A stretch of DNA of 64,000 nt from Dongia sedimenti (GTDB lineage: Bacteria; Pseudomonadota; Alphaproteobacteria; Dongiales; Dongiaceae). The translations under genes were made by a program, and so were the position numbers. Shown piece after piece: positions 1-64,000 of the stretch (the stretch's first letter is position 1; every line of letters begins with the position of its first letter). The notes under the pieces were generated by a model. That model was not told the origin of the DNA. It saw nothing but the letters and a program-made list of their open reading frames with translations, and ran no database searches. The stretch covers positions 124,001 through 188,000 of the forward strand of contig JAUYVI010000006.1 in the NCBI GenBank assembly GCA_030715195.1, written 5' to 3'.

Positions 1-654
1 GAAGGCGATCTGCTTCGCGGTCATGCCCTTGGCGCAGTATTGCAGGCATTCGCGCTCGCGTGGGCTGAGGCGCACGTGGCGCGAGGGCAGCGCGTCGGGG
101 TCGTAGCTGTCCAGCGCGGCGTTGTGGAAGGCATAGCCGGCGAGGGCGAGCTCGATCATATGCCGGCGCGCGTCCCGCTCGAAGCCGGGCTCGGGATCGA
201 CGCAGACTGCGTTGAAAGTGGCGAGCCCGCCTTGGGCGAGGCGCATCGGCACCGTCACCCCGACCGTCATCCGCGTGTCGAGGCAATAGTGGATCACCGG
301 CTGGTGGCGGGCGGTCACCACGGCGGCCAGCGCGTTCTCGCCGGGATCGCCGTCCACCTGGTTGCAGGACCACATGAAGGGCGCGTTGGCCTTCACCGCC
401 AGCTCCTGCATCGGGTCGATCTGGCAGAAGCCGCCCTTGGTCCAGAGCTCCGGCATCTCGGCATCGATGTTGCGGATCTCGAGCAGGCTGGGGCTGATCA
501 AATCGCCCTCCGGCGTCACCGGCACCGGCGTGTAGTCGTAGCCCAGGGCGGTGAAGCCGAGGTCGCGGAGCGACATGATCATCGCGTCGAGCCGCGGGCC
601 GAGACCCGCAACGCTCGACAGCCGTTCCTCCAACCCCTCCAGCCAGCGCGACAT
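1..654 (-). CDS. LuxR-family autoinducer-binding transcriptional regulator, 3' end cut by window edge
   Basis: About 218 N-terminal residues are visible, reading leftwards from an ATG at 654. Residues 1 to about 170 fit an autoinducer-binding domain, with the Asp-Pro pair (D80, P81) and the tryptophans (W71, W95) expected around an acyl-homoserine-lactone pocket. A LuxR-type helix-turn-helix starts near residue 192 (LSPRERECL, then KGMTAKQIA) and runs off the window. It lies 13 nt downstream of the ChaC-like gene on the same strand, so the two are probably co-transcribed. No luxI synthase is visible on this side, so it may be a solo receptor or have a partner outside the window. The family is clear; the ligand is inferred. 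Confidence 0.88.
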   Translation of the reverse strand, partial: MSRWLEGLEERLSSVAGLGPRLDAMIMSLRDLGFTALGYDYTPVPVTPEGDLISPSLLEIRNIDAEMPELWTKGGFCQIDPMQELAVKANAPFMWSCNQVDGDPGENALAAVVTARHQPVIHYCLDTRMTVGVTVPMRLAQGGLATFNAVCVDPEPGFERDARRHMIELALAGYAFHNAALDSYDPDALPSRHVRLSPRERECLQYCAKGMTAKQIAF

Positions 655-667
655 GATGACGGGGATG

Positions 668-1279
668 TTACTGCCCTTGCTCCACCTGCCGCAACACCCG
701 GTGCAGCACGCCTTCGTGAATGCCCATCTCCTCCAGGTGCAGCACGGTGTTGCGCAGGTATTCGACATTGCTACCGGTCCGGCCGATCGCCAGGCGGATG
801 CGGCGCGCGATCTCGGGGATCTCCAGCTTGCCGGCATATTGCGGGTGCTTGCGGTCGGCCACATAGGCGAGGGCGGTGGCGATCCCGCCGTCCTCCAGCC
901 GCACCTTCAGCCAGCGCGGCTCGTAGACGCCGGTCACCATCTCGCGCTGGTGTAGGGCTTCGGCCACTTCCGCCGCGTGCTCCGGCTTCACCCGGAACAT
1001 GCGGCCGTGGCACATGCCGCCGCGGTCGAGCCCGAGCACCAGGCCGGGATTCTCCCGCGTGCCGCGGTAATGGGTCGAGCGGATGCAGAAGGCGCGGTGA
1101 TAGCCGTGCAGCGTCGCCGGCACGATGTCGATATAGGGGAAATCCGGCCGCCACATCAGCGAGCCGTAGCCGAAGACCCGGAGCTCGGCGCCGGGCGTGA
1201 GTTTCACCCGGCGGCTTTCGATCAGCTCCTGGTCGATGACGCTGTAATAGGCGTCATCCGTTTCGGTTTCAGTCGGCAT
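668..1279 (-). CDS. ChaC-like gamma-glutamylcyclotransferase
   Basis: This 203-residue protein has the signature FGYGSLMW (about residues 36-43) of the ChaC/gamma-glutamylcyclotransferase fold and a Glu in the helix ALHQREM that suits the catalytic acid. ChaC enzymes split glutathione into 5-oxoproline and Cys-Gly in the cytosol. I chose the ATG at 1279 because it overlaps the stop of the upstream hydrolase by 11 nt, typical of translational coupling, and because the extra upstream residues of the longer frame do not look like the family. Substrate specificity for glutathione is inferred from the family. Confidence 0.85.
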   Translation of the reverse strand: MPTETETDDAYYSVIDQELIESRRVKLTPGAELRVFGYGSLMWRPDFPYIDIVPATLHGYHRAFCIRSTHYRGTRENPGLVLGLDRGGMCHGRMFRVKPEHAAEVAEALHQREMVTGVYEPRWLKVRLEDGGIATALAYVADRKHPQYAGKLEIPEIARRIRLAIGRTGSNVEYLRNTVLHLEEMGIHEGVLHRVLRQVEQGQ

Positions 1280-2087
1280 CGCCTTCCAGCAGGAAGCCGA
1301 GCATGGCTTCGTTGAAGTCGTGCGGCTTCTCGACATTGCAGAGGTGATAGCCGCCTTCGATCACCGCCAGCCGCGCGCCCTGGATCCGGTCGCGCAGCGC
1401 GCTGACCGCGGCGACGGTGGCGCCGGGATCCTTCTCGCCGGCGATGCAGAGGGTCGGCAGGCGCAGGGTCTCGAGTTCGTTGCCCGGAATGTCCATGCGC
1501 TTGATGGCGAGCGCCGCACCCGTATAGCCCGCCGCCGGCGTGGCGCGGATCAGATCGGCGATCCACTCGGTGGTCAGCGGTGCCGCGGCGCGGAACTCCG
1601 GCGACAGCCAGCGGCCGAGCGTGCCCTCGATCTGGCTCTCCACGCCGCCCTTGGCGATGGCGGCGACCCGGTCGTCCCACATCTTCTGCGCATCGGCATT
1701 GGGCTTGCCGGTGCCGGCGCAGGCCAGCACCAGGCGGTTCAGCATCTTGCGGTGCCGCAGCGCCAGGACCTGGCCGATCATGCTGCCGATCGACAGGCCG
1801 ACGAAATGAAAGCGGCCATGCCCCAGCTTCGCCACCAGGTTGGCGACGTCGTCCGCCATCTGCTCCAGCGTGTAGCCGCGGGTCAGGTCCTCGCCGGTGG
1901 CGTCGGTCTGCCCATGCCCGCGCATGTCATAGGAGAGCACGCGGAAATGCCGGGTGAGGACGGGCAGCTGGAAGCCCCACATCGCATGGCTCACCGAGAG
2001 CGCATGGGAGAGGACCACCAGCGGCCGGTCCTCGGAACCATCCAGGCGATAATGGAAGTGGGTGTTGTCGAGCTTGACGCTGGGCAT
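1269..2087 (-). CDS. Alpha/beta hydrolase, 3-oxoadipate enol-lactonase-like
   Basis: A 272-residue single-domain alpha/beta hydrolase. The nucleophile elbow is GLSIG with Ser99. A late Asp in GEKDPG and a His in GGYHLCN complete a plausible catalytic triad. The overall layout (SHALSVSHAMW, YDMRGHGQT, then the elbow) resembles PcaD enol-lactonases, but no other beta-ketoadipate pathway gene is nearby, so the real substrate is open. It heads a three-gene minus-strand run with the ChaC-like enzyme and the LuxR regulator. Confidence 0.82.
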   Translation of the reverse strand: MPSVKLDNTHFHYRLDGSEDRPLVVLSHALSVSHAMWGFQLPVLTRHFRVLSYDMRGHGQTDATGEDLTRGYTLEQMADDVANLVAKLGHGRFHFVGLSIGSMIGQVLALRHRKMLNRLVLACAGTGKPNADAQKMWDDRVAAIAKGGVESQIEGTLGRWLSPEFRAAAPLTTEWIADLIRATPAAGYTGAALAIKRMDIPGNELETLRLPTLCIAGEKDPGATVAAVSALRDRIQGARLAVIEGGYHLCNVEKPHDFNEAMLGFLLEGDAD

Positions 2088-2109
2088 GGCGGACGCAGTC
2101 TGCCCGAGG

Positions 2110-2790
2110 CTACTCGGGCTTGCCGCCGCCGGAAGCCTTGGTCAGCGCCTCGATCTGGCGCTGCAAGGCCAGCATCTGGCTCTTCAGGTCGGTGATCTCG
2201 TTGGCCGTGGGGGCCTCCGCGGGCTTCTCGGCGGCGCTGGCCGCGGGGGCGGCGCCGGGCACGCCGGGCATGCCCATGCCGCCCTTGAACGGATTCCACA
2301 TCCGCATCGCCTGCTCGAAGAACACCATGTTCTGCTTCGACATCTCCTCGAAGCGATCGAGCGGGAACATGCCGCCGAAACTGTCCTTCATGTAGGAGCG
2401 CATCTGCTCCTGGTTCTTGGAGAAGCTCTCCATGCTCTGCTCGAGATAGCGCGGCACCAGGAATTGCAGGTTGTCGCCGTAAAGGCTGATCAACTGCCGC
2501 AGGAAGTTGATGGGCAGCATGTTCTGCCCCTTGGACTCTTCCTCGACGATGATCTGGGTCAGGACCGAGCGGGTGATGTCCTCGCCGGTCTTGGCATCCT
2601 CGACCGTGAACTCGGTGCCGTTGCGCACCATCTGCGCGAGATAGTCCAGGGTCACGTAGGAGCTGGTGGCGGTGTTGTAGAGCCGGCGATTTGCATACTT
2701 CTTGATGCGGACCGGCGACTGTCCGTTCTTGCCCTCTCCGGATTTGCCTTCTGCTCCGCCTTCCGGTTTCCTGCCTTCGCTGTCGGCCAT
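2110..2790 (-). CDS. phaR: Polyhydroxyalkanoate synthesis repressor PhaR
   Basis: A 226-residue PhaR. The N-terminal DNA-binding/PHA-accumulation domain shows the hallmark IKKYANRRLYNTATSSYVTL; a second conserved block (QLISLYGDNLQFLVPRYLEQSM) follows, then a Met-rich stretch and an Ala/Glu-rich tail ending in a predicted coiled-coil (LKSQMLALQRQIEALTK). PhaR represses phasin and its own gene when not sequestered on PHA granules. The ATG at 2790 is used because the family begins just before this domain; the longer frame crosses the divergent intergenic region. It is divergent from the PHA genes on the plus strand. Confidence 0.93.
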   Translation of the reverse strand: MADSEGRKPEGGAEGKSGEGKNGQSPVRIKKYANRRLYNTATSSYVTLDYLAQMVRNGTEFTVEDAKTGEDITRSVLTQIIVEEESKGQNMLPINFLRQLISLYGDNLQFLVPRYLEQSMESFSKNQEQMRSYMKDSFGGMFPLDRFEEMSKQNMVFFEQAMRMWNPFKGGMGMPGVPGAAPAASAAEKPAEAPTANEITDLKSQMLALQRQIEALTKASGGGKPE

Positions 2791-2821
2791 GTTCTTTATG
2801 CCCTTTAACCAACCCCTGAAT

Positions 2822-2886
2822 GCATCGCAGCATAGCAGGATCGACCCCCGGTTTGGCAATGCAATCGCTGCGATGCGGAAACCGGG
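2822..2886. promoter_or_regulatory. Nested inverted repeats between phaR and the PHA genes, candidate PhaR operator
   Basis: In the 133-bp divergent gap there are two interlocking perfect inverted repeats: a 10-bp pair GCATCGCAGC (2822-2831) / GCTGCGATGC (2867-2876), and an 8-bp pair CCCGGTTT (2847-2854) / AAACCGGG (2879-2886). The region is rich in TGC/GCA elements, which suits known PhaR targets. A TATAGT at 2911-2916 lies only 7 nt before the ATG at 2924, which has no clear ribosome binding site, so that gene may be read from a leaderless transcript. Binding by PhaR is inferred. Confidence 0.5.
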
Positions 2887-2923
2887 TCTACCGCACTGCG
2901 GAAAGGCTGGTATAGTTTCCGGC

Positions 2924-3496
2924 ATGGCAGAAGACGGCGCGAAACCCGGCCCCGGTCCGACCCCACCGCCCACGGTGGAAGACTTGGCCAAGCGGTTGAT
3001 GGACCTGTGGCAGGAGCAGATGGCGGCGATTGCCGCCGATCCCGACCTCATGCGGCAGATGGCCCGGATGATGGCGGCTTCGCCCTTCCCGGCGATGATG
3101 CAGGGCATGATGCAGGGGATCCTGGGCGCCACGCCGAAACCGGGCGAAACCGGGCAGAATCCTTACGAATGGTGGAAGGCTGACCATGGCGCAGGGACCA
3201 AACCATCCACCCCGACCCCATCCGCTCCGGCTGGGCCCGCGCCCGCTGCCGCAGCATCTCAGCCTGGCGGCGGCGACCTGGCTGAACTCCGGCGCCATCT
3301 TGCCGGCCTTGAGGCTCGCCTCGCAGAGCTGGGCGCAGCCGGACACAAGATCGCCGATGCCGCCGACAAGCCCAAGCCCGACCAGCTCAAGCCAGCCAAG
3401 CGCGCCGCGCGAAAACCTGCGAAGCCGGTGGCGGGACCTGCTGGCGGAGGTGGAGAAGGCGGAGCCGGTGGCGCTGGCGGGGGCGCTGCAGGCTGA
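2924..3496 (+). CDS. Putative PHA granule-associated / synthase-accessory protein (PhaE- or PhaM-like organisation)
   Basis: A 190-residue protein. Residues about 16-65 form an amphipathic, Met-rich helical region (EDLAKRLMDLWQEQMAAIAAD) like phasin or PhaE segments. It is followed by a Pro/Ala linker, a short helix (AELRRHLAGLEARLAEL) and a Lys/Ala-rich tail (KPAKRAARKPAKP) of the histone-H1 type seen in DNA-binding granule proteins. It sits between phaR and a short PHA synthase and overlaps that synthase by 311 nt in another frame. The Gly-rich last 20 residues may simply reflect the overlap. Function is inferred from position and composition, not from a recognised domain. Confidence 0.65.
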   Translation: MAEDGAKPGPGPTPPPTVEDLAKRLMDLWQEQMAAIAADPDLMRQMARMMAASPFPAMMQGMMQGILGATPKPGETGQNPYEWWKADHGAGTKPSTPTPSAPAGPAPAAAASQPGGGDLAELRRHLAGLEARLAELGAAGHKIADAADKPKPDQLKPAKRAARKPAKPVAGPAGGGGEGGAGGAGGGAAG

Positions 3497-4508
3497 AGGC
3501 CTGCGCCGTTTCGATGCGCTGCTGACCGGCGTCGAGAAGTACCGCCGCCACCCGCAGAGCCGCAGCCTGGCCGACGCGCCGGTGCTGTGGAGCGAGGGCA
3601 CGACCCGGCTGCTCGACTACCGCACCGGGCACGATCCGAAAGCGCCGCGCCTGCTGGTGATCCCCTCGCTGGTCAACCGCTACTACATCCTCGACCTCGA
3701 GGCGGAGGGCAGTTTCCTCCGCTGGTCTGCGTCACAGGGCATGGCGCCCTTCGTGGTGGATTGGGGCTCGCCGGGCGCCGAGGAGCGCGGCTTCGATTTC
3801 ACCGACTATGTGGCGGGCCGGCTCGAAAGCGCGCTGGAAGCGGTGCGGCGCGAGCCGGGCGGGCCGATCTTCGCGATCGGTTATTGCATGGGCGGCAACC
3901 TGGCGCTGGCGCTGTCTCTCAGAAGACAAGCGGAGATCGCCGGGCTGATCCTGCTGGCGACGCCCTGGGACTTCCACGCCGAGAACCCGGAGCATTCGCT
4001 GATGCTGGCCGAGATCGGCCGCAATCTCGAGCCGATCATCCAGCTGTTCGGCGAGCTGCCGGTCGATATCCTGCAATGCTTCTTCAGCGGCTTCGACCCG
4101 TTCCAGGTGCTGCGCAAGTTTCAGAACTTCGCCGGCGCCGATCCTGAGAGTCCGGGCGCGCGGAAATTCGTGGCGCTGGAGGATTGGCTGAACGACGGCA
4201 TGGCGGTCTCCGCCGCGGTCGCCCGCGAATGCCTGACCGGCTGGTACGGAGAGAACACGCCGGCGCGCGGCCTCTGGAAGATCGCCGGCGAGCCGGTCCT
4301 GCCGCAACGCTTCGAGCAACCGGCGTTGTGCCTGATCCCCGCCGGCGACCGCATCGTCCCGCCGAAGAGCGCGTTGTCCCTGGCAAACGCGCTGCCCAAG
4401 GCGGAGCGCATGCTCCCCAGCGCCGGCCATATCGGCATGATGGCCGGCGGCAAGGCAAAGCCGCTGGTCTGGGAGCCGATGCAGGCGTGGATCGGGGCGC
4501 GCCGCTGA
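3186..4508 (+). CDS. Short PHA synthase / PHA synthase-family alpha/beta hydrolase
   Basis: A 440-residue member of the PHA synthase family. The lipase-like box is GYCMGG with Cys234 as nucleophile, the substitution typical of PhaC. Asp388 (GDRIVPP) and His415 (AGHIGMM) complete the triad. It polymerises hydroxyacyl-CoA in the cytosol at the granule surface. It is shorter than class I PhaC (near 590 residues) and closer to class III size. The ATG at 3186 is supported by GGAAGG just upstream and by the N-terminal LGPRPLPQHL motif, although this makes a 311-nt overlap with the preceding gene. Its stop overlaps the next start (TGATG). Confidence 0.82.
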   Translation: MAQGPNHPPRPHPLRLGPRPLPQHLSLAAATWLNSGAILPALRLASQSWAQPDTRSPMPPTSPSPTSSSQPSAPRENLRSRWRDLLAEVEKAEPVALAGALQAEGLRRFDALLTGVEKYRRHPQSRSLADAPVLWSEGTTRLLDYRTGHDPKAPRLLVIPSLVNRYYILDLEAEGSFLRWSASQGMAPFVVDWGSPGAEERGFDFTDYVAGRLESALEAVRREPGGPIFAIGYCMGGNLALALSLRRQAEIAGLILLATPWDFHAENPEHSLMLAEIGRNLEPIIQLFGELPVDILQCFFSGFDPFQVLRKFQNFAGADPESPGARKFVALEDWLNDGMAVSAAVARECLTGWYGENTPARGLWKIAGEPVLPQRFEQPALCLIPAGDRIVPPKSALSLANALPKAERMLPSAGHIGMMAGGKAKPLVWEPMQAWIGARR

Positions 4509-5455
4509 TGCGTTTTCTGGCGGTCGTTGTGCTCGGCGTGCTTGCCGTCGCCGCTGGAATCAAAATCATCGGAGTACAAAAGAACATTCATTACAAAGTC
4601 GATCTCCTGGTTCGCGGCGAGCCGGTCACGGTGGATCGCGTGGTTCATTGCAGCCCGTATCTCGGCGGGGAGATCTCTAACCCATTCGACATCTACTATC
4701 GGGCAGATAGAGCGGCACTCACCAAGCGCCTCGCGAACGGCGAGGGCTTGATCGTCGTCTTGCCGAACTATTGCTTTTCGACGCTTCCGGTGCCCCGCGA
4801 CTTCATCCCTCTCACTGCGCTTGTCGATGATGCGGACGCGCCGCAGCGGATGGAGCTTTACATATCCGGCGTGCGGCTCACTTCACCGGGCAGCACCGTC
4901 CAGCTGGTAGATTTCGAGGCCGAAATCGTAGGTCTTCGCCTGGGTGGCTTTGACTATGCCGACGAATTTGCCGCGTGGGAGGTCCTCGGTAGCCTCGTTG
5001 CACCCGTCCACAATCCCGTTGAGTTCCTGGCGCTCTACGGCCTCGCTTCGGAACAGGCGATCCCTGATCCAGGACCGGCCCTGGTGCGATCCGGCGATGT
5101 TGGGCGAGAGTGGTTGTTGCGCCACCCGCATTATCATGTGCAACCGCTCATGGACGGCAGCTTCGATGATCCGCCGATGGCGCTCGGCCGATCGCGAGTT
5201 GTGGATCCCGGCTATGACATCGTGCCGTTCGTTCGGGGCAAAGCTGGGACGCTGATTGCGGCTCCCGATAACCGCGGGACGATCGTCTTCTACAAGCGCG
5301 ACGCGAGCGCTCGAGGTCCATGGAGGCCGCACATCTCGGCCGAGGGCATGACCTTCGAAGTGGGAGACAGATTGGACTATGTCCTTCAGCTTCGCGACGC
5401 GCAAATGTCGCTGTCGCTGGAAATCGGAGTCCAGCGGCTCAGCGTGTTCCACTAG
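4508..5455 (+). CDS. Hypothetical exported or membrane-anchored protein
   Basis: This 315-residue protein starts with a short basic end and a hydrophobic stretch (FLAVVVLGVLAVAAGIKIIG), either a signal peptide or a single membrane anchor. The rest is soluble, beta-rich in appearance, with two Cys (VVHCSPY and NYCFS) that could form a periplasmic disulfide. The start overlaps the synthase stop by 1 nt, so it is translationally coupled to a PHA gene. No known domain is recognised, and base composition is somewhat less GC-rich than its neighbours. Confidence 0.7.
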   Translation: MRFLAVVVLGVLAVAAGIKIIGVQKNIHYKVDLLVRGEPVTVDRVVHCSPYLGGEISNPFDIYYRADRAALTKRLANGEGLIVVLPNYCFSTLPVPRDFIPLTALVDDADAPQRMELYISGVRLTSPGSTVQLVDFEAEIVGLRLGGFDYADEFAAWEVLGSLVAPVHNPVEFLALYGLASEQAIPDPGPALVRSGDVGREWLLRHPHYHVQPLMDGSFDDPPMALGRSRVVDPGYDIVPFVRGKAGTLIAAPDNRGTIVFYKRDASARGPWRPHISAEGMTFEVGDRLDYVLQLRDAQMSLSLEIGVQRLSVFH

Positions 5456-5517
5456 TCCATTCTGCTGAAGACGGAGCCGAGCGTGCAGCGCCCGGCCCCG
5501 CTCACCTCAAGTTAGTC

Positions 5518-8500
5518 TCACCCGTTCACGACCACCTCATGCCCAACGGTGATGGGGGTGGTGGTGTGGATCGTGGCGACCACGTGTTCGAAGCCGTTGG
5601 CGGTGTTGCCGTCGGCATCGACCGTGACATTGACATCGCCGAAGCCGTTGTCGGTGATCGAGACCCGGCCTTCGCGGTCGCCGGCGGCGACGCCGAGATT
5701 ATCGAACAGCTTGGTGAGGTCCAGACGGTCCTCGCCAGTGAAGCCTTCGATCAGGTCATGGCCATCGAGCAGGCCGGTGTAGACGAAGGTGTCGGCGCCG
5801 TCGCCGCCGCCGAGGACATCGTCGCCCAAGCCGCCGAAGATGGTGTCGTCGCCCTGGCCGCCGTCGATCGTGTCGGACCCGGCCCCGCCCTTCAGCAGGT
5901 CGTGCCCGTCGCCGCCGAAGATCAGGTCGCCGTCCTGGCCGCCGGTCAGCGTGTCGTTGCCGGCGCCGCCGTCCAGGTGGAGATGGGCGTTGCCGGATTG
6001 CAGGCCGGAGGCGTCGATCGTGTCGTTGCCGCCATTGCCGTTGACCACGATCTCGTCGTCCAGCTCGCCATGGCTGACGCTGACCTGCGCCGGCAGGCCG
6101 GTGATGGTGACCGCGCCGTTGGCCGAGGCGATCGTGACGTGATCGTTCCCGGCGCTGCCGTCCACCGTGACGGTGTCGAAGGCGCCATCTCCGGTCCCGG
6201 CATTGGAGCCGAGATCGATCGCCACCTGTTTCACCGCCGTGCCGCTCATGTCGTGGACATGGATGTTGTCCGCGCCGCCCAAGGCCGAGAACTCGATCCG
6301 TTCCACATTGTCGAGATGCATGGTGATGGCGGCGACGTTGCGGGTCATCTCGGCATGCTTGCCGTCGGCCAGGATGTTGATCTCCTCGGCGATATTGGCG
6401 CCGTGGAACTCCAAGGTGTCGGTGCCGGCCTGGCCGTCGACCGAATCGCTGCCGTCGCCGGGATTCCAGATGAAGCGGTCATTGCCTGCGCCCATCTGGA
6501 CCACGTCGCTGCCCTGGCCGCCGGAGATGACATCGTCGCCGGCGCCGGCGAAGATCGTGTCATTGCCGCCGCCGGCATTGATCTGCAGCGCCATGCCGCT
6601 CAGCCCGGTCGCCAGGATGACGTCATTGCCGAGGCTGCCCTGGATCTTCAGCACGTCGGTCAGATCGGCATTGTCGATCTCGATGGTCTGGAAGGTGGCG
6701 GCGTTGGTGATGACGGTCTCGTGGCCCTGGGTGACGATGGTCATGACCTCACCCGCCGCCGCGGTGTTGACGGTGACGGTGTCGAGCTTGCCGTCGCCGG
6801 CGCCGCAGGACTTGCCGGCCCCGAGATCGACCGTCACGGTCTCGACATTGGTGTTGCTGAGATCACCGATCGTCACGGTGTCGGCGCCGCCCTTGGCATC
6901 GATCCGGACGTTCTCCATGTTGCTGACGTCGAGCTGTTCGCCGTCTGCGCTGACCGCGAGTTTGCCGTTCAGCGCGTCGAACACCTGGATCGCGTCGTCG
7001 CCGGTGCTGCCGTTCAGGACCAGGCTGTCGAAATCGGCCCCACCGTCGATCACGTCTTTGCCGCTGCCGACCGACCAGGTGACGGTGTCGTTGCCGTCGC
7101 CGCCGATCAGCACATCCGCGCCGGCACTGCCGAAGATCAGGTCATTGCCGGCGCCGCCATCGAGCGTCACCGCCATGAAGCCGTCCTTCAGCGCCGAGGC
7201 GTCGAGCGTGTCATTGCCGCCGAGCGCCTTCACGATCAGGCCGTCGCCGGCTTCGGCATTGGCGATCGTGACGGTCTCGGCCGCGCTGGCGACGGTGACC
7301 ACGCCGTCCGCACCCTGCGTGATCTTGATGACGTCCTTGGCATTGCTGAAATCGACGCTGACGGTATCCACCGCTCCGTCACCGCCGCCGGTGGAACCGC
7401 CGAGGTCGAGCGCCACCTGCTTGATGCCGGTCCCGGTCAGGTCGCCGATGGTGATCGCGTCGGCGCCGCCCAGCGCCTTGAACTCGATGCGCTCGATGCT
7501 CTCGAGATCCATGGTGATGGCGGCGACGTTGCGGGTGAACGTGGCATGGGTGCCGTTGGCCGAGAGGTTGATCACCTCGGCAATATTGGCACCGTTGAAG
7601 GCGAGCGTGTCGAAGCCGGCCTGGCCGTTCAGCGTGTCGCTGCCGTCACCCGGATTCCAGAGGAAGCGATCGTTGCCCGCGCCGCCGAGCGCGGTGTCGC
7701 TGCCCTGGCCGCCGTTGATGACGTCGTCGCCGGCGCTGCCGGTGATGATGTCGTTGCCGGCGCCGCCGTTGATGGTGAGGTCCACCCGGTTCGCGCCGAG
7801 CTTGCTCGCATCGATCACGTCGTCGCCGCGATCCGCGTTGATGGTGAGCGAGTCGTCCGCGCCGACATGGGCGAGGGTGACCTCGGCCGAGAGGCCGCTC
7901 ACCGTGACGGAGCTGCCGGAGGACGCGATCTTGATCGTGTCGGCATCGAGCGTGCCGTTGACGGTCACCTTGTCGGCGTCGCCGTCGCTGCCGAGATCGA
8001 CCGCGACGTTGGTGACGCCGGTGCCGGTCAGGTCACCGATGGTGACGGCATCGGCACCCTTCTCGGCACGGATGTCGACCTTCTCGACCTGGTTCAGGTC
8101 CATGCTCACGCCGTCGAGGCTGTCGGTCAGCAACACCCGCCCGCCATTGGCGATGACCTGGATGGTCTCGCCGGCAGCGGCGCCGTTGAAGCGGACCGTA
8201 TCGACCCCGCCCTGGCCTTCGATCGTATCGTTGCCGTCCCCGCTGCTCCAGGTGAAGCGGTCGTCGCCCTCGCCAAGGAAGGCGACGTCGTTGCCCCTGC
8301 CGCCAACCACCGTGTCATTGCCGTCGCCGCCCAGGATCACGTCGGCGCCGTCGCCGCCGGTGATCTTGTCGTTCCCGGCGCCGCCATCGAGGGTCAGGCG
8401 GACCGTCGCCGCCTGCATGCCGCCGGCATCGATCGTGTCGTTGCCGCCGAGCGCGTTGACCACCAGCATGTCGGCGGCTTCGGCATGGGCGAGGGTGACC

Positions 8501-9036
8501 GAAGCAGCCATCCCGCTGACCGTAACGCCGAACCCGTCGGCGGTGACGTGAATGTTGTCGTTCTTCTCCCGGCCGTCGGCGATCACGGTGTCGGCGGCGC
8601 CGTCGCCGCCGGTGCCGTTAAAGTCGCCGAGGTCGATCGCCACCTGGCTGGTCTTCGATCCGCTCATGTCGCCGACATGGACGGTGTCGGCGCCGCCGAG
8701 GGTCGCGAGGTCGATGCGCTCGACACTGTCCAGTGCCATGGTGATCGCGGCGACATTGCGGGTCAGCTGGGCGTTGGCGCCGTCGGCCCGGATCTCGAAT
8801 TGCTCGGCGATGTTGGCGCCGGTGAATTCCAGCGTGTCGAAGCCGGCCTCGCCGAGCACGGTGTCGCTGCCGTCGCCCGGATTCCAGACGAACCGGTCGT
8901 TGCCCTTGCCCAGGATGGCGAAGTCGTTGCCCCGCCCGCCGGTGATGGTGTCGTCGCCGTTGAATCCGAAGATGGTGTCGCCGTCATTGGTCCCGTCGAT
9001 GAAGTCGCCGGCATTGGTTCCGTTGATGATGGCCAT
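5518..9036 (-). CDS. RTX (hemolysin-type calcium-binding) repeat protein, likely type I secreted
   Basis: A 1172-residue, very acidic protein made of GGxGxD-type nonapeptides (GGAGNDTL, GGDGNDTV and similar) that bind calcium outside the cell. Five tandem units of roughly 190-215 residues each begin near F/W-WNPGDGSDT (about residues 49, 262, 462, 652 and 857) and continue with NVAAITM and LGGAD-IGDL-GT blocks. The last about 90 residues (GADTFVYTGLLDG to the end) match the C-terminal type I secretion region. No catalytic domain is visible, so an adhesin or surface-layer role is more likely than an enzyme. The ATG at 9036 follows AGAAAGGA. No T1SS genes are in the window. Confidence 0.93.
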   Translation of the reverse strand: MAIINGTNAGDFIDGTNDGDTIFGFNGDDTITGGRGNDFAILGKGNDRFVWNPGDGSDTVLGEAGFDTLEFTGANIAEQFEIRADGANAQLTRNVAAITMALDSVERIDLATLGGADTVHVGDMSGSKTSQVAIDLGDFNGTGGDGAADTVIADGREKNDNIHVTADGFGVTVSGMAASVTLAHAEAADMLVVNALGGNDTIDAGGMQAATVRLTLDGGAGNDKITGGDGADVILGGDGNDTVVGGRGNDVAFLGEGDDRFTWSSGDGNDTIEGQGGVDTVRFNGAAAGETIQVIANGGRVLLTDSLDGVSMDLNQVEKVDIRAEKGADAVTIGDLTGTGVTNVAVDLGSDGDADKVTVNGTLDADTIKIASSGSSVTVSGLSAEVTLAHVGADDSLTINADRGDDVIDASKLGANRVDLTINGGAGNDIITGSAGDDVINGGQGSDTALGGAGNDRFLWNPGDGSDTLNGQAGFDTLAFNGANIAEVINLSANGTHATFTRNVAAITMDLESIERIEFKALGGADAITIGDLTGTGIKQVALDLGGSTGGGDGAVDTVSVDFSNAKDVIKITQGADGVVTVASAAETVTIANAEAGDGLIVKALGGNDTLDASALKDGFMAVTLDGGAGNDLIFGSAGADVLIGGDGNDTVTWSVGSGKDVIDGGADFDSLVLNGSTGDDAIQVFDALNGKLAVSADGEQLDVSNMENVRIDAKGGADTVTIGDLSNTNVETVTVDLGAGKSCGAGDGKLDTVTVNTAAAGEVMTIVTQGHETVITNAATFQTIEIDNADLTDVLKIQGSLGNDVILATGLSGMALQINAGGGNDTIFAGAGDDVISGGQGSDVVQMGAGNDRFIWNPGDGSDSVDGQAGTDTLEFHGANIAEEINILADGKHAEMTRNVAAITMHLDNVERIEFSALGGADNIHVHDMSGTAVKQVAIDLGSNAGTGDGAFDTVTVDGSAGNDHVTIASANGAVTITGLPAQVSVSHGELDDEIVVNGNGGNDTIDASGLQSGNAHLHLDGGAGNDTLTGGQDGDLIFGGDGHDLLKGGAGSDTIDGGQGDDTIFGGLGDDVLGGGDGADTFVYTGLLDGHDLIEGFTGEDRLDLTKLFDNLGVAAGDREGRVSITDNGFGDVNVTVDADGNTANGFEHVVATIHTTTPITVGHEVVVNG

Positions 9037-9290
9037 GGGTCGGTGTCCTTTCTGTGGGCGCACCGGTTCCGGCGCGCGGGTCGCTTCGAGGACCGACAGC
9101 AAGCGCAGCCCGCGATCGATCGGCCTGTAACGGCCGTCACAGGAAGCGAACCTTGCGTTGCAAGAAACGGTGAGCGTGACCCTCCGGCGTCCGCCCGGCA
9201 CTGCTTGCGCCACGCGCGCGGCGGCACGCGGAGGATCAGGGGAGGTAAATGCGCCACGCCGGCGAGGCCGGCGATTCCCGAACGAATCGT

Positions 9291-9442
9291 CTGCATATTC
9301 CCGAATTCATGCGCTGCATCCTGAAGACGCGACGCGCCGACTGTGGTATAGTCCGCGCTTGCCCTCCGACCCGTCCGCCGAAGCGCGAAGGCGGAAGCGC
9401 GCAGCGCGTAGGCGGGCGCTGTTTGAGATTGTGAATGCCGCA
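9291..9442 (+). repeat. Dispersed repeat block, copy A; possible structured RNA
   Basis: This block recurs at 59159-59304 on the same strand. Shared landmarks in the same order are CTGCATATTCC, GAATTCAT, GTGGTATA, TGCCCTCCGACCCGTCCGCC and TTGTGAATGC. A promoter-like TATAGT is at 9347-9352. Directly after it, GCGCTTGCC (9355-9363) can pair with GGCGGGCGC (9411-9419) if two U-G pairs are allowed. The other copy keeps a stem at the same place with different bases, which favours an RNA structure over chance. Strand is given by the promoter-like element. Confidence 0.6.
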
Positions 9443-9488
9443 CGGGAGAACCGCATCCACCGTGGTGCGGGACCGCTGGCTCGCCCGC

Positions 9489-9619
9489 AACGCAGACAGC
9501 ACGCAGACGCAGACAGACTTGCGTTCAAACTCTCCCCAACCCGGCGCGCGGCGATGTCTGCATGTCTGTGTGACCGGGTGGACGGAAGTGTTGTTGGCCC
9601 AGTGCTTTAGTGCGCTCAC
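9489..9619. repeat. Tandem repeat unit 1 (131 bp)
   Basis: First of three imperfect units. It opens with AACGCAGACAGCACGCAGAC and closes with GACGGAAGTGTTGTTGGCCC and AGTGCTTTAGTG. Inside, GTCTGCATGTCTG faces the opening GCAGAC runs as an inverted repeat. Confidence 0.7.
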
Positions 9620-9754
9620 AACGCAGACAGGACACAGACAAGGTAAGGTTTGCGCCCAGACTTCCCATGCCACGGCGCGCATCGGCGATGTCTGCCTGGT
9701 CTGCGTGAGCGTGTGGACGGAAGTGTTGTCGGCTCAGTGCTTTAGTGAGTCCGC
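9620..9754. repeat. Tandem repeat unit 2 (135 bp)
   Basis: Second unit, opening AACGCAGACAGGACACAGAC, with GTCTGCCTGGTCTGCG in the middle and the closing GACGGAAGTGTTGTCGGCTC and AGTGCTTTAGTG. It is closest to unit 3. Confidence 0.7.
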
Positions 9755-9850
9755 AACGCAGACAGGACGCAGACAAAGGGAAGTTTGCGCTCAAGCTTCC
9801 CAATCGGCGCTGTCTGCTTGGTCTGCGTAACCGGGCGGACGGAAGTGTAG
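9755..9850. repeat. Tandem repeat unit 3 (partial, about 96 bp)
   Basis: Third unit, cut short after GACGGAAGTGT. It shows the clearest fold. The outer arms CGCAGACAGGACGCAGAC (9757-9774) and GTCTGCTTGGTCTGCG (9812-9827) enclose a perfect inner stem GGGAAG (9778-9783) / CTTCCC (9796-9801). Confidence 0.7.
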
Positions 9851-9910
9851 CCGAAGACATCGGCTGAAAAGATGTTCGTGACCTTGCGTTTGATCTCGGT
9901 GGCCATCGAC

Positions 9911-10240
9911 TCAGGCCGCATCCGGTTCGTCGAGCACGATCTGCAGCCGCTTGCCCAGAACGCTGGCCGCCCTATGCATCGTATGCAGACTGACCCCGGT
10001 GTTGCGCGGATCGAGCAGTCGATCGACCTGGGTCCGGCTGGTTTCCATGCGTCGCGCCAGCTCCGACTTGCCGATGCGCTTTGCGGCCATCTCCTGCTCG
10101 ATCTGCCAGGTCAACACACGCTTGACGGCGGCCTCATCGACGGCGTCAAGCAGACCTTCCTCCTCCAGGAAGCTTTCGAAGCTGCTGCCTTGGTTGACAA
10201 CGGCCTTTCGAATGCCGGTCAGCTTCTTCTTTCTCGTCAC
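9911..10240 (-). CDS. HigA-like helix-turn-helix antitoxin
   Basis: A 109-residue protein whose C-terminal half is an XRE-type helix-turn-helix (KSELARRMETSRTQVDRLL), ending in the motif ASVLGKRLQIVL common in antitoxins paired with Gp49/HigB toxins. The N-terminal part would contact the toxin. It starts with GTG at 10240, overlapping the toxin stop by 4 nt (GTGA), so the two are translationally coupled with the toxin gene first, the HigBA order. It should neutralise the toxin and repress the operon. Confidence 0.85.
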   Translation of the reverse strand: MTRKKKLTGIRKAVVNQGSSFESFLEEEGLLDAVDEAAVKRVLTWQIEQEMAAKRIGKSELARRMETSRTQVDRLLDPRNTGVSLHTMHRAASVLGKRLQIVLDEPDAA

Positions 10241-10596
10241 TTACGTCTCTCCATTTCGCGCCGCCGTTCGAGCGCCGTGGTCATCTCATGCCCTGGCGTC
10301 TTCTGTGTCTTCTTAACAAAGATGTGGAGCAGGACCATTCGATTGCCATAGACGCTGAACAAGACCCGATACTCGCGTTTCCCGGCCGTCGATCGCACCT
10401 CATACAGCTTGCCGCCGAGGTGATCGCAGACCGGCATGCCGATAGGCCATCCGTATTCCACAGTGCGAATGTCTTCGCCGATCACCTTCCGGTCCTGCTT
10501 CGGAATCGACTTCAGAAACTCCCGGACCGGCTCGCGTCCGCGATCGGATCGGAAGAACTCGGCGGTGACGCGCTTCAGTGGGGTTACCTTGGCCAC
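10237..10596 (-). CDS. HigB/RelE-superfamily toxin (phage Gp49-like)
   Basis: A 119-residue protein with the family pattern REPVREFLKSIPKQDRKVIGEDI, then LGGKLYEVRS, EYRVLFSVYGNRMVLLHIFVKKTQKTP. Members are ribosome-dependent mRNA interferases. I chose GTG at 10596 (VAKVTPLKR) because AAAAGG lies just upstream and the longer frame runs into the neighbouring aminotransferase gene. It is followed by its HigA-like partner with a 4-nt overlap. Confidence 0.84.
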   Translation of the reverse strand: MAKVTPLKRVTAEFFRSDRGREPVREFLKSIPKQDRKVIGEDIRTVEYGWPIGMPVCDHLGGKLYEVRSTAGKREYRVLFSVYGNRMVLLHIFVKKTQKTPGHEMTTALERRREMERRK

Positions 10597-10640
10597 GAAG
10601 TACCTTTTATGGTGCACCTTATGTAGTGCGACGTCAAGCC
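10597..10640 (-). promoter_or_regulatory. Putative toxin-antitoxin promoter and operator
   Basis: On the minus strand a TTGACG (10637-10632) resembles a -35 box. It is followed by a perfect 8-bp palindrome GGTGCACC (10611-10618), placed where binding would block transcription. The -10 box is not clear. Autorepression by the antitoxin is inferred from the family. Confidence 0.4.
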
Positions 10641-10642
10641 CT

Positions 10643-11770
10643 CTAGCGGTTGCCCTTGCGCGCCAGGAAGCGCGACATCCGCGCCAGGCCCTGCCGCAGC
10701 ACCTCGGTGCCGCAGGCATAGCCCATGCGGACCGTGCCTTCGAGGTCGAAGGCGCTGCCGGGGCAGAGCATGACGCCTTCCTCTTCCAGCAGCGCGAGGC
10801 AGAAATCGCGCGAGGACATCGGCAGGTCATACTTCAGCAGGGCGGTGGTGCCGGATTTCGGCTTCACCCAGTGCATCCGCTTCTCCTGCTCCATCCACTG
10901 CGCCAGGATCGCGAGATTGTCGCGGGTGATGCGGTGGGCGCGGGCGAGGATCTTGTCGCGGTGCTCGAGCGCCAGCGCTGCGAGATAGTCGTCGATGCAG
11001 CCGACGCTGATCGTGTTGTAGTCGCGGTGGATCATCGCGGCCTCCAGCACCGGCTTCGGCGCCACGATCCAGCCGAGGCGCAGGCCGGCCAGGGAATAGG
11101 CCTTGGACATGCCGGCGGTGCTGATGCCTTTCTCGTAGAGATCGGCCATCGAGGCGCTATAGCCTTCGCCCGCCTGGTCGGTGCCGCGATAGACCTCGTC
11201 GCACAGGATCCAGGCGCCGGCGCTTCCGGCCAGCGCGGCGATCTCCGACAGCATCGCCCGGTCCATCAGCGCGCCGGTCGGGTTGTTCGGGTTGTTGATG
11301 GCGATGAGCTTCGTGGTCGGGCGCAGCATCGCCTTCAACGCGGCGAGGTCGGGCAGATAGCCGTGCTCCGCGCGCAGCCAGAGCAGCTCGACCTCGGCGC
11401 CGAGGCTCTCGGGGATCGAGTAGTGCTGCTGGTAGGTCGGCACCACCGCGATCACGTGGTCGCCGCGGGAGACCAGAGCCTGGTGCACCAGCGCGTTGGC
11501 GCCGATCGTGCCGTGGCAGACCAGGACGTTCTCGCGGGCCTGCTTGGCGTAGAGCGAAGCGATGACGTCGCGCAGCCGTGGGCTGCCCTCGATGTCGCCA
11601 TAGCCGAGCCGCATCGGCAGCAACTCTTCCAGCACGCTCTCCCGCTTGCCGGCCATGTCGAGCAATTCGCCGAGCGTGATCGAATCGACGCAGGTTTCGG
11701 CGAGATTGAGTTCGCACCGGGTCTCGAACTCGTTCATCCACATCTCGACGCCGAACGGCTTGATCTGCAT
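10643..11770 (-). CDS. Class I/II PLP-dependent aminotransferase
   Basis: A 375-residue fold-type I aminotransferase. Visible motifs are NNPNNPTG (cofactor and substrate pocket), CDEVYRGT (Asp binding the pyridine nitrogen) and the PLP lysine in GMSKAYSLAGLRLGW. The ATG at 11770 follows AGGAGCAGAC. Such enzymes transfer amino groups between amino acids and keto acids in the cytosol; the substrate cannot be read from sequence. It lies 29 nt after the cyclase gene on the same strand, probably in one operon with it. Confidence 0.88.
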   Translation of the reverse strand: MQIKPFGVEMWMNEFETRCELNLAETCVDSITLGELLDMAGKRESVLEELLPMRLGYGDIEGSPRLRDVIASLYAKQARENVLVCHGTIGANALVHQALVSRGDHVIAVVPTYQQHYSIPESLGAEVELLWLRAEHGYLPDLAALKAMLRPTTKLIAINNPNNPTGALMDRAMLSEIAALAGSAGAWILCDEVYRGTDQAGEGYSASMADLYEKGISTAGMSKAYSLAGLRLGWIVAPKPVLEAAMIHRDYNTISVGCIDDYLAALALEHRDKILARAHRITRDNLAILAQWMEQEKRMHWVKPKSGTTALLKYDLPMSSRDFCLALLEEEGVMLCPGSAFDLEGTVRMGYACGTEVLRQGLARMSRFLARKGNR

Positions 11771-11799
11771 GTCTGCTCCTGAAGGGAAGGAAGGGGCGT

Positions 11800-12546
11800 T
11801 CAGCGCCGGTAGATGCGCGTTGCGTTCAGTACGAACAGGAAGAGCACGCCCAGCACCGGCCATTGGAACCAGACGTCGCCCTGCCAGCTGAACAGGTTGA
11901 TCAGGATGAGCAGGACGATGAGCGCGCCGGTCCGGATGGCGCTGACCTTCAAGCTCCGCCATCTCTCGTCGGGCGACGGGGCGACGGGCGGCGCGGCGGG
12001 GATGGCGGGCTTCTCGCCCACCGCCTGCAGCACCGCGCGATAGGCCGGCACTTCCGCGTCAATGTTCTTCAGATGCTGCGGGCCGAGCGGTTCGAAGCCG
12101 AGCGAAAGTTTGTGCTTCACCTGGTCGAAGACCGCGCCGGAGATCAGGATGCCGCCGGGCTCCGCCAGCGCCTGCAGCCTTGCTGCGATGTTCACGTCCT
12201 CGCCGAACAGGTCGTCATGCTCGACGATCACGTCGCCGAGGTTGATGCCGATCCGGAACCACATCCGCCGGTCGGCCTCGAGCGCCTGGTTGCGCGCGGC
12301 GATCTGGCGCTGGATCTCGACGGCGCATTGCACCGCCAGGACCGCGCTCTGGAACTCGGCGAGGATGCCGTCGCCGGCGCTGTTCACGACCCGGCCGCGA
12401 TGCTGCCGGATCAAGTCGTCCATGATCCCGCGATAGGCGCGCAGCGTGGCCAGCGTCCCGGCCTCGTCGAGGCCCAGCAGGCGGCTGTAGCCGACGACAT
12501 CGGCGGAGAGAATGTTGGTGAGCCTGCGCTCGGCCTGGGTATCCAT
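11800..12546 (-). CDS. Class III adenylate/guanylate cyclase with C-terminal membrane segments
   Basis: 248 residues. Residues 8 to about 170 form a class III cyclase catalytic domain. The two metal-binding aspartates are D16 (LSADVVGYS) and D59 (SAGDGILAEF), and the GEDVNIAARLQ motif provides transition-state residues. Two hydrophobic segments at the C-terminus (GALIVLLILINLFSW and WPVLGVLFLFVLNA) anchor the domain in the inner membrane. Family members make cAMP from ATP. It stands between a metacaspase-like gene (75 nt upstream) and an aminotransferase, all minus strand. Confidence 0.88.
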   Translation of the reverse strand: MDTQAERRLTNILSADVVGYSRLLGLDEAGTLATLRAYRGIMDDLIRQHRGRVVNSAGDGILAEFQSAVLAVQCAVEIQRQIAARNQALEADRRMWFRIGINLGDVIVEHDDLFGEDVNIAARLQALAEPGGILISGAVFDQVKHKLSLGFEPLGPQHLKNIDAEVPAYRAVLQAVGEKPAIPAAPPVAPSPDERWRSLKVSAIRTGALIVLLILINLFSWQGDVWFQWPVLGVLFLFVLNATRIYRR

Positions 12547-12621
12547 AGCCTGTTCTTATAGACCATGAACAGGAACGGGCTCCACCCCGGCGGCACGACG
12601 ATCCGGGATCGCGCGCGTGGC

Positions 12622-13965
12622 CTAGCGGCTGGCGCGGACGGTGTCCGGTGCCGGACCGCCCTTGCCGGAATTGACCTGCAGCCAGTTCAGCGCCTGATCG
12701 ACCATGCCGATCCCGGTCTTCGACCGAGCGACCGGGGCGGGCGCGACCGGCTGCGGCGCGAAGGCGGCGGCCTGGCTCGGCGCTGCGGCTTTCTTCGCCT
12801 TGGCCGCGCGGAAACCGGTGACCGCATCGGCATGAATGTAGGCTGTCTTGCCCTGCTTGGTCGCGACCTCGTACCAGGCGCCATCCTTCGAGCGGGCGAC
12901 CGCGCGGATCTCCGCATTGGCCGGCAGCTTGGCGACGACCGAGGCATCCGTGCTCGGCTCGGCGCGCAGGCGCGAGCCGGACTTGGCGTAGAGGCTGCGG
13001 GTCATGGCGACGAAGACCGGCTCGGCCTTGGTCGCTTCGGTGTCCTTGGCTTCGGGCGCTTCCGCCTCGGTCTGGCGCAGCGCGGAATCCGCAGTCGGCG
13101 CCGCTGCCGGCGCCGCGTCGGCGACCAGCGCATCCTTGGCCGGCTCTTGTGTCGCGGGAATGAAATAGAAGGACTTCACCAGCGAAGAGGAATCCCACGG
13201 CGTCTGCCGCTCCCCGGTCGCCGCGAGCACGCGCTCGCGGACCCGCTGGAACACTTCGGGGAGGTCGAGGCCGGGAAGCTGCATCGCGGTGGCCAGCGCC
13301 TCGGCGAACGGGCTATGGCCGTCGGTGCCATCGACTGCGACTTCGCCCGGTGCGGTCGAATAGCTGATGAAGGTGCCCTTGGGCTTGCTGCGGATCTCGG
13401 CGAAGCCCTGGGAGGCGGCGATCGAGCGGAAGTCGCGGGCCAGCGGGTTGTTGCGGCAGGCGTCGAGGATCACGATGTTCACCCGGCTGTCGGCATAGGC
13501 CATCTGCTTCAGCACCAGATCGGCCGAGACGCCGTCGATCTCGACATCGACCTCGCGCGAAATGTCGGCATCGGTCGGCACCAGGTAGTTCTGGCCGCCG
13601 AGCTGCAGCCCGTGGCCGGCATAGTAGAACAGGCCGACCGCATCCGGCCCGGCCTTGGCGAGCCGGTCGCCGAAATCGACGATCGCGCGCTGCATCTGCT
13701 TCTGCGTGGCGTCGGTGACCAGGATCACTTCGAAGCCGACCTGCTCCAGCGTGCCGCCGATCAGCGCCGCGTCGTTCGCCGGATTGGCGAGCTTCATCTC
13801 GTCGGCATAGTTGGCGTTGCCGATGACCAGCGCGATCCGCGGCTCATGCCGGACGAAGGGCGGCGGCGCGTCGGGTCGTGCGATGGCTTGGTCCGCGCCG
13901 GCCAGGAGCAGCAGGCCGGCGAGTGCAAGGGCGGTGAAGCGGGTGACGGTGGTCATGGCACTCAT
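12622..13965 (-). CDS. Exported caspase-like (metacaspase, peptidase C14) protein with SH3-like domain
   Basis: 447 residues: signal peptide (about 1-29, cleavage near QAIA), a caspase p20-like domain (about 43-270) with catalytic His118 in YYAGHG and Cys170 in LDACRNNP, an Ala/Glu-rich linker, and a bacterial SH3-like domain (about 325-395, SRLRAEPS through GKTAYIH). Both catalytic residues are intact, so it should be an active cysteine peptidase, cleaving after basic residues by family precedent, in the periplasm. A second ATG at 13956 follows GGGATGAG and is an alternative start. It precedes the cyclase gene by 75 nt. Confidence 0.9.
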   Translation of the reverse strand: MSAMTTVTRFTALALAGLLLLAGADQAIARPDAPPPFVRHEPRIALVIGNANYADEMKLANPANDAALIGGTLEQVGFEVILVTDATQKQMQRAIVDFGDRLAKAGPDAVGLFYYAGHGLQLGGQNYLVPTDADISREVDVEIDGVSADLVLKQMAYADSRVNIVILDACRNNPLARDFRSIAASQGFAEIRSKPKGTFISYSTAPGEVAVDGTDGHSPFAEALATAMQLPGLDLPEVFQRVRERVLAATGERQTPWDSSSLVKSFYFIPATQEPAKDALVADAAPAAAPTADSALRQTEAEAPEAKDTEATKAEPVFVAMTRSLYAKSGSRLRAEPSTDASVVAKLPANAEIRAVARSKDGAWYEVATKQGKTAYIHADAVTGFRAAKAKKAAAPSQAAAFAPQPVAPAPVARSKTGIGMVDQALNWLQVNSGKGGPAPDTVRASR

Positions 13966-14115
13966 CCCAAAATCTGTTGGGATCAGGATTCCGAAATGCG
14001 TTCGGCTTGACCACTTCGGGTATTCGAGAAGAACTCGACTACAATTTTATCGATCGCCGATCGCGCACGAATCGTGTCTTCTATCCAATTGAAATAACTT
14101 GTGGATTTCATTCCG

Positions 14116-14142
14116 CCCCGAGCGATTTTTCGCGATTCGGGG
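14116..14142. terminator. Hairpin downstream of the monooxygenase-like gene
   Basis: CCCCGA-GCGA (14116-14125) pairs with TCGC (14130-14133) and TCGGGG (14137-14142) around a TTTT loop. It lies 46 nt past the stop of the minus-strand gene at 14188. There is no strong T run, so termination is only likely. Confidence 0.4.
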
Positions 14143-14187
14143 GTGCTCCGTTTCCAGATTCAACCATCCGCTGCACGCGCGTGTGAG

Positions 14188-14484
14188 TCAGTCTATGACG
14201 CTGTCGCCGAAGTGCTCGACCCGCGGGAAGGGATCGTAGAATCGATGCAGCAGCGCGCGCCATTTTTCGTAGCGCGGCGACTGGCGGAAGCCGATCGTGT
14301 GATCCTCGAGCTTGTCCCACTCGACCAGCAGCAGATAGCGGTTCGGCGTCTCGAGGCAGCGCCGCACCGCGATCGCGCGGAAGCCGGGGGTCGCGGCGAT
14401 CAGCGGCCGAGCTTCCCGGAACGCGGCTTCGAAACCCGCCTCTTCGCCGGGCCTCACGTCGAGCAGGGCGGATTCCAGGATCAT
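14188..14484 (-). CDS. Antibiotic biosynthesis monooxygenase (ABM)-like small protein
   Basis: A 98-residue ferredoxin-like dimeric alpha-beta-barrel protein: ILESALLDVRPGEEAGFEAAF, then PGFRAIAVRRCLE, PNRYLLLVEWDKLEDH and FRQSPRYEKWRALL match the ABM pattern. Such proteins oxidise or bind small quinone-like or haem ligands. The start overlaps the stop of the PAS-domain gene upstream (TGATG), so the two are co-translated. Confidence 0.82.
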   Translation of the reverse strand: MILESALLDVRPGEEAGFEAAFREARPLIAATPGFRAIAVRRCLETPNRYLLLVEWDKLEDHTIGFRQSPRYEKWRALLHRFYDPFPRVEHFGDSVID

Positions 14485-15011
14485 CAGATCACCATCTTGC
14501 CGGGCGCCGGGGCGAGATCGCCGGGGATGACGGCGACCAGCAGATGGCTGACCGTCCCGGCGTGACCGAGGGGCAGGATCACGGTCTCCTCGTCGAAGGT
14601 CTTGGTGTCGAAGGCGCCCTGCTTGCGATAGGCGTAAGGCTGCAGATGGTCGACCACGCGGTCGTAGCTCGAGGCGACGAAGTCGATGTAGTCGGGCATG
14701 CCGAGCTCATCCAGATACTTTCCGGTATAATCCATGCCCGACAGCATGGCGAGGATCGACCCGTCCAGCCGGAAGCGATAGCGCCGCGGCGCCAACTCCA
14801 CCTCGACCAGGGTCACATAGCCGAGGATATAGCGGAAATCGAGCGGATCGATCGCCGCGCGCGTCGGCATTGCCGCCCCGGTACGCCGTTCGCGCCAATA
14901 GTCATAGAGGCGCTGCAGCCGCCGGTCGTGCAGGTCGTCCAGGCAATCGGCAGGCAGGATCGTCAGCGGCCGCTTCCTTCGCGCTGGGTCGGGGCTCGGG
15001 GGCTTGTCCAT
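14484..15011 (-). CDS. PAS-domain protein of the alphaproteobacterial PAS_5 type
   Basis: 175 residues. The pattern is typical of stand-alone PAS_5 proteins: [12 protein letters not shown], then [34 protein letters not shown] and [19 protein letters not shown]. No output domain is attached, so it may sense a ligand and signal through a partner. The ATG at 15011 is the start closest to the conserved region. Coupled to the ABM-like gene. Confidence 0.75.
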
Positions 15012-15226
15012 CACTCCGCGACAGACCCGCGATGTCAAGTCAGGCTTCTGCCGACTGCCGTCGCTCGTTCATAAGATTGAAATTCGGCGCGCGGCGCGGT
15101 CCGTCGCGGCGTTCGCGACGGTTTGCCGCTTGCGGCAGCACCGGATTCTTTTTAGGGTCGATTCGGCGGCCCAGAAACCACAATTATAGGCCGTCTTCCA
15201 CCAGCAGCCCCCAGGAGTTAAGCGCC

Positions 15227-16414
15227 ATGGCCCAGAATGGACAGGACGTCGTCATCACTTCCGCCGCGCGGACCGCGGTCGGTGCCTTCGGCGGGGCGCT
15301 CTCGAAGCTTGCGGCGCATGAGCTCGGCAAGGCCGCCATCGTGGAAGTGCTGAAGCGGGCCAAGATCGAGCCCGGCGAGGTCTCCGAGGTGATCCTCGGC
15401 CAGATCCTGACCGCCGGCGAAGGCCAGAACCCGGCGCGCCAGGCGGCGGTCGCGGCCGGCATCCCCTATGAGAAGACCGCCTATCAGATCAACCAGCTCT
15501 GCGGCTCCGGCCTGCGCGCGGTGGCGCTCGGCTTCCAGGCGATCCGCAACGGCGATTCCGAGATCGTGGTCGCCGGCGGCCAGGAGAGCATGAGCATGGC
15601 GCCGCATTGCATGAATCTCCGCACGCCCACCAAGATGGGCAATGCCCAGATGATCGACACCATGATCACCGACGGGCTCTGGGATGCCTTCAACGGCTAT
15701 CACATGGGCAACACTGCCGAGAACGTGGCCAAGCAGTTCCAGATCACCCGCGAGCAGCAGGACCAGTTCGCCCTGGCCTCGCAGAACAAGGCCGAGGCGG
15801 CGCAGAAGGCCGGCAAGTTCAAGGACGAGATCGTTCCGATCGTCATCAAGGACCGCAAGGGCGACATCACCGTCGATGCCGACGAGTATCCGAAGCACGG
15901 CACCACGCTCGACATTCTGCAGAAGCTGCGCCCGGCGTTTCTGAAAGAGGGCGGCACGGTGACCGCGGGCAACGCCTCGGGCATCAATGACGGCGCCGCG
16001 GCGGTGACGCTGATGACGGCGGAGATGGCGGCGAAGCGCGGCCTGACGCCGATCGCGCGGATCGTCTCCTGGGCGACCGCCGGCGTCGATCCGGCGATCA
16101 TGGGCACCGGGCCGATCCCGGCCTCCCGTCTGGCGCTGCAGAAGGCCGGCTGGAAGATCGACGACCTCGACCTGGTCGAGGCCAACGAGGCCTTCGCGGC
16201 CCAGGCCTGCGCGGTCAACAAGGACATGGCCTGGGATCCGGCCAAGGTGAACGTGAACGGCGGTGCCATCGCCATCGGCCATCCGATCGGCGCCTCGGGC
16301 GCGCGGATCCTGGTGACTCTGCTGCACGAGATGCAGAAGCGGAACGCGAAGAAGGGCCTAGCCACGCTCTGCATCGGTGGCGGCATGGGTATCGCGCTGA
16401 CGGTCGAACGCTAG
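15227..16414 (+). CDS. phaA: Acetyl-CoA acetyltransferase (beta-ketothiolase)
   Basis: 395 residues, full thiolase length. The acyl-accepting Cys is in NQLCGSG (about residue 90), the catalytic His in IGHPIGASG and the second Cys in CIGGGMG near the end. It condenses two acetyl-CoA to acetoacetyl-CoA, first step of PHB synthesis. The ATG at 15227 follows AGGAG by about 9 nt. Directly followed (29 nt) by phaB, which makes the PHB assignment firm over a purely degradative thiolase. Confidence 0.95.
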
Positions 16415-16443
16415 ACAGAAGAAGACGATCCAGGGGAGGACAT

Positions 16444-17166
16444 ATGGCACGGGTTGCAGTGGTGACCGGGGGAACCCGCGGCATCGGCGAGGCGATTTCG
16501 GTCGCGCTGAAGGATGCCGGCTACAAGGTGGCGGCGACCTATGCCGGCAATGACGCGGCGGCCAAGGCGTTCCATGACAAGACCGGGATCGCGGTCTTCA
16601 AGTTCGATGTCGCGGACTTCAAGTCCTGCGAGAAGGGCGTCGCCGAGATCACCGCGAAGCTCGGCCCGATCGAGATCCTGGTGAACAATGCGGGCATCAC
16701 CCGCGACGGCACGATCGTGAAGATGACGCCCGAGCAGTGGGAGCAGGTCATCCACACCAACCTCACCTCCTGCTTCAACATGTGCCGCCTGGTGATCGAA
16801 TCCATGCGGGCGCGCGGCTTCGGCCGGATCGTCAACATCGGCTCGATCAACGGCCAGGCCGGGCAGTACGGCCAGGTGAACTACGCCGCCGCCAAGTCCG
16901 GCATTCACGGCTTCACCAAGGCGCTGGCCCAGGAAGGCGCCTCCAAGGGCATCACCGTCAACGCGATCGCGCCGGGCTACATCAACACCGACATGGTCCG
17001 CGCGGTGCCGCAGCCGGTGCTGGAGAAGATCGTCGCCAAGATCCCGGTCGGCCGCCTGGGCGAGGCTTCGGAGATCGCGCGCGGCGTGCTGTTCTTGGTC
17101 GCGGACGAGGGCGGTTTCGTCACCGGCTCGACGCTGTCGATCAACGGCGGCCAGCATATGTATTGA
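16444..17166 (+). CDS. phaB: Acetoacetyl-CoA reductase
   Basis: 240-residue short-chain dehydrogenase. The NADP site is TGGTRGIG, the NNAG motif follows, and the catalytic residues sit in GSINGQAGQYGQVNYAAAKSG (Ser, Tyr, Lys). The C-terminus INGGQHMY is characteristic of PhaB. It reduces acetoacetyl-CoA to (R)-3-hydroxybutyryl-CoA. GGGGAGG precedes the ATG. It is co-directional with phaA and, 13 nt further on, a carboxymuconolactone decarboxylase-like gene. Confidence 0.95.
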   Translation: MARVAVVTGGTRGIGEAISVALKDAGYKVAATYAGNDAAAKAFHDKTGIAVFKFDVADFKSCEKGVAEITAKLGPIEILVNNAGITRDGTIVKMTPEQWEQVIHTNLTSCFNMCRLVIESMRARGFGRIVNIGSINGQAGQYGQVNYAAAKSGIHGFTKALAQEGASKGITVNAIAPGYINTDMVRAVPQPVLEKIVAKIPVGRLGEASEIARGVLFLVADEGGFVTGSTLSINGGQHMY

Positions 17167-17179
17167 TTGCGGAGTTTCC

Positions 17180-17599
17180 ATGGCACTGATGCCGTTCATC
17201 GAAGAAGCCGACGCCTCGCCCGAAGTGAAGGCGGTCTATGAGGACATCAAGTCGACCCGCAAGGTCGACTGGATCAACAATTTCTGGAAGGTCCTGGCCA
17301 ACGATCCGGCGACCTTGAAGCGGACCTGGGAAGACCTGAAGCAGGTCATGGGTCCGGGCACGCTCGATCCGGTCGTGAAGGAGATGCTGTATCTCGCGGT
17401 CAGCGTCACCAACAACTGCGAATACTGCATCGTCAGCCACACCGCGGCCGCGCGGAAGGCCGGCATGAACGACGCGATGCTGGCCGAGCTGGTCTCGGTG
17501 GTCGGCATGGCCAACGCCACCAACCGGATGGTGAACGCCTATCGGGTCGAGCCGGACGAGCGGCTGGTCAAGGCGGCGACCGGCGGGAAGAAGAAGTAG
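17180..17599 (+). CDS. Carboxymuconolactone decarboxylase / AhpD-family protein
   Basis: 139 residues, all helical in pattern, with the redox motif CEYCIVSH (Cys-x-x-Cys-x3-His) of AhpD-type peroxidase reductants. VKEMLYLAVSVTNNC before it is typical of the family. It probably reduces peroxides or acts as a thiol oxidoreductase. Located 13 nt after phaB, with GGAG before the ATG, so it is likely the third gene of the phaAB operon, though a direct role in PHB synthesis is not known. Confidence 0.85.
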   Translation: MALMPFIEEADASPEVKAVYEDIKSTRKVDWINNFWKVLANDPATLKRTWEDLKQVMGPGTLDPVVKEMLYLAVSVTNNCEYCIVSHTAAARKAGMNDAMLAELVSVVGMANATNRMVNAYRVEPDERLVKAATGGKKK

Positions 17600-17601
17600 C
17601 T

Positions 17602-17979
17602 TCAGCGCGAGCGCGCGCGAAACCAGTCGGCGAGTTCCGGTTCGGTGAGCGCGCCCGCCGCGAGCTTAAGGAAGGTCTCGACGACCTCGACCTCCGTTGC
17701 TGTCAGATCGCGGCCGTTGAGGATGAGAAAGGTGGCGCTCACCACGAAGGCCGTCCGCTTGTTGCCGTCGGCGAAGGGGTGGTTGCGCGCCAGCCCGTAG
17801 GCATAAGCTGCCGCGAGATCACAGGCGTCCGGTTCGCCATAGGCCGCCAAGTTCTCCGCGCGCGCCATGGCGGACTCGAACAGACCCTGGTCGCGAACTC
17901 CCGCGAGCCCGCCGTGCTCGGCAATCTGTTCAGCATGGATTGCCGTGGCTTCACCCAGGCGAATCCATCGCCAGGTCAT
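17602..17979 (-). CDS. Doc/Fic-type death-on-curing toxin
   Basis: 125 residues with the Fic motif HPFADGNKRTA (His67, Asn73, Lys74), the form used by Doc, which phosphorylates elongation factor Tu. GLAGVRDQGLFESAMARAEN and the length match Doc toxins. Its ATG overlaps the stop of the AbrB-type antitoxin gene (ATGA). Confidence 0.9.
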   Translation of the reverse strand: MTWRWIRLGEATAIHAEQIAEHGGLAGVRDQGLFESAMARAENLAAYGEPDACDLAAAYAYGLARNHPFADGNKRTAFVVSATFLILNGRDLTATEVEVVETFLKLAAGALTEPELADWFRARSR

Positions 17980-18200
17980 TTGGCGAGCTCACGCAACGCG
18001 TTGCGATACCGGCGCATGACATCACGGCTCGCATCCATCGCCTTCTCGAAGTCGGGATCGTATGGCGACAACTCATAGCCATTCGGGGTCTCGGACAGTC
18101 CGATGTAGTCGCCCTTCTCGATCTTCAGACGCGCCAGCACTTCCTTGGGCAGGACCACGCCGGCCGAGCTTCCGATGGTGGTGATCTTGAGCTTCAGCAC
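17976..18200 (-). CDS. AbrB/SpoVT-type antitoxin partner of Doc
   Basis: 74 residues: a swapped-hairpin DNA-binding domain (ITTIGSSAGVVLPKEVLARLKIEKGDYI) followed by a C-terminal helix that should bind the toxin. GTG at 18200 is chosen because GGAGGAG lies directly upstream and the family starts here; a longer upstream frame has no such signal. First gene of the antitoxin-toxin operon. Confidence 0.87.
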   Translation of the reverse strand: MLKLKITTIGSSAGVVLPKEVLARLKIEKGDYIGLSETPNGYELSPYDPDFEKAMDASRDVMRRYRNALRELAK

Positions 18201-18355
18201 GTCACTCCTCCACACAGAGATTATAATGTTTATTATAATGCCGGTGCTGATTCCGATCCAGGCAGAAAAACTACGCCTTTGCAATAAGTTAACCCTTGGT
18301 GTTTTATTAACCATTGCGGCGCAGACTCGCCGAAACTCACTATGCGAGCCCTGCG

Positions 18356-18859
18356 ATGGCCAAGCCGGCGACTGAGAAGCAACCCGAAGCCGAGGAGGGC
18401 GGCGAGGCCGAAGAGGCCTTGGCGCCCAGCGAACTCGACGAGCGGACCCATGCCGAGATGCTGATGCTGTACCACGAGGCGGTGAAGACCAGCCGCTTCG
18501 GCAAGGCTCAGCAATGGCGCTCGATGGCGATCGGGGTTGTCTCGATCCTCGGCCTCGGCGTGCTCGGGGCGCATCTGCCGGGCGACGCTTTCCTGTTCCG
18601 GCTGGTGCAGTTCCTGGCCGTGGTGATCGGCCTCGCCGCGGTCTACCTGATCGTGTTCTATCAGTTCTGGCAGAACACCGAGCGCGAGAAGCTGGTGCGG
18701 ATCATGGCGCGCTTCTCCAATCTCGCCCGCTCGATCCGCGGCATGTCCTCGGGCCGCGAGGCCAGCATCCGCCGCTTCGTGGTGCTGGGCTTCATGATCC
18801 TGGTGATCCTGGGCTCGGTCGCCCTGATGCTCGCTTATCTGCAGCAGCTTCCCGGCTAG
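18356..18859 (+). CDS. Hypothetical inner-membrane protein
   Basis: 167 residues. An acidic N-terminal region (EEGGEAEEALAPSELDE) is followed by three predicted membrane helices (about 58-76, 81-101 and 140-160) and a basic loop between the second and third. No family is recognised. The ATG at 18356 is the first before this composition; an upstream frame start at 18314 adds 14 residues. Stand-alone between the Doc/AbrB pair and a convergent VOC-family gene. Confidence 0.65.
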   Translation: MAKPATEKQPEAEEGGEAEEALAPSELDERTHAEMLMLYHEAVKTSRFGKAQQWRSMAIGVVSILGLGVLGAHLPGDAFLFRLVQFLAVVIGLAAVYLIVFYQFWQNTEREKLVRIMARFSNLARSIRGMSSGREASIRRFVVLGFMILVILGSVALMLAYLQQLPG

Positions 18860-18868
18860 AGCAGCCGG

Positions 18869-19207
18869 TCAGGGCCGGTTGGTGATCGAATAGACGTTGC
18901 CGTCGGGATCCTTGCCGTCGCAGAAAGAAATCGTCTCAAATGACTTGATCTCGCCGAGCCTGGCGCCGCGCGTCTCGAGCCAGGCCTTCGTTTTTGCGAC
19001 ATCCTTGGCATAGAAGCCCATTTTCGGCGGTCTGGCGCCAATTCTCGACTTGCCCTTATGCAGCGCCAGGCGGCATGCGCCGGCATCGAACTGCTTCCAG
19101 CCATCGTCGTTCTGGATCAATTTCAGGCCCAGCACGTCTCGATAGAACGTCGTCATCTTTTCCATGTTGCCGGTGAAGATTGTTATCCGGCGCAGGGCCA
19201 AGTCCAT
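18869..19207 (-). CDS. Glyoxalase/VOC-family protein
   Basis: 112 residues with paired beta-alpha-beta-beta-beta halves: RRITIFTGNMEKMTTFYRDVLGL at the start and SFCDGKDPDGNVYSITN at the end, the usual VOC pattern. Metal ligands and substrate cannot be fixed from sequence. AGGAGG stands 5 nt before the ATG at 19207. Confidence 0.8.
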   Translation of the reverse strand: MDLALRRITIFTGNMEKMTTFYRDVLGLKLIQNDDGWKQFDAGACRLALHKGKSRIGARPPKMGFYAKDVAKTKAWLETRGARLGEIKSFETISFCDGKDPDGNVYSITNRP

Positions 19208-19281
19208 CGGTGCCTCCTGAAAATTACGAGTGCGCTCCGACGGCAACACAAAAGGTTTTTTTTGACAATGGCGACTTTGAC

Positions 19282-20100
19282 CTACTTCCCGCTCCCCGCC
19301 GTGTCCTGGGTGTCGCGCGTCAGGTAATAGGCGAGCAGGATCGGGCCGAAGGTGATCACCATGACCATGACCGCGGCGACATTGGTCACCGGACGGTTAT
19401 GCGGCCGCGACAACTCCTTCAGGATGAAGATCGGCAGGGTGTTCTGGTTGCCGGCCGTGAAGGTGGTCACGATGATCTCGTCGAACGAGAGCGCGAAGGC
19501 CAGCATGCCGCCGGCCAGCAGCGCCGTCGCCAGGTTCGGCAGGATCACATGCCGGAACGTCTGGAAGCTGTTGGCGCCGAGATCCATCGAGGCCTCGACC
19601 AAAGCCGGCGAGGAACGCCGGAGGCGTGCGATCACGTTGTTGTAGACCACCACGATGCAGAAGGTGGCGTGGCCCAAGACCAGGGTCCAGAAGCTGAACG
19701 GCAGGTTGGCGAGATCGAAGGCCGCGCGCAGGCTCATGCCGGTGACGATGCCGGGCAGCGCGATCGGCAGCAGGATCAACAGGGTCACCGTTTCCTTGCC
19801 GAAGAAGCGGAAGCGGAACATGGCGGCCGCCGCCAGGGTGCCGAGGACCAGCGCGATCAGCATCGAGATGAACGCGACCCGGAGCGACAAGCCGAGCGCC
19901 GCCCAGAGATCGTCGCGCGCGAGGGCCACGCCGAACCAGCGGGTTGTGAGGCCAGGCGGCGGGAAGCTGTACGACCGGTCGTCGGTGGTGAAGCAATAGA
20001 GGATGATGAACAGGATCGGCACGTTCAGGAACAGCACGCCGAACCAAGCCGCCGCCGTCAGGCCCCATCCGGCTTTCGCTCTCCCCGTATCAGAGCGCAT
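19282..20100 (-). CDS. potC: ABC transporter permease, spermidine/putrescine type (PotC-like)
   Basis: 272 residues with six predicted membrane helices. The EAA loop that docks to the ATPase is visible as [22 protein letters not shown]. It belongs to the PotC/PotI class. The start overlaps the PotB-like stop by 11 nt. Together with the PotB-, PotA- and PotD-like proteins further upstream it should import polyamines or a similar cationic compound. Confidence 0.9.
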
Positions 20101-21031
20101 CGAAAGCTCCCAGGCGTTTCGCGGCCGAGAGATAGATCGCCATGATGACGATCGGCACCACGGCGAAGGCGGCGGCCAGCGGCAGGTTCGAGGCGGTCCC
20201 CTGGTACTGATAGACCAGCTGGCCGAGGAAGGGCCGCGACGAGCCGACCAGGTTCGGGATGATGTAGTCGCCGAGGGTCAGCGAGAAGGTGAAGATCGAA
20301 CCCGCGGCGACGCCCGGGATCGAGAGCGGCAGGATCACCCGGCGGAAGGTCTCGCGCGGATGCGCGCCGAGATCGCTCGAGGCCTCGATCAGCGAGCGCG
20401 GCACGCGCTCCAGCGCCGCCTGGATCGGCAGCACCATGTAGGGCAGCCAGATATAGACGAAGACGACGGTGGTGCCGATCATCGAGGTGCCGAGCGAGGC
20501 GCCGCCGATATTCGGTGTCGTCAGGACCCAGTCGAGCGGCGCCTCGAGTCCGAGATGCGCCAGCACCCAGGTGAGCGCACCCTCCTTGGCCAGGATCAGC
20601 TTCCAGGCATAGACCCGGACCAGGTAGTTCGACCAGAGCGGCAGCATGACCGCGACGTAAAAGACCGCCTTGGCGCGCGGTCCGGCATAGCGCGCCATGT
20701 AGTAGGCCAGCGGAAAGGCGATCGCGGCGCAGATCAGGGTCACCACCGCCGCCGTCGAGGCGGTACGGCGGATGACACCCAGGCTGGTCTCGTTGAACAG
20801 GCCGGCATAGGTGGCGAGCGTCGGGCTGTAGACGACCTTGCCGGTGAAGTCATCGACCGAGAAGAAGCTCTGCACCAGCAACGAGAACAGCGAGCCCAGA
20901 TAGATGACGCCGAGCCAGAGCAGCGGCGGCACCAGCAACAGGATGAGCAGCAGCTTCGGCCGGACGTAGAGGACCGTGGAAAGACGGTGCAGCAGTGAAG
21001 GCGGTGCGGCCGAAGCCGAAGCGGAAGACAA
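20090..21031 (-). CDS. potB: ABC transporter permease, spermidine/putrescine type (PotB-like)
   Basis: 313 residues, six predicted helices, with the EAA loop [22 protein letters not shown]. The start is TTG at 21031: an in-frame stop (TAG) lies 10 codons upstream and no ATG or GTG intervenes, while GGGG precedes it. Overlaps potC. It is separated from potA and the binding protein by two unrelated genes. Confidence 0.9.
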
Positions 21032-21107
21032 GATCGGATCCCCGGAGTCGATGCCGCGCTATTGAGCGCAGGCCCGCTCCGGGGGTCAAGCCGGATATGA
21101 AGCCTGC

Positions 21108-22022
21108 CTAAGGCTGGGCCCCCTCGCCCATGGCCAGCCACCAGGCGCAGTCCGAGCCGAGCTCGGCCATCGCCTTGGCCTCATAGGCCGCGACCTCCTC
21201 GGCCGAGAGGGTGTCCCGCCAGCGGCCGTTGGTGCCCTTGTTCACGAAGGTCTGGGCACCGCCCTGCCACAGCACGCCGCCCAAGGGCGCGACCTTGTCG
21301 GCATGGGCCTTCATGTAGTCGAAGCTGCAATGCCGGACGATCTTCGGGAAGACCGCCGCATCGATCTCGACATCCAGGAAGTCGGCGATCCGGCGGATCG
21401 CGCCGGGCAGATCGCGCTTCATGTCGCTGAAATGCATCAGCAGCACGTTGGGCAGGTGGCGGATCTGCCACCAGGAGCGGATGTTCTCCCAGAACGGCCA
21501 GTAGGGTTCGCCGTTCTGCTCGAACCAGCGGGTGTAGAAGGCATGCGCGTCGTTGGCGCCGCGCTCGAGCCCTGGCCCGTGCCGGCCCGGGCAATTGTTG
21601 AAGGCGGCGAAGAAGGCGTCGGTGGCGTTGATGTGGTGGTTGAACAGGCTCCAGATCGCGTCGCGCCCGTCGCGGCCGATATAGATGTATTTGGCCTTCG
21701 GCGAGAACACCAGTGCATCGACCGGCAGGTGGGTCTTCAGCACGCGGCGATGGGTCTGCAGTTCGAGCCCGTCGATCACCGCCTTCGGCATGATGCGGAG
21801 GTCGACCCAGGGCGACATCGTCGAGACGTCGATGCCCTCGGCGCCGTTGAAGATCAACTGCGCGACGATCTGCTGGGTCCAGGTCGTCCCGGACTTCGCC
21901 CAGGTCGCGACGACCACGTCGTCGTCGCGGAACTTGAAACTGTTCCAGACCGTCGAGTCCATATGGTGGTTGTGCATCTCCCGGCTCTTCACTGGCCAGG
22001 CGATCGGTGCCATCTGATTCAT
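21108..22022 (-). CDS. Sulfotransferase-domain protein
   Basis: 304 residues. The 5'-phosphosulfate-binding loop is TWAKSGTTWTQQI near residue 43, and the 3'-phosphate site region YIYIGRDGRDAIWSLFNHH follows. This is the cytosolic sulfotransferase pattern, using PAPS to sulfate an alcohol or amine acceptor. GAGGGCAGCG precedes the ATG. Its place inside an ABC-transporter cluster hints that it may act on the imported compound, but this is inference. Confidence 0.87.
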   Translation of the reverse strand: MNQMAPIAWPVKSREMHNHHMDSTVWNSFKFRDDDVVVATWAKSGTTWTQQIVAQLIFNGAEGIDVSTMSPWVDLRIMPKAVIDGLELQTHRRVLKTHLPVDALVFSPKAKYIYIGRDGRDAIWSLFNHHINATDAFFAAFNNCPGRHGPGLERGANDAHAFYTRWFEQNGEPYWPFWENIRSWWQIRHLPNVLLMHFSDMKRDLPGAIRRIADFLDVEIDAAVFPKIVRHCSFDYMKAHADKVAPLGGVLWQGGAQTFVNKGTNGRWRDTLSAEEVAAYEAKAMAELGSDCAWWLAMGEGAQP

Positions 22023-22172
22023 CGCTGCCCTCGAAAGTGGATGTCCGCGTCCCAACGGTTGGGCGCTTCAATCTGCTTTCTTCGCGTGGCGGGCAAGCTT
22101 GGATGCGGCGAAGAGAGACCGCCGTCACACCGCACCGATGTGAGCACCGGTTATCGATATCGAGTGAGAGGG

Positions 22173-24596
22173 CTAGCTCGCCGCTGCTTCGTGCGTGGCG
22201 GAAGCAATGGAGAGCATCTTGCCCAGATCTTCCTTGGCCATCGGCTTGCCGAGCAGGTAGCCCTGGACGAGGTCGCAGTTCTCCTGCTGCAGCAGGTTGA
22301 GCTGGCTGGCCGATTCGACGCCTTCGGCGGTCACCTTGATGCGCAGCGATTTTCCGAGCGCGATGACGGCGCGGATGATCGACATCGAATCCGCGTTCTT
22401 CTCCATCTGCGAGACGAAGGAGCGATCGATCTTGATCTTGTCGAACGGGAAGCGCTGCAGATAGCTCAAGCTCGAATAGCCGGTGCCGAAATCGTCGAGC
22501 GAAATGCGCACGCCGGCCTCTTTCAGAACCTGGAGCGTCGCCAGCACGCGGTCGGGGTCGTCGATCAGCAGGCTCTCGGTGACTTCGAGCTCGAGGCGGT
22601 TGGCCGGCAGGCCGGTCTCCTTCAGCACCGCCAGGATCTCCTTGGCGAGGTCGGCATGACGGAACTGGGCCGGCGACAGGTTCACCGCAACCAGCTTGTC
22701 GTCGGGCCAGGTGGCTGCGTCGGTGCAGGCGCGGCGCATCACCCAGGCGCCCAGCGGCATGATCAGTCCGCATTCCTCGGCGAGCGGAATGAACTGGACC
22801 GGCGAAATCGGGCCGCGGACGGGATGGGTCCAGCGCACCAGCGCCTCGAAGCCGACGATCTTGCCGCCCCCGCAATCGGCCAGCGGCTGATAGTGAACCC
22901 TGAGCTGCTCCTCGGCGAGCGCTTGGCGAAGGTCGCGCTCGAGCAGGCGGCGTTCCTGCAGGCGAACATCCATCTCCGCCTCGAAGAAACGGAAGGTGCC
23001 GCGGCCGGCCTCCTTGGCGCGATAGAGCGCGGTGTCGGCGGCGCGCACCAGATCCTCGCCCTCCTCGCCGTCGCCGGGATGGAGTGCGATGCCGATCGAG
23101 GTGCCGATCATGGTCTGCGCGCCGCCGAGATCGAACGGCTTGCCGATCGACTTCACCAGGCGCTCGGCCATGATGCCCGGACCGTCGGGATGGGCCACGC
23201 CGACTTGGATGACGGCGAACTCGTCGCCGCCCAGGCGCGCGGCGGTGTCCTCGGTGCGGATGCTGTCGCCGAGCCGCCGCGCCACTTGCCGCAGCAGCTC
23301 GTCGCCGGCGGCATGGCCGCCGAGATCGTTCACATGCTTGAAGCGGTCGAGGTCCATGCAGAGCACGGCGACGGTGGTGCCGTCGCGCTTGCTGCGCGCC
23401 AGCACCTGGACCAGGCGATCCATGAACATGCGCCGGTTCGGCAGGCCGGTGAGCGAATCGTGATGCGCCATGTGGCGGATGCGTTCTTCGGCCTCCTTGC
23501 GCTCGCGGATGTCGCGGACCGCGAGCACGTGGGTGGTGGTGCCGTTGCCCTCCTCGGAACGGAAGGTGCGGGTCAGGACCTCGGCCGGGATCAGCGTCCC
23601 GTCGGCATGGCGGAGCTCGATCTCGCATGCGGTGTCGATGTCGTCGCCCATGTACTTGCGCAGGATCGGCCGGCTGCTATCGGCGACGCAATCCATCACG
23701 TCGCGTCCGACCAGCGCCTCCTGCGGCACACCCATCAGCTCCGACATCGCCCGATTGGTGTCGATGATGCGACTGCCCTTGTGCATCAGGATGCCTTCGA
23801 AGGTGGCATCCGTGAGCTGGCGAAACCGCGCCTCGCTGGCGGCGAGCCGCTCCGCTTCCTTGGCCGAACGGGAAACCAGGTGCTCGTCGAGGATGGATCC
23901 GGCAAGCGCGAAACACAGCACCATCAGCGTCACGGCGGTGACCGCGATCGCGAGGGCGACCGGCGACACGGTCTGCTCCGGCATGGGGGCGGACGGGTCG
24001 GGCGTCACCACGGCGCCGGTGACGCCGGTGAAATGCAGGCCGCAGATGGCCAGCGTCAGCAGGATTGCGCCCGACAGACGGTGCGTCGGGTCGAACTTGG
24101 CGAGCCCGATGAGCGCGGCGACGCCGCCGCCGACGATCCCGATCAGCAAGGAGGCGATGACGGTGGAGGTGTCGGATTCGACGATGCCGGGAACGACGAG
24201 CGCGGACATCCCGACATAGTGCATGGCGCCGGCTCCGGCACCGATGATGGCGCCGCCGAGCAGCGGCATGCCGATGGCGCGGGTCATCGAAACCGCCAAG
24301 CCGAGCCCGGAAATCACCATCGCAATCAGGACGGAGAGCAGGGTCGGGCCGAGTGCGTAGCCGACCGGCACGTTCGGTTGATAGGCGATGAGCGCGATGA
24401 AATGCGTTGCCCATACGCCGCTGCCGGTCGCGACCGCACCGGCGCCGATCCACCAGGCGCGCGCCTTGGCGCCGGCCTCGACCGCGCGCCCAATCAGGCT
24501 GAAGGTCGTGTAGGCGGCCAGAAAGCAGATGAAAACGGCAACGATCACCAACCGGAGATCGTGCTGCTGTGTGATGCTGTCATAGACTTGGAGCAT
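22173..24596 (-). CDS. MHYT-PAS-GGDEF-EAL cyclic-di-GMP signalling protein
   Basis: 807 residues. An N-terminal MHYT sensor of seven helices (about 1-240) carries the expected repeated motifs (THFIALI, MHYVGM, LHFTGV), thought to bind copper and sense oxygen, CO or NO. A PAS domain follows (about 265-385), then GGDEF (intact RLGGDEFAVIQ) and EAL (FEALVRWTHP and DDFGTGYSS, both intact). It could therefore both make and break cyclic-di-GMP. The ATG at 24596 begins the first helix region. Confidence 0.94.
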   Translation of the reverse strand: MLQVYDSITQQHDLRLVIVAVFICFLAAYTTFSLIGRAVEAGAKARAWWIGAGAVATGSGVWATHFIALIAYQPNVPVGYALGPTLLSVLIAMVISGLGLAVSMTRAIGMPLLGGAIIGAGAGAMHYVGMSALVVPGIVESDTSTVIASLLIGIVGGGVAALIGLAKFDPTHRLSGAILLTLAICGLHFTGVTGAVVTPDPSAPMPEQTVSPVALAIAVTAVTLMVLCFALAGSILDEHLVSRSAKEAERLAASEARFRQLTDATFEGILMHKGSRIIDTNRAMSELMGVPQEALVGRDVMDCVADSSRPILRKYMGDDIDTACEIELRHADGTLIPAEVLTRTFRSEEGNGTTTHVLAVRDIRERKEAEERIRHMAHHDSLTGLPNRRMFMDRLVQVLARSKRDGTTVAVLCMDLDRFKHVNDLGGHAAGDELLRQVARRLGDSIRTEDTAARLGGDEFAVIQVGVAHPDGPGIMAERLVKSIGKPFDLGGAQTMIGTSIGIALHPGDGEEGEDLVRAADTALYRAKEAGRGTFRFFEAEMDVRLQERRLLERDLRQALAEEQLRVHYQPLADCGGGKIVGFEALVRWTHPVRGPISPVQFIPLAEECGLIMPLGAWVMRRACTDAATWPDDKLVAVNLSPAQFRHADLAKEILAVLKETGLPANRLELEVTESLLIDDPDRVLATLQVLKEAGVRISLDDFGTGYSSLSYLQRFPFDKIKIDRSFVSQMEKNADSMSIIRAVIALGKSLRIKVTAEGVESASQLNLLQQENCDLVQGYLLGKPMAKEDLGKMLSIASATHEAAAS

Positions 24597-24702
24597 TGCG
24601 GTCGGTCCCTCCGCCGACTCCTCTCGGCCAACTGTACCGATCTGCCGAGTCAAGGGATCAAAATCCTTCCCTTTCAACCCGATAGCCGGATTCACCCCTG
24701 TT

Positions 24703-24745
24703 CTAGGCCGCGGACTATTATAAGAGGGTTAACCCGCGTGGCCTA
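24703..24745. repeat. Inverted repeat with nested palindrome upstream of the GGDEF-EAL gene
   Basis: CTAGGCCGCGG (24703-24713) pairs with CCGCGTGGCCTAG (24733-24745), 11 bp with a 2-nt bulge. Inside the loop is a perfect palindrome GGGTTAACCC (24726-24735), and on the minus strand a TATAAT (24720-24715) about 119 nt before the GGDEF-EAL start. It may be the promoter region of that gene, a terminator for potA, or both. Confidence 0.45.
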
Positions 24746-24798
24746 GCATCAGTTGCTCACACGCAGCATCCCAGGTGTGAGAGGCGGCGTTTGCCGTT

Positions 24799-25827
24799 TC
24801 AGGAAGCGAATCTCATCAGGTGCCGCGCTTCCCACCAAAGCCGGACCGCATCGCCCTGCGTCGGCTCGAAATGCGTGTCGCGATTCTGCAGCAGCACGGT
24901 CAGCTCGCCGCCGCCCTCCAGCGCCACGAGGTACCGGGTGTTCGCGCCGAGATAGAGGATGCTGGAAATCGTGCCGCTGACGGTTTGGCCGTCGGCCGGC
25001 GCTGCCACGCGGGCGGGCTCGAGATGGATCTTCTCGGGCCGCACCGAGACCGGTTGCGCGGAGCCGGTGAGGCGTTCGGCAAGCGCGCCGTCGATCAGGT
25101 TGGAGATGCCGACGAAGCCGGCGACGAAGGCGGTCTTCGGCCGTTCGTAGAGCTCGGCCGGCGACGCCATCTGCTCGATGCGGCCATGATTGAAGACGGC
25201 GACCCGGTCGCTCATCGAGAGCGCCTCGCCCTGGTCGTGGGTGACGTAGATGAAGGTGATCCCGACCCGGCGCTGGATCGCCTTCAACTCGACCTGCATC
25301 TGCTCGCGGAGTTTCAGGTCGAGCGCGCCCAGCGGCTCGTCGAGCAGCAGCACGCTCGGCCGGTTGACCAGGGCCCGGGCCAAAGCGACCCGCTGGCGCT
25401 GACCGCCGGAGAGCTGCGACGGCTTCCGGCCGCCGAAGCCGGACAGCGCCACCATGCCCAGCATCTCCTCGGCGCGCTGTTGACGTTCGGCCTTGGGCAC
25501 CTTGCGGATCATCAGGCCGTAGCCGACGTTCTCCAGCACCGTCATGTGCGGGAACAGCGCATAGTCCTGGAACACGGTGTTGACGTCGCGGTCATACGGC
25601 GGGATGCCGGTGACGTCCTGGCCATGGATCGCGACCGCGCCGCCGGTCGGCTGCTCGAAGCCGGCGATCAGGCGCAGGCAGGTGGTCTTGCCGGAGCCGC
25701 TCGGCCCCAGCATGGCGAAGAACTCGCCGTCCTTGATGTCGAAGCTGACGTCATCGACCGCCTTCACCGCGCCGTAATGGCGCGAGACGTTGCGGAACGA
25801 GACCGCGATGGATTCCCCATTCGCCAT
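24799..25827 (-). CDS. potA: ABC transporter ATP-binding protein, spermidine/putrescine type (PotA-like)
   Basis: 342 residues. Walker A is GPSGSGKTT, the signature is LSGGQRQRVALARAL, Walker B is LLLDEPLGALD, and the switch His lies in YVTHDQGEALSMSD. A C-terminal TOBE-like domain begins near residue 265. It energises the PotB/PotC channel. It follows the binding-protein gene by 75 nt; the permease genes are 3.8 kb further along the same strand. Confidence 0.93.
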   Translation of the reverse strand: MANGESIAVSFRNVSRHYGAVKAVDDVSFDIKDGEFFAMLGPSGSGKTTCLRLIAGFEQPTGGAVAIHGQDVTGIPPYDRDVNTVFQDYALFPHMTVLENVGYGLMIRKVPKAERQQRAEEMLGMVALSGFGGRKPSQLSGGQRQRVALARALVNRPSVLLLDEPLGALDLKLREQMQVELKAIQRRVGITFIYVTHDQGEALSMSDRVAVFNHGRIEQMASPAELYERPKTAFVAGFVGISNLIDGALAERLTGSAQPVSVRPEKIHLEPARVAAPADGQTVSGTISSILYLGANTRYLVALEGGGELTVLLQNRDTHFEPTQGDAVRLWWEARHLMRFAS

Positions 25828-25902
25828 GATCGATCGATATCCCCGAAACAGAACGGGCGGACCCTTTCAATCCAGGATCCGCCCGTGCCGCGTCATATCG
25901 GA

Positions 25903-27084
25903 CTATTGGCCGCTCTGGATGCCGTTGAAAGCTTCGGTCCAGGTCTTGTAATCGACGCAGGTCTTGCCGCTCCCGCAGTCCTTGATCGGCGTCTTCCAGA
26001 AATGGATCTTGTCGAAAAGCTCCGAGCCGTTGCCCTTGCAGCCTTCGTCGCCGAGGATCGCTTGACCCTTGCACGCTGCAGGCACCGAGGGAACGCTGCC
26101 GAACCAGGAAGCGACCCCCGCCTGTGTTGCAGGCTCCAGTGAGTGATTGAGCCAAAGGTAAGCGCAGTTCGGATGAGGCGCGCTGGATGCCATCATCGTA
26201 GTATCCGACCAGCCGGTCGAGCCTTCGTCAGGCACCGTGCTGCCGACTTTGATCTTGCTCTCCTTGTCGGCCTGAATCGTGTTCACCTGGTAGGGCCAGG
26301 AGGTTGCGGCGACGATTCCTTCATTCTTGAACTCGTCGATCTGTGCCGCCGCATCGGTCCAATACTTGGCGACCAGCTGGCGCTGACCCTTCAGAAGATC
26401 AACTGCGGCCGCGAATTGCTTCTCGTCGAGATAGTACGGATCGGTGATACCGAGCTCGGGATTGTGCTTCATGAGAAAGAGAGCCGCGTCGGCGATATAG
26501 ATCGGGCCGCCATAGGCCTCGACCCGGCCCTTGTTGGACTTGCCGTCCGCCAGGGTCGTCTCCTTGAACACGACATCCCAGGACTTCGGCGCTTCCTTGA
26601 AGGCCGCGGTGTTGTACATCAGCACGTTCGGACCCCACTGATATGAGGCACCGTAGTGCTTGCCGTCGACCGTGTGCCACGGCGCATTCTGCAGCCGGGG
26701 ATCGATGGTCGAATAATTGGGAACCAGCGCGGTGTTGATTTCCTGCACCGTGCCACCGCGAATAAGGCGCATGGTGGCGTCTCCAGACGCGGTCACCAGG
26801 TCATAGCCTCCGGCATTCATCAGCGAGACCATCTCGTCCGATGTGCCGGCGATCTTTACCGAGACCTTGCAGCCGGTCGCCTTCTCGAAACCGGTCACCC
26901 AGTCGTAGCTCTTGTCGTTCGAACCGTCTTCGATGTAGCCGGTCCAAGCGATGATCGCGACCTCGCCTTCGCCGGCGCCGATCTTCTGCAGCATATCCGC
27001 CTGTGCATTGTAGGGCTGTGCGAAAGCCGCGCCGACCGCGACGCCGGCGGCGGTCATGAGTGCAAGCCTGGTGAAACGAGACAT
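25903..27084 (-). CDS. Periplasmic substrate-binding protein, spermidine/putrescine type (PotD/PotF-like)
   Basis: 393 residues with a signal peptide ending near AQA (about residue 28). IIAWTGYIEDG, WVTGFEKATGCKVSV and YDLVTASGD match the polyamine-binding protein class. Three Cys pairs near the C-terminus (ACKGQAILGDEGCKG, DCGSGKTCVD) suggest disulfides in the periplasm. The ATG at 27084 follows GAGAGGGAA. First gene of the transporter cluster. Ligand polyamine by family. Confidence 0.9.
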   Translation of the reverse strand: MSRFTRLALMTAAGVAVGAAFAQPYNAQADMLQKIGAGEGEVAIIAWTGYIEDGSNDKSYDWVTGFEKATGCKVSVKIAGTSDEMVSLMNAGGYDLVTASGDATMRLIRGGTVQEINTALVPNYSTIDPRLQNAPWHTVDGKHYGASYQWGPNVLMYNTAAFKEAPKSWDVVFKETTLADGKSNKGRVEAYGGPIYIADAALFLMKHNPELGITDPYYLDEKQFAAAVDLLKGQRQLVAKYWTDAAAQIDEFKNEGIVAATSWPYQVNTIQADKESKIKVGSTVPDEGSTGWSDTTMMASSAPHPNCAYLWLNHSLEPATQAGVASWFGSVPSVPAACKGQAILGDEGCKGNGSELFDKIHFWKTPIKDCGSGKTCVDYKTWTEAFNGIQSGQ

Positions 27085-27253
27085 TTCCCTCTCCCCGTCC
27101 AAGTTCAACGTTATGGGCGCCTGTGCCGGCGCCATGATAGAGGCCGCCGCGACGTTCTCACTGCGTTCGCGTGCGACGTTCCAGGGCGAACGGTAGCCCG
27201 GCGCCCAGTGCTTTGAACAGGGGGTTTTGAAACCCGCTTCGCCGGCGACAGGC

Positions 27254-28351
27254 TTAGCCGGCCTTGGGCATGAAGAAGCTGCGGAACGAGGTCTCGATCG
27301 TTTCGCGGGCGATGTCTCGCGTGATGAACACGATGCGCGAATGCCGGTCCGAATCGGGCCAGGCGGGCAGGGCGATCGGCGGATGGAACAGGTGCTGCAC
27401 GCCGTGGATGGCGATCGGCGAATCCTCGCCGGCGACGTTCAGGATGCCTTTCAGGCGCAGCAGATTCTCGCCATGGCCGGTGATCAGCATCTCGATCCAC
27501 TCGACGAAGGTCGCCCAATCCAGCGGCCGGTCCCAGTCCAGCGCAAAGGCCGCGATCCGCGAATCGTGCCGATTGACGTCATGGGGGTCCTGGTCGCGAT
27601 GCGCATGGTCGTGACCGTGATCGTGGTGGTGATCGTGCCCGTGGTCATGGTCGTGGCCATGATCGGAATAGGCCTCGGCCTTCAGCCAGCGGCGCACGTC
27701 CAGGCTCTTGGTCTCCGGATTGTAGAGGCCGGCATTCAGCAGCTCCGCGGCATCGATCCGGCCATCGCGGATGGCGTGGATCGGCGCCGCGGGATTGAGC
27801 TTCCTGAGGCGCTCCTGCAGCGCCTCCACCTTCGGCGCCGCGGCGAGATCGCTCTTGGTCAGCAGAATGCGGTCGGCGACCGCGGCCTGCTTCACCGATT
27901 CCATCTGCCGGTCGAGCTGGTCCATGCCGTTGACCGCATCGACCGTGGTGATCACGCCGTCCAGGCGGTAACATTCCGAGACCAGGGGATCCTGCATCAG
28001 CGTGTGGAGCACCGGCGCCGGGTCGGCGAGCCCGGTGGTCTCGATCACCACGCGCTTGAACTGTGGGATCGAGCCCTTGCGCCGGCGCAGGAACAGGCTG
28101 CGCAAAGTGTCCACGAGATCGCCGCGAATTGTGCAGCAGAGGCAGCCGCTGGAGAGCACGACCGTATCGTCGCTCGAGTTTTCGACCAGCAGATGGTCGA
28201 GCCCGACATCGCCGAACTCGTTGATGACGACGGCGGTATCGGCCATGGCCGGTTGCGGCAACAGGTGCTTGAGAAGCGTGGTCTTGCCGGAGCCGAGGAA
28301 GCCGGTGATGACCGAGACCGGGATCCGTTCGGTGGCTGGTTGATCGCTCAC
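27254..28351 (-). CDS. COG0523 (CobW-type) G3E GTPase with a His-rich metal-binding stretch
   Basis: 365 residues. Walker A is GFLGSGKTT (17-25), the metal-binding GCLCC motif has Cys70, Cys72 and Cys73, the base-recognition motif is TKSD. A stretch near residues 230-255 is almost only His and Asp (DHGHDHDHGHDHHHDHGHDH), typical of zinc or other transition-metal insertion GTPases. The C-terminal CobW_C domain follows. GTG at 28351 overlaps the haem A synthase stop (GTGA), so the two are co-translated. The metal served is not fixed by sequence. Confidence 0.9.
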   Translation of the reverse strand: MSDQPATERIPVSVITGFLGSGKTTLLKHLLPQPAMADTAVVINEFGDVGLDHLLVENSSDDTVVLSSGCLCCTIRGDLVDTLRSLFLRRRKGSIPQFKRVVIETTGLADPAPVLHTLMQDPLVSECYRLDGVITTVDAVNGMDQLDRQMESVKQAAVADRILLTKSDLAAAPKVEALQERLRKLNPAAPIHAIRDGRIDAAELLNAGLYNPETKSLDVRRWLKAEAYSDHGHDHDHGHDHHHDHGHDHAHRDQDPHDVNRHDSRIAAFALDWDRPLDWATFVEWIEMLITGHGENLLRLKGILNVAGEDSPIAIHGVQHLFHPPIALPAWPDSDRHSRIVFITRDIARETIETSFRSFFMPKAG

Positions 28352-29436
28352 GATGCGGCTCCGACGCGCTTCAGGCCATGCAGGGTGTAGAGCGTCGCGG
28401 TCAGCAGGATGACCGCGCCGCCTTGATGCGCCACCGCGAGCGGCAACGGCACCACCAGCATCAATGTGCTGATGCCGAGAGCCACCTGCAGCACCAGGGC
28501 CGCCAGCAGAATCCCGGAGCGCGCCTTGACCGTTTCCGGGAGATCGCTGCGCCGGACGCGCGCGACCAGCCAGAGCAGCGCCGCCGTCACCAGGCCGGCG
28601 CCGATCCGATGCAGGAACTGCGCGGTCACCGGGTTCTCGGTCGGATTCACCCACCAGGGCGACATCGAGAAGACGTCGGGCGCGATCCAATCGCCGTTCA
28701 TGAAGGGAAAGTCGTTGTAGATGAGGCCGCCGTGCAGGCCGGCCACCAGGCCGCCCAGGGCGAGCTCGATCGCAATCAAGACCAGCAGGAAGATCGCGTG
28801 GCGGCGCAGCGGACGCGCGACCGACGCATTGCCGGCAAGCGGTCGCGGCCGCAGCAGATCGAAGGCGCACCACAGGATCAGCGCATAGATGATCAGCGCC
28901 AGGCCGAGATGCAGCACCAGGCGATACTGGCTGACCGAATCGCGATCCTCGAAGCCGCTCGCGACCATGTACCAGCCGATCCCGCCCTGCAACGCGCCGA
29001 GCAGGAAGATTGCCCCCAGCTTCGACGCCCAGGCTCTGCGAAGATAGCCCTTCGCCAGGAACCAGAGGAACGGCAGGAAGAAGACGATGCCGATCAGCCG
29101 CCCCCAGAGCCGATGGCTGTACTCCCACCAGAAGATGCCCTGGAACTCCGCCAGACTCATGCCGTGGTTCACGTTCTTGTACTGCGATATCTCGCGGTAG
29201 AGCGCGAACACCCGCTCCCATTCGGCCGTGCTCATCGGCGGCAGCGTGCCCATCAGCGGCTTCCATTCCATGATGGAAAGCCCGCTGCCCGAGAGCCGGG
29301 TGATGCCGCCCAGGAGCACCATCACGAAGATCATGGCGGCGCAGACCAGCAGCCAGACGGCGACGGCGCGATCATGCCCGTCGCGCGGCTCTGCGCCGGA
29401 TTGAGCCAGCGTGCGGGAGGCGAAAACCTGGGTCAT
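28348..29436 (-). CDS. ctaA: Haem A synthase (CtaA/COX15)
   Basis: 362 residues with eight predicted helices. The conserved blocks GGITRLSGSGLSI, WWEYSHRLWGRLIG (His ligand), LHLGLALIIY, FLHRIGAGLV and AHQGGA (His ligand) are those of type 2 alphaproteobacterial/mitochondrial COX15. It oxidises haem O to haem A for cytochrome c oxidase in the inner membrane. The ATG at 29436 is preferred over the frame start at 29493 because the family begins near there. Coupled downstream to the COG0523 GTPase. Confidence 0.95.
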   Translation of the reverse strand: MTQVFASRTLAQSGAEPRDGHDRAVAVWLLVCAAMIFVMVLLGGITRLSGSGLSIMEWKPLMGTLPPMSTAEWERVFALYREISQYKNVNHGMSLAEFQGIFWWEYSHRLWGRLIGIVFFLPFLWFLAKGYLRRAWASKLGAIFLLGALQGGIGWYMVASGFEDRDSVSQYRLVLHLGLALIIYALILWCAFDLLRPRPLAGNASVARPLRRHAIFLLVLIAIELALGGLVAGLHGGLIYNDFPFMNGDWIAPDVFSMSPWWVNPTENPVTAQFLHRIGAGLVTAALLWLVARVRRSDLPETVKARSGILLAALVLQVALGISTLMLVVPLPLAVAHQGGAVILLTATLYTLHGLKRVGAAS

Positions 29437-29509
29437 TGCGGCAGGAACATAGCCGGATTTCGGGAGAATTCCACCCGCAAGCGCACGCGGCAAAAAGCCC
29501 CGAAAAGCC

Positions 29510-30283
29510 CTAGCTTTCGTAGCTCGGGTCGATGCGATGGACCTTGCGCAGCAGGGCTCGGAAGATGTTCTCGCTGACGCTGTTCGGTCCGAAATTGTCG
29601 GCGTCCTTCTGGCAGCGCAGCCGGACTTCGTCGGAAACGATGTTGTCGGGGCCGGCCATGGCTTCGGCCGTGACCTGGACTTCGGCGGAGCGCTGGAATC
29701 GCCACATGTTCCAGAATGCCTCGCCGATGCTGCGGCCGATGGTGAGGACGCCGTGGTTGCGCATGATCAGCACGGTGTTCTTCGACCCGAGATTGGCGAC
29801 GATGCGCTCCTTCTCGCCCTCGTAGAGCGAAAGGCCCTCGAAGTCGTGATAGCCGATGCGCCCGACGAATTGCGAGGCGTAGATCGAATTGAGGTTGAGG
29901 CCGTTCTTCTTCATCGAGACGGCCTGCGCCACGGTCGTGTGGGTGTGCGCGATGCAGATCGCATCCTCGCGGCCGGCATGGACCGCGCTGTGGATCACGA
30001 AGCCGGCCGGGTTCACCGGCCAGTCGGAATGCCCGACGATCTTGCCCTGCAGGTCGATCTTCACCAGGTTCGAGGCGGTGACCTCGTCATAGGTGAGGCC
30101 ATAGGGGTTGATCAGGAAGTGATGCTCCGGCCCCGGCACGCGGACCGTGATGTGGTTCATGATCGTCTCGCTCCAGCCGAGATGATCGAAGATCCGGTAG
30201 CAGCCGGCGAGATCGACGCGCAGGCGCCATTCTTCGGCGTTGATGCCGGATTGCTGAGCGGCGGCTGGGCTTTGAACGTTCAT
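29510..30283 (-). CDS. Class II aldolase/adducin-family protein
   Basis: 257 residues. The zinc ligands of the family are visible in CIAHTHTT (two His) and MRNHGVLT (third His). LAGCYRIFDHLGWSETIMNHITVRVPG is the usual N-terminal block. Members act on sugar phosphates or related hydroxy compounds; the closest named relatives are of unsettled substrate. Stand-alone between ctaA and the cytidine deaminase. Confidence 0.87.
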   Translation of the reverse strand: MNVQSPAAAQQSGINAEEWRLRVDLAGCYRIFDHLGWSETIMNHITVRVPGPEHHFLINPYGLTYDEVTASNLVKIDLQGKIVGHSDWPVNPAGFVIHSAVHAGREDAICIAHTHTTVAQAVSMKKNGLNLNSIYASQFVGRIGYHDFEGLSLYEGEKERIVANLGSKNTVLIMRNHGVLTIGRSIGEAFWNMWRFQRSAEVQVTAEAMAGPDNIVSDEVRLRCQKDADNFGPNSVSENIFRALLRKVHRIDPSYES

Positions 30284-30363
30284 GGGCGGACCTCGGCGGG
30301 CAAATTCCGAGCGATTCCCGCATATCCCCCGCCGGGATGCAACTCCCGAGCGGACGAGGAAAA

Positions 30364-30789
30364 CTAAGGCTTGCGGCGGTATTTGTCCGGCAGCAGCGCC
30401 TCGACCGGGCGGCGGTGAATGCCTTCGCCGCCGTCGAGCAGCACGGCGGCACCGGGCGCGAAGTCGTTCAGCATCTCGCGGCAGATGCCGCAGGGCGAGA
30501 CCAGCTGCGGCTCGCGGTGCTGCTCGCGCGGCCGGGGATGGCGCACCGATACGATGGAATCGATCTCCTTCTCGCCGGCGCTCATCGCCTGCCCGAGCGC
30601 CACGGCCTCGGCGCAGACCGAGGCGCGGCCGACATAGGTGTCGAGATGGATGCCGGAATAGATCTGGCCGCTCTTGCCCCGCACCGCGGCGGCGATGTGA
30701 TGGCGGTTCTCGAGATAGCGGCTCTTGATGAGCTCGGTCGCGATCTCGATCAATTCGCGGTCGGCGGCCGAAACCGCGGGCTTGGTCAC
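30364..30789 (-). CDS. Cytidine deaminase-like protein
   Basis: 141 residues. The zinc site is complete: VCAEAV (Cys59, catalytic Glu61) and SPCGICREM (Cys100, Cys103), the all-cysteine tetrameric cytidine/blasticidin-deaminase type. It would turn cytidine to uridine in the cytosol. GTG at 30789 overlaps the stop of the FNR-type regulator gene (GTGA), so translation is coupled. Blasticidin-type or other nucleoside substrates are possible. Confidence 0.85.
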   Translation of the reverse strand: MTKPAVSAADRELIEIATELIKSRYLENRHHIAAAVRGKSGQIYSGIHLDTYVGRASVCAEAVALGQAMSAGEKEIDSIVSVRHPRPREQHREPQLVSPCGICREMLNDFAPGAAVLLDGGEGIHRRPVEALLPDKYRRKP

Positions 30790-31529
30790 GCAGTGCCTTC
30801 GGCGATTGCGGTCAAGCCCTCGAGGTTTCGGATCACGACCTCGTTGTTGTGCGCGATCCGGATATGGCCGGACGCCTTCAGCTTGGTGAACTGGCGCGAA
30901 ACCGTCTCGATGGTGAGGCCGAGATAGTCGGCGATCTCGCTGCGGTTCATCGGCAGATCGATCGGTGCTCCGGCGACGCCCCGCGCCTTGGCCTTGTGCG
31001 CCAGCAGCAGCAGGAAGGTGGCCAGCCGTTCCTGCGCGGTCTTTCTCCCCAGCAACAGCATCCATTCCTGGGCGAGATCGAGATCCTCGTTGGCGAGCTT
31101 CAGGAGCCGGCGCTCGAGGTTCGGCATCTCGCGGATTAATCGCTGGATCGCCGGGAAGGGGAAGACGCAGATCTCGACCGGGGTCAGCGCTTCCGCGAAG
31201 GCATGCGAGGTCTCCTGCGTCGGCGAGCCGACGAAGTCGCCGGGAAAGAAGAAGCCGACCACCTGCTGCCGCCCGTCGGCCAGCAGCTTGAAGCATTTGA
31301 TCGTGCCTTGCACCACCGTCCCGACCATGCTGGTCGGCTCCTCGGCGGCAAACACCAGGGAGCCCGGCTCGTAGAGCTTGGTGACGGCGATGCCGCGCAA
31401 GCGTTCCAGTTCCGGCCCCGAAAGGGCGGTGCAGACCGCGATCTCTCGGACCGCGCAGTGGGCACAATCCTGGGGTGCCGCCGCTTCCGTCTCATGGCGG
31501 GGGCAGGCATTCCCGACGACCAGCTTCAT
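30786..31529 (-). CDS. FNR-type oxygen-responsive Crp/Fnr regulator (FnrN/FixK group)
   Basis: 247 residues. The N-terminal Cys cluster C22-x2-C25-x7-C33 plus Cys121 (EICVFPF, position of the fourth FNR ligand) indicates a [4Fe-4S] oxygen sensor. The cyclic-nucleotide-fold domain runs from about 40 to 160. The helix-turn-helix (EIADYLGLTIETVSRQFTKL) has the E-x2-S-R recognition residues that read TTGAY half-sites. The ATG at 31529 follows AGGAG. A matching site lies upstream, so it may control itself. Confidence 0.92.
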   Translation of the reverse strand: MKLVVGNACPRHETEAAAPQDCAHCAVREIAVCTALSGPELERLRGIAVTKLYEPGSLVFAAEEPTSMVGTVVQGTIKCFKLLADGRQQVVGFFFPGDFVGSPTQETSHAFAEALTPVEICVFPFPAIQRLIREMPNLERRLLKLANEDLDLAQEWMLLLGRKTAQERLATFLLLLAHKAKARGVAGAPIDLPMNRSEIADYLGLTIETVSRQFTKLKASGHIRIAHNNEVVIRNLEGLTAIAEGTA

Positions 31530-31569
31530 CCAAGGCTCCTGGGGGCGCTCTCGTTTCGCATCGTCCGGC

Positions 31570-31583
31570 TTGACCCGGGTCAA
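31570..31583. promoter_or_regulatory. FNR/FixK-type binding site upstream of the FNR-type gene
   Basis: TTGACCCGGGTCAA is a perfect 14-bp palindrome of the form TTGAC-N4-GTCAA. Its centre is about 47 nt from the regulator's start codon, so the protein could bind close to its own promoter. The match to the FNR/FixK consensus is seen; autoregulation is inferred. Confidence 0.7.
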
Positions 31584-31624
31584 GTCAAGGCAAGGGACCT
31601 GCGGCGAATTTACCTGTCGGTTCC

Positions 31625-31981
31625 CTACCACTTCTTGAAGATGAAGTAGGCGGCGGCACAAATGAAGGCAAAACCGACTAGGTGATTCCACTTAATGGAC
31701 TCGCCGAGATAGGCCCAGGAGAAGACCGAAAACACCAGCAGCGTCACGATCTCCTGGATCGTCTTCAACTGCGCGGGCGAGTAGATGGCGCTGCCATAGC
31801 GATTGGCGGGGACGGCGAAGCAATACTCCACGAAGGCGATGCCCCAGCTGACCAGAACCACCGTCCAGAGCGGGACCTCCTTGAACTTCAGGTGGCCATA
31901 CCAGGCGAAGGTCATGAAGACATTGGAGCAGAGCAGCAACGCGATCGGCATCACTGACGCGGGAATGGCGAAGGAGGGCAT
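31625..31981 (-). CDS. DMT-superfamily small membrane protein (DUF486)
   Basis: 118 residues, four predicted helices. MTFAWYGHLKF, WGIAFVEYCFAVPANRYG, SPAQLKTIQE and YLGESIKWNHLVGFAFICAAAYFIF are characteristic DUF486 blocks. It resembles half of a drug/metabolite transporter and would work as a dimer in the inner membrane; the substrate is unknown. Confidence 0.87.
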   Translation of the reverse strand: MPSFAIPASVMPIALLLCSNVFMTFAWYGHLKFKEVPLWTVVLVSWGIAFVEYCFAVPANRYGSAIYSPAQLKTIQEIVTLLVFSVFSWAYLGESIKWNHLVGFAFICAAAYFIFKKW

Positions 31982-32119
31982 GGGGAGGGTCCGGATGCGG
32001 TTTGACGGGTGCGGGAGATGCCGCGATTACCACGTTCCGGCCGCAGCCGACAGGGGCGCCGGAATCAAGGCGCCCATGCGGAAACCTGTCGGCAAAAGGC
32101 GTCCGCGAATCCTGCCCTG

Positions 32120-32156
32120 AGAAAGGCGTCGGCGCCGCAACCGGCGGCGCCGACGC
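32120..32156 (-). terminator. Terminator after the Hsp20 gene
   Basis: A perfect 12-bp stem, GCGTCGGCGCCG (32126-32137) / CGGCGCCGACGC (32145-32156) with a 7-nt loop, lies 12 nt past the Hsp20 stop. On the minus strand it is followed by CTTTCTC. Confidence 0.65.
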
Positions 32157-32168
32157 GGTGGTGCGGGG

Positions 32169-32678
32169 CTACTTGGCCTTGACTTCGATCTTCTTCGTCT
32201 TGGCCACGGCTGTCGCCGGCCGCGGGATGACGACCTTCAGCACGCCCTTCGAGAAGTCGGCCGAGACTTTCTCCGAATCCGCCTCGAAGGGCAGGGTGAT
32301 CGAGCGGGCGAAGCTGCCATAGGAGCGCTCCATCAGGTGGTAACCCTTCTCCTTGTCGCCTTCCTCTTTCTCGATCTTCTTCTCGCCCCGGATGGTCAGC
32401 ACGTCATCCTGAAGCTCGACCTCGACATCCTTCTCGTCGACGCCCGGGAGCTCGGCACTCACCTCGAGTCCGGTTTCGGTCTCCTTCACGTCGATGCGCG
32501 GCGCGGCCGCGCCGGTGAAGGCGACCGGCAGGCCGTTGCTGCTGCTGCCGAAACCTTTCATCATGTCGTCAAAGAAGCGGTCCATGTCCCGCCGCATGGC
32601 GGTGAACGGGTCCACGTCATAGCCGCCCCGGCTCGGGACATTGGAGCGCGCGAACGGCATCAAGGATTTCAAGCTCAT
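32169..32678 (-). CDS. Small heat-shock protein Hsp20
   Basis: 169 residues. An N-terminal arm (AMRRDMDRFFDDMMKGFG) is followed by the alpha-crystallin domain (about 55-160) with ELPGVDEKDVEVEL, LTIRGEKK and the closing FSKGVLKVVIPR. The C-terminus has KKIEVKAK, containing the I-x-V anchor for oligomer assembly. It holds unfolding proteins in solution during stress. AGGAGG precedes the ATG and a heat-shock promoter lies about 90 nt upstream. Confidence 0.95.
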   Translation of the reverse strand: MSLKSLMPFARSNVPSRGGYDVDPFTAMRRDMDRFFDDMMKGFGSSSNGLPVAFTGAAAPRIDVKETETGLEVSAELPGVDEKDVEVELQDDVLTIRGEKKIEKEEGDKEKGYHLMERSYGSFARSITLPFEADSEKVSADFSKGVLKVVIPRPATAVAKTKKIEVKAK

Positions 32679-32744
32679 GTCATCCTCCTTTTTAGAGCAA
32701 TGATCCGGAACCGCCCGCCGGCGGCACGATTCCAGATTTATCCG

Positions 32745-32776
32745 CGCATATAGGAAGGGCTTTGACCTATCGCAAG
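32745..32776 (-). promoter_or_regulatory. RpoH (sigma-32) promoter of the Hsp20 gene
   Basis: On the minus strand CTTG (32776-32773) is followed after exactly 18 nt by CCTATAT (32754-32748) and then GCG. This fits the alphaproteobacterial heat-shock consensus CTTG-N17/18-CYTATNT-NNG without a mismatch. The start codon is 70 nt downstream. Confidence 0.8.
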
Positions 32777-32803
32777 CCGGACGCCGGGTCGCACCCGGCG
32801 GTC

Positions 32804-34285
32804 TCAAGCGTAGGCCACCTCCGTCATCATGCCCGTCGCCATGTGGTAAAGATTGTGACAGTGGAACAGCCAGCGGCCGGGATTGTCGGCATCGAAGGCC
32901 AGCGTCACCGCGCCGTTGACCGGAACCAGCACGGTATCGCGCACTGCGCCGGAGAGCGGCGTGCCGTTGAGCGCCAGGACCTGGAAGTGATGGCCGTGCA
33001 GATGCATCGGATGCGCCATCATGCTCCGGTTCACGAGTTCGATCGCAACCCGCTGGCCGGCCTTGACGCCGAGCGGCACGTGATCCGCCCAGCTCTTCCC
33101 GTCGAATGACCATTGATAGGGCATCATGCCGCCGGTGAGGCCGAGGCGATGGGTGACATCGGCGGGCTTCGCGGCCAAGGGCGTTACCGCCCGCAATTGC
33201 GCTTCCAGCGAATTGTCGATTGCCGCGGCGGCCTGCTCCGCGCGGTCGGCTTGCCGTGCGACCGCGGCGCCCGCCGTCGCCAGGATGATGCCGGTTCGGG
33301 CAGTGTCGCCTTCGCGCTGCGCCAGGATCGGGAAGCTGCCGTTCTCCGCGATCTGGAGCAGCACGTCCACGCGCTGGCCCTGCGCCATCGGGAAGCGGCG
33401 GGTGTGGACCGGCTGCACCGGATTGCCATCGACCGCGATGACGTCGCCCGCAAGACCGCCGAGATCGATCCAGAACGCGGTCGCGGTCGCGCCGTTGATC
33501 AGGCGCAGATGCACCCGGCCGGCGCGTTCGACGCCGACCACCTCCGGATCGCCGAGCGTCCGATCGTTGGCGAGATAGGCGTCGTACTCGATGTCGTTGA
33601 GATCCATGCCGGGCATGCCGCCGCCCTGATTCATGGTGCCTGGGTTCTGGGCCCCGTGGTTCATGTGGCTCATGTCCATGCCCGGCATGTTCGACATGTC
33701 CATGTGGCCCATGTCCATTCCGGCGCCCTTGGTCAGGCCGGCCAGCAGCTCGGCCGGGTCGCGGAAGCTGAAGTCGTGGAGCAGCACCGTGACCTCCTGT
33801 GCGTCCCGCCGCCGATCGTCTTCGCTGCGGACGATCAGCGGTGCCGCCATCAGGGCCTGCTCCTGCAGTCCATGATGCGAATGCATCCAGTGCGTGCCGC
33901 TGCGCGGCGCGAAATCGTAACCCTGCCGCGCACCCGCCGCGATCGGCTGGACATAGCCGGTGTCGGTCACGCCGTCCTGGTCCGGGCTCGGCGTCTGCCC
34001 GTGCCAATGCACGATCAGCGCCTCGTCGAGCTCATTGGCGAGGGCGACTTGGAAGCGCCGGCCGGGATCCAGCGCGAGACCGGACTTGCCGTCCGGGCCG
34101 ATCAAGCCGAAGACCGAGGCCGCCTTACCGTTGACCTCGAGGCTGCGCCGTACCGCGCGAAGCGTCGTTGGCGCTTCGGCGCGCGCCGGCACGGGTGCAA
34201 GACCCAGCACGCCGGCAGCGGCGGCCAGGGTGGCGCTCGACGCCAGCAGGCGGCGTCGCGAAAACTTGTGGTTCATGATTTTCAT
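32804..34285 (-). CDS. Periplasmic multicopper oxidase (CopA-type copper resistance)
   Basis: 493 residues. A twin-arginine signal (SRRRLLASSATLAAAAG) is followed by three cupredoxin domains. All four copper motifs are present: HWHGQ, HSHHG, HPMHLHGHHF and HCHNLYHMATGM. A Met/His-rich insert near residues 195-225 (GMDMGHMDMSNMPGMDMSHM) is typical of copper-binding CopA/CueO loops. It oxidises Cu(I) in the periplasm. ATG at 34285 is used; 34276 is a possible shorter start. It follows a small Cys-containing exported protein gene. Confidence 0.93.
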   Translation of the reverse strand: MKIMNHKFSRRRLLASSATLAAAAGVLGLAPVPARAEAPTTLRAVRRSLEVNGKAASVFGLIGPDGKSGLALDPGRRFQVALANELDEALIVHWHGQTPSPDQDGVTDTGYVQPIAAGARQGYDFAPRSGTHWMHSHHGLQEQALMAAPLIVRSEDDRRRDAQEVTVLLHDFSFRDPAELLAGLTKGAGMDMGHMDMSNMPGMDMSHMNHGAQNPGTMNQGGGMPGMDLNDIEYDAYLANDRTLGDPEVVGVERAGRVHLRLINGATATAFWIDLGGLAGDVIAVDGNPVQPVHTRRFPMAQGQRVDVLLQIAENGSFPILAQREGDTARTGIILATAGAAVARQADRAEQAAAAIDNSLEAQLRAVTPLAAKPADVTHRLGLTGGMMPYQWSFDGKSWADHVPLGVKAGQRVAIELVNRSMMAHPMHLHGHHFQVLALNGTPLSGAVRDTVLVPVNGAVTLAFDADNPGRWLFHCHNLYHMATGMMTEVAYA

Positions 34286-34349
34286 CCAACCCAAATAGCT
34301 GAGATGCGCGCGCCTGCCGGCGCACGCTCGATCGAGCAGACACAGCGGA

Positions 34350-34706
34350 TCAGGCGGTGGATTTCGGCGGATGCGGGAGCGGTGCGGTGACGATGCCGGC
34401 CGGCTGGAGCGGGGTTCGCACAGCATAGTCCTGGGTGTTCGGAAAGGCCGGCGCCAGGAGCCCGGAGAGGGGCACAGGCAGCGCCAGGGTCATGGCGCAG
34501 GCATTGACCATGCAGCAATCGCCGGCGGGGAGATGCGGCTGCGGGGCCTGGCGGTGCTGACCGCCATGGTCGCAATCCATCGAGGCAGGCATCATCGGCT
34601 TTGGTTCAGCCGGCGCAGCGAGTCCCGGCATGGCCGTGCCGACCAGCCCCGCCAGCAGGGCGAGGAGCGCGATCAGCCGGGCGCATTTTCCACGAAGACG
34701 TGACAT
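34350..34706 (-). CDS. Small exported protein upstream of the copper oxidase, DUF2946-like
   Basis: 118 residues with a signal peptide (RLIALLALLAGLVGTAMPGLA). The mature part has a Cys/His/Met-rich segment (MPASMDCDHGGQHRQ, then GDCCMVNACAM), suggesting metal binding, and a Pro-rich tail. It resembles the short DUF2946-type proteins found beside copper genes, though the match is loose. It ends 64 nt before the oxidase start on the same strand, so both are likely one operon. Confidence 0.68.
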   Translation of the reverse strand: MSRLRGKCARLIALLALLAGLVGTAMPGLAAPAEPKPMMPASMDCDHGGQHRQAPQPHLPAGDCCMVNACAMTLALPVPLSGLLAPAFPNTQDYAVRTPLQPAGIVTAPLPHPPKSTA

Positions 34707-34783
34707 CGAGGGCAGATATGTGCGTTCGGGACGGAAAAGGCAAATGAACATCGGCGGCGCGGCGCTTCGGCGCAGCGGATACG

Positions 34784-35725
34784 CTAGGCCGCCGGCTCCT
34801 CGGGGATCTCGAGATTGGCGGTGACGACCCGGTTCCGGCCGCTGTTCTTCGCCTGATAGAGCATGCGGTCGGAGAGATCGAGCAGCTCGTTCGCGCCGAC
34901 ATGGCGCGCCGGCCGGGCCGAGGCCAGCCCGACGCTCAAGGAGATGAACTGCCAGCCGCGGGAATGCTCGTGCGGAATGGCAAGCCGGCGCACCGCGAGC
35001 AGCAACCGGTCGGCGACCAGGGCCGCTTCATTGGCGCCGGTATCGGGCAGCAGGATCACGAACTCCTCGCCGCCATAGCGCGCGACCAGGTCCGCCGGGC
35101 GCAAGGCGGCGCCGGCCAGCGCCTTCGCCACGCGCCGCAGCGCCTCGTCGCCGGCCAGATGGCCGTAGGCGTCGTTGAACTGCTTGAAATCGTCGACATC
35201 GGTCATCAGCAGGGAGATCGGGGTGTTGCGCCGGACCGCGCTGCGCCATTCCTTCTCCAGCGCCTCGCCGAAGGCCCGGCGGTTGGCCAGGCCGGTCAAT
35301 CCGTCGACCGCGGAGAGGCGCCGCAGCTGGTCGCGCTGGCGCTTCAGGTCGATGTGGTTGCGGACCCGCGCCCGCAGGATCGGCGGGCTCAGCGGCTTGG
35401 TGATGTAGTCGATCGCGCCGAGCTCGAGCCCCTTCGCCTCTTCGCGCTCTTCATCCATGGCGGTGACGAAGACGACCGGAATCTCGCGGGTGATCGGGTC
35501 GGCCTTGAGCTGCCGGCAGAGCTGATAGCCGTCGACCCCCGGCATGCGGATATCGAGCAGGATCAGATCCGGCTCTTCCTGCAGCGCGATCTTCATCCCG
35601 GTGCCGGCTTCGGAGGCCGTCAGCACGCGATGCTCGCCGCCCAGCATGGTCTTGATCAGCTCAAGCGTATTGGCGGTGTCGTCCACCACCAGGACGGTGC
35701 TCGACTGTTGCGCAACGATGTTCAT
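34784..35725 (-). CDS. Response regulator diguanylate cyclase (REC-GGDEF), copy 1
   Basis: 313 residues. A receiver domain (about 10-125) has the phospho-acceptor Asp in LILLDIRMPG and the Lys in YITKPLSPP. The GGDEF domain (about 150-305) has an intact [12 protein letters not shown]. It should make cyclic-di-GMP when phosphorylated. It is divergent from the first Flp pilin gene across 490 bp, and similar to the regulator at 36514-37443 along its whole length. No partner kinase is in the window. Confidence 0.93.
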   Translation of the reverse strand: MNIVAQQSSTVLVVDDTANTLELIKTMLGGEHRVLTASEAGTGMKIALQEEPDLILLDIRMPGVDGYQLCRQLKADPITREIPVVFVTAMDEEREEAKGLELGAIDYITKPLSPPILRARVRNHIDLKRQRDQLRRLSAVDGLTGLANRRAFGEALEKEWRSAVRRNTPISLLMTDVDDFKQFNDAYGHLAGDEALRRVAKALAGAALRPADLVARYGGEEFVILLPDTGANEAALVADRLLLAVRRLAIPHEHSRGWQFISLSVGLASARPARHVGANELLDLSDRMLYQAKNSGRNRVVTANLEIPEEPAA

Positions 35726-36215
35726 CAACGGCGTCGACTCGACTGCCCCGCTTGCGGTGTCGAGCGGAGGCTACCGGATCAGGGTCCCCGGAACAACGCC
35801 GAAGGACGCCGCGCAGCCGGCCCGGCCCCTAGGACCGGGCACAATCTGCGGCCTTCGCCCGATCCTTTAGCCAAAATCCCGGGGTATTCAGGGCGAAATT
35901 CGCCAATATTCTCGGTGCGATTACTCTGGGCATCGAGGCTGGATTCTCCCAGTAAGCACAGGAGGTTAGGTTGTTCGCCCGATATTCAGCGACATTCGAT
36001 ACAAACTTGGCTATTCTTGTTTACTAATTCTTCATCAATGCTCATGCATATCAATACATCAGCATGTGGGCGCTGTCGTCGGATTTACTTGTGGACTGAG
36101 GAAGGACGTTTATCCTTGTCACGTGGGCCGAGGCGATCTGAAGACGGGAACGTCGCCCGCGACCGACACAGGCGAGACCGCATGGTGCGGGCCGCTGCTT
36201 TACGAGGAGAGACCG
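35726..36215. other. Intergenic region between regulator copy 1 and the first pilin gene
   Basis: 490 bp with no convincing gene. It holds an A/T-rich part (about 35990-36060) where promoters are likely, and GAGGAG before the pilin start. No clean sigma-54 or general-stress promoter was found. Confidence 0.6.
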
Positions 36216-36392
36216 ATGAAGCGCATTAAAAAGTTCTTCAAATCGGATCTGGGCGCGACCGCCATCGAATATGGCCTGATCGCGGCCTTGATCTCTGTTG
36301 TCATCATCGCTGCCCTGCAGCTGACCGGCAACAGCCTGAAGACCGTCTTCAACAACGTCGGCGGCACGCTCAACGGCACTGTCACCAACTGA
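36216..36392 (+). CDS. flp: Flp-type pilin, copy 1
   Basis: 58 residues. The prepilin site is SDLG/ATAIEYGLIA, with the Glu and Tyr at positions 5 and 6 of the mature form required for Flp processing, followed by a hydrophobic helix (LIAALISVVIIAAL). It is the major subunit of the Tad pilus. GAGGAG precedes the ATG, and a strong terminator follows, so it is expressed on its own. It differs from copy 2 at five positions. Confidence 0.95.
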   Translation: MKRIKKFFKSDLGATAIEYGLIAALISVVIIAALQLTGNSLKTVFNNVGGTLNGTVTN

Positions 36393-36434
36393 TCGCGGCG
36401 CGGCGGCTCTAGGCCGCCGAACCCGGCTTCGAGA

Positions 36435-36469
36435 GGTGGCCTCCCTCGCGGGAGGCCACCTTTTGTTTT
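36435..36469 (+). terminator. Intrinsic terminator after pilin copy 1
   Basis: A perfect 11-bp stem GGTGGCCTCCC (36435-36445) / GGGAGGCCACC (36450-36460) with a TCGC loop, followed by TTTTGTTTT. Confidence 0.92.
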
Positions 36470-36513
36470 GTGCGGCTGTCGCTTCGGTCTCGGTCGCCGA
36501 GTCGCGATCGCGC

Positions 36514-37443
36514 TCAGGCGCTCACCTTCTCCGCCTTGAACTCGATGATCTTCGCTTGATTGCGGCCCGCGGTCTTCGCGGCATATAGAGCGTCGCCGGC
36601 CAGCTTGAAGAGGCCGGCGCGGTCGTTGTCGCGATGCGGGAAGCAGGAGGCGACGCCGATGCTGATGGTGACGATCGGCGCCGCGTCGGAATGGGCATGC
36701 GGCAGCGCGAGCGACCGGACCGCGTTCAACAGCCGGTCCGTCACCACGGTCGAGCCCTTGGCATCGGTGTCCGGCATCAGCCCGACGAACTCCTCGCCGC
36801 CATAGCGGGCGATCACGTCGCCCGGACGCATCATGGATTTCGCCATGGCCTGGGCCACCATCTTCAGGCAATCGTCGCCCGCCAGGTAGCCATAGGCGTC
36901 GTTATAGGCGCGCAAGTGATCGATATCCGCCAGGAGCAGCGTCAGCGGCGCCTGATGCCGCGCGGCGCGGCGCCACTCCTTGTCGAAGTCCTCTTCGAAG
37001 CTGCGGCGGTTGGCGACGCCGGTCAGGCCGTCCACCGAGGACAGCCGGCGCAGGAAGTCGCGCTGCTTCTTCAGCTCCAGCTGGTTGCGCACGCGGGCGA
37101 GCACGATCGGCGGGCTCACCGGCTTCGCCAGGTAGTCGACCGCGCCCATCGCCAGGCCCTTGGCTTCCTGGCGCTCCTGGTCCATCGCGGTGACGAACAT
37201 CACCGGGATGTCCTTGGTGAAGGGATTGGCCTTCAGCCGGTCGCAGATCTCGTAACCGTCCATCCCCGGCATCATGATGTCCAGAATGATCAGGTCCGGC
37301 TCTTCGGAGGCGGCGAGGTTGAGCGCGTCGGGTCCGTTGGTGGCAGTGACCACATTGTAGACCTCGCGCAAGACGACGTTGAGGATCGCGAGGTTGGTGG
37401 GCGAATCGTCGACCACCAAGATCAGTTCCTTTTCTCTGGTCAT
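36514..37443 (-). CDS. Response regulator diguanylate cyclase (REC-GGDEF), copy 2
   Basis: 309 residues with the same architecture as copy 1: receiver Asp in [10 protein letters not shown], Lys in YLAKPVSPP, and an intact [12 protein letters not shown]. The two proteins align end to end but have drifted apart. It lies between the two Flp pilin genes and is divergent from the second. An ATG at 37482 would add 13 residues; 37443 matches copy 1 better. Confidence 0.92.
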
Positions 37444-37899
37444 GCCGGCTGATGAACTCCCCTTCGTCCTCGATGTCGCCATCGACGGCCGCGTGCCGGG
37501 TGATTTGTATCATCTTCCGCCGCGCCGCGAAACCGCCCAGAGACCGGCCGAACGCCACCCGCGACGCTCGTATTCGTCGCGATTCCCCCGCGACGCATGA
37601 CACGCGCGCAAGCGATTCCATTTCCGCGTGACCACCGCGCCGCGCCCGCGCCGGTGCCCCGGCGGCGCGCTTCGCTGGAGCTGTTTCCGTATCACCGACT
37701 GAAAGGTTCGCCCCGCCGGACCATCGCGCGAGCGCCCGGAAATGGCGGAAATCTCAGCGCAGCGGCGGCTCGGCCTTGCGGGCCTTCGTTAAAACCGGTA
37801 TCTATTGTGCGGATAATCTTCCGCTGGTGAGGACCGGAATCGCCGGGTTCCGCCAAGCAGTTTCTTGCATGCGCGCAGCGGCGAACAGAGGAAATATCG
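37444..37899. other. Intergenic region between regulator copy 2 and the second pilin gene
   Basis: 456 GC-rich bp with no gene seen. It is not clearly alike to the equivalent gap in front of copy 1. Confidence 0.6.
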
Positions 37900-38076
37900 A
37901 TGTCGAAGATCCGCAAGTTCTTGAAATCCGATCTCGGCGCCACCGCGATCGAATATGGACTGATCGCCGCCTTGATCTCGGTCGTGATCATCGCTGCCCT
38001 GCAGCTGACCGGCAACAGCCTGAAGACTGTCTTCAACAATGTCGGCGGCACGCTCAACAGCACGGTTACCAATTAA
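37900..38076 (+). CDS. flp: Flp-type pilin, copy 2
   Basis: 58 residues, nearly the same as copy 1: the differences are in the first eight residues and one Gly-to-Ser near the end. Prepilin site SDLG/ATAIEYGLIA is conserved. CAGAGGAAATATCG before the ATG serves as ribosome binding site. It is followed after 25 nt by a third pilin gene and is the first gene of the main tad run. Confidence 0.95.
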   Translation: MSKIRKFLKSDLGATAIEYGLIAALISVVIIAALQLTGNSLKTVFNNVGGTLNSTVTN

Positions 38077-38101
38077 CACGGACGCGTCCGGTTAACAGGA
38101 C

Positions 38102-38305
38102 GTGCCTGAATCGCTCGACGGCGCGGTCAAATCCGTGCGAAATGGATTTGGCCGCGCCGAGACGGGCGCCACGGCGATCGAATACGCACTGATCGCCGCC
38201 CTCGTCAGCACCTTTATCGTGGCTTCCCTGATCCTGACCGGCAACAATCTCTCGGCGGTATACACCGTCATCAACAACGCCATGGTCGGGGCTTTCGGCA
38301 ATTGA
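38102..38305 (+). CDS. Flp-type pilin, divergent copy 3
   Basis: 67 residues. The prepilin site is AETG/ATAIEYALIAALVS with the conserved Glu and Tyr. The N-terminal leader is longer than in the other two, and the mature C-terminus differs (LTGNNLSAVYTVINNAMVGAF). GTG at 38102 follows AGGAC. It could be a minor pilin or an alternative subunit. Confidence 0.87.
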   Translation: MPESLDGAVKSVRNGFGRAETGATAIEYALIAALVSTFIVASLILTGNNLSAVYTVINNAMVGAFGN

Positions 38306-38417
38306 GGCCGGTCGGCCGGCGCCCCATCCGCGGCGTTTCGTGAGTTCGCGCAGCAAGCCCCGATCCGCCCATGGATCTGCCCTTCAATGCGTTTCCGTCG
38401 CCGGCCGGTGAGTGCCG

Positions 38418-38951
38418 ATGACCGTCGATCTGGCTTTGGTGCTGGAGTTTGGATTTCTGCTGGCGATGGCGGTTGCCGCAGCACGCGACCTCGCGGCGTG
38501 GTCCTTGCCGAATTGGCTGACCATTTGCGTTACCCTCGGTTACTTCGCCTGGGCTTGGGCCAGCGGCGCCGACTGGAGCATGGTGGGCTGGGCCGTGGCC
38601 GCCGGGGCTCTGACACTCGGGATTGGCTATCTCTTCTTCACGCTCAACCTCTGGGGGGCGGGGGACGGCAAGATGGCGGCTGCGGTTGCCCTTTGGATCG
38701 GCCTCAACTTCGATCTCTTCCGGTTCTTTCTCGTCGTTTCACTGGCGGGCGGGGTGCTGGCGGTCGCCGCGCTCCTGATCCACGCCGCCACCGGCAGACC
38801 GCAAGTGCCGCCGGGCGATGATCCAGGCGCTGAAGCCGCGCGGCGCAATCCGTTGAAGGCCAAGGCGCGCTATGGCGCCGCGATCGCGATCGGCGGGCTG
38901 GATTTCTGGCTCCGGCACAGCCACGCGGCCTGCCTTCTCGGGGCCTGCTGA
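38418..38951 (+). CDS. cpaA: Prepilin peptidase of the Tad system (TadV/CpaA, peptidase A24)
   Basis: 177 residues with about five predicted helices. The catalytic aspartates are D24 (AARDLAAWSLPN) and D83 (WGAGDGKM). It cleaves the leaders of Flp and the TadE/TadF-like minor pilins at the inner membrane. GTG at 38412 is an alternative start two codons upstream. The C-terminal about 40 residues are unusual for the family and partly polar. Confidence 0.9.
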   Translation: MTVDLALVLEFGFLLAMAVAAARDLAAWSLPNWLTICVTLGYFAWAWASGADWSMVGWAVAAGALTLGIGYLFFTLNLWGAGDGKMAAAVALWIGLNFDLFRFFLVVSLAGGVLAVAALLIHAATGRPQVPPGDDPGAEAARRNPLKAKARYGAAIAIGGLDFWLRHSHAACLLGAC

Positions 38952-39240
38952 GCGCTGCTAAGCCTGCTTTCCTAGCTGAAATCGCCCCGTCTACCCAAAG
39001 GGTTAACGTCCGATTCACGGATACTCTTGTAGCGTCCTTTGGTGGCTTGGGCTCACGTCTTGCGCTGCGTCAATATGGTTAACGCGCGCGAACAACGAGG
39101 GCTAGGCCGTTGATTTGGGATATGAATTGCAACCAAGCCCCTAGCATATTCGCTAACAATCCGCGATACTGCGCGCAGCGTGGCTCGGATCGGGGGTGAT
39201 TCGGGGCGTCGCCTTGGGCCATGCATGGAGGGGATTGACT

Positions 39241-40197
39241 ATGCGGCCAATCGTTATCGTCTTGATCGTCCTTGCTCTGGGGACAGCGGGTATTGCCGCC
39301 TTTCTGGTGAGTCAATTCCTGGCCTCCCAGACGCCGGCGCCGACGGCCACGAACGCCGCCCAGACCGGCACTCAGAACGTCCTGGTTGCGGCGCGCGACA
39401 TCGTGCCTGGGACCGTCCTGACGCCGGATGACCTTCGTTGGGAGCCCTGGCCTGAAACCCTGATCGATCAGCGTTTCGTGGTTCAGCCGGCGCAGGTGGA
39501 GAACCAGGCCGCAGGCCAGGACCCGCAGCAGGAATTCCTCGATCGCATCGCCCGCCGCTCGATCATGGCCGGCGAGCCGATGAGCCGCGAAATGGTCATC
39601 AAGCAGGGCGACAGCGGCGTCACCGCGGCCAATCTGGCCAAGGGCATGCGCGCCATCACCATCAACGTCACGCCGCCGCAGGGCGTCGCCGGCCTGATAC
39701 TGCCGAATGACCACGTGGACATTCTCATGAGCCTTACGGTCCGCGACATCGTGGGCATCGTCGGGTGGAAGGACGTCGTGCTCAGGTACAGCGCGGAAAC
39801 CATCATGAAGGACCTCCGGGTCGTCGCCATCAACCAGAAGCTCTCGCATGATCCGAAGGAGGGCGTGGCGGAGCCCGGAAACCTGGTGACCCTCGAGGTC
39901 ACCCCGGAGCAGGCCGAACGTCTGCTGGTGTCGCAGCAGACCGGCACGTTGAGCCTCGCGCTGCGCAGCATGGTGCCGGGCGCCAACGACAACGACAAGA
40001 CCCAGAGTTTCACCATGGACGTGCGTGCATCGCGGGCCTTGTCGTCGCTGGTCGCTCTCGACCTCGAAGAGGACGAGGCCAATCTGCCGCAAACCACGGC
40101 CGAAGCGGTCAAGATGGCCAAGGAGCGCGCGAAGCGCAGGACCGAAGTGAAAATCAATCGGGGTGGCTCCATCGCCATCCAGAAGTTCGGTCAGTAA
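39241..40197 (+). CDS. cpaB: Tad pilus assembly protein CpaB (RcpC), SAF domain
   Basis: 318 residues: an N-terminal membrane anchor (IVIVLIVLALGTAGIAAFLV), then a SAF domain (VLVAARDIVPGTVLTPDDLRW), then the RcpC/CpaB domain (AITINVTPPQGVAGLILPNDHVDI). It works in the periplasm in pilus stability and secretin assembly. GGAGGGG precedes the ATG. It is followed after 1 nt by cpaC. Confidence 0.95.
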   Translation: MRPIVIVLIVLALGTAGIAAFLVSQFLASQTPAPTATNAAQTGTQNVLVAARDIVPGTVLTPDDLRWEPWPETLIDQRFVVQPAQVENQAAGQDPQQEFLDRIARRSIMAGEPMSREMVIKQGDSGVTAANLAKGMRAITINVTPPQGVAGLILPNDHVDILMSLTVRDIVGIVGWKDVVLRYSAETIMKDLRVVAINQKLSHDPKEGVAEPGNLVTLEVTPEQAERLLVSQQTGTLSLALRSMVPGANDNDKTQSFTMDVRASRALSSLVALDLEEDEANLPQTTAEAVKMAKERAKRRTEVKINRGGSIAIQKFGQ

Positions 40198-40198
40198 C

Positions 40199-41650
40199 AT
40201 GCATAAGCACATTCTCGTCGCGGTCGTCTTCGCGGTCGCTCCTGTGATTCTGGGCGTGACCTCGGGCGGTCAAGTGGCCCTCGCTCAAACGGTGGTGACG
40301 ACGCCATCCGGCGAAGCGGCGCCCGGCCCGTTTTCGGAGTTGGTCAAGTCGCTGACCGGCACGCCCAACGAGGTGGTGTCGCTGACCTTGAACAAGACCC
40401 TCGAACTCAAGCTGCCGAGCGCGGTCCGCGACGTCATCGTCGGCAGCCCGGCGATTGCCGACGTCGTGGTCCGTTCGCCGACCCAGCTGTTCCTGGTCGG
40501 CAAGGCGATCGGCGATACCAACGTTTTCCTGCTCGATGCCGAGGGCAAGATCATCGAGCGCTTCGAGGTCAACGTCCACCCCGATACCGATTCCGTGAAG
40601 CAGACGCTTGCCGGCCTGCTGCCGGGCGAGCCGATCGACGTGACCGGCGCGGGCAATGCGATCGTCCTCTCCGGCACGGTGAGCTCCGACGGCGTGGTCC
40701 AGCGGGCGAGCGACGTGGCGCGGCGCTTCGTCGATGAGGATGCGAAGATCGTCAACATGCTGCGGGTCGCCAATGAGCAGCAGGTGATGCTCCGGGTGCG
40801 CGTCTCCGAGGTCAGCAAGACCGCGATCAAGAATCTCGGCATCGACTGGAATCTCAGCAACATCGCCCTCGGCAACGGCGCGATCAACGCCGTCCTGCCC
40901 GGCGCCGCTTCCGCCATCACCACGCCGGCCACGATCTCGGGCGTCGCCACGGATCTGGGGCCGATCGGCTCGCTGGACGTCACGCTCAGCATGCTGGAGC
41001 AGCAGAACCTGGCGAAGAACCTGGCCGAGCCGAACCTGGTGACCGTCTCGGGCGAGGTCGCGAACATCCTGGTCGGCGGCGAGACCCCGATTCCGACCGC
41101 GCAGGACAACAACTCGATCACGGTCGAGTTCAAGCCGTTCGGCGTGGCCCTGTCCTTCCTGCCCGTGGTGCTGGATTCCGGCCGGATCAGCCTGAAGGTC
41201 GGCACCGAGGTGAGCGCGCTCGACGTGACCAACCAGGTGACGCTGTGCTCGGGTTGCAGCCCGATCAGCGGCCTGAAGGTGCGGCGCGCCAATTCGGTGG
41301 TGGAGCTGCCGAGCGGCGGCAGCATCATGCTGGGCGGCCTGCTGTCGAACGACATCACCAGCGGCCTCACCGGTCTTCCCGGGGCGATGAATATCCCGAT
41401 CCTCGGCCAGCTGTTCCGCTCCAATGCCTTCCAGCACAACGAAACCGAACTGGTGATCACCGTGACGGCGCTGCTGGTGAAGCCGGTGCAGCCGAAGCTC
41501 CTGTCCGTGCCGACCGATGGTTTCGCGCCGGCCAGCGATCTCGACAATTACTTCCTCGGCCATCTGCAGAATATCTACGTCAAGCAGCCCGTGCCGACCG
41601 GTCACAATGCCCCTGCGCTGCAGGGGCCGATCGGTTATATCATTCAGTGA
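40199..41650 (+). CDS. cpaC: Tad secretin CpaC (RcpA)
   Basis: 483 residues: signal peptide (to LAQ, about residue 30), a pilus-type N-domain (VIVGSPAIADVVVRSPTQLFLVG), a BON-like domain, and the secretin core (about 220-425) with VPVVLDSGRI-like and GGLLSNDITSGLTG blocks. It forms the outer-membrane pore through which the pilus leaves the cell. The start codon lies 1 nt past the cpaB stop. Confidence 0.95.
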   Translation: MHKHILVAVVFAVAPVILGVTSGGQVALAQTVVTTPSGEAAPGPFSELVKSLTGTPNEVVSLTLNKTLELKLPSAVRDVIVGSPAIADVVVRSPTQLFLVGKAIGDTNVFLLDAEGKIIERFEVNVHPDTDSVKQTLAGLLPGEPIDVTGAGNAIVLSGTVSSDGVVQRASDVARRFVDEDAKIVNMLRVANEQQVMLRVRVSEVSKTAIKNLGIDWNLSNIALGNGAINAVLPGAASAITTPATISGVATDLGPIGSLDVTLSMLEQQNLAKNLAEPNLVTVSGEVANILVGGETPIPTAQDNNSITVEFKPFGVALSFLPVVLDSGRISLKVGTEVSALDVTNQVTLCSGCSPISGLKVRRANSVVELPSGGSIMLGGLLSNDITSGLTGLPGAMNIPILGQLFRSNAFQHNETELVITVTALLVKPVQPKLLSVPTDGFAPASDLDNYFLGHLQNIYVKQPVPTGHNAPALQGPIGYIIQ

Positions 41651-41661
41651 GGGAGGCAAAG

Positions 41662-42330
41662 ATGGCGGCTTCACGACTGCTGATCCCGTCGGCGCTGCTG
41701 CTGGCAGCGCTGCTTGGCGCGTGCAATGCGCCGGACCTCACGTCCTACGATACCCACGCCAAGTTCGGCGCGGACGTGGTTCAGAAGACGGCCGTGCTGT
41801 TCCTCGATCCCGCCGCGAACGGCGCGGTTCAGAGCGAGGACCGGCCCCGGCTGAGCGAATTTGCCAAGGATTTCCGCGACCGCAACGCCGGCCCGATCGG
41901 CATCGCGGTCGGCGCGACCTCTGCGACCGATCCGGCGGCGGTTGCGTTTGCCAGCCATATCCGCGACGCATTCGCGGCGCAGGGCATTCCGGCCTCGGCC
42001 GTGAATGTGACGCTGCATCCGGAATGGAGTTCCGGGGCGGCGCACCGCGCCACCGTCATGTTTCCGATCTACGTCGCCGAAGCTCCCGATTGCGGCATGA
42101 CCAACGAGTACCTGGAAAACAACGCCTACAATCAGAACTGGGGCAATCTCGGCTGTTCCACCGAACGCAACGTTGCGCTGATGGTGGTCAACCCGCTCGA
42201 TCTCGAACAGATGCAACCGCCGTCGGGGCGCTGGGGCCAGCGCGGTTATGATGTCGTGACCAAGTATGCGACCGGACAGACTATCGCGAGCCCGATCGAA
42301 GCCGAGCCGGGCTCGACCACGACGCAGTAA
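41662..42330 (+). CDS. cpaD: Tad pilus assembly lipoprotein CpaD
   Basis: 222 residues. The lipobox is LLGAC with Cys22 after a hydrophobic leader. The mature protein has the CpaD pattern (CGMTNEYLENNAYNQNWGNLGCSTERNVALMVVNP). It should sit at the outer membrane as pilotin or partner of the secretin. GGGAGGCAAAG precedes the ATG. Confidence 0.93.
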   Translation: MAASRLLIPSALLLAALLGACNAPDLTSYDTHAKFGADVVQKTAVLFLDPAANGAVQSEDRPRLSEFAKDFRDRNAGPIGIAVGATSATDPAAVAFASHIRDAFAAQGIPASAVNVTLHPEWSSGAAHRATVMFPIYVAEAPDCGMTNEYLENNAYNQNWGNLGCSTERNVALMVVNPLDLEQMQPPSGRWGQRGYDVVTKYATGQTIASPIEAEPGSTTTQ

Positions 42331-42348
42331 CGGAATAGGAGTGCGCGC

Positions 42349-43563
42349 GTGATTCATCGCTTCAATATCGAAGCGTTTCCGCTGAGCCGGGAGACCGAGG
42401 CGGCGCTCGAAGGGCTGCGCGCAGAACGAGAGTTCTCGAAGGTCAAGCTCGCCATCCTGTTCGGCGGTTTGCCGCGGGCAGCGAAGCATTACGCCGACAA
42501 TCCGAGTCCGCGCGTCATCATCGTCGAGGATCCGAGCGGCATCGACCAGCTTCTGAAGAACCTCGAGCAGCTGGCCGAAGTCGTGGAGCCGGGCCGCAAG
42601 GTCATCGTCATCGGTTCGATCAACGACGTGCAGGTCTATCGCCGCCTGGTCAGCCAGGGCATCAGCGAATACCTGGTCGGTCCGGTTTCGACCCAGGAAA
42701 TCGTGGAAGCGGTCGTGGAATCGATCCGCGACCCGTCGCAGAAGGAGCAGGGCCGGCTGGTCTCGTTCATCGGTGCGCGGGGCGGCGTCGGCAGCACGAC
42801 GGTCGCCTGCAACACCGCCTGGACCTTGGCCGACACCGCCAAGGCCGAGACCATCCTGGTCGATCTCGATCTCAATTTCGGCACCGCCGCGCTCTCGCTC
42901 AACCTCGATCCGAAGCAGTCGGCGGGCGACGCCTTGATCGATACCGAGCGGCTCGATGCCACCCTGGTCGAGCGCTTCCTGATGGAGCATGACGAGCACC
43001 TGAGCGTGATCTCGACGCAGGGCACGCTGAAGGAGCTCTATCGGCCGACCACGGAAAGCGTCGAGCGCCTGATCGACCTCACGCGCCAGATGGCCTCGAC
43101 CGTCGTGGTCGATCTGCCCCGGCAATGGACCGATTGGACCTCCAACCTGCTGGTCCTGTCCGACGAGGTGGTGATCACCGCGGCGCCGGACTTGAGCAAC
43201 CTGCGGGACGCCAAGATGCTGGTCGACTGGATGCGCAGCCGCCGGGGCGAGCAGGCCAATGTCCGGCTGGTGCTGAACAAGCTCGACGCCGCCAAGAAGA
43301 CCCAGCTCTCGGTGAAGGATTTTCAGGAATCCCTAAGGCTGGTTCCGATCGGCGTGCTGCCGTTCGAGCCTCAGGTGTTCGGCCAGCTTTCGAATAACGG
43401 TCAGGTTTTCGGAGAAGGTGCCCGTTCACACAAGGCGGCGGCCACTTTCCGGCAGATTGCGACGACTCTCGGCGCCCGGCAATCGACCGCCGCGCGGACG
43501 GGCGGCGGCGAAAACTCGCTTCTCGGCTGGCTGAAGAAGAAGCCGAAAAAGCAGGCGAGTTGA
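42349..43563 (+). CDS. cpaE: Tad pilus localisation ATPase CpaE (TadZ)
   Basis: 404 residues. An N-terminal receiver-like domain without the usual Asp (about 1-135) is followed by a ParA/MinD-type ATPase with a deviant Walker motif (GARGGVGSTT) and LVDLDLNFG. It marks the pole or site where the pilus is built. GTG at 42349 follows ATAGGAG. Residues near the end are basic (LKKKPKKQ), possibly for membrane contact. Confidence 0.94.
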   Translation: MIHRFNIEAFPLSRETEAALEGLRAEREFSKVKLAILFGGLPRAAKHYADNPSPRVIIVEDPSGIDQLLKNLEQLAEVVEPGRKVIVIGSINDVQVYRRLVSQGISEYLVGPVSTQEIVEAVVESIRDPSQKEQGRLVSFIGARGGVGSTTVACNTAWTLADTAKAETILVDLDLNFGTAALSLNLDPKQSAGDALIDTERLDATLVERFLMEHDEHLSVISTQGTLKELYRPTTESVERLIDLTRQMASTVVVDLPRQWTDWTSNLLVLSDEVVITAAPDLSNLRDAKMLVDWMRSRRGEQANVRLVLNKLDAAKKTQLSVKDFQESLRLVPIGVLPFEPQVFGQLSNNGQVFGEGARSHKAAATFRQIATTLGARQSTAARTGGGENSLLGWLKKKPKKQAS

Positions 43564-43629
43564 CAGTCGGCGCCTCCGGCCCGAAGCTTGACCCTAAGTG
43601 GCTTTTTGAAGCGAGGAGCCTGAACAGGA

Positions 43630-45039
43630 ATGTTCGGCAAGCGTAACAATCCCCCAGCCGTTGGCTCCCGCGCGCCGACCGTGGCCGAAGCGCCGACGGT
43701 GCCCGCGCCCAGCCCGACGCCCCGTCCGCCTGCGGGCGGTGCGGGCGGCGGCCGTGGCGGCGAGCTTGATTCCCGCTTGGCGGAAATCAAGCTGAACGTC
43801 TTCAACGACCTGATGGCGACCGTCGATCTCGGCGAGTTCGCCAAGCTCGATCACAAGTCGGTCCGCGACGCGATCAGCGAGATCGTCAGCGAAATCATCA
43901 ATATGCGGAACCTGACGCTGTCTGCTGCCGAGCAGCAGATGGTGATCACGGAAATCTGCAACGATGTGCTCGGCCTCGGCCCGTTGGAGCCGCTGCTGGC
44001 GCGCGACGACATCGCCGACATCATGGTCAACGGCGCCGACAAGGTCTACATCGAGTGCAACGGCAAGATCGAGCTGACCGACATCCGGTTCCGCGACAAC
44101 CAGCAGCTGATGAACATCTGTCAGCGCATCGTCTCGGCGATCGGCCGGCGTGTCGATGAAGCGAGCCCGATCTGCGACGCGCGCCTGGCCGACGGCTCGC
44201 GCGTCAACGTCATTGCGCCGCCGCTGTCGATCGACGGCCCGGCGCTCACCATCCGAAAATTCCGCCGCGACCGGCTGACCCTCGACAAGCTGGTGAAGTT
44301 CGGCACGATCACGCCGGCAGGCGGCCGGTTGCTCGAGATCATCGGCCATTGCCGGATCAACACCATCGTTTCCGGCGGTACCGGCTCCGGCAAGACCACG
44401 CTCCTGAACTGCCTCACCAACTACATCGACCGCACCGAGCGCATCATCACCTGCGAAGACGCGGCCGAGCTGCAGCTGCAGCAGCCGCATGTGGTGCGCC
44501 TCGAGACCCGGCCGCCCAACCTGGAAGGCGTCGGCGCGGTGACGATGCGCGACCTGGTCCGCAACTGCCTGCGTATGCGCCCCGAGCGGATCATCGTCGG
44601 CGAGGTCCGCGGTCCGGAGGCATTCGACCTGCTGCAGGCGATGAATACCGGCCATGACGGCTCCATGGGCACGATCCACGCCAACAACCCGCGCGAATGC
44701 GTGTCGCGTCTCGAGAACATGATCGCCATGGGCGGCTACAACCTGCCGGCCAAGACCGTGCGCGAGCACATCGCCGGCGCGATCCAGGTCGTGGTGCAGT
44801 CGGCCCGCCTGCGCGACGGCTCGCGCAAGATCACCCATGTCTCGGAAGTGATGGGCATGGAAGGCGAAGTCGTGACCTTGCAGGATCTGTTCGTCTACGA
44901 GATCACCGGCGAGGACGCGCAGGGCCGGATCACCGGCCGCCATCGCTTCACCGGCCTGCGCCCCGGCTTCTGGGATCGCGTCCGCTACTTCGGCAAGGAA
45001 CGCGATCTGGCCGAGGCGATGGAGGCCGGTAATGCCTAA
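43630..45039 (+). CDS. cpaF: Tad pilus assembly ATPase CpaF (TadA)
   Basis: 469 residues: a Pro/Gly-rich N-terminal tail, then the type II/IV secretion ATPase core with Walker [10 protein letters not shown], the Asp box, [11 protein letters not shown], and [16 protein letters not shown] (Walker B region). It powers both extension and retraction of the Tad pilus on the cytosolic face. It overlaps tadB by 8 nt. Confidence 0.96.
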
Positions 45040-46048
45040 CCTCGCCGCGAATCCCGTTCTCCTGATCTACGGGATTGCGGGATTGGCCGCGATCGCCATG
45101 CTGCTGCTCGGCTTCGGCATCTATGCGGCGGTGACGGCGCCCCAGGCGCGTCTCAAGCGCCGCATCAGCACCGTGGTCGGCGACCCGCTGCCGGCGATGG
45201 TCCTGCCGGGCACCGGCCGCAAGGACCAGAACGCCGGCGCCAAGCGGAAGAAGCAGATCCAGGAGCGCCTGAAGCACGCCGAGGAAGCGCGGCATAAGCG
45301 CCGCGGCTCGAAGCTCCGCGAGCAACTGGTGTTTGCCGGACTCAGCATCTCGCCGCAGCAATTCATTCTCTATGCCCTGCTCGGCGGCGCGATCGTCACC
45401 GGCCTCACCTTCATCTTCGGTCTCCCGCCGATCATGCTGCCCGCCGTCGGCCTGGTCGCCTTTCTCGGCATTCCGAAATTCGTGCTCGGTTTCCTGATCA
45501 AGCGGCGCCTGAAGAAGTTCATCGCCGCCTTTCCCGACGCCATCGACATCATCGTCCGCGGCGTGCGGTCCGGCCTGACGGTCGGCGAGTGCCTCAGCAT
45601 CATCTCCCAGGAATCGCCCGATCCGGTCGGCCCGGAATTCCGCATGGTGAACGAGGCGATCAAGCTGGGGCAGCCTATGGCCGATGCGCTGCAGCGCATG
45701 AGCGACCGCCTGCCCAGTCCGGAGTTCCGCTACTTCACCATCGTGCTCGGCACGCAGCAGACCACCGGCGGCAACCTCGCCGAGACCTTGGCGAAGCTCT
45801 CCGACGTGCTGCGCCAGCGCAAGAAGATGCGCGACAAGGTGCAGGCCATGTCGAGCGAAGCCAAGGCATCCGCCGGCATCATCGGCTCGCTGCCGCTGTT
45901 CGTCATGGGCGCGCTGACGTTCCTGGCGCCCGACTACGTCGCCTTGCTCTTCACCACCGAAACCGGCAACTTCATGCTCGCGATCTGCGTCGTGGTCATG
46001 GGGACGGGTGTCATGGTGATGCGCAAGATGATCAACTTCGACATGTAG
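45032..46048 (+). CDS. tadB: Tad inner-membrane platform protein TadB
   Basis: 338 residues. Helices at the N-terminus and in the middle precede the T2SSF domain (FPDAIDIIVRGVRSGLTVGE through GTQQTTGGNLAETL), with two more helices at the C-terminus. It is half of the platform on which CpaF acts. The start overlaps cpaF by 8 nt. Confidence 0.95.
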   Translation: MPNLAANPVLLIYGIAGLAAIAMLLLGFGIYAAVTAPQARLKRRISTVVGDPLPAMVLPGTGRKDQNAGAKRKKQIQERLKHAEEARHKRRGSKLREQLVFAGLSISPQQFILYALLGGAIVTGLTFIFGLPPIMLPAVGLVAFLGIPKFVLGFLIKRRLKKFIAAFPDAIDIIVRGVRSGLTVGECLSIISQESPDPVGPEFRMVNEAIKLGQPMADALQRMSDRLPSPEFRYFTIVLGTQQTTGGNLAETLAKLSDVLRQRKKMRDKVQAMSSEAKASAGIIGSLPLFVMGALTFLAPDYVALLFTTETGNFMLAICVVVMGTGVMVMRKMINFDM

Positions 46049-46091
46049 CGCCGCCGGCGGACTTCGGTCGGGCCGCAAACCTGGGATAGCC

Positions 46092-47060
46092 ATGTTCGAG
46101 AATTTCACCTTCGGCTTCGACCTTCCGACCGTGATCGTGCTGATCGCCTTCATCGCCGCCTTCGCGTCGGTGATGGCGGTCGCCACCCTCTTCATGCAGA
46201 ACGACAAGTTCGCGGCGCGCCGCCGCGCCGTGGCGTTCAAGCGCGACGAGCTGCAGATCCAGCAGCGCGAGTCCTTCCAGTCGCGCCGGCGGTTGCAGCC
46301 GACCCGGTCCGAAAGCGCGATGCGCAACGTGATCAAGCAGCTGCGCCTCGAGGACATGCTTGAGCAGAAGGATCTGAAGCGGCGCCTGGTGCAGGCGGGC
46401 TGGCGCAACAGCTCGGCCCCCGTCACGTTCACCTTCGTCCGGCTCGCCATGCCGATCGGGCTCGCGGTCCTCGCCTTCTTCTACAGCCTGTCGCTGTTCC
46501 CGGACTGGTCGACCCAGGCGAAGTTGCTGACCGCGCTGGTCGGCGCGGCCTTCGGCTGGCTGCTGCCGACGATCTTCCTGACCAACGCCGTACAGAAACG
46601 CCAGAAGATACTGATGCGCGCCTTGCCCGACGCGCTCGACCTCATGGTGATCTGCGTCGAATCCGGCATGTCGATCGAGGCCGCATTCAACAAGGTCTCG
46701 GAAGAGATGGCGGAGTCGGCGCCGCTCATGGCGGAAGAGGTGGGCATGACGGCGGCCGAGCTCGCTTACCTCGGCGACCGGCGGGCGGCCTACGAGAACC
46801 TGGCCGAGCGCACCGGCCTCGCGACCTTTCGCTCGCTGACCACCACCCTGCTGCAGTCGGAAAAGTACGGCACACCGATCGCCCAGGGCTTGCGCGTCAT
46901 CGCGCAGGAAAATCGCGACGCACGGCTCAACGCCGCGGAGAAGAAGGCTGCGGCGCTGCCGGCGCAGCTCACGGTGCCGATGATCATCTTCTTCCTGCCG
47001 GTGCTGTTCATCGTGATCGCCGGCCCGGCCGGGATCCAGGTGTCGGAACTGCTGAAATAG
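46092..47060 (+). CDS. tadC: Tad inner-membrane platform protein TadC
   Basis: 322 residues, paralogous to TadB: LPDALDLMVICVESGMSIEAAF and TTTLLQSEKYGTPIAQGLRV mark the T2SSF domain, and the C-terminal helix is MIIFFLPVLFIVIAGPAGI. It pairs with TadB. Last gene of the plus-strand run from pilin copy 2; a 20-bp palindrome follows the stop. Confidence 0.95.
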   Translation: MFENFTFGFDLPTVIVLIAFIAAFASVMAVATLFMQNDKFAARRRAVAFKRDELQIQQRESFQSRRRLQPTRSESAMRNVIKQLRLEDMLEQKDLKRRLVQAGWRNSSAPVTFTFVRLAMPIGLAVLAFFYSLSLFPDWSTQAKLLTALVGAAFGWLLPTIFLTNAVQKRQKILMRALPDALDLMVICVESGMSIEAAFNKVSEEMAESAPLMAEEVGMTAAELAYLGDRRAAYENLAERTGLATFRSLTTTLLQSEKYGTPIAQGLRVIAQENRDARLNAAEKKAAALPAQLTVPMIIFFLPVLFIVIAGPAGIQVSELLK

Positions 47061-47063
47061 CGC

Positions 47064-47083
47064 GCGATCCGGCGCCGGATCGC
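47064..47083. terminator. Perfect 20-bp palindrome between tadC and tadD
   Basis: GCGATCCGGCGCCGGATCGC lies 4 nt past the tadC stop and touches the stop of the convergent tadD gene. It can fold on both strands and so may end both transcripts, though no T run follows. Confidence 0.55.
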
Positions 47084-47949
47084 TATTGCACCGCCGACCC
47101 GCCCGATTGGCCCGCCGGCTGCGGCACCAGGCTCGGTGCCGCGGCACCCTTCGCCGCGGCGGAAATCATCCGGAAATAGGCATTGTTGTTGTCCGCCACG
47201 TCCGCCGGCAGGTCCTTGCGCGCGAGGCGCTCGGCCGAGTCGGGGTCGCCCTTGATCGCCATCAGCAAGGCCAGGTTCTGCCGGGTCTGCGCCGAGGCCG
47301 CCGGCTGGTCGATCGCCTGTTGCAGGGTGGCGATGGCGCCGTCGAGATCGCCGCTCGATGCCTGCGACAAGGCGAGATTGTTGAGCACGGTCGGATTGCT
47401 CGGCGAGGCGATCAATGCCTGGGCATAGGCCTCGCGCGCCTCGGCATAATTGCCTTGATAGTCGTAGGCGACCCCGAGCGTGGAGAGGATCTCCCAATCG
47501 TTCGGCGCCTCGGCCTTCGCCTCCAGCAAGGTGGGCAGGGCGAGATTGTCCTGATCGGCCGCGAGATAGGCCTTGCCGAGCTCGGTCAGCAGCGGCGCGG
47601 TCCGGCCGTGCTTGCCGATCAACTGGCTGACCACCGAAATCGCGCTCTGGGCCTGACCGGCGAACCGGAGGTTTCTGGCGAGGCTGAGCGACAGTTCGGT
47701 GTCGTCCGGATTGGTCGCATGGAGACCCTGGTAGATGCTGACGGCATCGGCGTAGTTGTAGGAAGCCTCCGCCTGCTTGGCCGCCTGCAATTGGGCGGCC
47801 TGGAGCGAGGCATTGGCTTCCGGCTTCGCCTCCGGCGGCGTGTTGCATCCGGCCAGCAGCAAACCGGCGGCGACCGTGGCCAGCAGGGCCATGCGCCGGC
47901 CGGACGCCCTGGCGGCTTTCGGGCCCGATCGCCGTGTCATCCCGACCAT
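47083..47949 (-). CDS. tadD: Tad pilotin-type TPR lipoprotein TadD
   Basis: 288 residues. The lipobox is LLLAGC (Cys near residue 35). Several tetratricopeptide repeats follow (LGKAYLAADQDNLALPTLLEA, LGVAYDYQGNYAEAREAYAQA, LALSQASSGDLDGAIATLQQA). TadD helps place the secretin in the outer membrane. ATG at 47949 follows GGGGAG; 47940 is possible. The gene is on the opposite strand to the rest of the core genes. Confidence 0.92.
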   Translation of the reverse strand: MVGMTRRSGPKAARASGRRMALLATVAAGLLLAGCNTPPEAKPEANASLQAAQLQAAKQAEASYNYADAVSIYQGLHATNPDDTELSLSLARNLRFAGQAQSAISVVSQLIGKHGRTAPLLTELGKAYLAADQDNLALPTLLEAKAEAPNDWEILSTLGVAYDYQGNYAEAREAYAQALIASPSNPTVLNNLALSQASSGDLDGAIATLQQAIDQPAASAQTRQNLALLMAIKGDPDSAERLARKDLPADVADNNNAYFRMISAAAKGAAAPSLVPQPAGQSGGSAVQ

Positions 47950-48192
47950 ACGGCATTCTCCCCAGCGGCCGGGGCCGCCATTCTCCCGGACCAGCTCCGG
48001 GCCCCGAGGCGGACCGCAACCATTTGATGATCTTATACATTTTCCGCGGCGAAGCGGCAAGCAGCATCCGGGCACCCCGGCGCGGGCATGCATTGTGGAT
48101 TGCCGCCAGAAGGCTTCTCGACTAGGATTAACAAATACCGGCTAGAGGGTTGAGTCCGTTGCCGAACGGACGGGGCCGGTACGGAGGGGAAA

Positions 48193-48726
48193 ATGCGCCG
48201 TCTGTTCATTTTGCTGCCGATGCTGGTCCTGGCCAGTACCGCCGCGCTGGCGGATGGACTCAATCTCAATTGGCGCGAGGCGCGGGTGGTGAAGCTCGCC
48301 AAGCCCGCCACCAGCATCGTGGTCGGTGATCCGACCGTGGCGGACGTGACCCTGGACACGCCGGACACCATCATCGTGTTCGGCAAGACACCCGGCGAGA
48401 CCAACATTCTGGTGCTGAGCGACAAGCAGGAGCTGCTCCTGGATTGGCCGGTGGTGGTGTCGCCCATCACCGCCCGGCATGTCAGCGTGCTCAACGCCTC
48501 GGGGGACGAGGCGCCGACCGAAGTGCTCTATGCCTGCGGCACCGAACGTTGCGCCCGCGTGCTGTCGCCGACCGACGTCCAGTTCCGGTCCTCGGCGAGC
48601 ACCAGCACCAGCAGCGACACCGGTGCATCCACGACGGCCTCCACCTCGCAAACCACCACCAGCACGGGCAGCCTCAACCAGACCGGCGGCGGCGCCGCCG
48701 CCCCGGCGACCGACGCCCAGCCGTAA
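48193..48726 (+). CDS. Exported secretin N-domain-like pilus assembly protein
   Basis: 177 residues: signal peptide (to ALA, about residue 20), a pilus assembly N-terminal domain (VGDPTVADVTLDTPDTIIVFGKTPGETNILVL) close to the N-domain of CpaC, and a low-complexity Ser/Thr tail. A Cys pair (ACGTERC) may form a disulfide. It may be an extra periplasmic ring or chaperone for the secretin. GGAGGGG precedes the ATG. Confidence 0.85.
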   Translation: MRRLFILLPMLVLASTAALADGLNLNWREARVVKLAKPATSIVVGDPTVADVTLDTPDTIIVFGKTPGETNILVLSDKQELLLDWPVVVSPITARHVSVLNASGDEAPTEVLYACGTERCARVLSPTDVQFRSSASTSTSSDTGASTTASTSQTTTSTGSLNQTGGGAAAPATDAQP

Positions 48727-48895
48727 TCCCCACTCGCAGGCTGAGCCCGGTGCTCAGGAAATCGCGCAGCGCACATACTGGTGTTCACTTATCGCTTAAT
48801 CCAAGTTAAATCAATGCACTAACGTGGAGAGCCGAATTGCCTCTCCCGTTGTTGCCGCTAAGATATCGGACATGGGGCGGAGAAGGGATCGAGCC

Positions 48896-50671
48896 ATGTC
48901 GCTACGACGCATTGCTTCCTTGCTGCAGGCCCACTGGCGCGACGGTCGGCCGAATCGCGCGTTCTTGCATGGCGAGAGCGGCGCCATCGCGATCTATTTC
49001 GGGCTTTCCGCCTTGATCTTCGTCGGCGTGGCCGGGCTCGCGGTGGACGCTGCCCGCGGCTATCTCGTCAAGGCGAGGCTATCCCAGGCCATTGACGCCG
49101 CCGCTCTGGCGGGGGGCAAAGCGCTGACCACCGGGAACACCGCCCTGGTGAACGCCGATGTCACCGCTTTCTTCAATGCGAATTTTCCGAACGGTGCCAT
49201 GGGCGCGAACGTCGCCCAGCCCCAGATCGCGATCAATCCCGATCTGACCATCGTCAACGTGACGTCGACCGCGGTGATTCCGACCACGCTGATGCGCGTG
49301 CTCGGCTTTCAGAACATGACGGCGGCCGCCGCGGCTTCGGTCTCGCGGTCCACCAACGGCCTCGACGTGGTCTTCTCCTTCGACGTCTCGGGCTCGATGG
49401 GTGACTCGCCCAAGGGTGGAGGCGCCCGCAAGATCGATACCCTGAAGACGAACGCAAAGGCCCTGGTCGACACTTTGGCTCAGCCCTACAGCAGCGGGAC
49501 GCAGCAGCAGAAAGTCACGATACAAGGCGTTGAATATAGCCTGCTGAACATCGGTGTCGTTCCCTGGAGCTCGAAGGTGAACGTGCTCACCTATCCGAAC
49601 ACGAGCGCCGGTGCGTCGGTCGGCCCGAGCGGCGGCGCCTTCGCCAACCCGATGGGCGGCCGCCAGTACGGCTCTCCGCCGACATACTTGCCGCTGTCGT
49701 CCAACCTCCCTGGTGTCTTCAAGGTCGCAAACTCTGAGGTGCCTCTGCTCCTCGACCCGAACGACGGTACCAACGTTCCGGGCGGTTGGAAGGGCTGTGT
49801 CTACGCGCGCTATTGGGAAGACGGGTCGGAAAGCTCCGATGCCGACACCAAGCTCGGTACCACCGACCCTGGAACTTGGCGCGGCTGGGAGCCCGTTCCG
49901 AACGCCGAAGGCGATTCCGGCTACAACAACGGCTTTGGCTGCTATGCCAGCTACTGGAACGACAACAATCAAGCGAAAATCAGCAATTTTCCCAACCGTC
50001 CTTGGCCCCAGCAGGATGGCACGTTCAAGCCCATTCCCACTCCCGGCTGGTGGATCCCCAGCGCGAGCGGCCCCAACCTGCGCAGCAGCAACGAATGCGC
50101 GCAATGTCCGGAAATCGGCATCCTGCCCCTGCAGCCCGATTACAACGCGGTCAAGTCCATGATCGACGCCCTCGATCCGAAGGGCGCGACGGACGCACCC
50201 CAGGGCTTGTTCTGGGCCTGGGAGGTGTTGATGCCGGGCCAACCATTTGACGAAGCAAAGGTGAGCACGCCGTTTCCGCGGGTGCAGGCGATCGTGTTCA
50301 TGACCGACGGCCAGAACTGGGGCAGCAACGGCGATGCCTATCACGGTTGGTACGGCGACGACACGAGCGCCGGCACGATCACGACCAAGACCGGCAAGAT
50401 CACCCTGCCGGACGGCACCAAGCTTGATAACAACCTGAACAACAAGGTTCTTGAGCTGGCCACCAAGATCAAGGGCACCAATCCCTTGGCTGGGGGCGCG
50501 GTGAAGATCTACGTGATTCAGTACGACACGCTCGATCCCGCCCTCACCACCTTGTTGAAGAAGGTGGCGACCAGCGATCAGTTCTATTTCCAGGCCAGCA
50601 CCAATGCGCAGCTGGAGGCGGCGTTCAAGAAGATCGCATCCAGCCTCTCGGCGTTGCGGCTCATCCAATAG
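48896..50671 (+). CDS. tadG: TadG-like protein with von Willebrand factor A domain
   Basis: 591 residues. The N-terminal part (HGESGAIAIYFGLSALIFVGVAGLAVDAAR) is the TadE/TadG prepilin-like helix with a possible TadV site. A von Willebrand A domain begins near residue 160 with an intact metal site DVSGSMGDS and has a large insert with four Cys. It could act as a surface or tip adhesin of the pilus. ATG at 48896 follows AGAAGGG; 48872 and a GTG at 48824 are possible longer starts. Confidence 0.88.
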   Translation: MSLRRIASLLQAHWRDGRPNRAFLHGESGAIAIYFGLSALIFVGVAGLAVDAARGYLVKARLSQAIDAAALAGGKALTTGNTALVNADVTAFFNANFPNGAMGANVAQPQIAINPDLTIVNVTSTAVIPTTLMRVLGFQNMTAAAAASVSRSTNGLDVVFSFDVSGSMGDSPKGGGARKIDTLKTNAKALVDTLAQPYSSGTQQQKVTIQGVEYSLLNIGVVPWSSKVNVLTYPNTSAGASVGPSGGAFANPMGGRQYGSPPTYLPLSSNLPGVFKVANSEVPLLLDPNDGTNVPGGWKGCVYARYWEDGSESSDADTKLGTTDPGTWRGWEPVPNAEGDSGYNNGFGCYASYWNDNNQAKISNFPNRPWPQQDGTFKPIPTPGWWIPSASGPNLRSSNECAQCPEIGILPLQPDYNAVKSMIDALDPKGATDAPQGLFWAWEVLMPGQPFDEAKVSTPFPRVQAIVFMTDGQNWGSNGDAYHGWYGDDTSAGTITTKTGKITLPDGTKLDNNLNNKVLELATKIKGTNPLAGGAVKIYVIQYDTLDPALTTLLKKVATSDQFYFQASTNAQLEAAFKKIASSLSALRLIQ

Positions 50672-50700
50672 CGGGACGCCGCCCGCGGCCGCGGCGAGGG

Positions 50701-50750
50701 AAAAAAGAAAAACACCGCCTGGGATTGGCCCGCGCGGTGTTTCTTCTTAT
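50701..50750. terminator. Bidirectional terminator between tadG and the tadE-like gene
   Basis: AAACACCGC (50710-50718) pairs with GCGGTGTTT (50734-50742), with A-rich sequence before and T-rich sequence after, so it can end both convergent transcripts. Confidence 0.85.
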
Positions 50751-50756
50751 TGGGAA

Positions 50757-51371
50757 TCAAGGCAGCGGTGTTAGGGCCGCCGGCTTCGTCGTCAGGTTCT
50801 TGTTACGCGGCCGGCTGTAGGAGACCATGTAGAGCTCTGAGCCCTGGTAAATCCGCGTGCCGAACACCGGTACATAGTTGAAGTACACCTCTGCAGCCAG
50901 GACTTCCTGGTCGGCGGCCGGCAGCAGTGCAGTTGGAATCTTTACGGCGTTTCCTTGGGCCCCTTCGACGCCGATCTTGCTCGCGGTCGTCACGGCGCCG
51001 TTGCTTCTCTGCCAGGTCAGGATGACGCCGGCGCCGGCCGGATTGTTGATCGAGCTGACGACGATTTCGCCATTGGTCACGACGTCATAGGGCTGCATCA
51101 ACATCTTGCCCGCGCTGAAGATATCCGCCATCTGCGGGCTGCTGATCGGCTCGTCGGCCTGCGCCACAAGATCCGCGACGCTGGCCGAAGTGCGGGCAAG
51201 CCGCTGATACACCAAGACGTAGCGCGGGACCTCGAAGCATCCCAGCATGAGAAGGACGACGATCGGGAGGACCATCGCGAACTCGATCGCAGCGACGCCG
51301 CGGTCCTCCGCGCCGAAACGGCGCAATCCCATGGCGCAAAAGCAGGAGCGCAATGTGCGTTTCCCGACCAT
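50757..51371 (-). CDS. TadE/TadF-like minor pseudopilin 1
   Basis: 204 residues. The N-terminal segment DRGVAAIEFAMVLPIVVLLMLGCFEV is the TadE-like prepilin helix with the Glu needed for processing. The rest is a periplasmic beta-rich domain. The ATG overlaps the stop of the other TadE-like gene (TGATG), so they are co-translated. It likely helps start or stabilise the pilus. Confidence 0.9.
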   Translation of the reverse strand: MVGKRTLRSCFCAMGLRRFGAEDRGVAAIEFAMVLPIVVLLMLGCFEVPRYVLVYQRLARTSASVADLVAQADEPISSPQMADIFSAGKMLMQPYDVVTNGEIVVSSINNPAGAGVILTWQRSNGAVTTASKIGVEGAQGNAVKIPTALLPAADQEVLAAEVYFNYVPVFGTRIYQGSELYMVSYSRPRNKNLTTKPAALTPLP

Positions 51372-52051
51372 CAGCAGGCGAACGTGCTGCCCGACAGAGC
51401 GGGCTCGTTCTTCACGACGATGGTGGCGCTCATTGGAATGATGTAGCGCCCGGCGTTGTTCGGATCAGGCTTGCCCAGGAACTGACCGACCATGGGGGTC
51501 ATGACCTGCCAGCTGTAGTTTATGGTATAGACCACGATTGCGCCGGCGGCGCCGACGGTACTGCCGGTGCTCTTGGGTCCGTCCCATATTCCATTGCCGA
51601 TCGGGCAGGCTATGTCCTGCCAGGGCTCGCCAGGATCCCACTGGCCATTTCCGTTTTTGTCGGAATAGGGCTCACCGTCCTTGGTCAGCATGAAATTGGT
51701 GAACGTCTCGGTCTTAACATCCGCCTTATCGAGGTTGATCAAGTCAAGCGTGTGCCGGTTGAGGATCAACCCGATCGTCGCCATGCGCAGGTCGGACGGG
51801 TCTTTCTTGAACGGAACCGGGACCTTGCTGAGGTCCACCGCACCAGGCGTCTGCGAGGTGATCATGCCGTAGCGCGACGCTTCCTTGAGGCCGCCCTCCA
51901 GGGTCACCAGGCTTGCCATGTACAGGCTGACCTCCATGATGCCGAAGGTGAACAACAGCATGAGGGGGAAGACCAGGGCGAACTCAATGATCGCCGCGCC
52001 ATCGCCGCTGCGACCGAACCGCCGAAACTTGGCTGAAAACTGGCCTTTCAT
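51371..52051 (-). CDS. TadE/TadF-like minor pseudopilin 2, with EF-hand-like loop
   Basis: 226 residues. GDGAAIIEFALVFPLMLLFTFGIMEV is the TadE-like helix with conserved Glu. The periplasmic part contains DKNGNGQWDPGE (encoded at 51626-51661), with acidic or amide ligands at positions 1, 3, 5, 9 and 12 of an EF-hand-type calcium loop, and two Cys (ACPIG, FAC at the end). First gene of the two-gene minus-strand operon. Confidence 0.9.
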   Translation of the reverse strand: MKGQFSAKFRRFGRSGDGAAIIEFALVFPLMLLFTFGIMEVSLYMASLVTLEGGLKEASRYGMITSQTPGAVDLSKVPVPFKKDPSDLRMATIGLILNRHTLDLINLDKADVKTETFTNFMLTKDGEPYSDKNGNGQWDPGEPWQDIACPIGNGIWDGPKSTGSTVGAAGAIVVYTINYSWQVMTPMVGQFLGKPDPNNAGRYIIPMSATIVVKNEPALSGSTFAC

Positions 52052-52205
52052 GGACCCTTACCTACGGTCACAAAGCCGGACCTGAACCCGGCTCCAATGT
52101 ATGGGGCGCAACGCTCAAAGTCCAGTTAGCGACCTGATTCTCCAAGCAAAAACGCCGAATCTTGCACCCGTATGTGATGTCGGTCGCAGATCGAGGAGCC
52201 CCGGT

Positions 52206-52670
52206 TCAGGCCCGCGCGGTTTCCTGCCATTTGCCGGTCTCGGCCTGCTGGAAATAGACCACGGCATGGCCGGCCTCCTTGCAGGTCCGCCATTCGGTTC
52301 GGGCGGCGGCGACCGCCGCCGCGTCATGGCCGTCGAACAGCGTGCAGACCAGCTTGAAATCGCCGATCCGGTCGTGCCTTGCGCCGTCGCTCAGGATCAG
52401 CACCTGGGCTCCATTGGGGTTGTCGCCGTCCCCTCCGGCCGGCGCCAGGAAGATCGGCTGGCGTTCCGCCTCGCCGTCCCGCGCCGTGCCGTGGGGCAGG
52501 AAGGAATCCGGCCGGTAGGTCCAGAGCAGGGCGGCCAGGGCCTCGACCCGCTCGGTCGAGCCGGCCAGCACCAGCACGCGATCGCCGCGCTGGTGGCACC
52601 GCTCGAGGATGACCGGCAGGACTTCCTCGAGCCGTGCGCGTTGCAGGTGATAGAACCGGACTTCCGTCAC
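52206..52670 (-). CDS. holC: DNA polymerase III chi subunit
   Basis: 154 residues: EVRFYHLQR at the start, RCHQRGDRVLVLAGS, LLWTYRPDSFLPHGTA and VLILSDG are HolC motifs. It links the clamp loader to single-strand binding protein. GTG start at 52670. It follows pepA by 22 nt, the common pepA-holC order. Confidence 0.93.
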   Translation of the reverse strand: MTEVRFYHLQRARLEEVLPVILERCHQRGDRVLVLAGSTERVEALAALLWTYRPDSFLPHGTARDGEAERQPIFLAPAGGDGDNPNGAQVLILSDGARHDRIGDFKLVCTLFDGHDAAAVAAARTEWRTCKEAGHAVVYFQQAETGKWQETARA

Positions 52671-52692
52671 TTATCCCCGATGCCGAAGGGCA

Positions 52693-54192
52693 TCATTTAT
52701 CCTCGTAGTGGTCGGCGACCAGCCGGTCGAGCAGCCGCACGCCGTAGGCGGTGGCGCCCTTCGGCACGGTCGGCGCGTCCTTGTCCGACCAGGCCATGCC
52801 GGCGATGTCGAGATGCGCCCAGGGCACACCCTTCTGGATGAAGCGCTGGATGAACTGCGCCGCCGTGATGCTGCCGCCGTACCGGCCGCCGATGTTCTTC
52901 ATGTCGGCCGCGGGCGAATCGATCAGCTTGTCGTAGGCGGGACCCAGCGGCATGCGCCAGAGCAGCTCGCCGGTCGCCTTGCCGGCTTCGGTCAGGCGAT
53001 CGGACAGCGTGTCGTCGTTGCAGAACAATCCGCCATGCACCTGGCCCAGGGCCACCATGATGGCACCGGTCAGGGTGGCGAGATCGACGATCGCGACCGG
53101 CTTGAAGTTCTCCTGGGTGTACCAGAGCGCGTCCGCCAGCACGAGCCGGCCTTCCGCGTCGGTGTTCAGCACCTCGATGGTCTGGCCCGACATCGAGGTC
53201 ACGATGTCGCCCGGGCGCTGCGCGTTGCCGCCCGGCATGTTCTCCACCAGGCCGACCACGCCGACTGCGTTGACCTTGGCCTTGCGCGCGGCCAGCGCGC
53301 GCATCAGGCCGATCACCACGCCGGATCCGGCCATGTCCCATTTCATGTCTTCCATGCCGGCGGCCGGCTTGATCGAGATGCCGCCGGTGTCGAAGGTGAC
53401 GCCCTTGCCGACGAAGGCGATCGGCTTCGCCTTCGAATCGTCGGCGCCGTTCCAGCGCATGACGACGAGCTTGGATTCGCGCTCGCTGCCCTGGCCGACG
53501 CCGAGGATGGCACCCATGCCGAGCTTCTTCATCTCGGATTCGCCCAGCACCTTCACCTCGACGCCGACATCGGCGAGCGTCTTGGCCTGCTGCGCCAGCG
53601 TCTCCGGATAGATGATGTTGGCCGGCTCGGAGACCAGGTCGCGGGCGAAGCTGATGCTTTCGCCGATCTTCTCCAGCGGATCGTAGGCCTTCTTCGCGGC
53701 ATGGGCTTCCGCCGTGCCGATGGTAAGCCGCTTCAGGCTCGGCTTCTGCTCCGGCTTCTCCTTGGTCTTGTATTTGTCGAAGCGATAGCTCCGCAGCTGC
53801 GCGCCATAGGCGATGTTGGCGGCGAGCTCGGCCTCGCTCAACGGCGCGCCGGGGATCGCCTCGATCAGCACCGTCGCTTCCTTCTCGCCGGCGGCGTTGA
53901 AGGCGGCGACCAGCCGGCCGCCGATCGCCTGCGCGGCCAGCGCGTCCAGCTTCGGCGCCGCGCCCAACCCGAACAGCAGCACCCGATGCGCCTGCACGCC
54001 GGCCGGCGCCAGCAAGGCCAGGTGATCGTCGGGGCCGCCCTTGAACCGGCTGGCGCCGATCGCGCGATTGACCGCGCCCTTTGTCAGCTTCTCGACTTGC
54101 GCGGCATGGGATCCGAGCTTGCGGCCGTCCATGACGCCAACGGCCAAACTGCCGGTCTCCGGCAATTCCGGCTTCGCGAATGCGATTTTCAT
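52693..54192 (-). CDS. pepA: Leucyl aminopeptidase (peptidase M17)
   Basis: 499 residues. The catalytic domain has GKGVTFDTGG, the signature NTDAEGRLVLADAL with metal-binding Asp and Glu, and the Lys/Arg of the active site. An N-terminal macro-like domain precedes it. It removes N-terminal residues in the cytosol using two metal ions. ATG at 54192 follows GAGGAAAGC. Divergent from lptD across 287 bp. Confidence 0.95.
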   Translation of the reverse strand: MKIAFAKPELPETGSLAVGVMDGRKLGSHAAQVEKLTKGAVNRAIGASRFKGGPDDHLALLAPAGVQAHRVLLFGLGAAPKLDALAAQAIGGRLVAAFNAAGEKEATVLIEAIPGAPLSEAELAANIAYGAQLRSYRFDKYKTKEKPEQKPSLKRLTIGTAEAHAAKKAYDPLEKIGESISFARDLVSEPANIIYPETLAQQAKTLADVGVEVKVLGESEMKKLGMGAILGVGQGSERESKLVVMRWNGADDSKAKPIAFVGKGVTFDTGGISIKPAAGMEDMKWDMAGSGVVIGLMRALAARKAKVNAVGVVGLVENMPGGNAQRPGDIVTSMSGQTIEVLNTDAEGRLVLADALWYTQENFKPVAIVDLATLTGAIMVALGQVHGGLFCNDDTLSDRLTEAGKATGELLWRMPLGPAYDKLIDSPAADMKNIGGRYGGSITAAQFIQRFIQKGVPWAHLDIAGMAWSDKDAPTVPKGATAYGVRLLDRLVADHYEDK

Positions 54193-54479
54193 GCTTTCCT
54201 CGGCGATTGCGACCGGCGACGCCCGGTCCGTTCTTGCGAATCTGCTCAAGAGTTAGCATAGGGAGCCGCGCGCCGCCAGCCGGGGAACACGCTGGTATGA
54301 CGACTCGCAAGTCCATGAAATCAGTGGACGAAAGGGCTTAACATGCTAGTTTACCGGCCAACGAGCGCGGCCGGATTCCGGCCCTGAAGGCCGCTGGCGA
54401 AACGGGGAAAGCCCGAGGCGAGTCACAAGGGCCGTCGGCCGCCTTACAAAGACCGATAGGGGATCTTCGGGGTGGCGGC

Positions 54480-56723
54480 GTGAGGCGGCTCAAGCCTTCA
54501 GGCGGATTTGCTTTAAGGGAAGCACGAGCAGGCGTATCGCGGAGCGGGCGGGCGCTGCGCGGCCTGTTCGTCTGTGCGACCGCCTTGCTCTGCCTCCTGC
54601 GTCTGGATCTCGACGCCGCGGCGGCCAGCGACGCCCCGGTCGACCTGATCGCCGACGAGGCCGGTTACGACCAGGATCTCGGCGTCTATGTCGCGCGCGG
54701 CCATGTCGAGATGGCGCAGGACGACCGCGTGGTCATGGCCGATACCATCACCTACAACGAGCGCAGCAAGACGATCAGCGCCTCCGGCAACGTCACCCTG
54801 CTGCTGCCGAGCGGCGATACGGTCTTCGCCAACTACGTTGACCTCTCGGACGACTTCAAGGACGGCGTGATCAGGGGCTTTCGGGCGCTCCTGAGGGACA
54901 AGTCGCGCCTCGCCGCCTATTCGGCGCACCGGGTCGGCGGCACCAAGGAGATCCTGAACAAGGCGGTCTACACGCCGTGCCTGCCCTGCAAGAGCGATCC
55001 GACGCGCCAGCCGGTCTGGCAGATCAAGGCCGATCAGGTGGTGCGCGACGAGACCGCGCAGACCATCACCTATCACGATGCCACGATGGAGATGTGGGGC
55101 GTCCCGGTGTTCTACACCCCGTTCTTCCAGCATCCGGATGTCGGCGTGAAGCGGCAGACCGGTCTGCTCAATCCGGCCTTCTCGGTCTCGTCCGGTCGCT
55201 CCGGCGTGCAAATCCGCCAGCCCTATTTCATCACCCTGGGCGACGACAAGGATATCACCCTGAGCCCGATCGCGCGCATCACCGGCGATCCCGACCCGGC
55301 CGGCGGCGTGATGGTCGGCGAATACCGGCAGCGCGTGCCCAACGGCGCCTTTCTCCTCGGTGCCTCGGGCACCTATGAGGCCGAACCCGAGAACGACGAA
55401 TCCGATCGCGAGTTCCGCGGCCATGTCAACGGCGCCGGCCTGTTCGACCTCAACCGCGACTGGCGCTGGGGCTTCAACTTCAAGAACACCACCGACAAGG
55501 ACTACCTGCGGCAATATCATCTCGGCTCGCGGCGATGGCTCGAGGACACGCTGTGGACCGAAGGCTTCTTCGGCCGCAGCTATTTCGAGGCCCGCGGCTA
55601 TGGCTGGCAGACCACCAACGACAATCTGCGCGACGCCACGGCGCCGATCATCACGCCGCTGCTGAACTACAATTTCACCGGCGAGCCGGGAGCCGGCGGC
55701 GGCTATTGGGGCCTCAACGCCGGCTTGATGAACCTGGTGCGCCGCGAGGGCCGGGATTCGCTCCGGGTTTCGATGCATCCCAGCTGGACTTTGCCCTATA
55801 CCGGTTCCTGGGGCGACGTCTACGAGCTCCAGCTCACGGTCCACGCCGACATGTACGTCGCCAACGACGTCGATACCAACAGCGACGACATCGACCCCAA
55901 CGACACCAACACCTTCGACGGCGTGACCGGCCGCGTCTTTCCGCAGGGCAGCTTCAAGTGGCGCTATCCTTTCGTGAAGCCGGGCGAGACCTTCACCCAG
56001 GTGCTGCAGCCGATCGTTCAGCTCGTGATGGCGCCGGATTGCTGCAACACCGGCAAGATCCCGAACGAGGACAGCCGCACCTTCGAGTGGGACGATACCA
56101 AGCTGTTCTCCGCCGACCGCTTCACCGGCTTCGATCGGGTGGATGCCGGGTCGCGCGTCAACTACGGCCTCGAGTGGAGCGCCTACAACAACGAGGGTGG
56201 CCACGCCGAGGTCTTCCTCGGCCAGAGCTATCAGTTCATCCGCAGCCATGACGAGCCGGAGGACAGCGGCATCAACAGCGATCTGACCGACATCGTCGGC
56301 CGCCTGTCGCTGCAGCCGAACTCGCTGCTGAATGCGACCTACCGCTTCCGCTTCGACACCGACCAGGCGAAGATGAAGCGGCAGGAGGTCAGCCTCGTCG
56401 CCGGCCCCCGCGAGCTCAACGGCGCGGTGAGCTACGTGCATCTTGCCGGCAACGAGGATTTCGCCAGCCGGGAGCAGGTCTCGGCCTCGCTCGCCACCAA
56501 GTTCCTCGACTACTGGTCGGTTTCGGCCGGCGCCAGCTACGACTTGGTCGATGACGACGTAAACGGCCTCTATGGCGGTTTCGGCTATAACGATGAGTGC
56601 TTCGGCTTCAACGTGAACGTCCAGTACAGCCCGGACGGCGATACCGACCTTTCCTCCGGCAAGTTCGCCGCCTTCGTGACCTTCACGTTCAAGAATCTCG
56701 GCGATATCGGGACCTCGTTCTGA
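54480..56723 (+). CDS. lptD: LPS-assembly outer-membrane protein LptD
   Basis: 747 residues: signal segment (about 25-50), periplasmic OstA/LptA-like domain (about 55-170; LIADEAGYDQDLGVYVARGH), then a beta-barrel domain to the end. A Cys pair TPCLPC (near residue 163) and DCCN near 520 fit the inter-domain disulfides needed for function. It inserts LPS into the outer leaflet with LptE. GTG start at 54480. It is followed by surA, which folds it. Confidence 0.94.
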   Translation: MRRLKPSGGFALREARAGVSRSGRALRGLFVCATALLCLLRLDLDAAAASDAPVDLIADEAGYDQDLGVYVARGHVEMAQDDRVVMADTITYNERSKTISASGNVTLLLPSGDTVFANYVDLSDDFKDGVIRGFRALLRDKSRLAAYSAHRVGGTKEILNKAVYTPCLPCKSDPTRQPVWQIKADQVVRDETAQTITYHDATMEMWGVPVFYTPFFQHPDVGVKRQTGLLNPAFSVSSGRSGVQIRQPYFITLGDDKDITLSPIARITGDPDPAGGVMVGEYRQRVPNGAFLLGASGTYEAEPENDESDREFRGHVNGAGLFDLNRDWRWGFNFKNTTDKDYLRQYHLGSRRWLEDTLWTEGFFGRSYFEARGYGWQTTNDNLRDATAPIITPLLNYNFTGEPGAGGGYWGLNAGLMNLVRREGRDSLRVSMHPSWTLPYTGSWGDVYELQLTVHADMYVANDVDTNSDDIDPNDTNTFDGVTGRVFPQGSFKWRYPFVKPGETFTQVLQPIVQLVMAPDCCNTGKIPNEDSRTFEWDDTKLFSADRFTGFDRVDAGSRVNYGLEWSAYNNEGGHAEVFLGQSYQFIRSHDEPEDSGINSDLTDIVGRLSLQPNSLLNATYRFRFDTDQAKMKRQEVSLVAGPRELNGAVSYVHLAGNEDFASREQVSASLATKFLDYWSVSAGASYDLVDDDVNGLYGGFGYNDECFGFNVNVQYSPDGDTDLSSGKFAAFVTFTFKNLGDIGTSF

Positions 56724-56884
56724 CGATTGGCTGCCAGCGCGCATCCGGGACGCGGGATACATATCCGGGCAGAATATCATGGGCACCGGCGGCGGATTCG
56801 GTCAGGATCGGCCGGCGGATTGCAGTATCGTGCCGGACTTGCTTGAGTGGTTCGGATTGACAGGGTCGGATTGGAGAAAACGGA

Positions 56885-58216
56885 TTGTCTGCTAGCTTTC
56901 AATCGCAGGGCGGATCGCTGAAGCCCGGCCGTAAGGCCTGGGTGAAGATCGCGGCCGTGTTCTGCCTCCTGATCGGTCTCGCGGCCGGGGCACCGGCGGC
57001 CCTGGCGCAGGACGAGCTCAAGATCGCCGCGGTGGTCAACGACGACGTGATCACCCAGCTTGATGTCTTTGCCCGGCTGCGCGCCGCGATGCTCTCGGCA
57101 CGCCTGCAGGACACGCCCGAGAATCGGCAGAATCTGCTGCCGAACGTGATGCGCTCCCTGATCGACGATCACCTGAAGGCGCAGGAGGCGAAGGCCCAGG
57201 GCGTCACCGTCGGCGACGGCGAGGTCAATGCCCGGATCGCCGGTCTGGCCGGCCGGAACAACATGTCGCGCGAGGATTTCGAATCCATGCTGGCCAGCAA
57301 CGGCATCCTGGTCTCGGCGCTGGCCGACCAGATCCGGGCCGACATCGCCTGGAGCCGCCTGGTGCAGCGGAAGTTGCGCGCCACGATCCGCATCACCGAC
57401 GCCGAGATCAACGAGTCTCTCGCGCGGGCGAAGTCGGCGCGGGGCAAGAACGAGTATCGGCTCTCGCAGATCTTCCAGGCGATCGATTCGCCGAAGGATG
57501 CGCCGACCGTGCAGCAAGCAACCCAACGCCTGCTCGATCAGCTCCAGAGCGGCGCCGATTTCGCCTCGCTCGCGCAGGAATTCTCGCAGGACACCAGTGC
57601 CGCCAACGGCGGCGATATCGGCTGGATCCGCGCCGACGAGGCCGATCCCGCGGTTGCCGCCGAGCTGGCGCGCCTCGGCGGCGGGCCGGAGGTGAAGGGC
57701 AAGTTGATCGGCCCGGTCCAGGGCACCGGCGGCTACTACCTGGTGCGGATCGAGGATGTACGGCAGGCGACCGATTCCGCGGTGGCGCCCGGCTCGGTGC
57801 ACCTCATTCGCCTGCTCTGGCCGCTGGCGCCGAACGCCTCGGAAAAGGAAGTGCAGTCGGCGCAGGAGCAGGCGGACGGCTTCGCCGGCAAGGCCGCGCA
57901 TAGCTGCCAGGAATTCCAGACCCTGGCGGAGGATGCGGCTTCGGCGCGGTTCGACGATCTGGGCCGGGTCCCGGTCGACGACATGCCGCCCGAAATCCGC
58001 AACATGGTGATGACCCAGCAGGTCGGCGAACCCAGCAACGCGATCCGCGGCGACGGCGGCGTGGCGATCTTCGTGGTCTGCGACCGGGGTGATACCAACG
58101 GCGAGGTCTCCCGCGTCGCGATCGCCGACCGGCTCGCCGCCGAACGGCTGGAGACTCTTGCGCGCGGCTATCTAAGCGACCTGCGCCGCGCCGCTTATAT
58201 CGACATCCGGCTATGA
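56885..58216 (+). CDS. surA: Periplasmic peptidyl-prolyl isomerase / chaperone SurA
   Basis: 443 residues: signal peptide (to ALAQ, about residue 42), SurA N-domain ([20 protein letters not shown], then [15 protein letters not shown]), one clear PpiC rotamase domain ([11 protein letters not shown] through GGDIGWI) and a weaker second. It carries outer-membrane proteins such as LptD through the periplasm. TTG start at 56885, with GGAG upstream. It overlaps rsmA by 4 nt. Confidence 0.93.
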
Positions 58217-59082
58217 CCGACGAATTGCTGGCCAAGGACGGCCTGCCGCCGCTGCGCGAGGTGATGCGCCGCAACGGCATCGAGCCCAAGCGCAACCTCG
58301 GCCAGAACTTCCTGTTCGACCTCAACCTCACCCAGAAGATCGCCCGCGCCGCCGGAAAACTCGACGAAGGCACGGTGATCGAGGTTGGCCCCGGCCCCGG
58401 CGGCCTGACCCGCGCCCTGCTGATGGAGGGTGCCAGGAAGGTGATCGCGATCGAGCGCGATGCCCGCGCGCTCCCCGCCTTGGCCCAGGTCGCCGCCCAT
58501 TATCCGGGCCGGCTCGAAGTGGTCGACGGCGATGCGCTCAAGACCGATGCCGCGGCCCTGGGCGAGGCGCCGCGCCGCATCGTCGCCAACCTGCCTTACA
58601 ACATCGCGACCCCGTTGCTGCTGCAATGGATGGAGCAGGCGGAAGCTTTCGCCTCGTTGACCCTGATGTTCCAGAAGGAGGTCGCCGACCGCCTGACCGC
58701 GCAGCCGCGCACCAAGGATTACGGCCGGCTCTCGATCGTGACGCAATGGCGCTGCACGGTGAAGCAGCTGTTCGACATCCCGCCCAAGGCCTTCATCCCC
58801 CCGCCCAAGGTGACCTCGACCGTGGTGCAGCTGATCCCGCATCCTAACGGGCCGCTCTATCCCGCCGACCCCCGCGACCTCGAAGCGGTCGCCGAAGCCG
58901 GCTTCGGTCAGCGGCGGAAGATGCTGCGCCAGTCGCTCAAGACCCTGCCGGTCGAAGCCAACGCGCTCCTCGACCGCGCCAACATCCGCGATACCGCCCG
59001 GGCCGAAGAACTCAGCATCGAGGAATTCTGCCAACTCGCCCGCGCCTTTGCGGAAATGCGGCGGCGCGGGCGGAGCGGGTAG
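58213..59082 (+). CDS. rsmA: 16S rRNA dimethyladenosine transferase RsmA (KsgA)
   Basis: 289 residues. The SAM motif is [10 protein letters not shown], and the catalytic NLPYNI motif marks an N6-adenine dimethylase. It methylates two adenosines in the last helix of 16S rRNA. ATGA overlap with surA. The usual pdxA gene between surA and rsmA is absent here. Confidence 0.96.
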
Positions 59083-59158
59083 GGCGCTGGAACTTCCTCC
59101 AGCTCATTGAAACTGTCTGCCAATGCTCTGGAAGGTCCAGCGCTCCGAACAATCTCCG

Positions 59159-59304
59159 CTGCATATTCCTGAATTCATCCGATGTCGCGCGGTTACACGG
59201 CGCACCGATCGTGGTATAATTGCTGCCTGCCCTCCGACCCGTCCGCCGATGCGCGGAAGCGCGTAGCGCGAAGGCAGGCGTTGATTGACATTGTGAATGC
59301 TGCA
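59159..59304 (+). repeat. Dispersed repeat block, copy B; possible structured RNA
   Basis: Second copy of the block at 9291-9442, with the same landmarks in the same order. It has a consensus TATAAT at 59215-59220, with TTACAC 16 nt upstream. It is followed by a perfect 7-bp stem GCCTGCC (59225-59231) / GGCAGGC (59273-59279). Within that, GCGC-GGAA-GCGC gives a small GNRA-loop hairpin. Confidence 0.6.
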
Positions 59305-59631
59305 TCGAAGTCGCGCGTGGCGTGACGGAAGCTGTTGCTGATTTGCAACCGGACCCAGCCCGGACAGGAAAAACGTTGCGTGAAAATTCCGCATTACACG
59401 GCGGGTCAATCTTCGGCGCGTGCATGGTTGCGCGCAGGACCGAAGCACGGGAACACGACGCGCTGTGCACCGAACTTGTACCCAGCTTTTACAGAACGCA
59501 GAATCGCTTCGCCCGCTCTAACCGGACAAAGAGCATTCATCTTAAGAAGCTTGAACTGACTTGAAGCGCCTCCAAAGCGTGGAGGCCGTAAAAGTGAATG
59601 GCGTTCGCACGCGACGTGTTTTGCTGCTCTG

Positions 59632-59655
59632 CAACGCAGACCCGACGCAGACAGA
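59632..59655. repeat. Single GCAGAC-pair motif related to the tandem units at 9.5-9.85 kb
   Basis: AACGCAGACCCGACGCAGAC matches the opening of the tandem units (AACGCAGACAGGACGCAGAC) except at the linker. It lies in the same order after the dispersed block as at 9.5 kb, suggesting a longer ancestral element. Confidence 0.5.
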
Positions 59656-59724
59656 ATCAAAACCCTGGAAACGCGATCGAACTGGCGCGCCGCCGCCGCA
59701 ACCTTTACCGGAGGTTTACGGAAT

Positions 59725-59763
59725 CAAAAAAGCCGAATGCCCGTGCTACGGACATTCGGCTTT
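59725..59763 (-). terminator. Intrinsic terminator of ettA
   Basis: A perfect 8-bp stem GCCGAATG (59732-59739) / CATTCGGC (59753-59760), followed on the minus strand by six T. A second stem TTTGAGC / GCTCAAA (about 59775-59799) lies between it and the gene. Confidence 0.9.
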
Positions 59764-59827
59764 CTGGATCAATGGTTTGAGCTGCCTGACGCGGCTCAAA
59801 TGCGCCGTCGCCGTAAACCCTCCGGGA

Positions 59828-61504
<1,677 letters not shown>

Positions 61505-61802
61505 GCTCGAACGCTCCAAAATCTCGGGATTGCCGGTCTTTTAGACGATCGGGCACGGAATCAGAAGGGGGCAAAGAAAAGAGAAGAAGGAACGGCCAAC
61601 AGCCCTGCCTAGGCTCATAAACTCAGCGTGAGACGCCTTTTGAATCACGGGCTTCGCGCCCGTGTGCCTCTTGTTCGCGTGGAGGAAATCCACTATTATT
61701 AGTATCAAAGCGCGTGCGTCCTATTCTTTAGCTGGGTCGTGCTGCGGATGGCAACCACAGCCGCGGGGGAGAAGCAGCATATCCTCCAGTAGAGATCGCT
61801 CG

Positions 61803-62789
61803 ATGGTCTGGGTCTTGGGAGCAGCTCTGACGGTCAGTTTTCTGGTGCTGTTGCCGATAATCTATGACGTGGCGAGTTTGCATTCCGAGCGGCTGGGGGA
61901 GCTTTGGGGCTACGCCCCAAATCAGTTCCTCTTTCTTCTTGTGCCGTTTCCGATTGCGGCCTTCGCTGCCTTTATTGGGTTTCGCTACACGGTCGTCGTC
62001 CTGGGAGGAGAGTCGATCGGCGATCCCATTCTCGAGTGGCTGGTCGCCAATTGGCCGGTCGTTCTTCTCGCAGGCTGTATCGTCGTCTCCGCCCTTACGA
62101 TCACAGACTATTTCTTCACCGCGAAGGTTTTCGATCGCTTGGAGCCGGCCTATGCGCTAAAGGCGCTCGATTCGGCCGAATCGCTGCGAAACCAGGTCGA
62201 GAGCAGCACGGATCCATCGGTCATCGAGGCAACGAGGAAGTCAATTGCGGAGCAAGGCAAGGCGCAGGTTGATCTGCTAAAGGCCGGACCCCGCCTGCAG
62301 CCCGAAGAGATTCTGGCCCTGCCCCCCGCCGTCTACATCAAAGCGGTGCTGGACGCCGATCTTCAGAGAAGATGGAAGCTCTTGAATCCAACCGCGCACG
62401 CGCTTAGTGCGCTGCAGCTTTTTGCAGCTCTGATGACCGCGTTCGCGGCGCTGTTCTCGATGCTGATAATCTATCTGGCGGTCAAAGATGGCCACAAGGA
62501 CGCCGTTAATTCGACACTGAACGCTATAACGATCTCACTCGTGGCTTTTGCCGTTTACCCGATTTGCTATCGGTACTTCTTCGCCGAGATGCAGCTGATA
62601 ACGAACTTCACATCCACAATACGCGGCGACTTCTTGTCGGCGTTTCTTATCTCAGGGGCGGCTGCAACGGTCATGTTCATAAACCCTGAGCGGCAAGACT
62701 TGGCGGGTATTGCCTTCAAGGGTCTCCCATTCCTCCTGGTGATTGGGCCAAGCGTCTATTCCGCGGTGGCGGGGCCATTGGCTCTATGA
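61803..62789 (+). CDS. Hypothetical multi-pass membrane protein, possibly truncated by an in-frame TGA
   Basis: 328 residues with about six to seven predicted helices and a soluble middle part (about residues 105-190, charged and helical). No family is recognised. Codon use and base composition are less GC-rich than in neighbouring genes, suggesting recent arrival. The frame stays open for 49 more codons after the TGA and encodes one more helix, so the natural protein may be longer. It is divergent from ettA. Confidence 0.65.
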   Translation: MVWVLGAALTVSFLVLLPIIYDVASLHSERLGELWGYAPNQFLFLLVPFPIAAFAAFIGFRYTVVVLGGESIGDPILEWLVANWPVVLLAGCIVVSALTITDYFFTAKVFDRLEPAYALKALDSAESLRNQVESSTDPSVIEATRKSIAEQGKAQVDLLKAGPRLQPEEILALPPAVYIKAVLDADLQRRWKLLNPTAHALSALQLFAALMTAFAALFSMLIIYLAVKDGHKDAVNSTLNAITISLVAFAVYPICYRYFFAEMQLITNFTSTIRGDFLSAFLISGAAATVMFINPERQDLAGIAFKGLPFLLVIGPSVYSAVAGPLAL

Positions 62790-62939
62790 GGGCTAATTGG
62801 TATCGATGCCAATCCGGGAACTCGGCTGGCGCTGTTTATCGTGTCGGTATTGTTGGCAGTAGTTGTCGCCCTAGTCATTTGGCCTCGAGACAAAGGTGGG
62901 CCAGCGGGTGACGCCTCTAGCCGGTCTGATCGGTCGTAA
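62790..62939 (+). pseudogene. In-frame continuation of the membrane protein after TGA
   Basis: 49 sense codons in the same frame as the preceding gene, then TAA. They encode a clear membrane helix (LALFIVSVLLAVVVALVIW) and a short polar tail. There is no plausible start codon of its own before the helix, so this looks like the severed end of the gene at 61803 or a readthrough extension. Confidence 0.5.
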
Positions 62940-63008
62940 AGCAGCGTGGTGTCTCTAAGATAACTCGCGTCCCGACCGGCGCCATTCGCGTGGATCGCAA
63001 TGAAACCC

Positions 63009-63452
63009 TCAGCGCGGCGCGAGCTGGACCAGCTCGATCAGGATGCCGTTGGGATCGCGGATGTACCCGGCCTTGACGCCCGATACCGTGCCGCTGGTCA
63101 CCCGCGCGATCTGGCCCTGTGCCGTGGCGCCGGCGCGGAGCAGCGTCGCCCAGGTCGCTTCGATATCGTCGGTCTCGAGCGCCACATGAGCCGCGCCGAC
63201 CAGAGCCGGCGGCGGTGCCGCTCCTTCGATGGCGCCGCCCAGATACTGGATGAACTCGATGTGATGCCCGTGGCCGTAAAGATGCGCCACCAGCAGCGAC
63301 GCGCCGGCGATGCCGGTCACCTCTTCCTGCCACCGGCCCTGGCGCGGCGAGACCGAAGCCGCCTCGAAGCCGAGCTGCTCGGTCCAGAATTTCACCGACT
63401 TCTCCATGTCGGTGACCGTGAAACTCGTATGATTGAAACCGGTGATCGCCAT
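63009..63452 (-). CDS. Glyoxalase/VOC-family protein (lactoylglutathione lyase-like)
   Basis: 147 residues. GFNHTSFTVTDMEKSVKFWTEQLGF at the start and VKAGYIRDPNGILIELVQL at the end form the two VOC modules; His (GFNHTS), His in the middle (HHIEFIQY) and Glu (IELVQ) are possible metal ligands. It lies 6 nt after the short-chain dehydrogenase gene, so they are probably one operon. Substrate unknown. Confidence 0.85.
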   Translation of the reverse strand: MAITGFNHTSFTVTDMEKSVKFWTEQLGFEAASVSPRQGRWQEEVTGIAGASLLVAHLYGHGHHIEFIQYLGGAIEGAAPPPALVGAAHVALETDDIEATWATLLRAGATAQGQIARVTSGTVSGVKAGYIRDPNGILIELVQLAPR

Positions 63453-63458
63453 GCGTCC

Positions 63459-64000
63459 TCAGATAAAGCCGTAGGCGGTCCAGCCGCCGTTCACTTCCAG
63501 CGTATGGCCGGTGATATAGCCGGCGCTGCCGGGCGAGAGCAGGAAGGCGATGCCTTCGGCCACCTCGTCCTCGGTGCCCATGCGGCCCATCGGCGTCCGC
63601 TTGTGGATGGCGGAGGGATCGTAGCTGCCGCTCGCGGCGAGCTGCAGGGTCGTCGGGTTGGTGATGTAGCCGGGCGCGATCGCATTGACCCGGATGCCCA
63701 GCGCCGCCCATTCGATCGCCTGCATCTTGGTCAGGCTGATCAGCGCGCTCTTCGAGACGCAATAGGGCCCGCGGGTCGGCGCCGAGACCTGGCCCAGCAC
63801 CGAGGACACGTTGACGATGGCGCTGCCGGGCTTCATCCGCCGGGCGGCCGCGTTGGAGATCTCGATCGGCGCCAGCAGGTTGACGTCCAGCACCTTCTGC
63901 CAACGCGCCTTGGTGAGGTCGAGCAGCGGATCGTGGTCCCAGATGCCGGCATTGTTGATCAGGTCGTCGATGCCACCCCAGGCCTTCACCATGTCATCGA
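63459..64000 (-). CDS. Short-chain dehydrogenase/reductase, 5' end cut by window edge
   Basis: About 180 C-terminal residues are visible. The NNAG motif (INNAGIWDHD), Ser (VSSVLGQ), Tyr-x3-Lys (YCVSKSA) and VNAIAPGYI motif are intact, and the end is EVNGGWTAYGFI. The nucleotide-binding N-terminus lies beyond the window. An oxidoreductase of the FabG type; the substrate is not known. Confidence 0.88.
   Translation of the reverse strand, partial: DDMVKAWGGIDDLINNAGIWDHDPLLDLTKARWQKVLDVNLLAPIEISNAAARRMKPGSAIVNVSSVLGQVSAPTRGPYCVSKSALISLTKMQAIEWAALGIRVNAIAPGYITNPTTLQLAASGSYDPSAIHKRTPMGRMGTEDEVAEGIAFLLSPGSAGYITGHTLEVNGGWTAYGFI

Follow-up and report, generated by a model that had tools for sequence, protein, structure and literature searches.

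The 64-kb window analysed here, by which we mean the whole stretch of DNA at its full length, contains two similar blocks of sequence beginning at positions 9291 and 59159, and these raise the question of what kind of element they represent. A preliminary description had read them as a dispersed repeat with a promoter-like element and a stem kept through changes of its bases, and had proposed an undescribed small-RNA family or a mobile palindromic element. The landmarks on which it relied, namely CTGCATATTCC (9291 and 59159), GAATTCAT, GTGGTATA (9343 and 59211), an 18-nt core CCCTCCGACCCGTCCGCC and TTGTGAATGC, are indeed present in both copies, at or next to the positions reported. The copies are 76% identical over letters 10-155 of a 161-letter query (BLAST, E 9.5e-26), so the likeness is not due to chance. 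The described stem can be formed in both and is contained in both MFE folds; neither copy folds clearly better than dinucleotide shuffles, of which 30/200 and 110/200 equal or beat the two copies. In the 64-kb window there was no Rfam match at the gathering score, and ARAGORN reported nothing. Features are collected in Table 1; not listed there is a large gene on the minus strand, with copy 1 upstream of it, whose RTX-type calcium-binding repeats are matched only below the NCBIfam cut-offs.

Table 1. Positions of the two window copies, their arrays and the genes flanking copy 2.
Feature	Position	Strand	Remarks
Copy 1 upstream box CTGCATATTCCCGAATTCAT	9291..9310	+	pattern match
Copy 1 -35 element GAC	9326..9328	+	conserved in scored heads
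Copy 1 extended -10 GTGGTATAGT	9343..9352	+	start predicted near 9359
Copy 1 hairpin insert (stem of the preliminary description, 18-nt core, usual 7-nt spacer)	9353..9418	+	
Copy 1 boxA-like antitermination signal CTGTTTGAGATTGTGAA	9419..9435	+	pattern as in rRNA leader, GCTGTTTGACATTGTAA
Copy 1 array (three tandem units, spacing about 122-135 nt)	9485..9853	+	
Copy 1 array, CAGAC-type direct-repeat pairs	9493-9508, 9624-9639, 9759-9774	+	also inverted GTCTG-type stretches
rsmA (ksgA)	58213..59082	+	TIGR00755, E 2.5e-75; ends 77 nt before copy 2, same strand
Copy 2 upstream box CTGCATATTCCTGAATTCAT	59159..59178	+	pattern match
Copy 2 -35 position, TAC in place of GAC	59194..59196	+	
Copy 2 extended -10 GTGGTATAAT	59211..59220	+	start predicted near 59227
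Copy 2 hairpin insert and usual spacer	59221..59280	+	
Copy 2 boxA-like sequence TTGATTGACATTGTGAA	59281..59297	+	A within T run; inexact against boxA pattern
Copy 2 first direct-repeat pair, CGGAC-N6-CGGAC	59350..59365	+	
Copy 2 noncoding DUF2280-derived module 1	59470..59597	+	TGTAC/TTTAC pair; ends GGCCGTAAAAGT
Copy 2 direct-repeat pair, CAGAC-N6-CAGAC	59637..59652	+	
Copy 2 noncoding module 2, TTTAC pair	59696..59820	+	R1 E 7.6e-13 (module itself in model)
ettA	59828..61519	-	TIGR03719, E 2.9e-297; convergent, copy 2 array runs into it

Copy number and host range

The proposal of a dispersed family with a promoter-like element is supported. The genome contains about 50 copies, not two only, and most of them have no stem region at all. 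A sequence-only model (R2), built from 29 copies that match it by construction, gave 67 matches at E <= 1 in this 6.1-Mb alphaproteobacterial genome. Merged by eye, these represent 50 places, of which 48 reach E <= 1e-3. These units are referred to below as heads. BLAST with copy 2 found 13 places, the short form of the head as query gave 43 matches at E <= 1, and the upstream-box pattern with up to three mismatches matched 21 times, as against none for the reversed-pattern control.

A search of the genome and its relatives with a covariance model had been suggested earlier; carried out with the sequence-only model, it yielded the 48 heads here but none in 60 relatives. BLAST likewise found heads in 0/60, and the best R2 match in these relatives (E 0.0029) was taken as noise, 45 of the 61 genomes having some match at E <= 1. 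The exact head pattern did not occur in the genome_contigs and viral_contigs sets, our own genome being left out. At the copy 2 locus rsmA was found in 17/17 genomes and the downstream neighbour was unmatched in the loci of 16 relatives, which are too distant to show an empty site. As far as compared, the head family is private to one genome. The 16S gene of this genome finds its best matches among plasmid records in Azospirillum brasilense (91.9%), and the host probably belongs to the Alphaproteobacteria close to that group. Gathering heads by similarity favours intact cores, yet decayed-looking ones are present, such as L103 (shifted -10) and L104 (damaged boxA), and low-scoring ones lie at C24:475179, C22:252420 and C23:497256.

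Anatomy of the head

In 29 aligned copies the head has a sigma-70-type promoter pattern, with GAC at -35, 18 nt, and an extended -10 element TGGTATRAT. When 41 heads were aligned on three boxes, with those below the cut left out (three for -10, two for boxA), the letters of GAC were kept in 35 (G), 37 (A) and 37 (C) of 38 scored copies, and T, G, T and A of TGnTA were invariant in 38/38. The third box, described below as boxA, has seven positions kept in 39/39 heads and five further positions in 37-38 of 39. Its distance from the -10 element is constant in 31/41 heads, one shorter in a single head and lengthened by an insert in seven, while in two the box was misplaced by the script.

Conservation is confined to these boxes. 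Pairwise identity among the 29 copies, whose alignment contains one gap, is 0.954 at -35, 0.871 at -10 and 0.954 at the fixed positions of boxA, as compared with 0.672, 0.562 and 0.506 for the spacer, the discriminator and the stretch after boxA; just upstream of -35 it is 0.333, where composition would give 0.286. The most similar pair among the 29 is only 84.5% identical, which argues against a recent burst, and a core at 87-95% beside near-random flanks would be hard to obtain by decay of a uniform burst. RNAalifold found no structure in 29 heads lacking the insert.

The boxA-like signal of the heads and the boxA of the rRNA leader

The sequence at the predicted start site of the heads, GCTGTTTGANATNGTNAA, matches the boxA of the genome's own rRNA leader, GCTGTTTGACATTGTAATAA, which is some 230 nt ahead of 16S; the 16S-23S spacer contains a similar sequence, TTGTTTGACATTGTAGA. 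The boxA pattern YTSTTTGANATNGTNA has 42 exact matches in the genome and none in the control. Three are the rRNA leader at the contig ends C11, C2 and C25, and the remaining 39 are at heads, one of these (C2:112779) being a second, opposite-strand copy beside a head. Thirty-eight of the 48 heads carry the exact pattern, and ten, window copy 2 included, deviate.

Two other origins of this box were considered. The rRNA promoter (TTGACA, TATAAG, then boxA about 75 nt further on) is unlike that of the heads, so boxA is not a by-product of a copied rRNA promoter; it is also nearer the start site in heads than in the rRNA leader. A coding segment (GCG CTG TTT GAN ATN GTN AA) was suggested by fixed first and second and free third positions, but the match to the rRNA leader boxA accounts for this codon-like pattern, and the box contains no conserved start codon.

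In gammaproteobacteria rRNA transcription is shielded from Rho by a complex for which boxA recruits NusB and S10 (PMC5725501, PMC12691694). A survey of 940 gammaproteobacterial genomes reported 407 putative boxA sequences within 50 bp of gene starts, with 0-7 per genome (PMC5725501).

The optional hairpin insert

The stem region is an insert between -10 and boxA, found in 7 of the 41 aligned heads, both window copies included, and adding 33-82 nt to the usual spacing. The preliminary description had taken the retention of the stem as a sign of selection on RNA structure and had pointed to further copies as the place to look for compensating changes. None were found in the named 9-pair stem: across the seven insert-bearing heads no pair has changed on both sides, and 81.8% of cells are paired, as against 82.9% in shuffles, although pairing is well above that of slid versions of the stem (35-53%). 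RNAalifold of the seven copies gave another helix, of 8 pairs, in which one pair has changed on both sides, and single-sequence fold z-scores of these heads range from -2.44 to +0.21. The insert is thus optional, and selection on the named stem is not supported. In an nhmmer search of contig C23 and the other loci supplied, the insert occurred only in the seven heads, with one further weak match (E 0.26). The 18-nt core, searched as its last 17 nt, was found exactly only in the loci that hold the two window copies (343 loci searched).

What survives of the proposed small-RNA family is that an RNA is plausible and that the window has no Rfam match, whereas its structured-RNA part is not supported, the named stem having no compensating changes. 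Nor is there support for a mobile palindromic element: no terminal repeats or target duplication were noticed in the head flanks inspected.

Noncoding modules downstream of the heads

Between the head and the next gene, a loose expression applied to 40 heads detected one to eight direct-repeat pairs, mostly with an 11-bp period, whose letters vary between modules (CAGAC, TTTAC, TGTAC, CGGAC, CCGAC, TTGAC). One module class is about 130 nt long. Thirty-three of 40 instances of it were aligned, five without a recognisable end, one coding and one truncated being left out, and a second sequence-only model (R1) was made from these 33 noncoding modules. It has 97 matches in the genome at E <= 0.1, the best in 30 relatives being E 0.0049. 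The best 79 of the 97, down to E 7.1e-5, were classified: 54 follow a head by no more than 1.5 kb, every one of them (54/54) on the strand of that head, 12 are DUF2280 genes (four of them, on the minus strand, assigned by eye) and 13 have no head nearby. Module 1 of copy 2, itself part of the model, matches at E 8.2e-24. Among the matches listed for R1 there is none in the copy 1 array (9485-9853), where a repeat pair CGCAGACAGGACGCAGACA is mirrored by TGTCTGCCTGGTCTGCG in three tandem units.

R1 recovers 12 of the 17 DUF2280 genes of this genome at E <= 7.1e-5 and three more at E 4.8e-4 to 0.0023 (15/17). Because a model made from noncoding modules finds these genes, the modules derive, as judged by homology, from DUF2280 gene starts, of which they are relics comprising the upstream repeat pair and about 30 codons. 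A start codon is kept in 0/20 modules that could be framed, and in-frame stops occur in 7/20 (13 could not be framed). RNAalifold detected no structure in the modules.

Modules also contain a third, inverted copy of the repeat. Comparison of the two letters before TTTAC with the two after GTAAA showed that CT goes with AG in 10/10 modules, GG with CC in 7/18 and CC with GG in 3/5; overall 52/99 letters match, against 37.9 when shuffled, and 8/5000 shuffles are as high. In DUF2280 genes with the pair before ATG, the match is present in L143 by choice of codons and in L140 and L144 with an amino-acid change, and it is absent from L142 and L145-L152. Among 39 non-redundant phage DUF2280 genes the inverted copy does no better than shuffles (145/500 as high). 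The matching letters may reflect shared descent of subfamilies.

A CRISPR array was rejected for these repeats, since letters and spacings vary within arrays, unlike near-identical repeats with unique spacers of constant length. Integron cassette (attC) arrays were dropped on sight, the repeat letters being variable.

DUF2280 genes here and in phages

This genome has 17 matches to DUF2280 (PF10045) without stops (L136-L152), while none were found in 30 relatives or in 384 other genomes drawn from the class. Elsewhere DUF2280 is a phage or prophage gene, for which 80 loci were kept of 117 on viral contigs, together with 12 from genome contigs. The next long ORF has a Pfam match to the terminase large subunit in 7 of the 14 DUF2280 loci inspected; four have no terminase match and three no long next ORF within reach. 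DUF2280 is also listed directly before the terminase large subunit in PMC7760358, the single mention of it found in a limited literature search.

Of 51 distinct upstream stretches from phages or prophages, 41 have a GAC/TAC direct repeat with a period of 10-11 bp within the 45 nt that precede the DUF2280 start (in 200 shuffles, 3.2 on average and never more than 8), which makes the repeat pair an old companion of the gene and, on this evidence, a candidate operator or packaging site. The predicted structure of the protein (mean pLDDT 80) has no match at E <= 0.001 in PDB or BFVD. Its weak matches include the G20C small terminase (rank 2 in PDB, E 1.1) and several BFVD entries named 'Terminase small subunit' (E 0.065-1), and the best from the search of solved structures were to ZapA (E 0.024 and 0.054).

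None of the 17 genes has a head within 3 kb or a boxA match within 13 kb. Around L136, the one neighbourhood read closely (the rest were looked at briefly), the genes to either side are ordinary. Two types of DUF2280 gene can be distinguished here, one with the repeat pair before ATG and one with several in-frame pairs that encode TQTGRRQ/TQTGHRQ linkers. The leaders of L136-L141 have no boxA match; they show a TATAAT-like box with a GC-rich inverted repeat soon after it, and CCGTGCCGGG..CCCGATAACGCGG units that recur.

Genome position and an associated insertion sequence

Neighbouring genes were taken from crude GC-frame calls. By these, 37/40 heads have an opposite-strand gene next; 25 of the 40 heads lie between convergent genes, seven behind a divergent start and two before a same-strand gene with a same-strand upstream gene, and six have no called upstream gene. 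With both neighbours called, 25/34 heads are in convergent gaps, as compared with 23/156 gaps longer than 80 bp on contig C23.

An insertion sequence (GGTAACGTCAA../GGTGACGTAAAGG..) is visible only through its ends, eight left and eight right, all of them at contig ends. Downstream of all eight right ends a head promoter follows within about 60 nt in one orientation (C2, C3, C5, C12, C21 and C26; L301, L302, L306, L310-L313 and L316). There are apparent 8-9 bp target duplications, for which the ends were paired by inference, and a ninth end with two mismatches is also beside a head.

Discussion

On balance, we think that the heads are probably sigma-70-type promoters joined to an rRNA-type boxA that drive noncoding arrays, a reading that implies no particular role for the RNA. 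It draws on four features established at the level of sequence, namely the conservation of -35, -10 and boxA, the match of boxA to the rRNA leader, the polarity of the modules and their homology to DUF2280. The head promoter would be active, and its transcript would begin at or shortly before boxA; NusB and S10 would bind boxA and render RNA polymerase resistant to Rho, and the untranslated array could then be copied to its end, as is the case for rRNA and CRISPR arrays. The array RNA, or the repeat sites in it, would matter to the cell in some way, keeping most copies under selection, and seven variants, the two window copies among them, would have an additional 5' hairpin ahead of boxA. The family may thus represent a group of long noncoding RNAs not described before. 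Counted against this reading are the 10 of 48 heads off the boxA pattern, the decay of some heads and TAC at -35 in copy 2, as well as a boxA closer to the start than in the rRNA leader and heads and modules without a consensus fold.

The alternative that fares best, although we consider it unlikely, is that a once-mobile promoter with a DUF2280-type module spread long ago and is now decaying, the conserved core being what selection during the spread has left behind. The state of the modules fits this, as they are degraded gene starts that have lost every start codon in the 20 framed cases and acquired stops in seven, and so do the absence of heads and DUF2280 from the relatives searched and the deviating heads, some of them clearly weak. 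Decay after spread, however, would erode core and flanks alike, and the 29 copies show a core at 87-95% identity with near-random neighbours and no near-identical pairs. The 17 DUF2280 genes, moreover, are all more than 3 kb from any head, and for the heads we noticed neither ends nor target duplications nor an enzyme that could mobilise them.

A more ambitious version of the promoter-boxA reading, which we hold to be rather improbable, is that from the start of a phage packaging gene the bacterium derived about 50 genes for antiterminated noncoding RNAs, with repeat sites that work in trans. As part of the same proposal, these sites could serve as decoys or regulators of the 17 DUF2280 paralogs or of incoming DUF2280-using phages, and paralog and repeat letters would have diversified together.

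It is also improbable, in our opinion, that the head is a REP-like extragenic element acting on DNA or at mRNA 3' ends, in supercoiling, mRNA stability or as a barrier between convergent genes, with an incidental likeness to a promoter. REPs are described as palindromic sequences of 21-65 nt and as reported targets of insertion sequences (PMC1525189). Like REP, BIME and REPIN elements, the heads are extragenic, present in dozens of copies, often between convergent genes (25/34, by crude gene calls) and a target of an insertion sequence, all eight right ends of which adjoin heads. REPINs coexist with transposase genes of the same origin, and the noncoding repeats here likewise coexist with a gene family of their own origin. 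Unlike these elements, the heads are not palindromic and have a directional core of promoter and boxA, no consensus fold and strictly polar modules, and the related gene is DUF2280, not a transposase.

That the arrays are DNA sites for DUF2280-type proteins, their repeats of about 11-bp period serving a putative small terminase for packaging or as operators, seems very doubtful. It leaves promoter and boxA unexplained; the GAC/TAC pair before phage DUF2280 genes, the terminase gene that follows half of the 14 loci and the match between inverted copy and pair are in its favour, whereas the match is no better than chance in phages and may come from shared subfamily descent, and no significant structural match was obtained for the DUF2280 model. 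In SPP1 pac, the small terminase gene has direct repeats across its promoters and its start (PMC4737164), which is comparable to the direct repeats immediately ahead of DUF2280, a gene that often precedes the large terminase; yet in SPP1/SF6 the repeats are reported to have barely affected binding by the isolated DNA-binding domain (PMC4737164). The repeats here also differ from pac in being many, chromosome-wide and outside any phage identified, with DUF2280 only a putative small terminase.

Compared with the leader of rRNA operons, on which NusB and S10 act, the heads agree in the fixed positions of boxA, in the sigma-70-type promoter that comes first and in the apparently untranslated body of the RNA. 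They differ in promoter sequence, in having boxA at or near the start in most copies, and in being units of about 40 dispersed copies whose body consists of DUF2280-derived modules. CRISPR array leaders with boxA were reportedly described by Stringer et al. in 2020. Such an array is a long noncoding transcript helped by an antitermination complex (PMC12691694), and the proposed logic of the heads is the same; the head arrays, however, are many, short and dispersed, and their modules vary, lacking equal repeats and unique spacers.

Known cellular boxA sequences outside rRNA are few per genome, while here about 40 dispersed promoter-boxA units are found in one. If the promoter-boxA reading is true, Nus antitermination would be used here more widely outside rRNA than in any other case we have met in a few literature searches, and it would become testable whether cells express non-CRISPR families of long noncoding RNA through antitermination. 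A limited search found no literature on boxA together with repeat elements. The ingredients, boxA, relics of phage genes and dispersed extragenic repeats, are of known kinds, and it is in their combination that any novelty would lie. The phage gene family DUF2280 is also seen amplified within a single genome, to 17 genes and dozens of noncoding modules. At one locus (L296, C2:112674-112794), a head is accompanied by a degenerate insertion-sequence end and by a second boxA-like sequence on the other strand.
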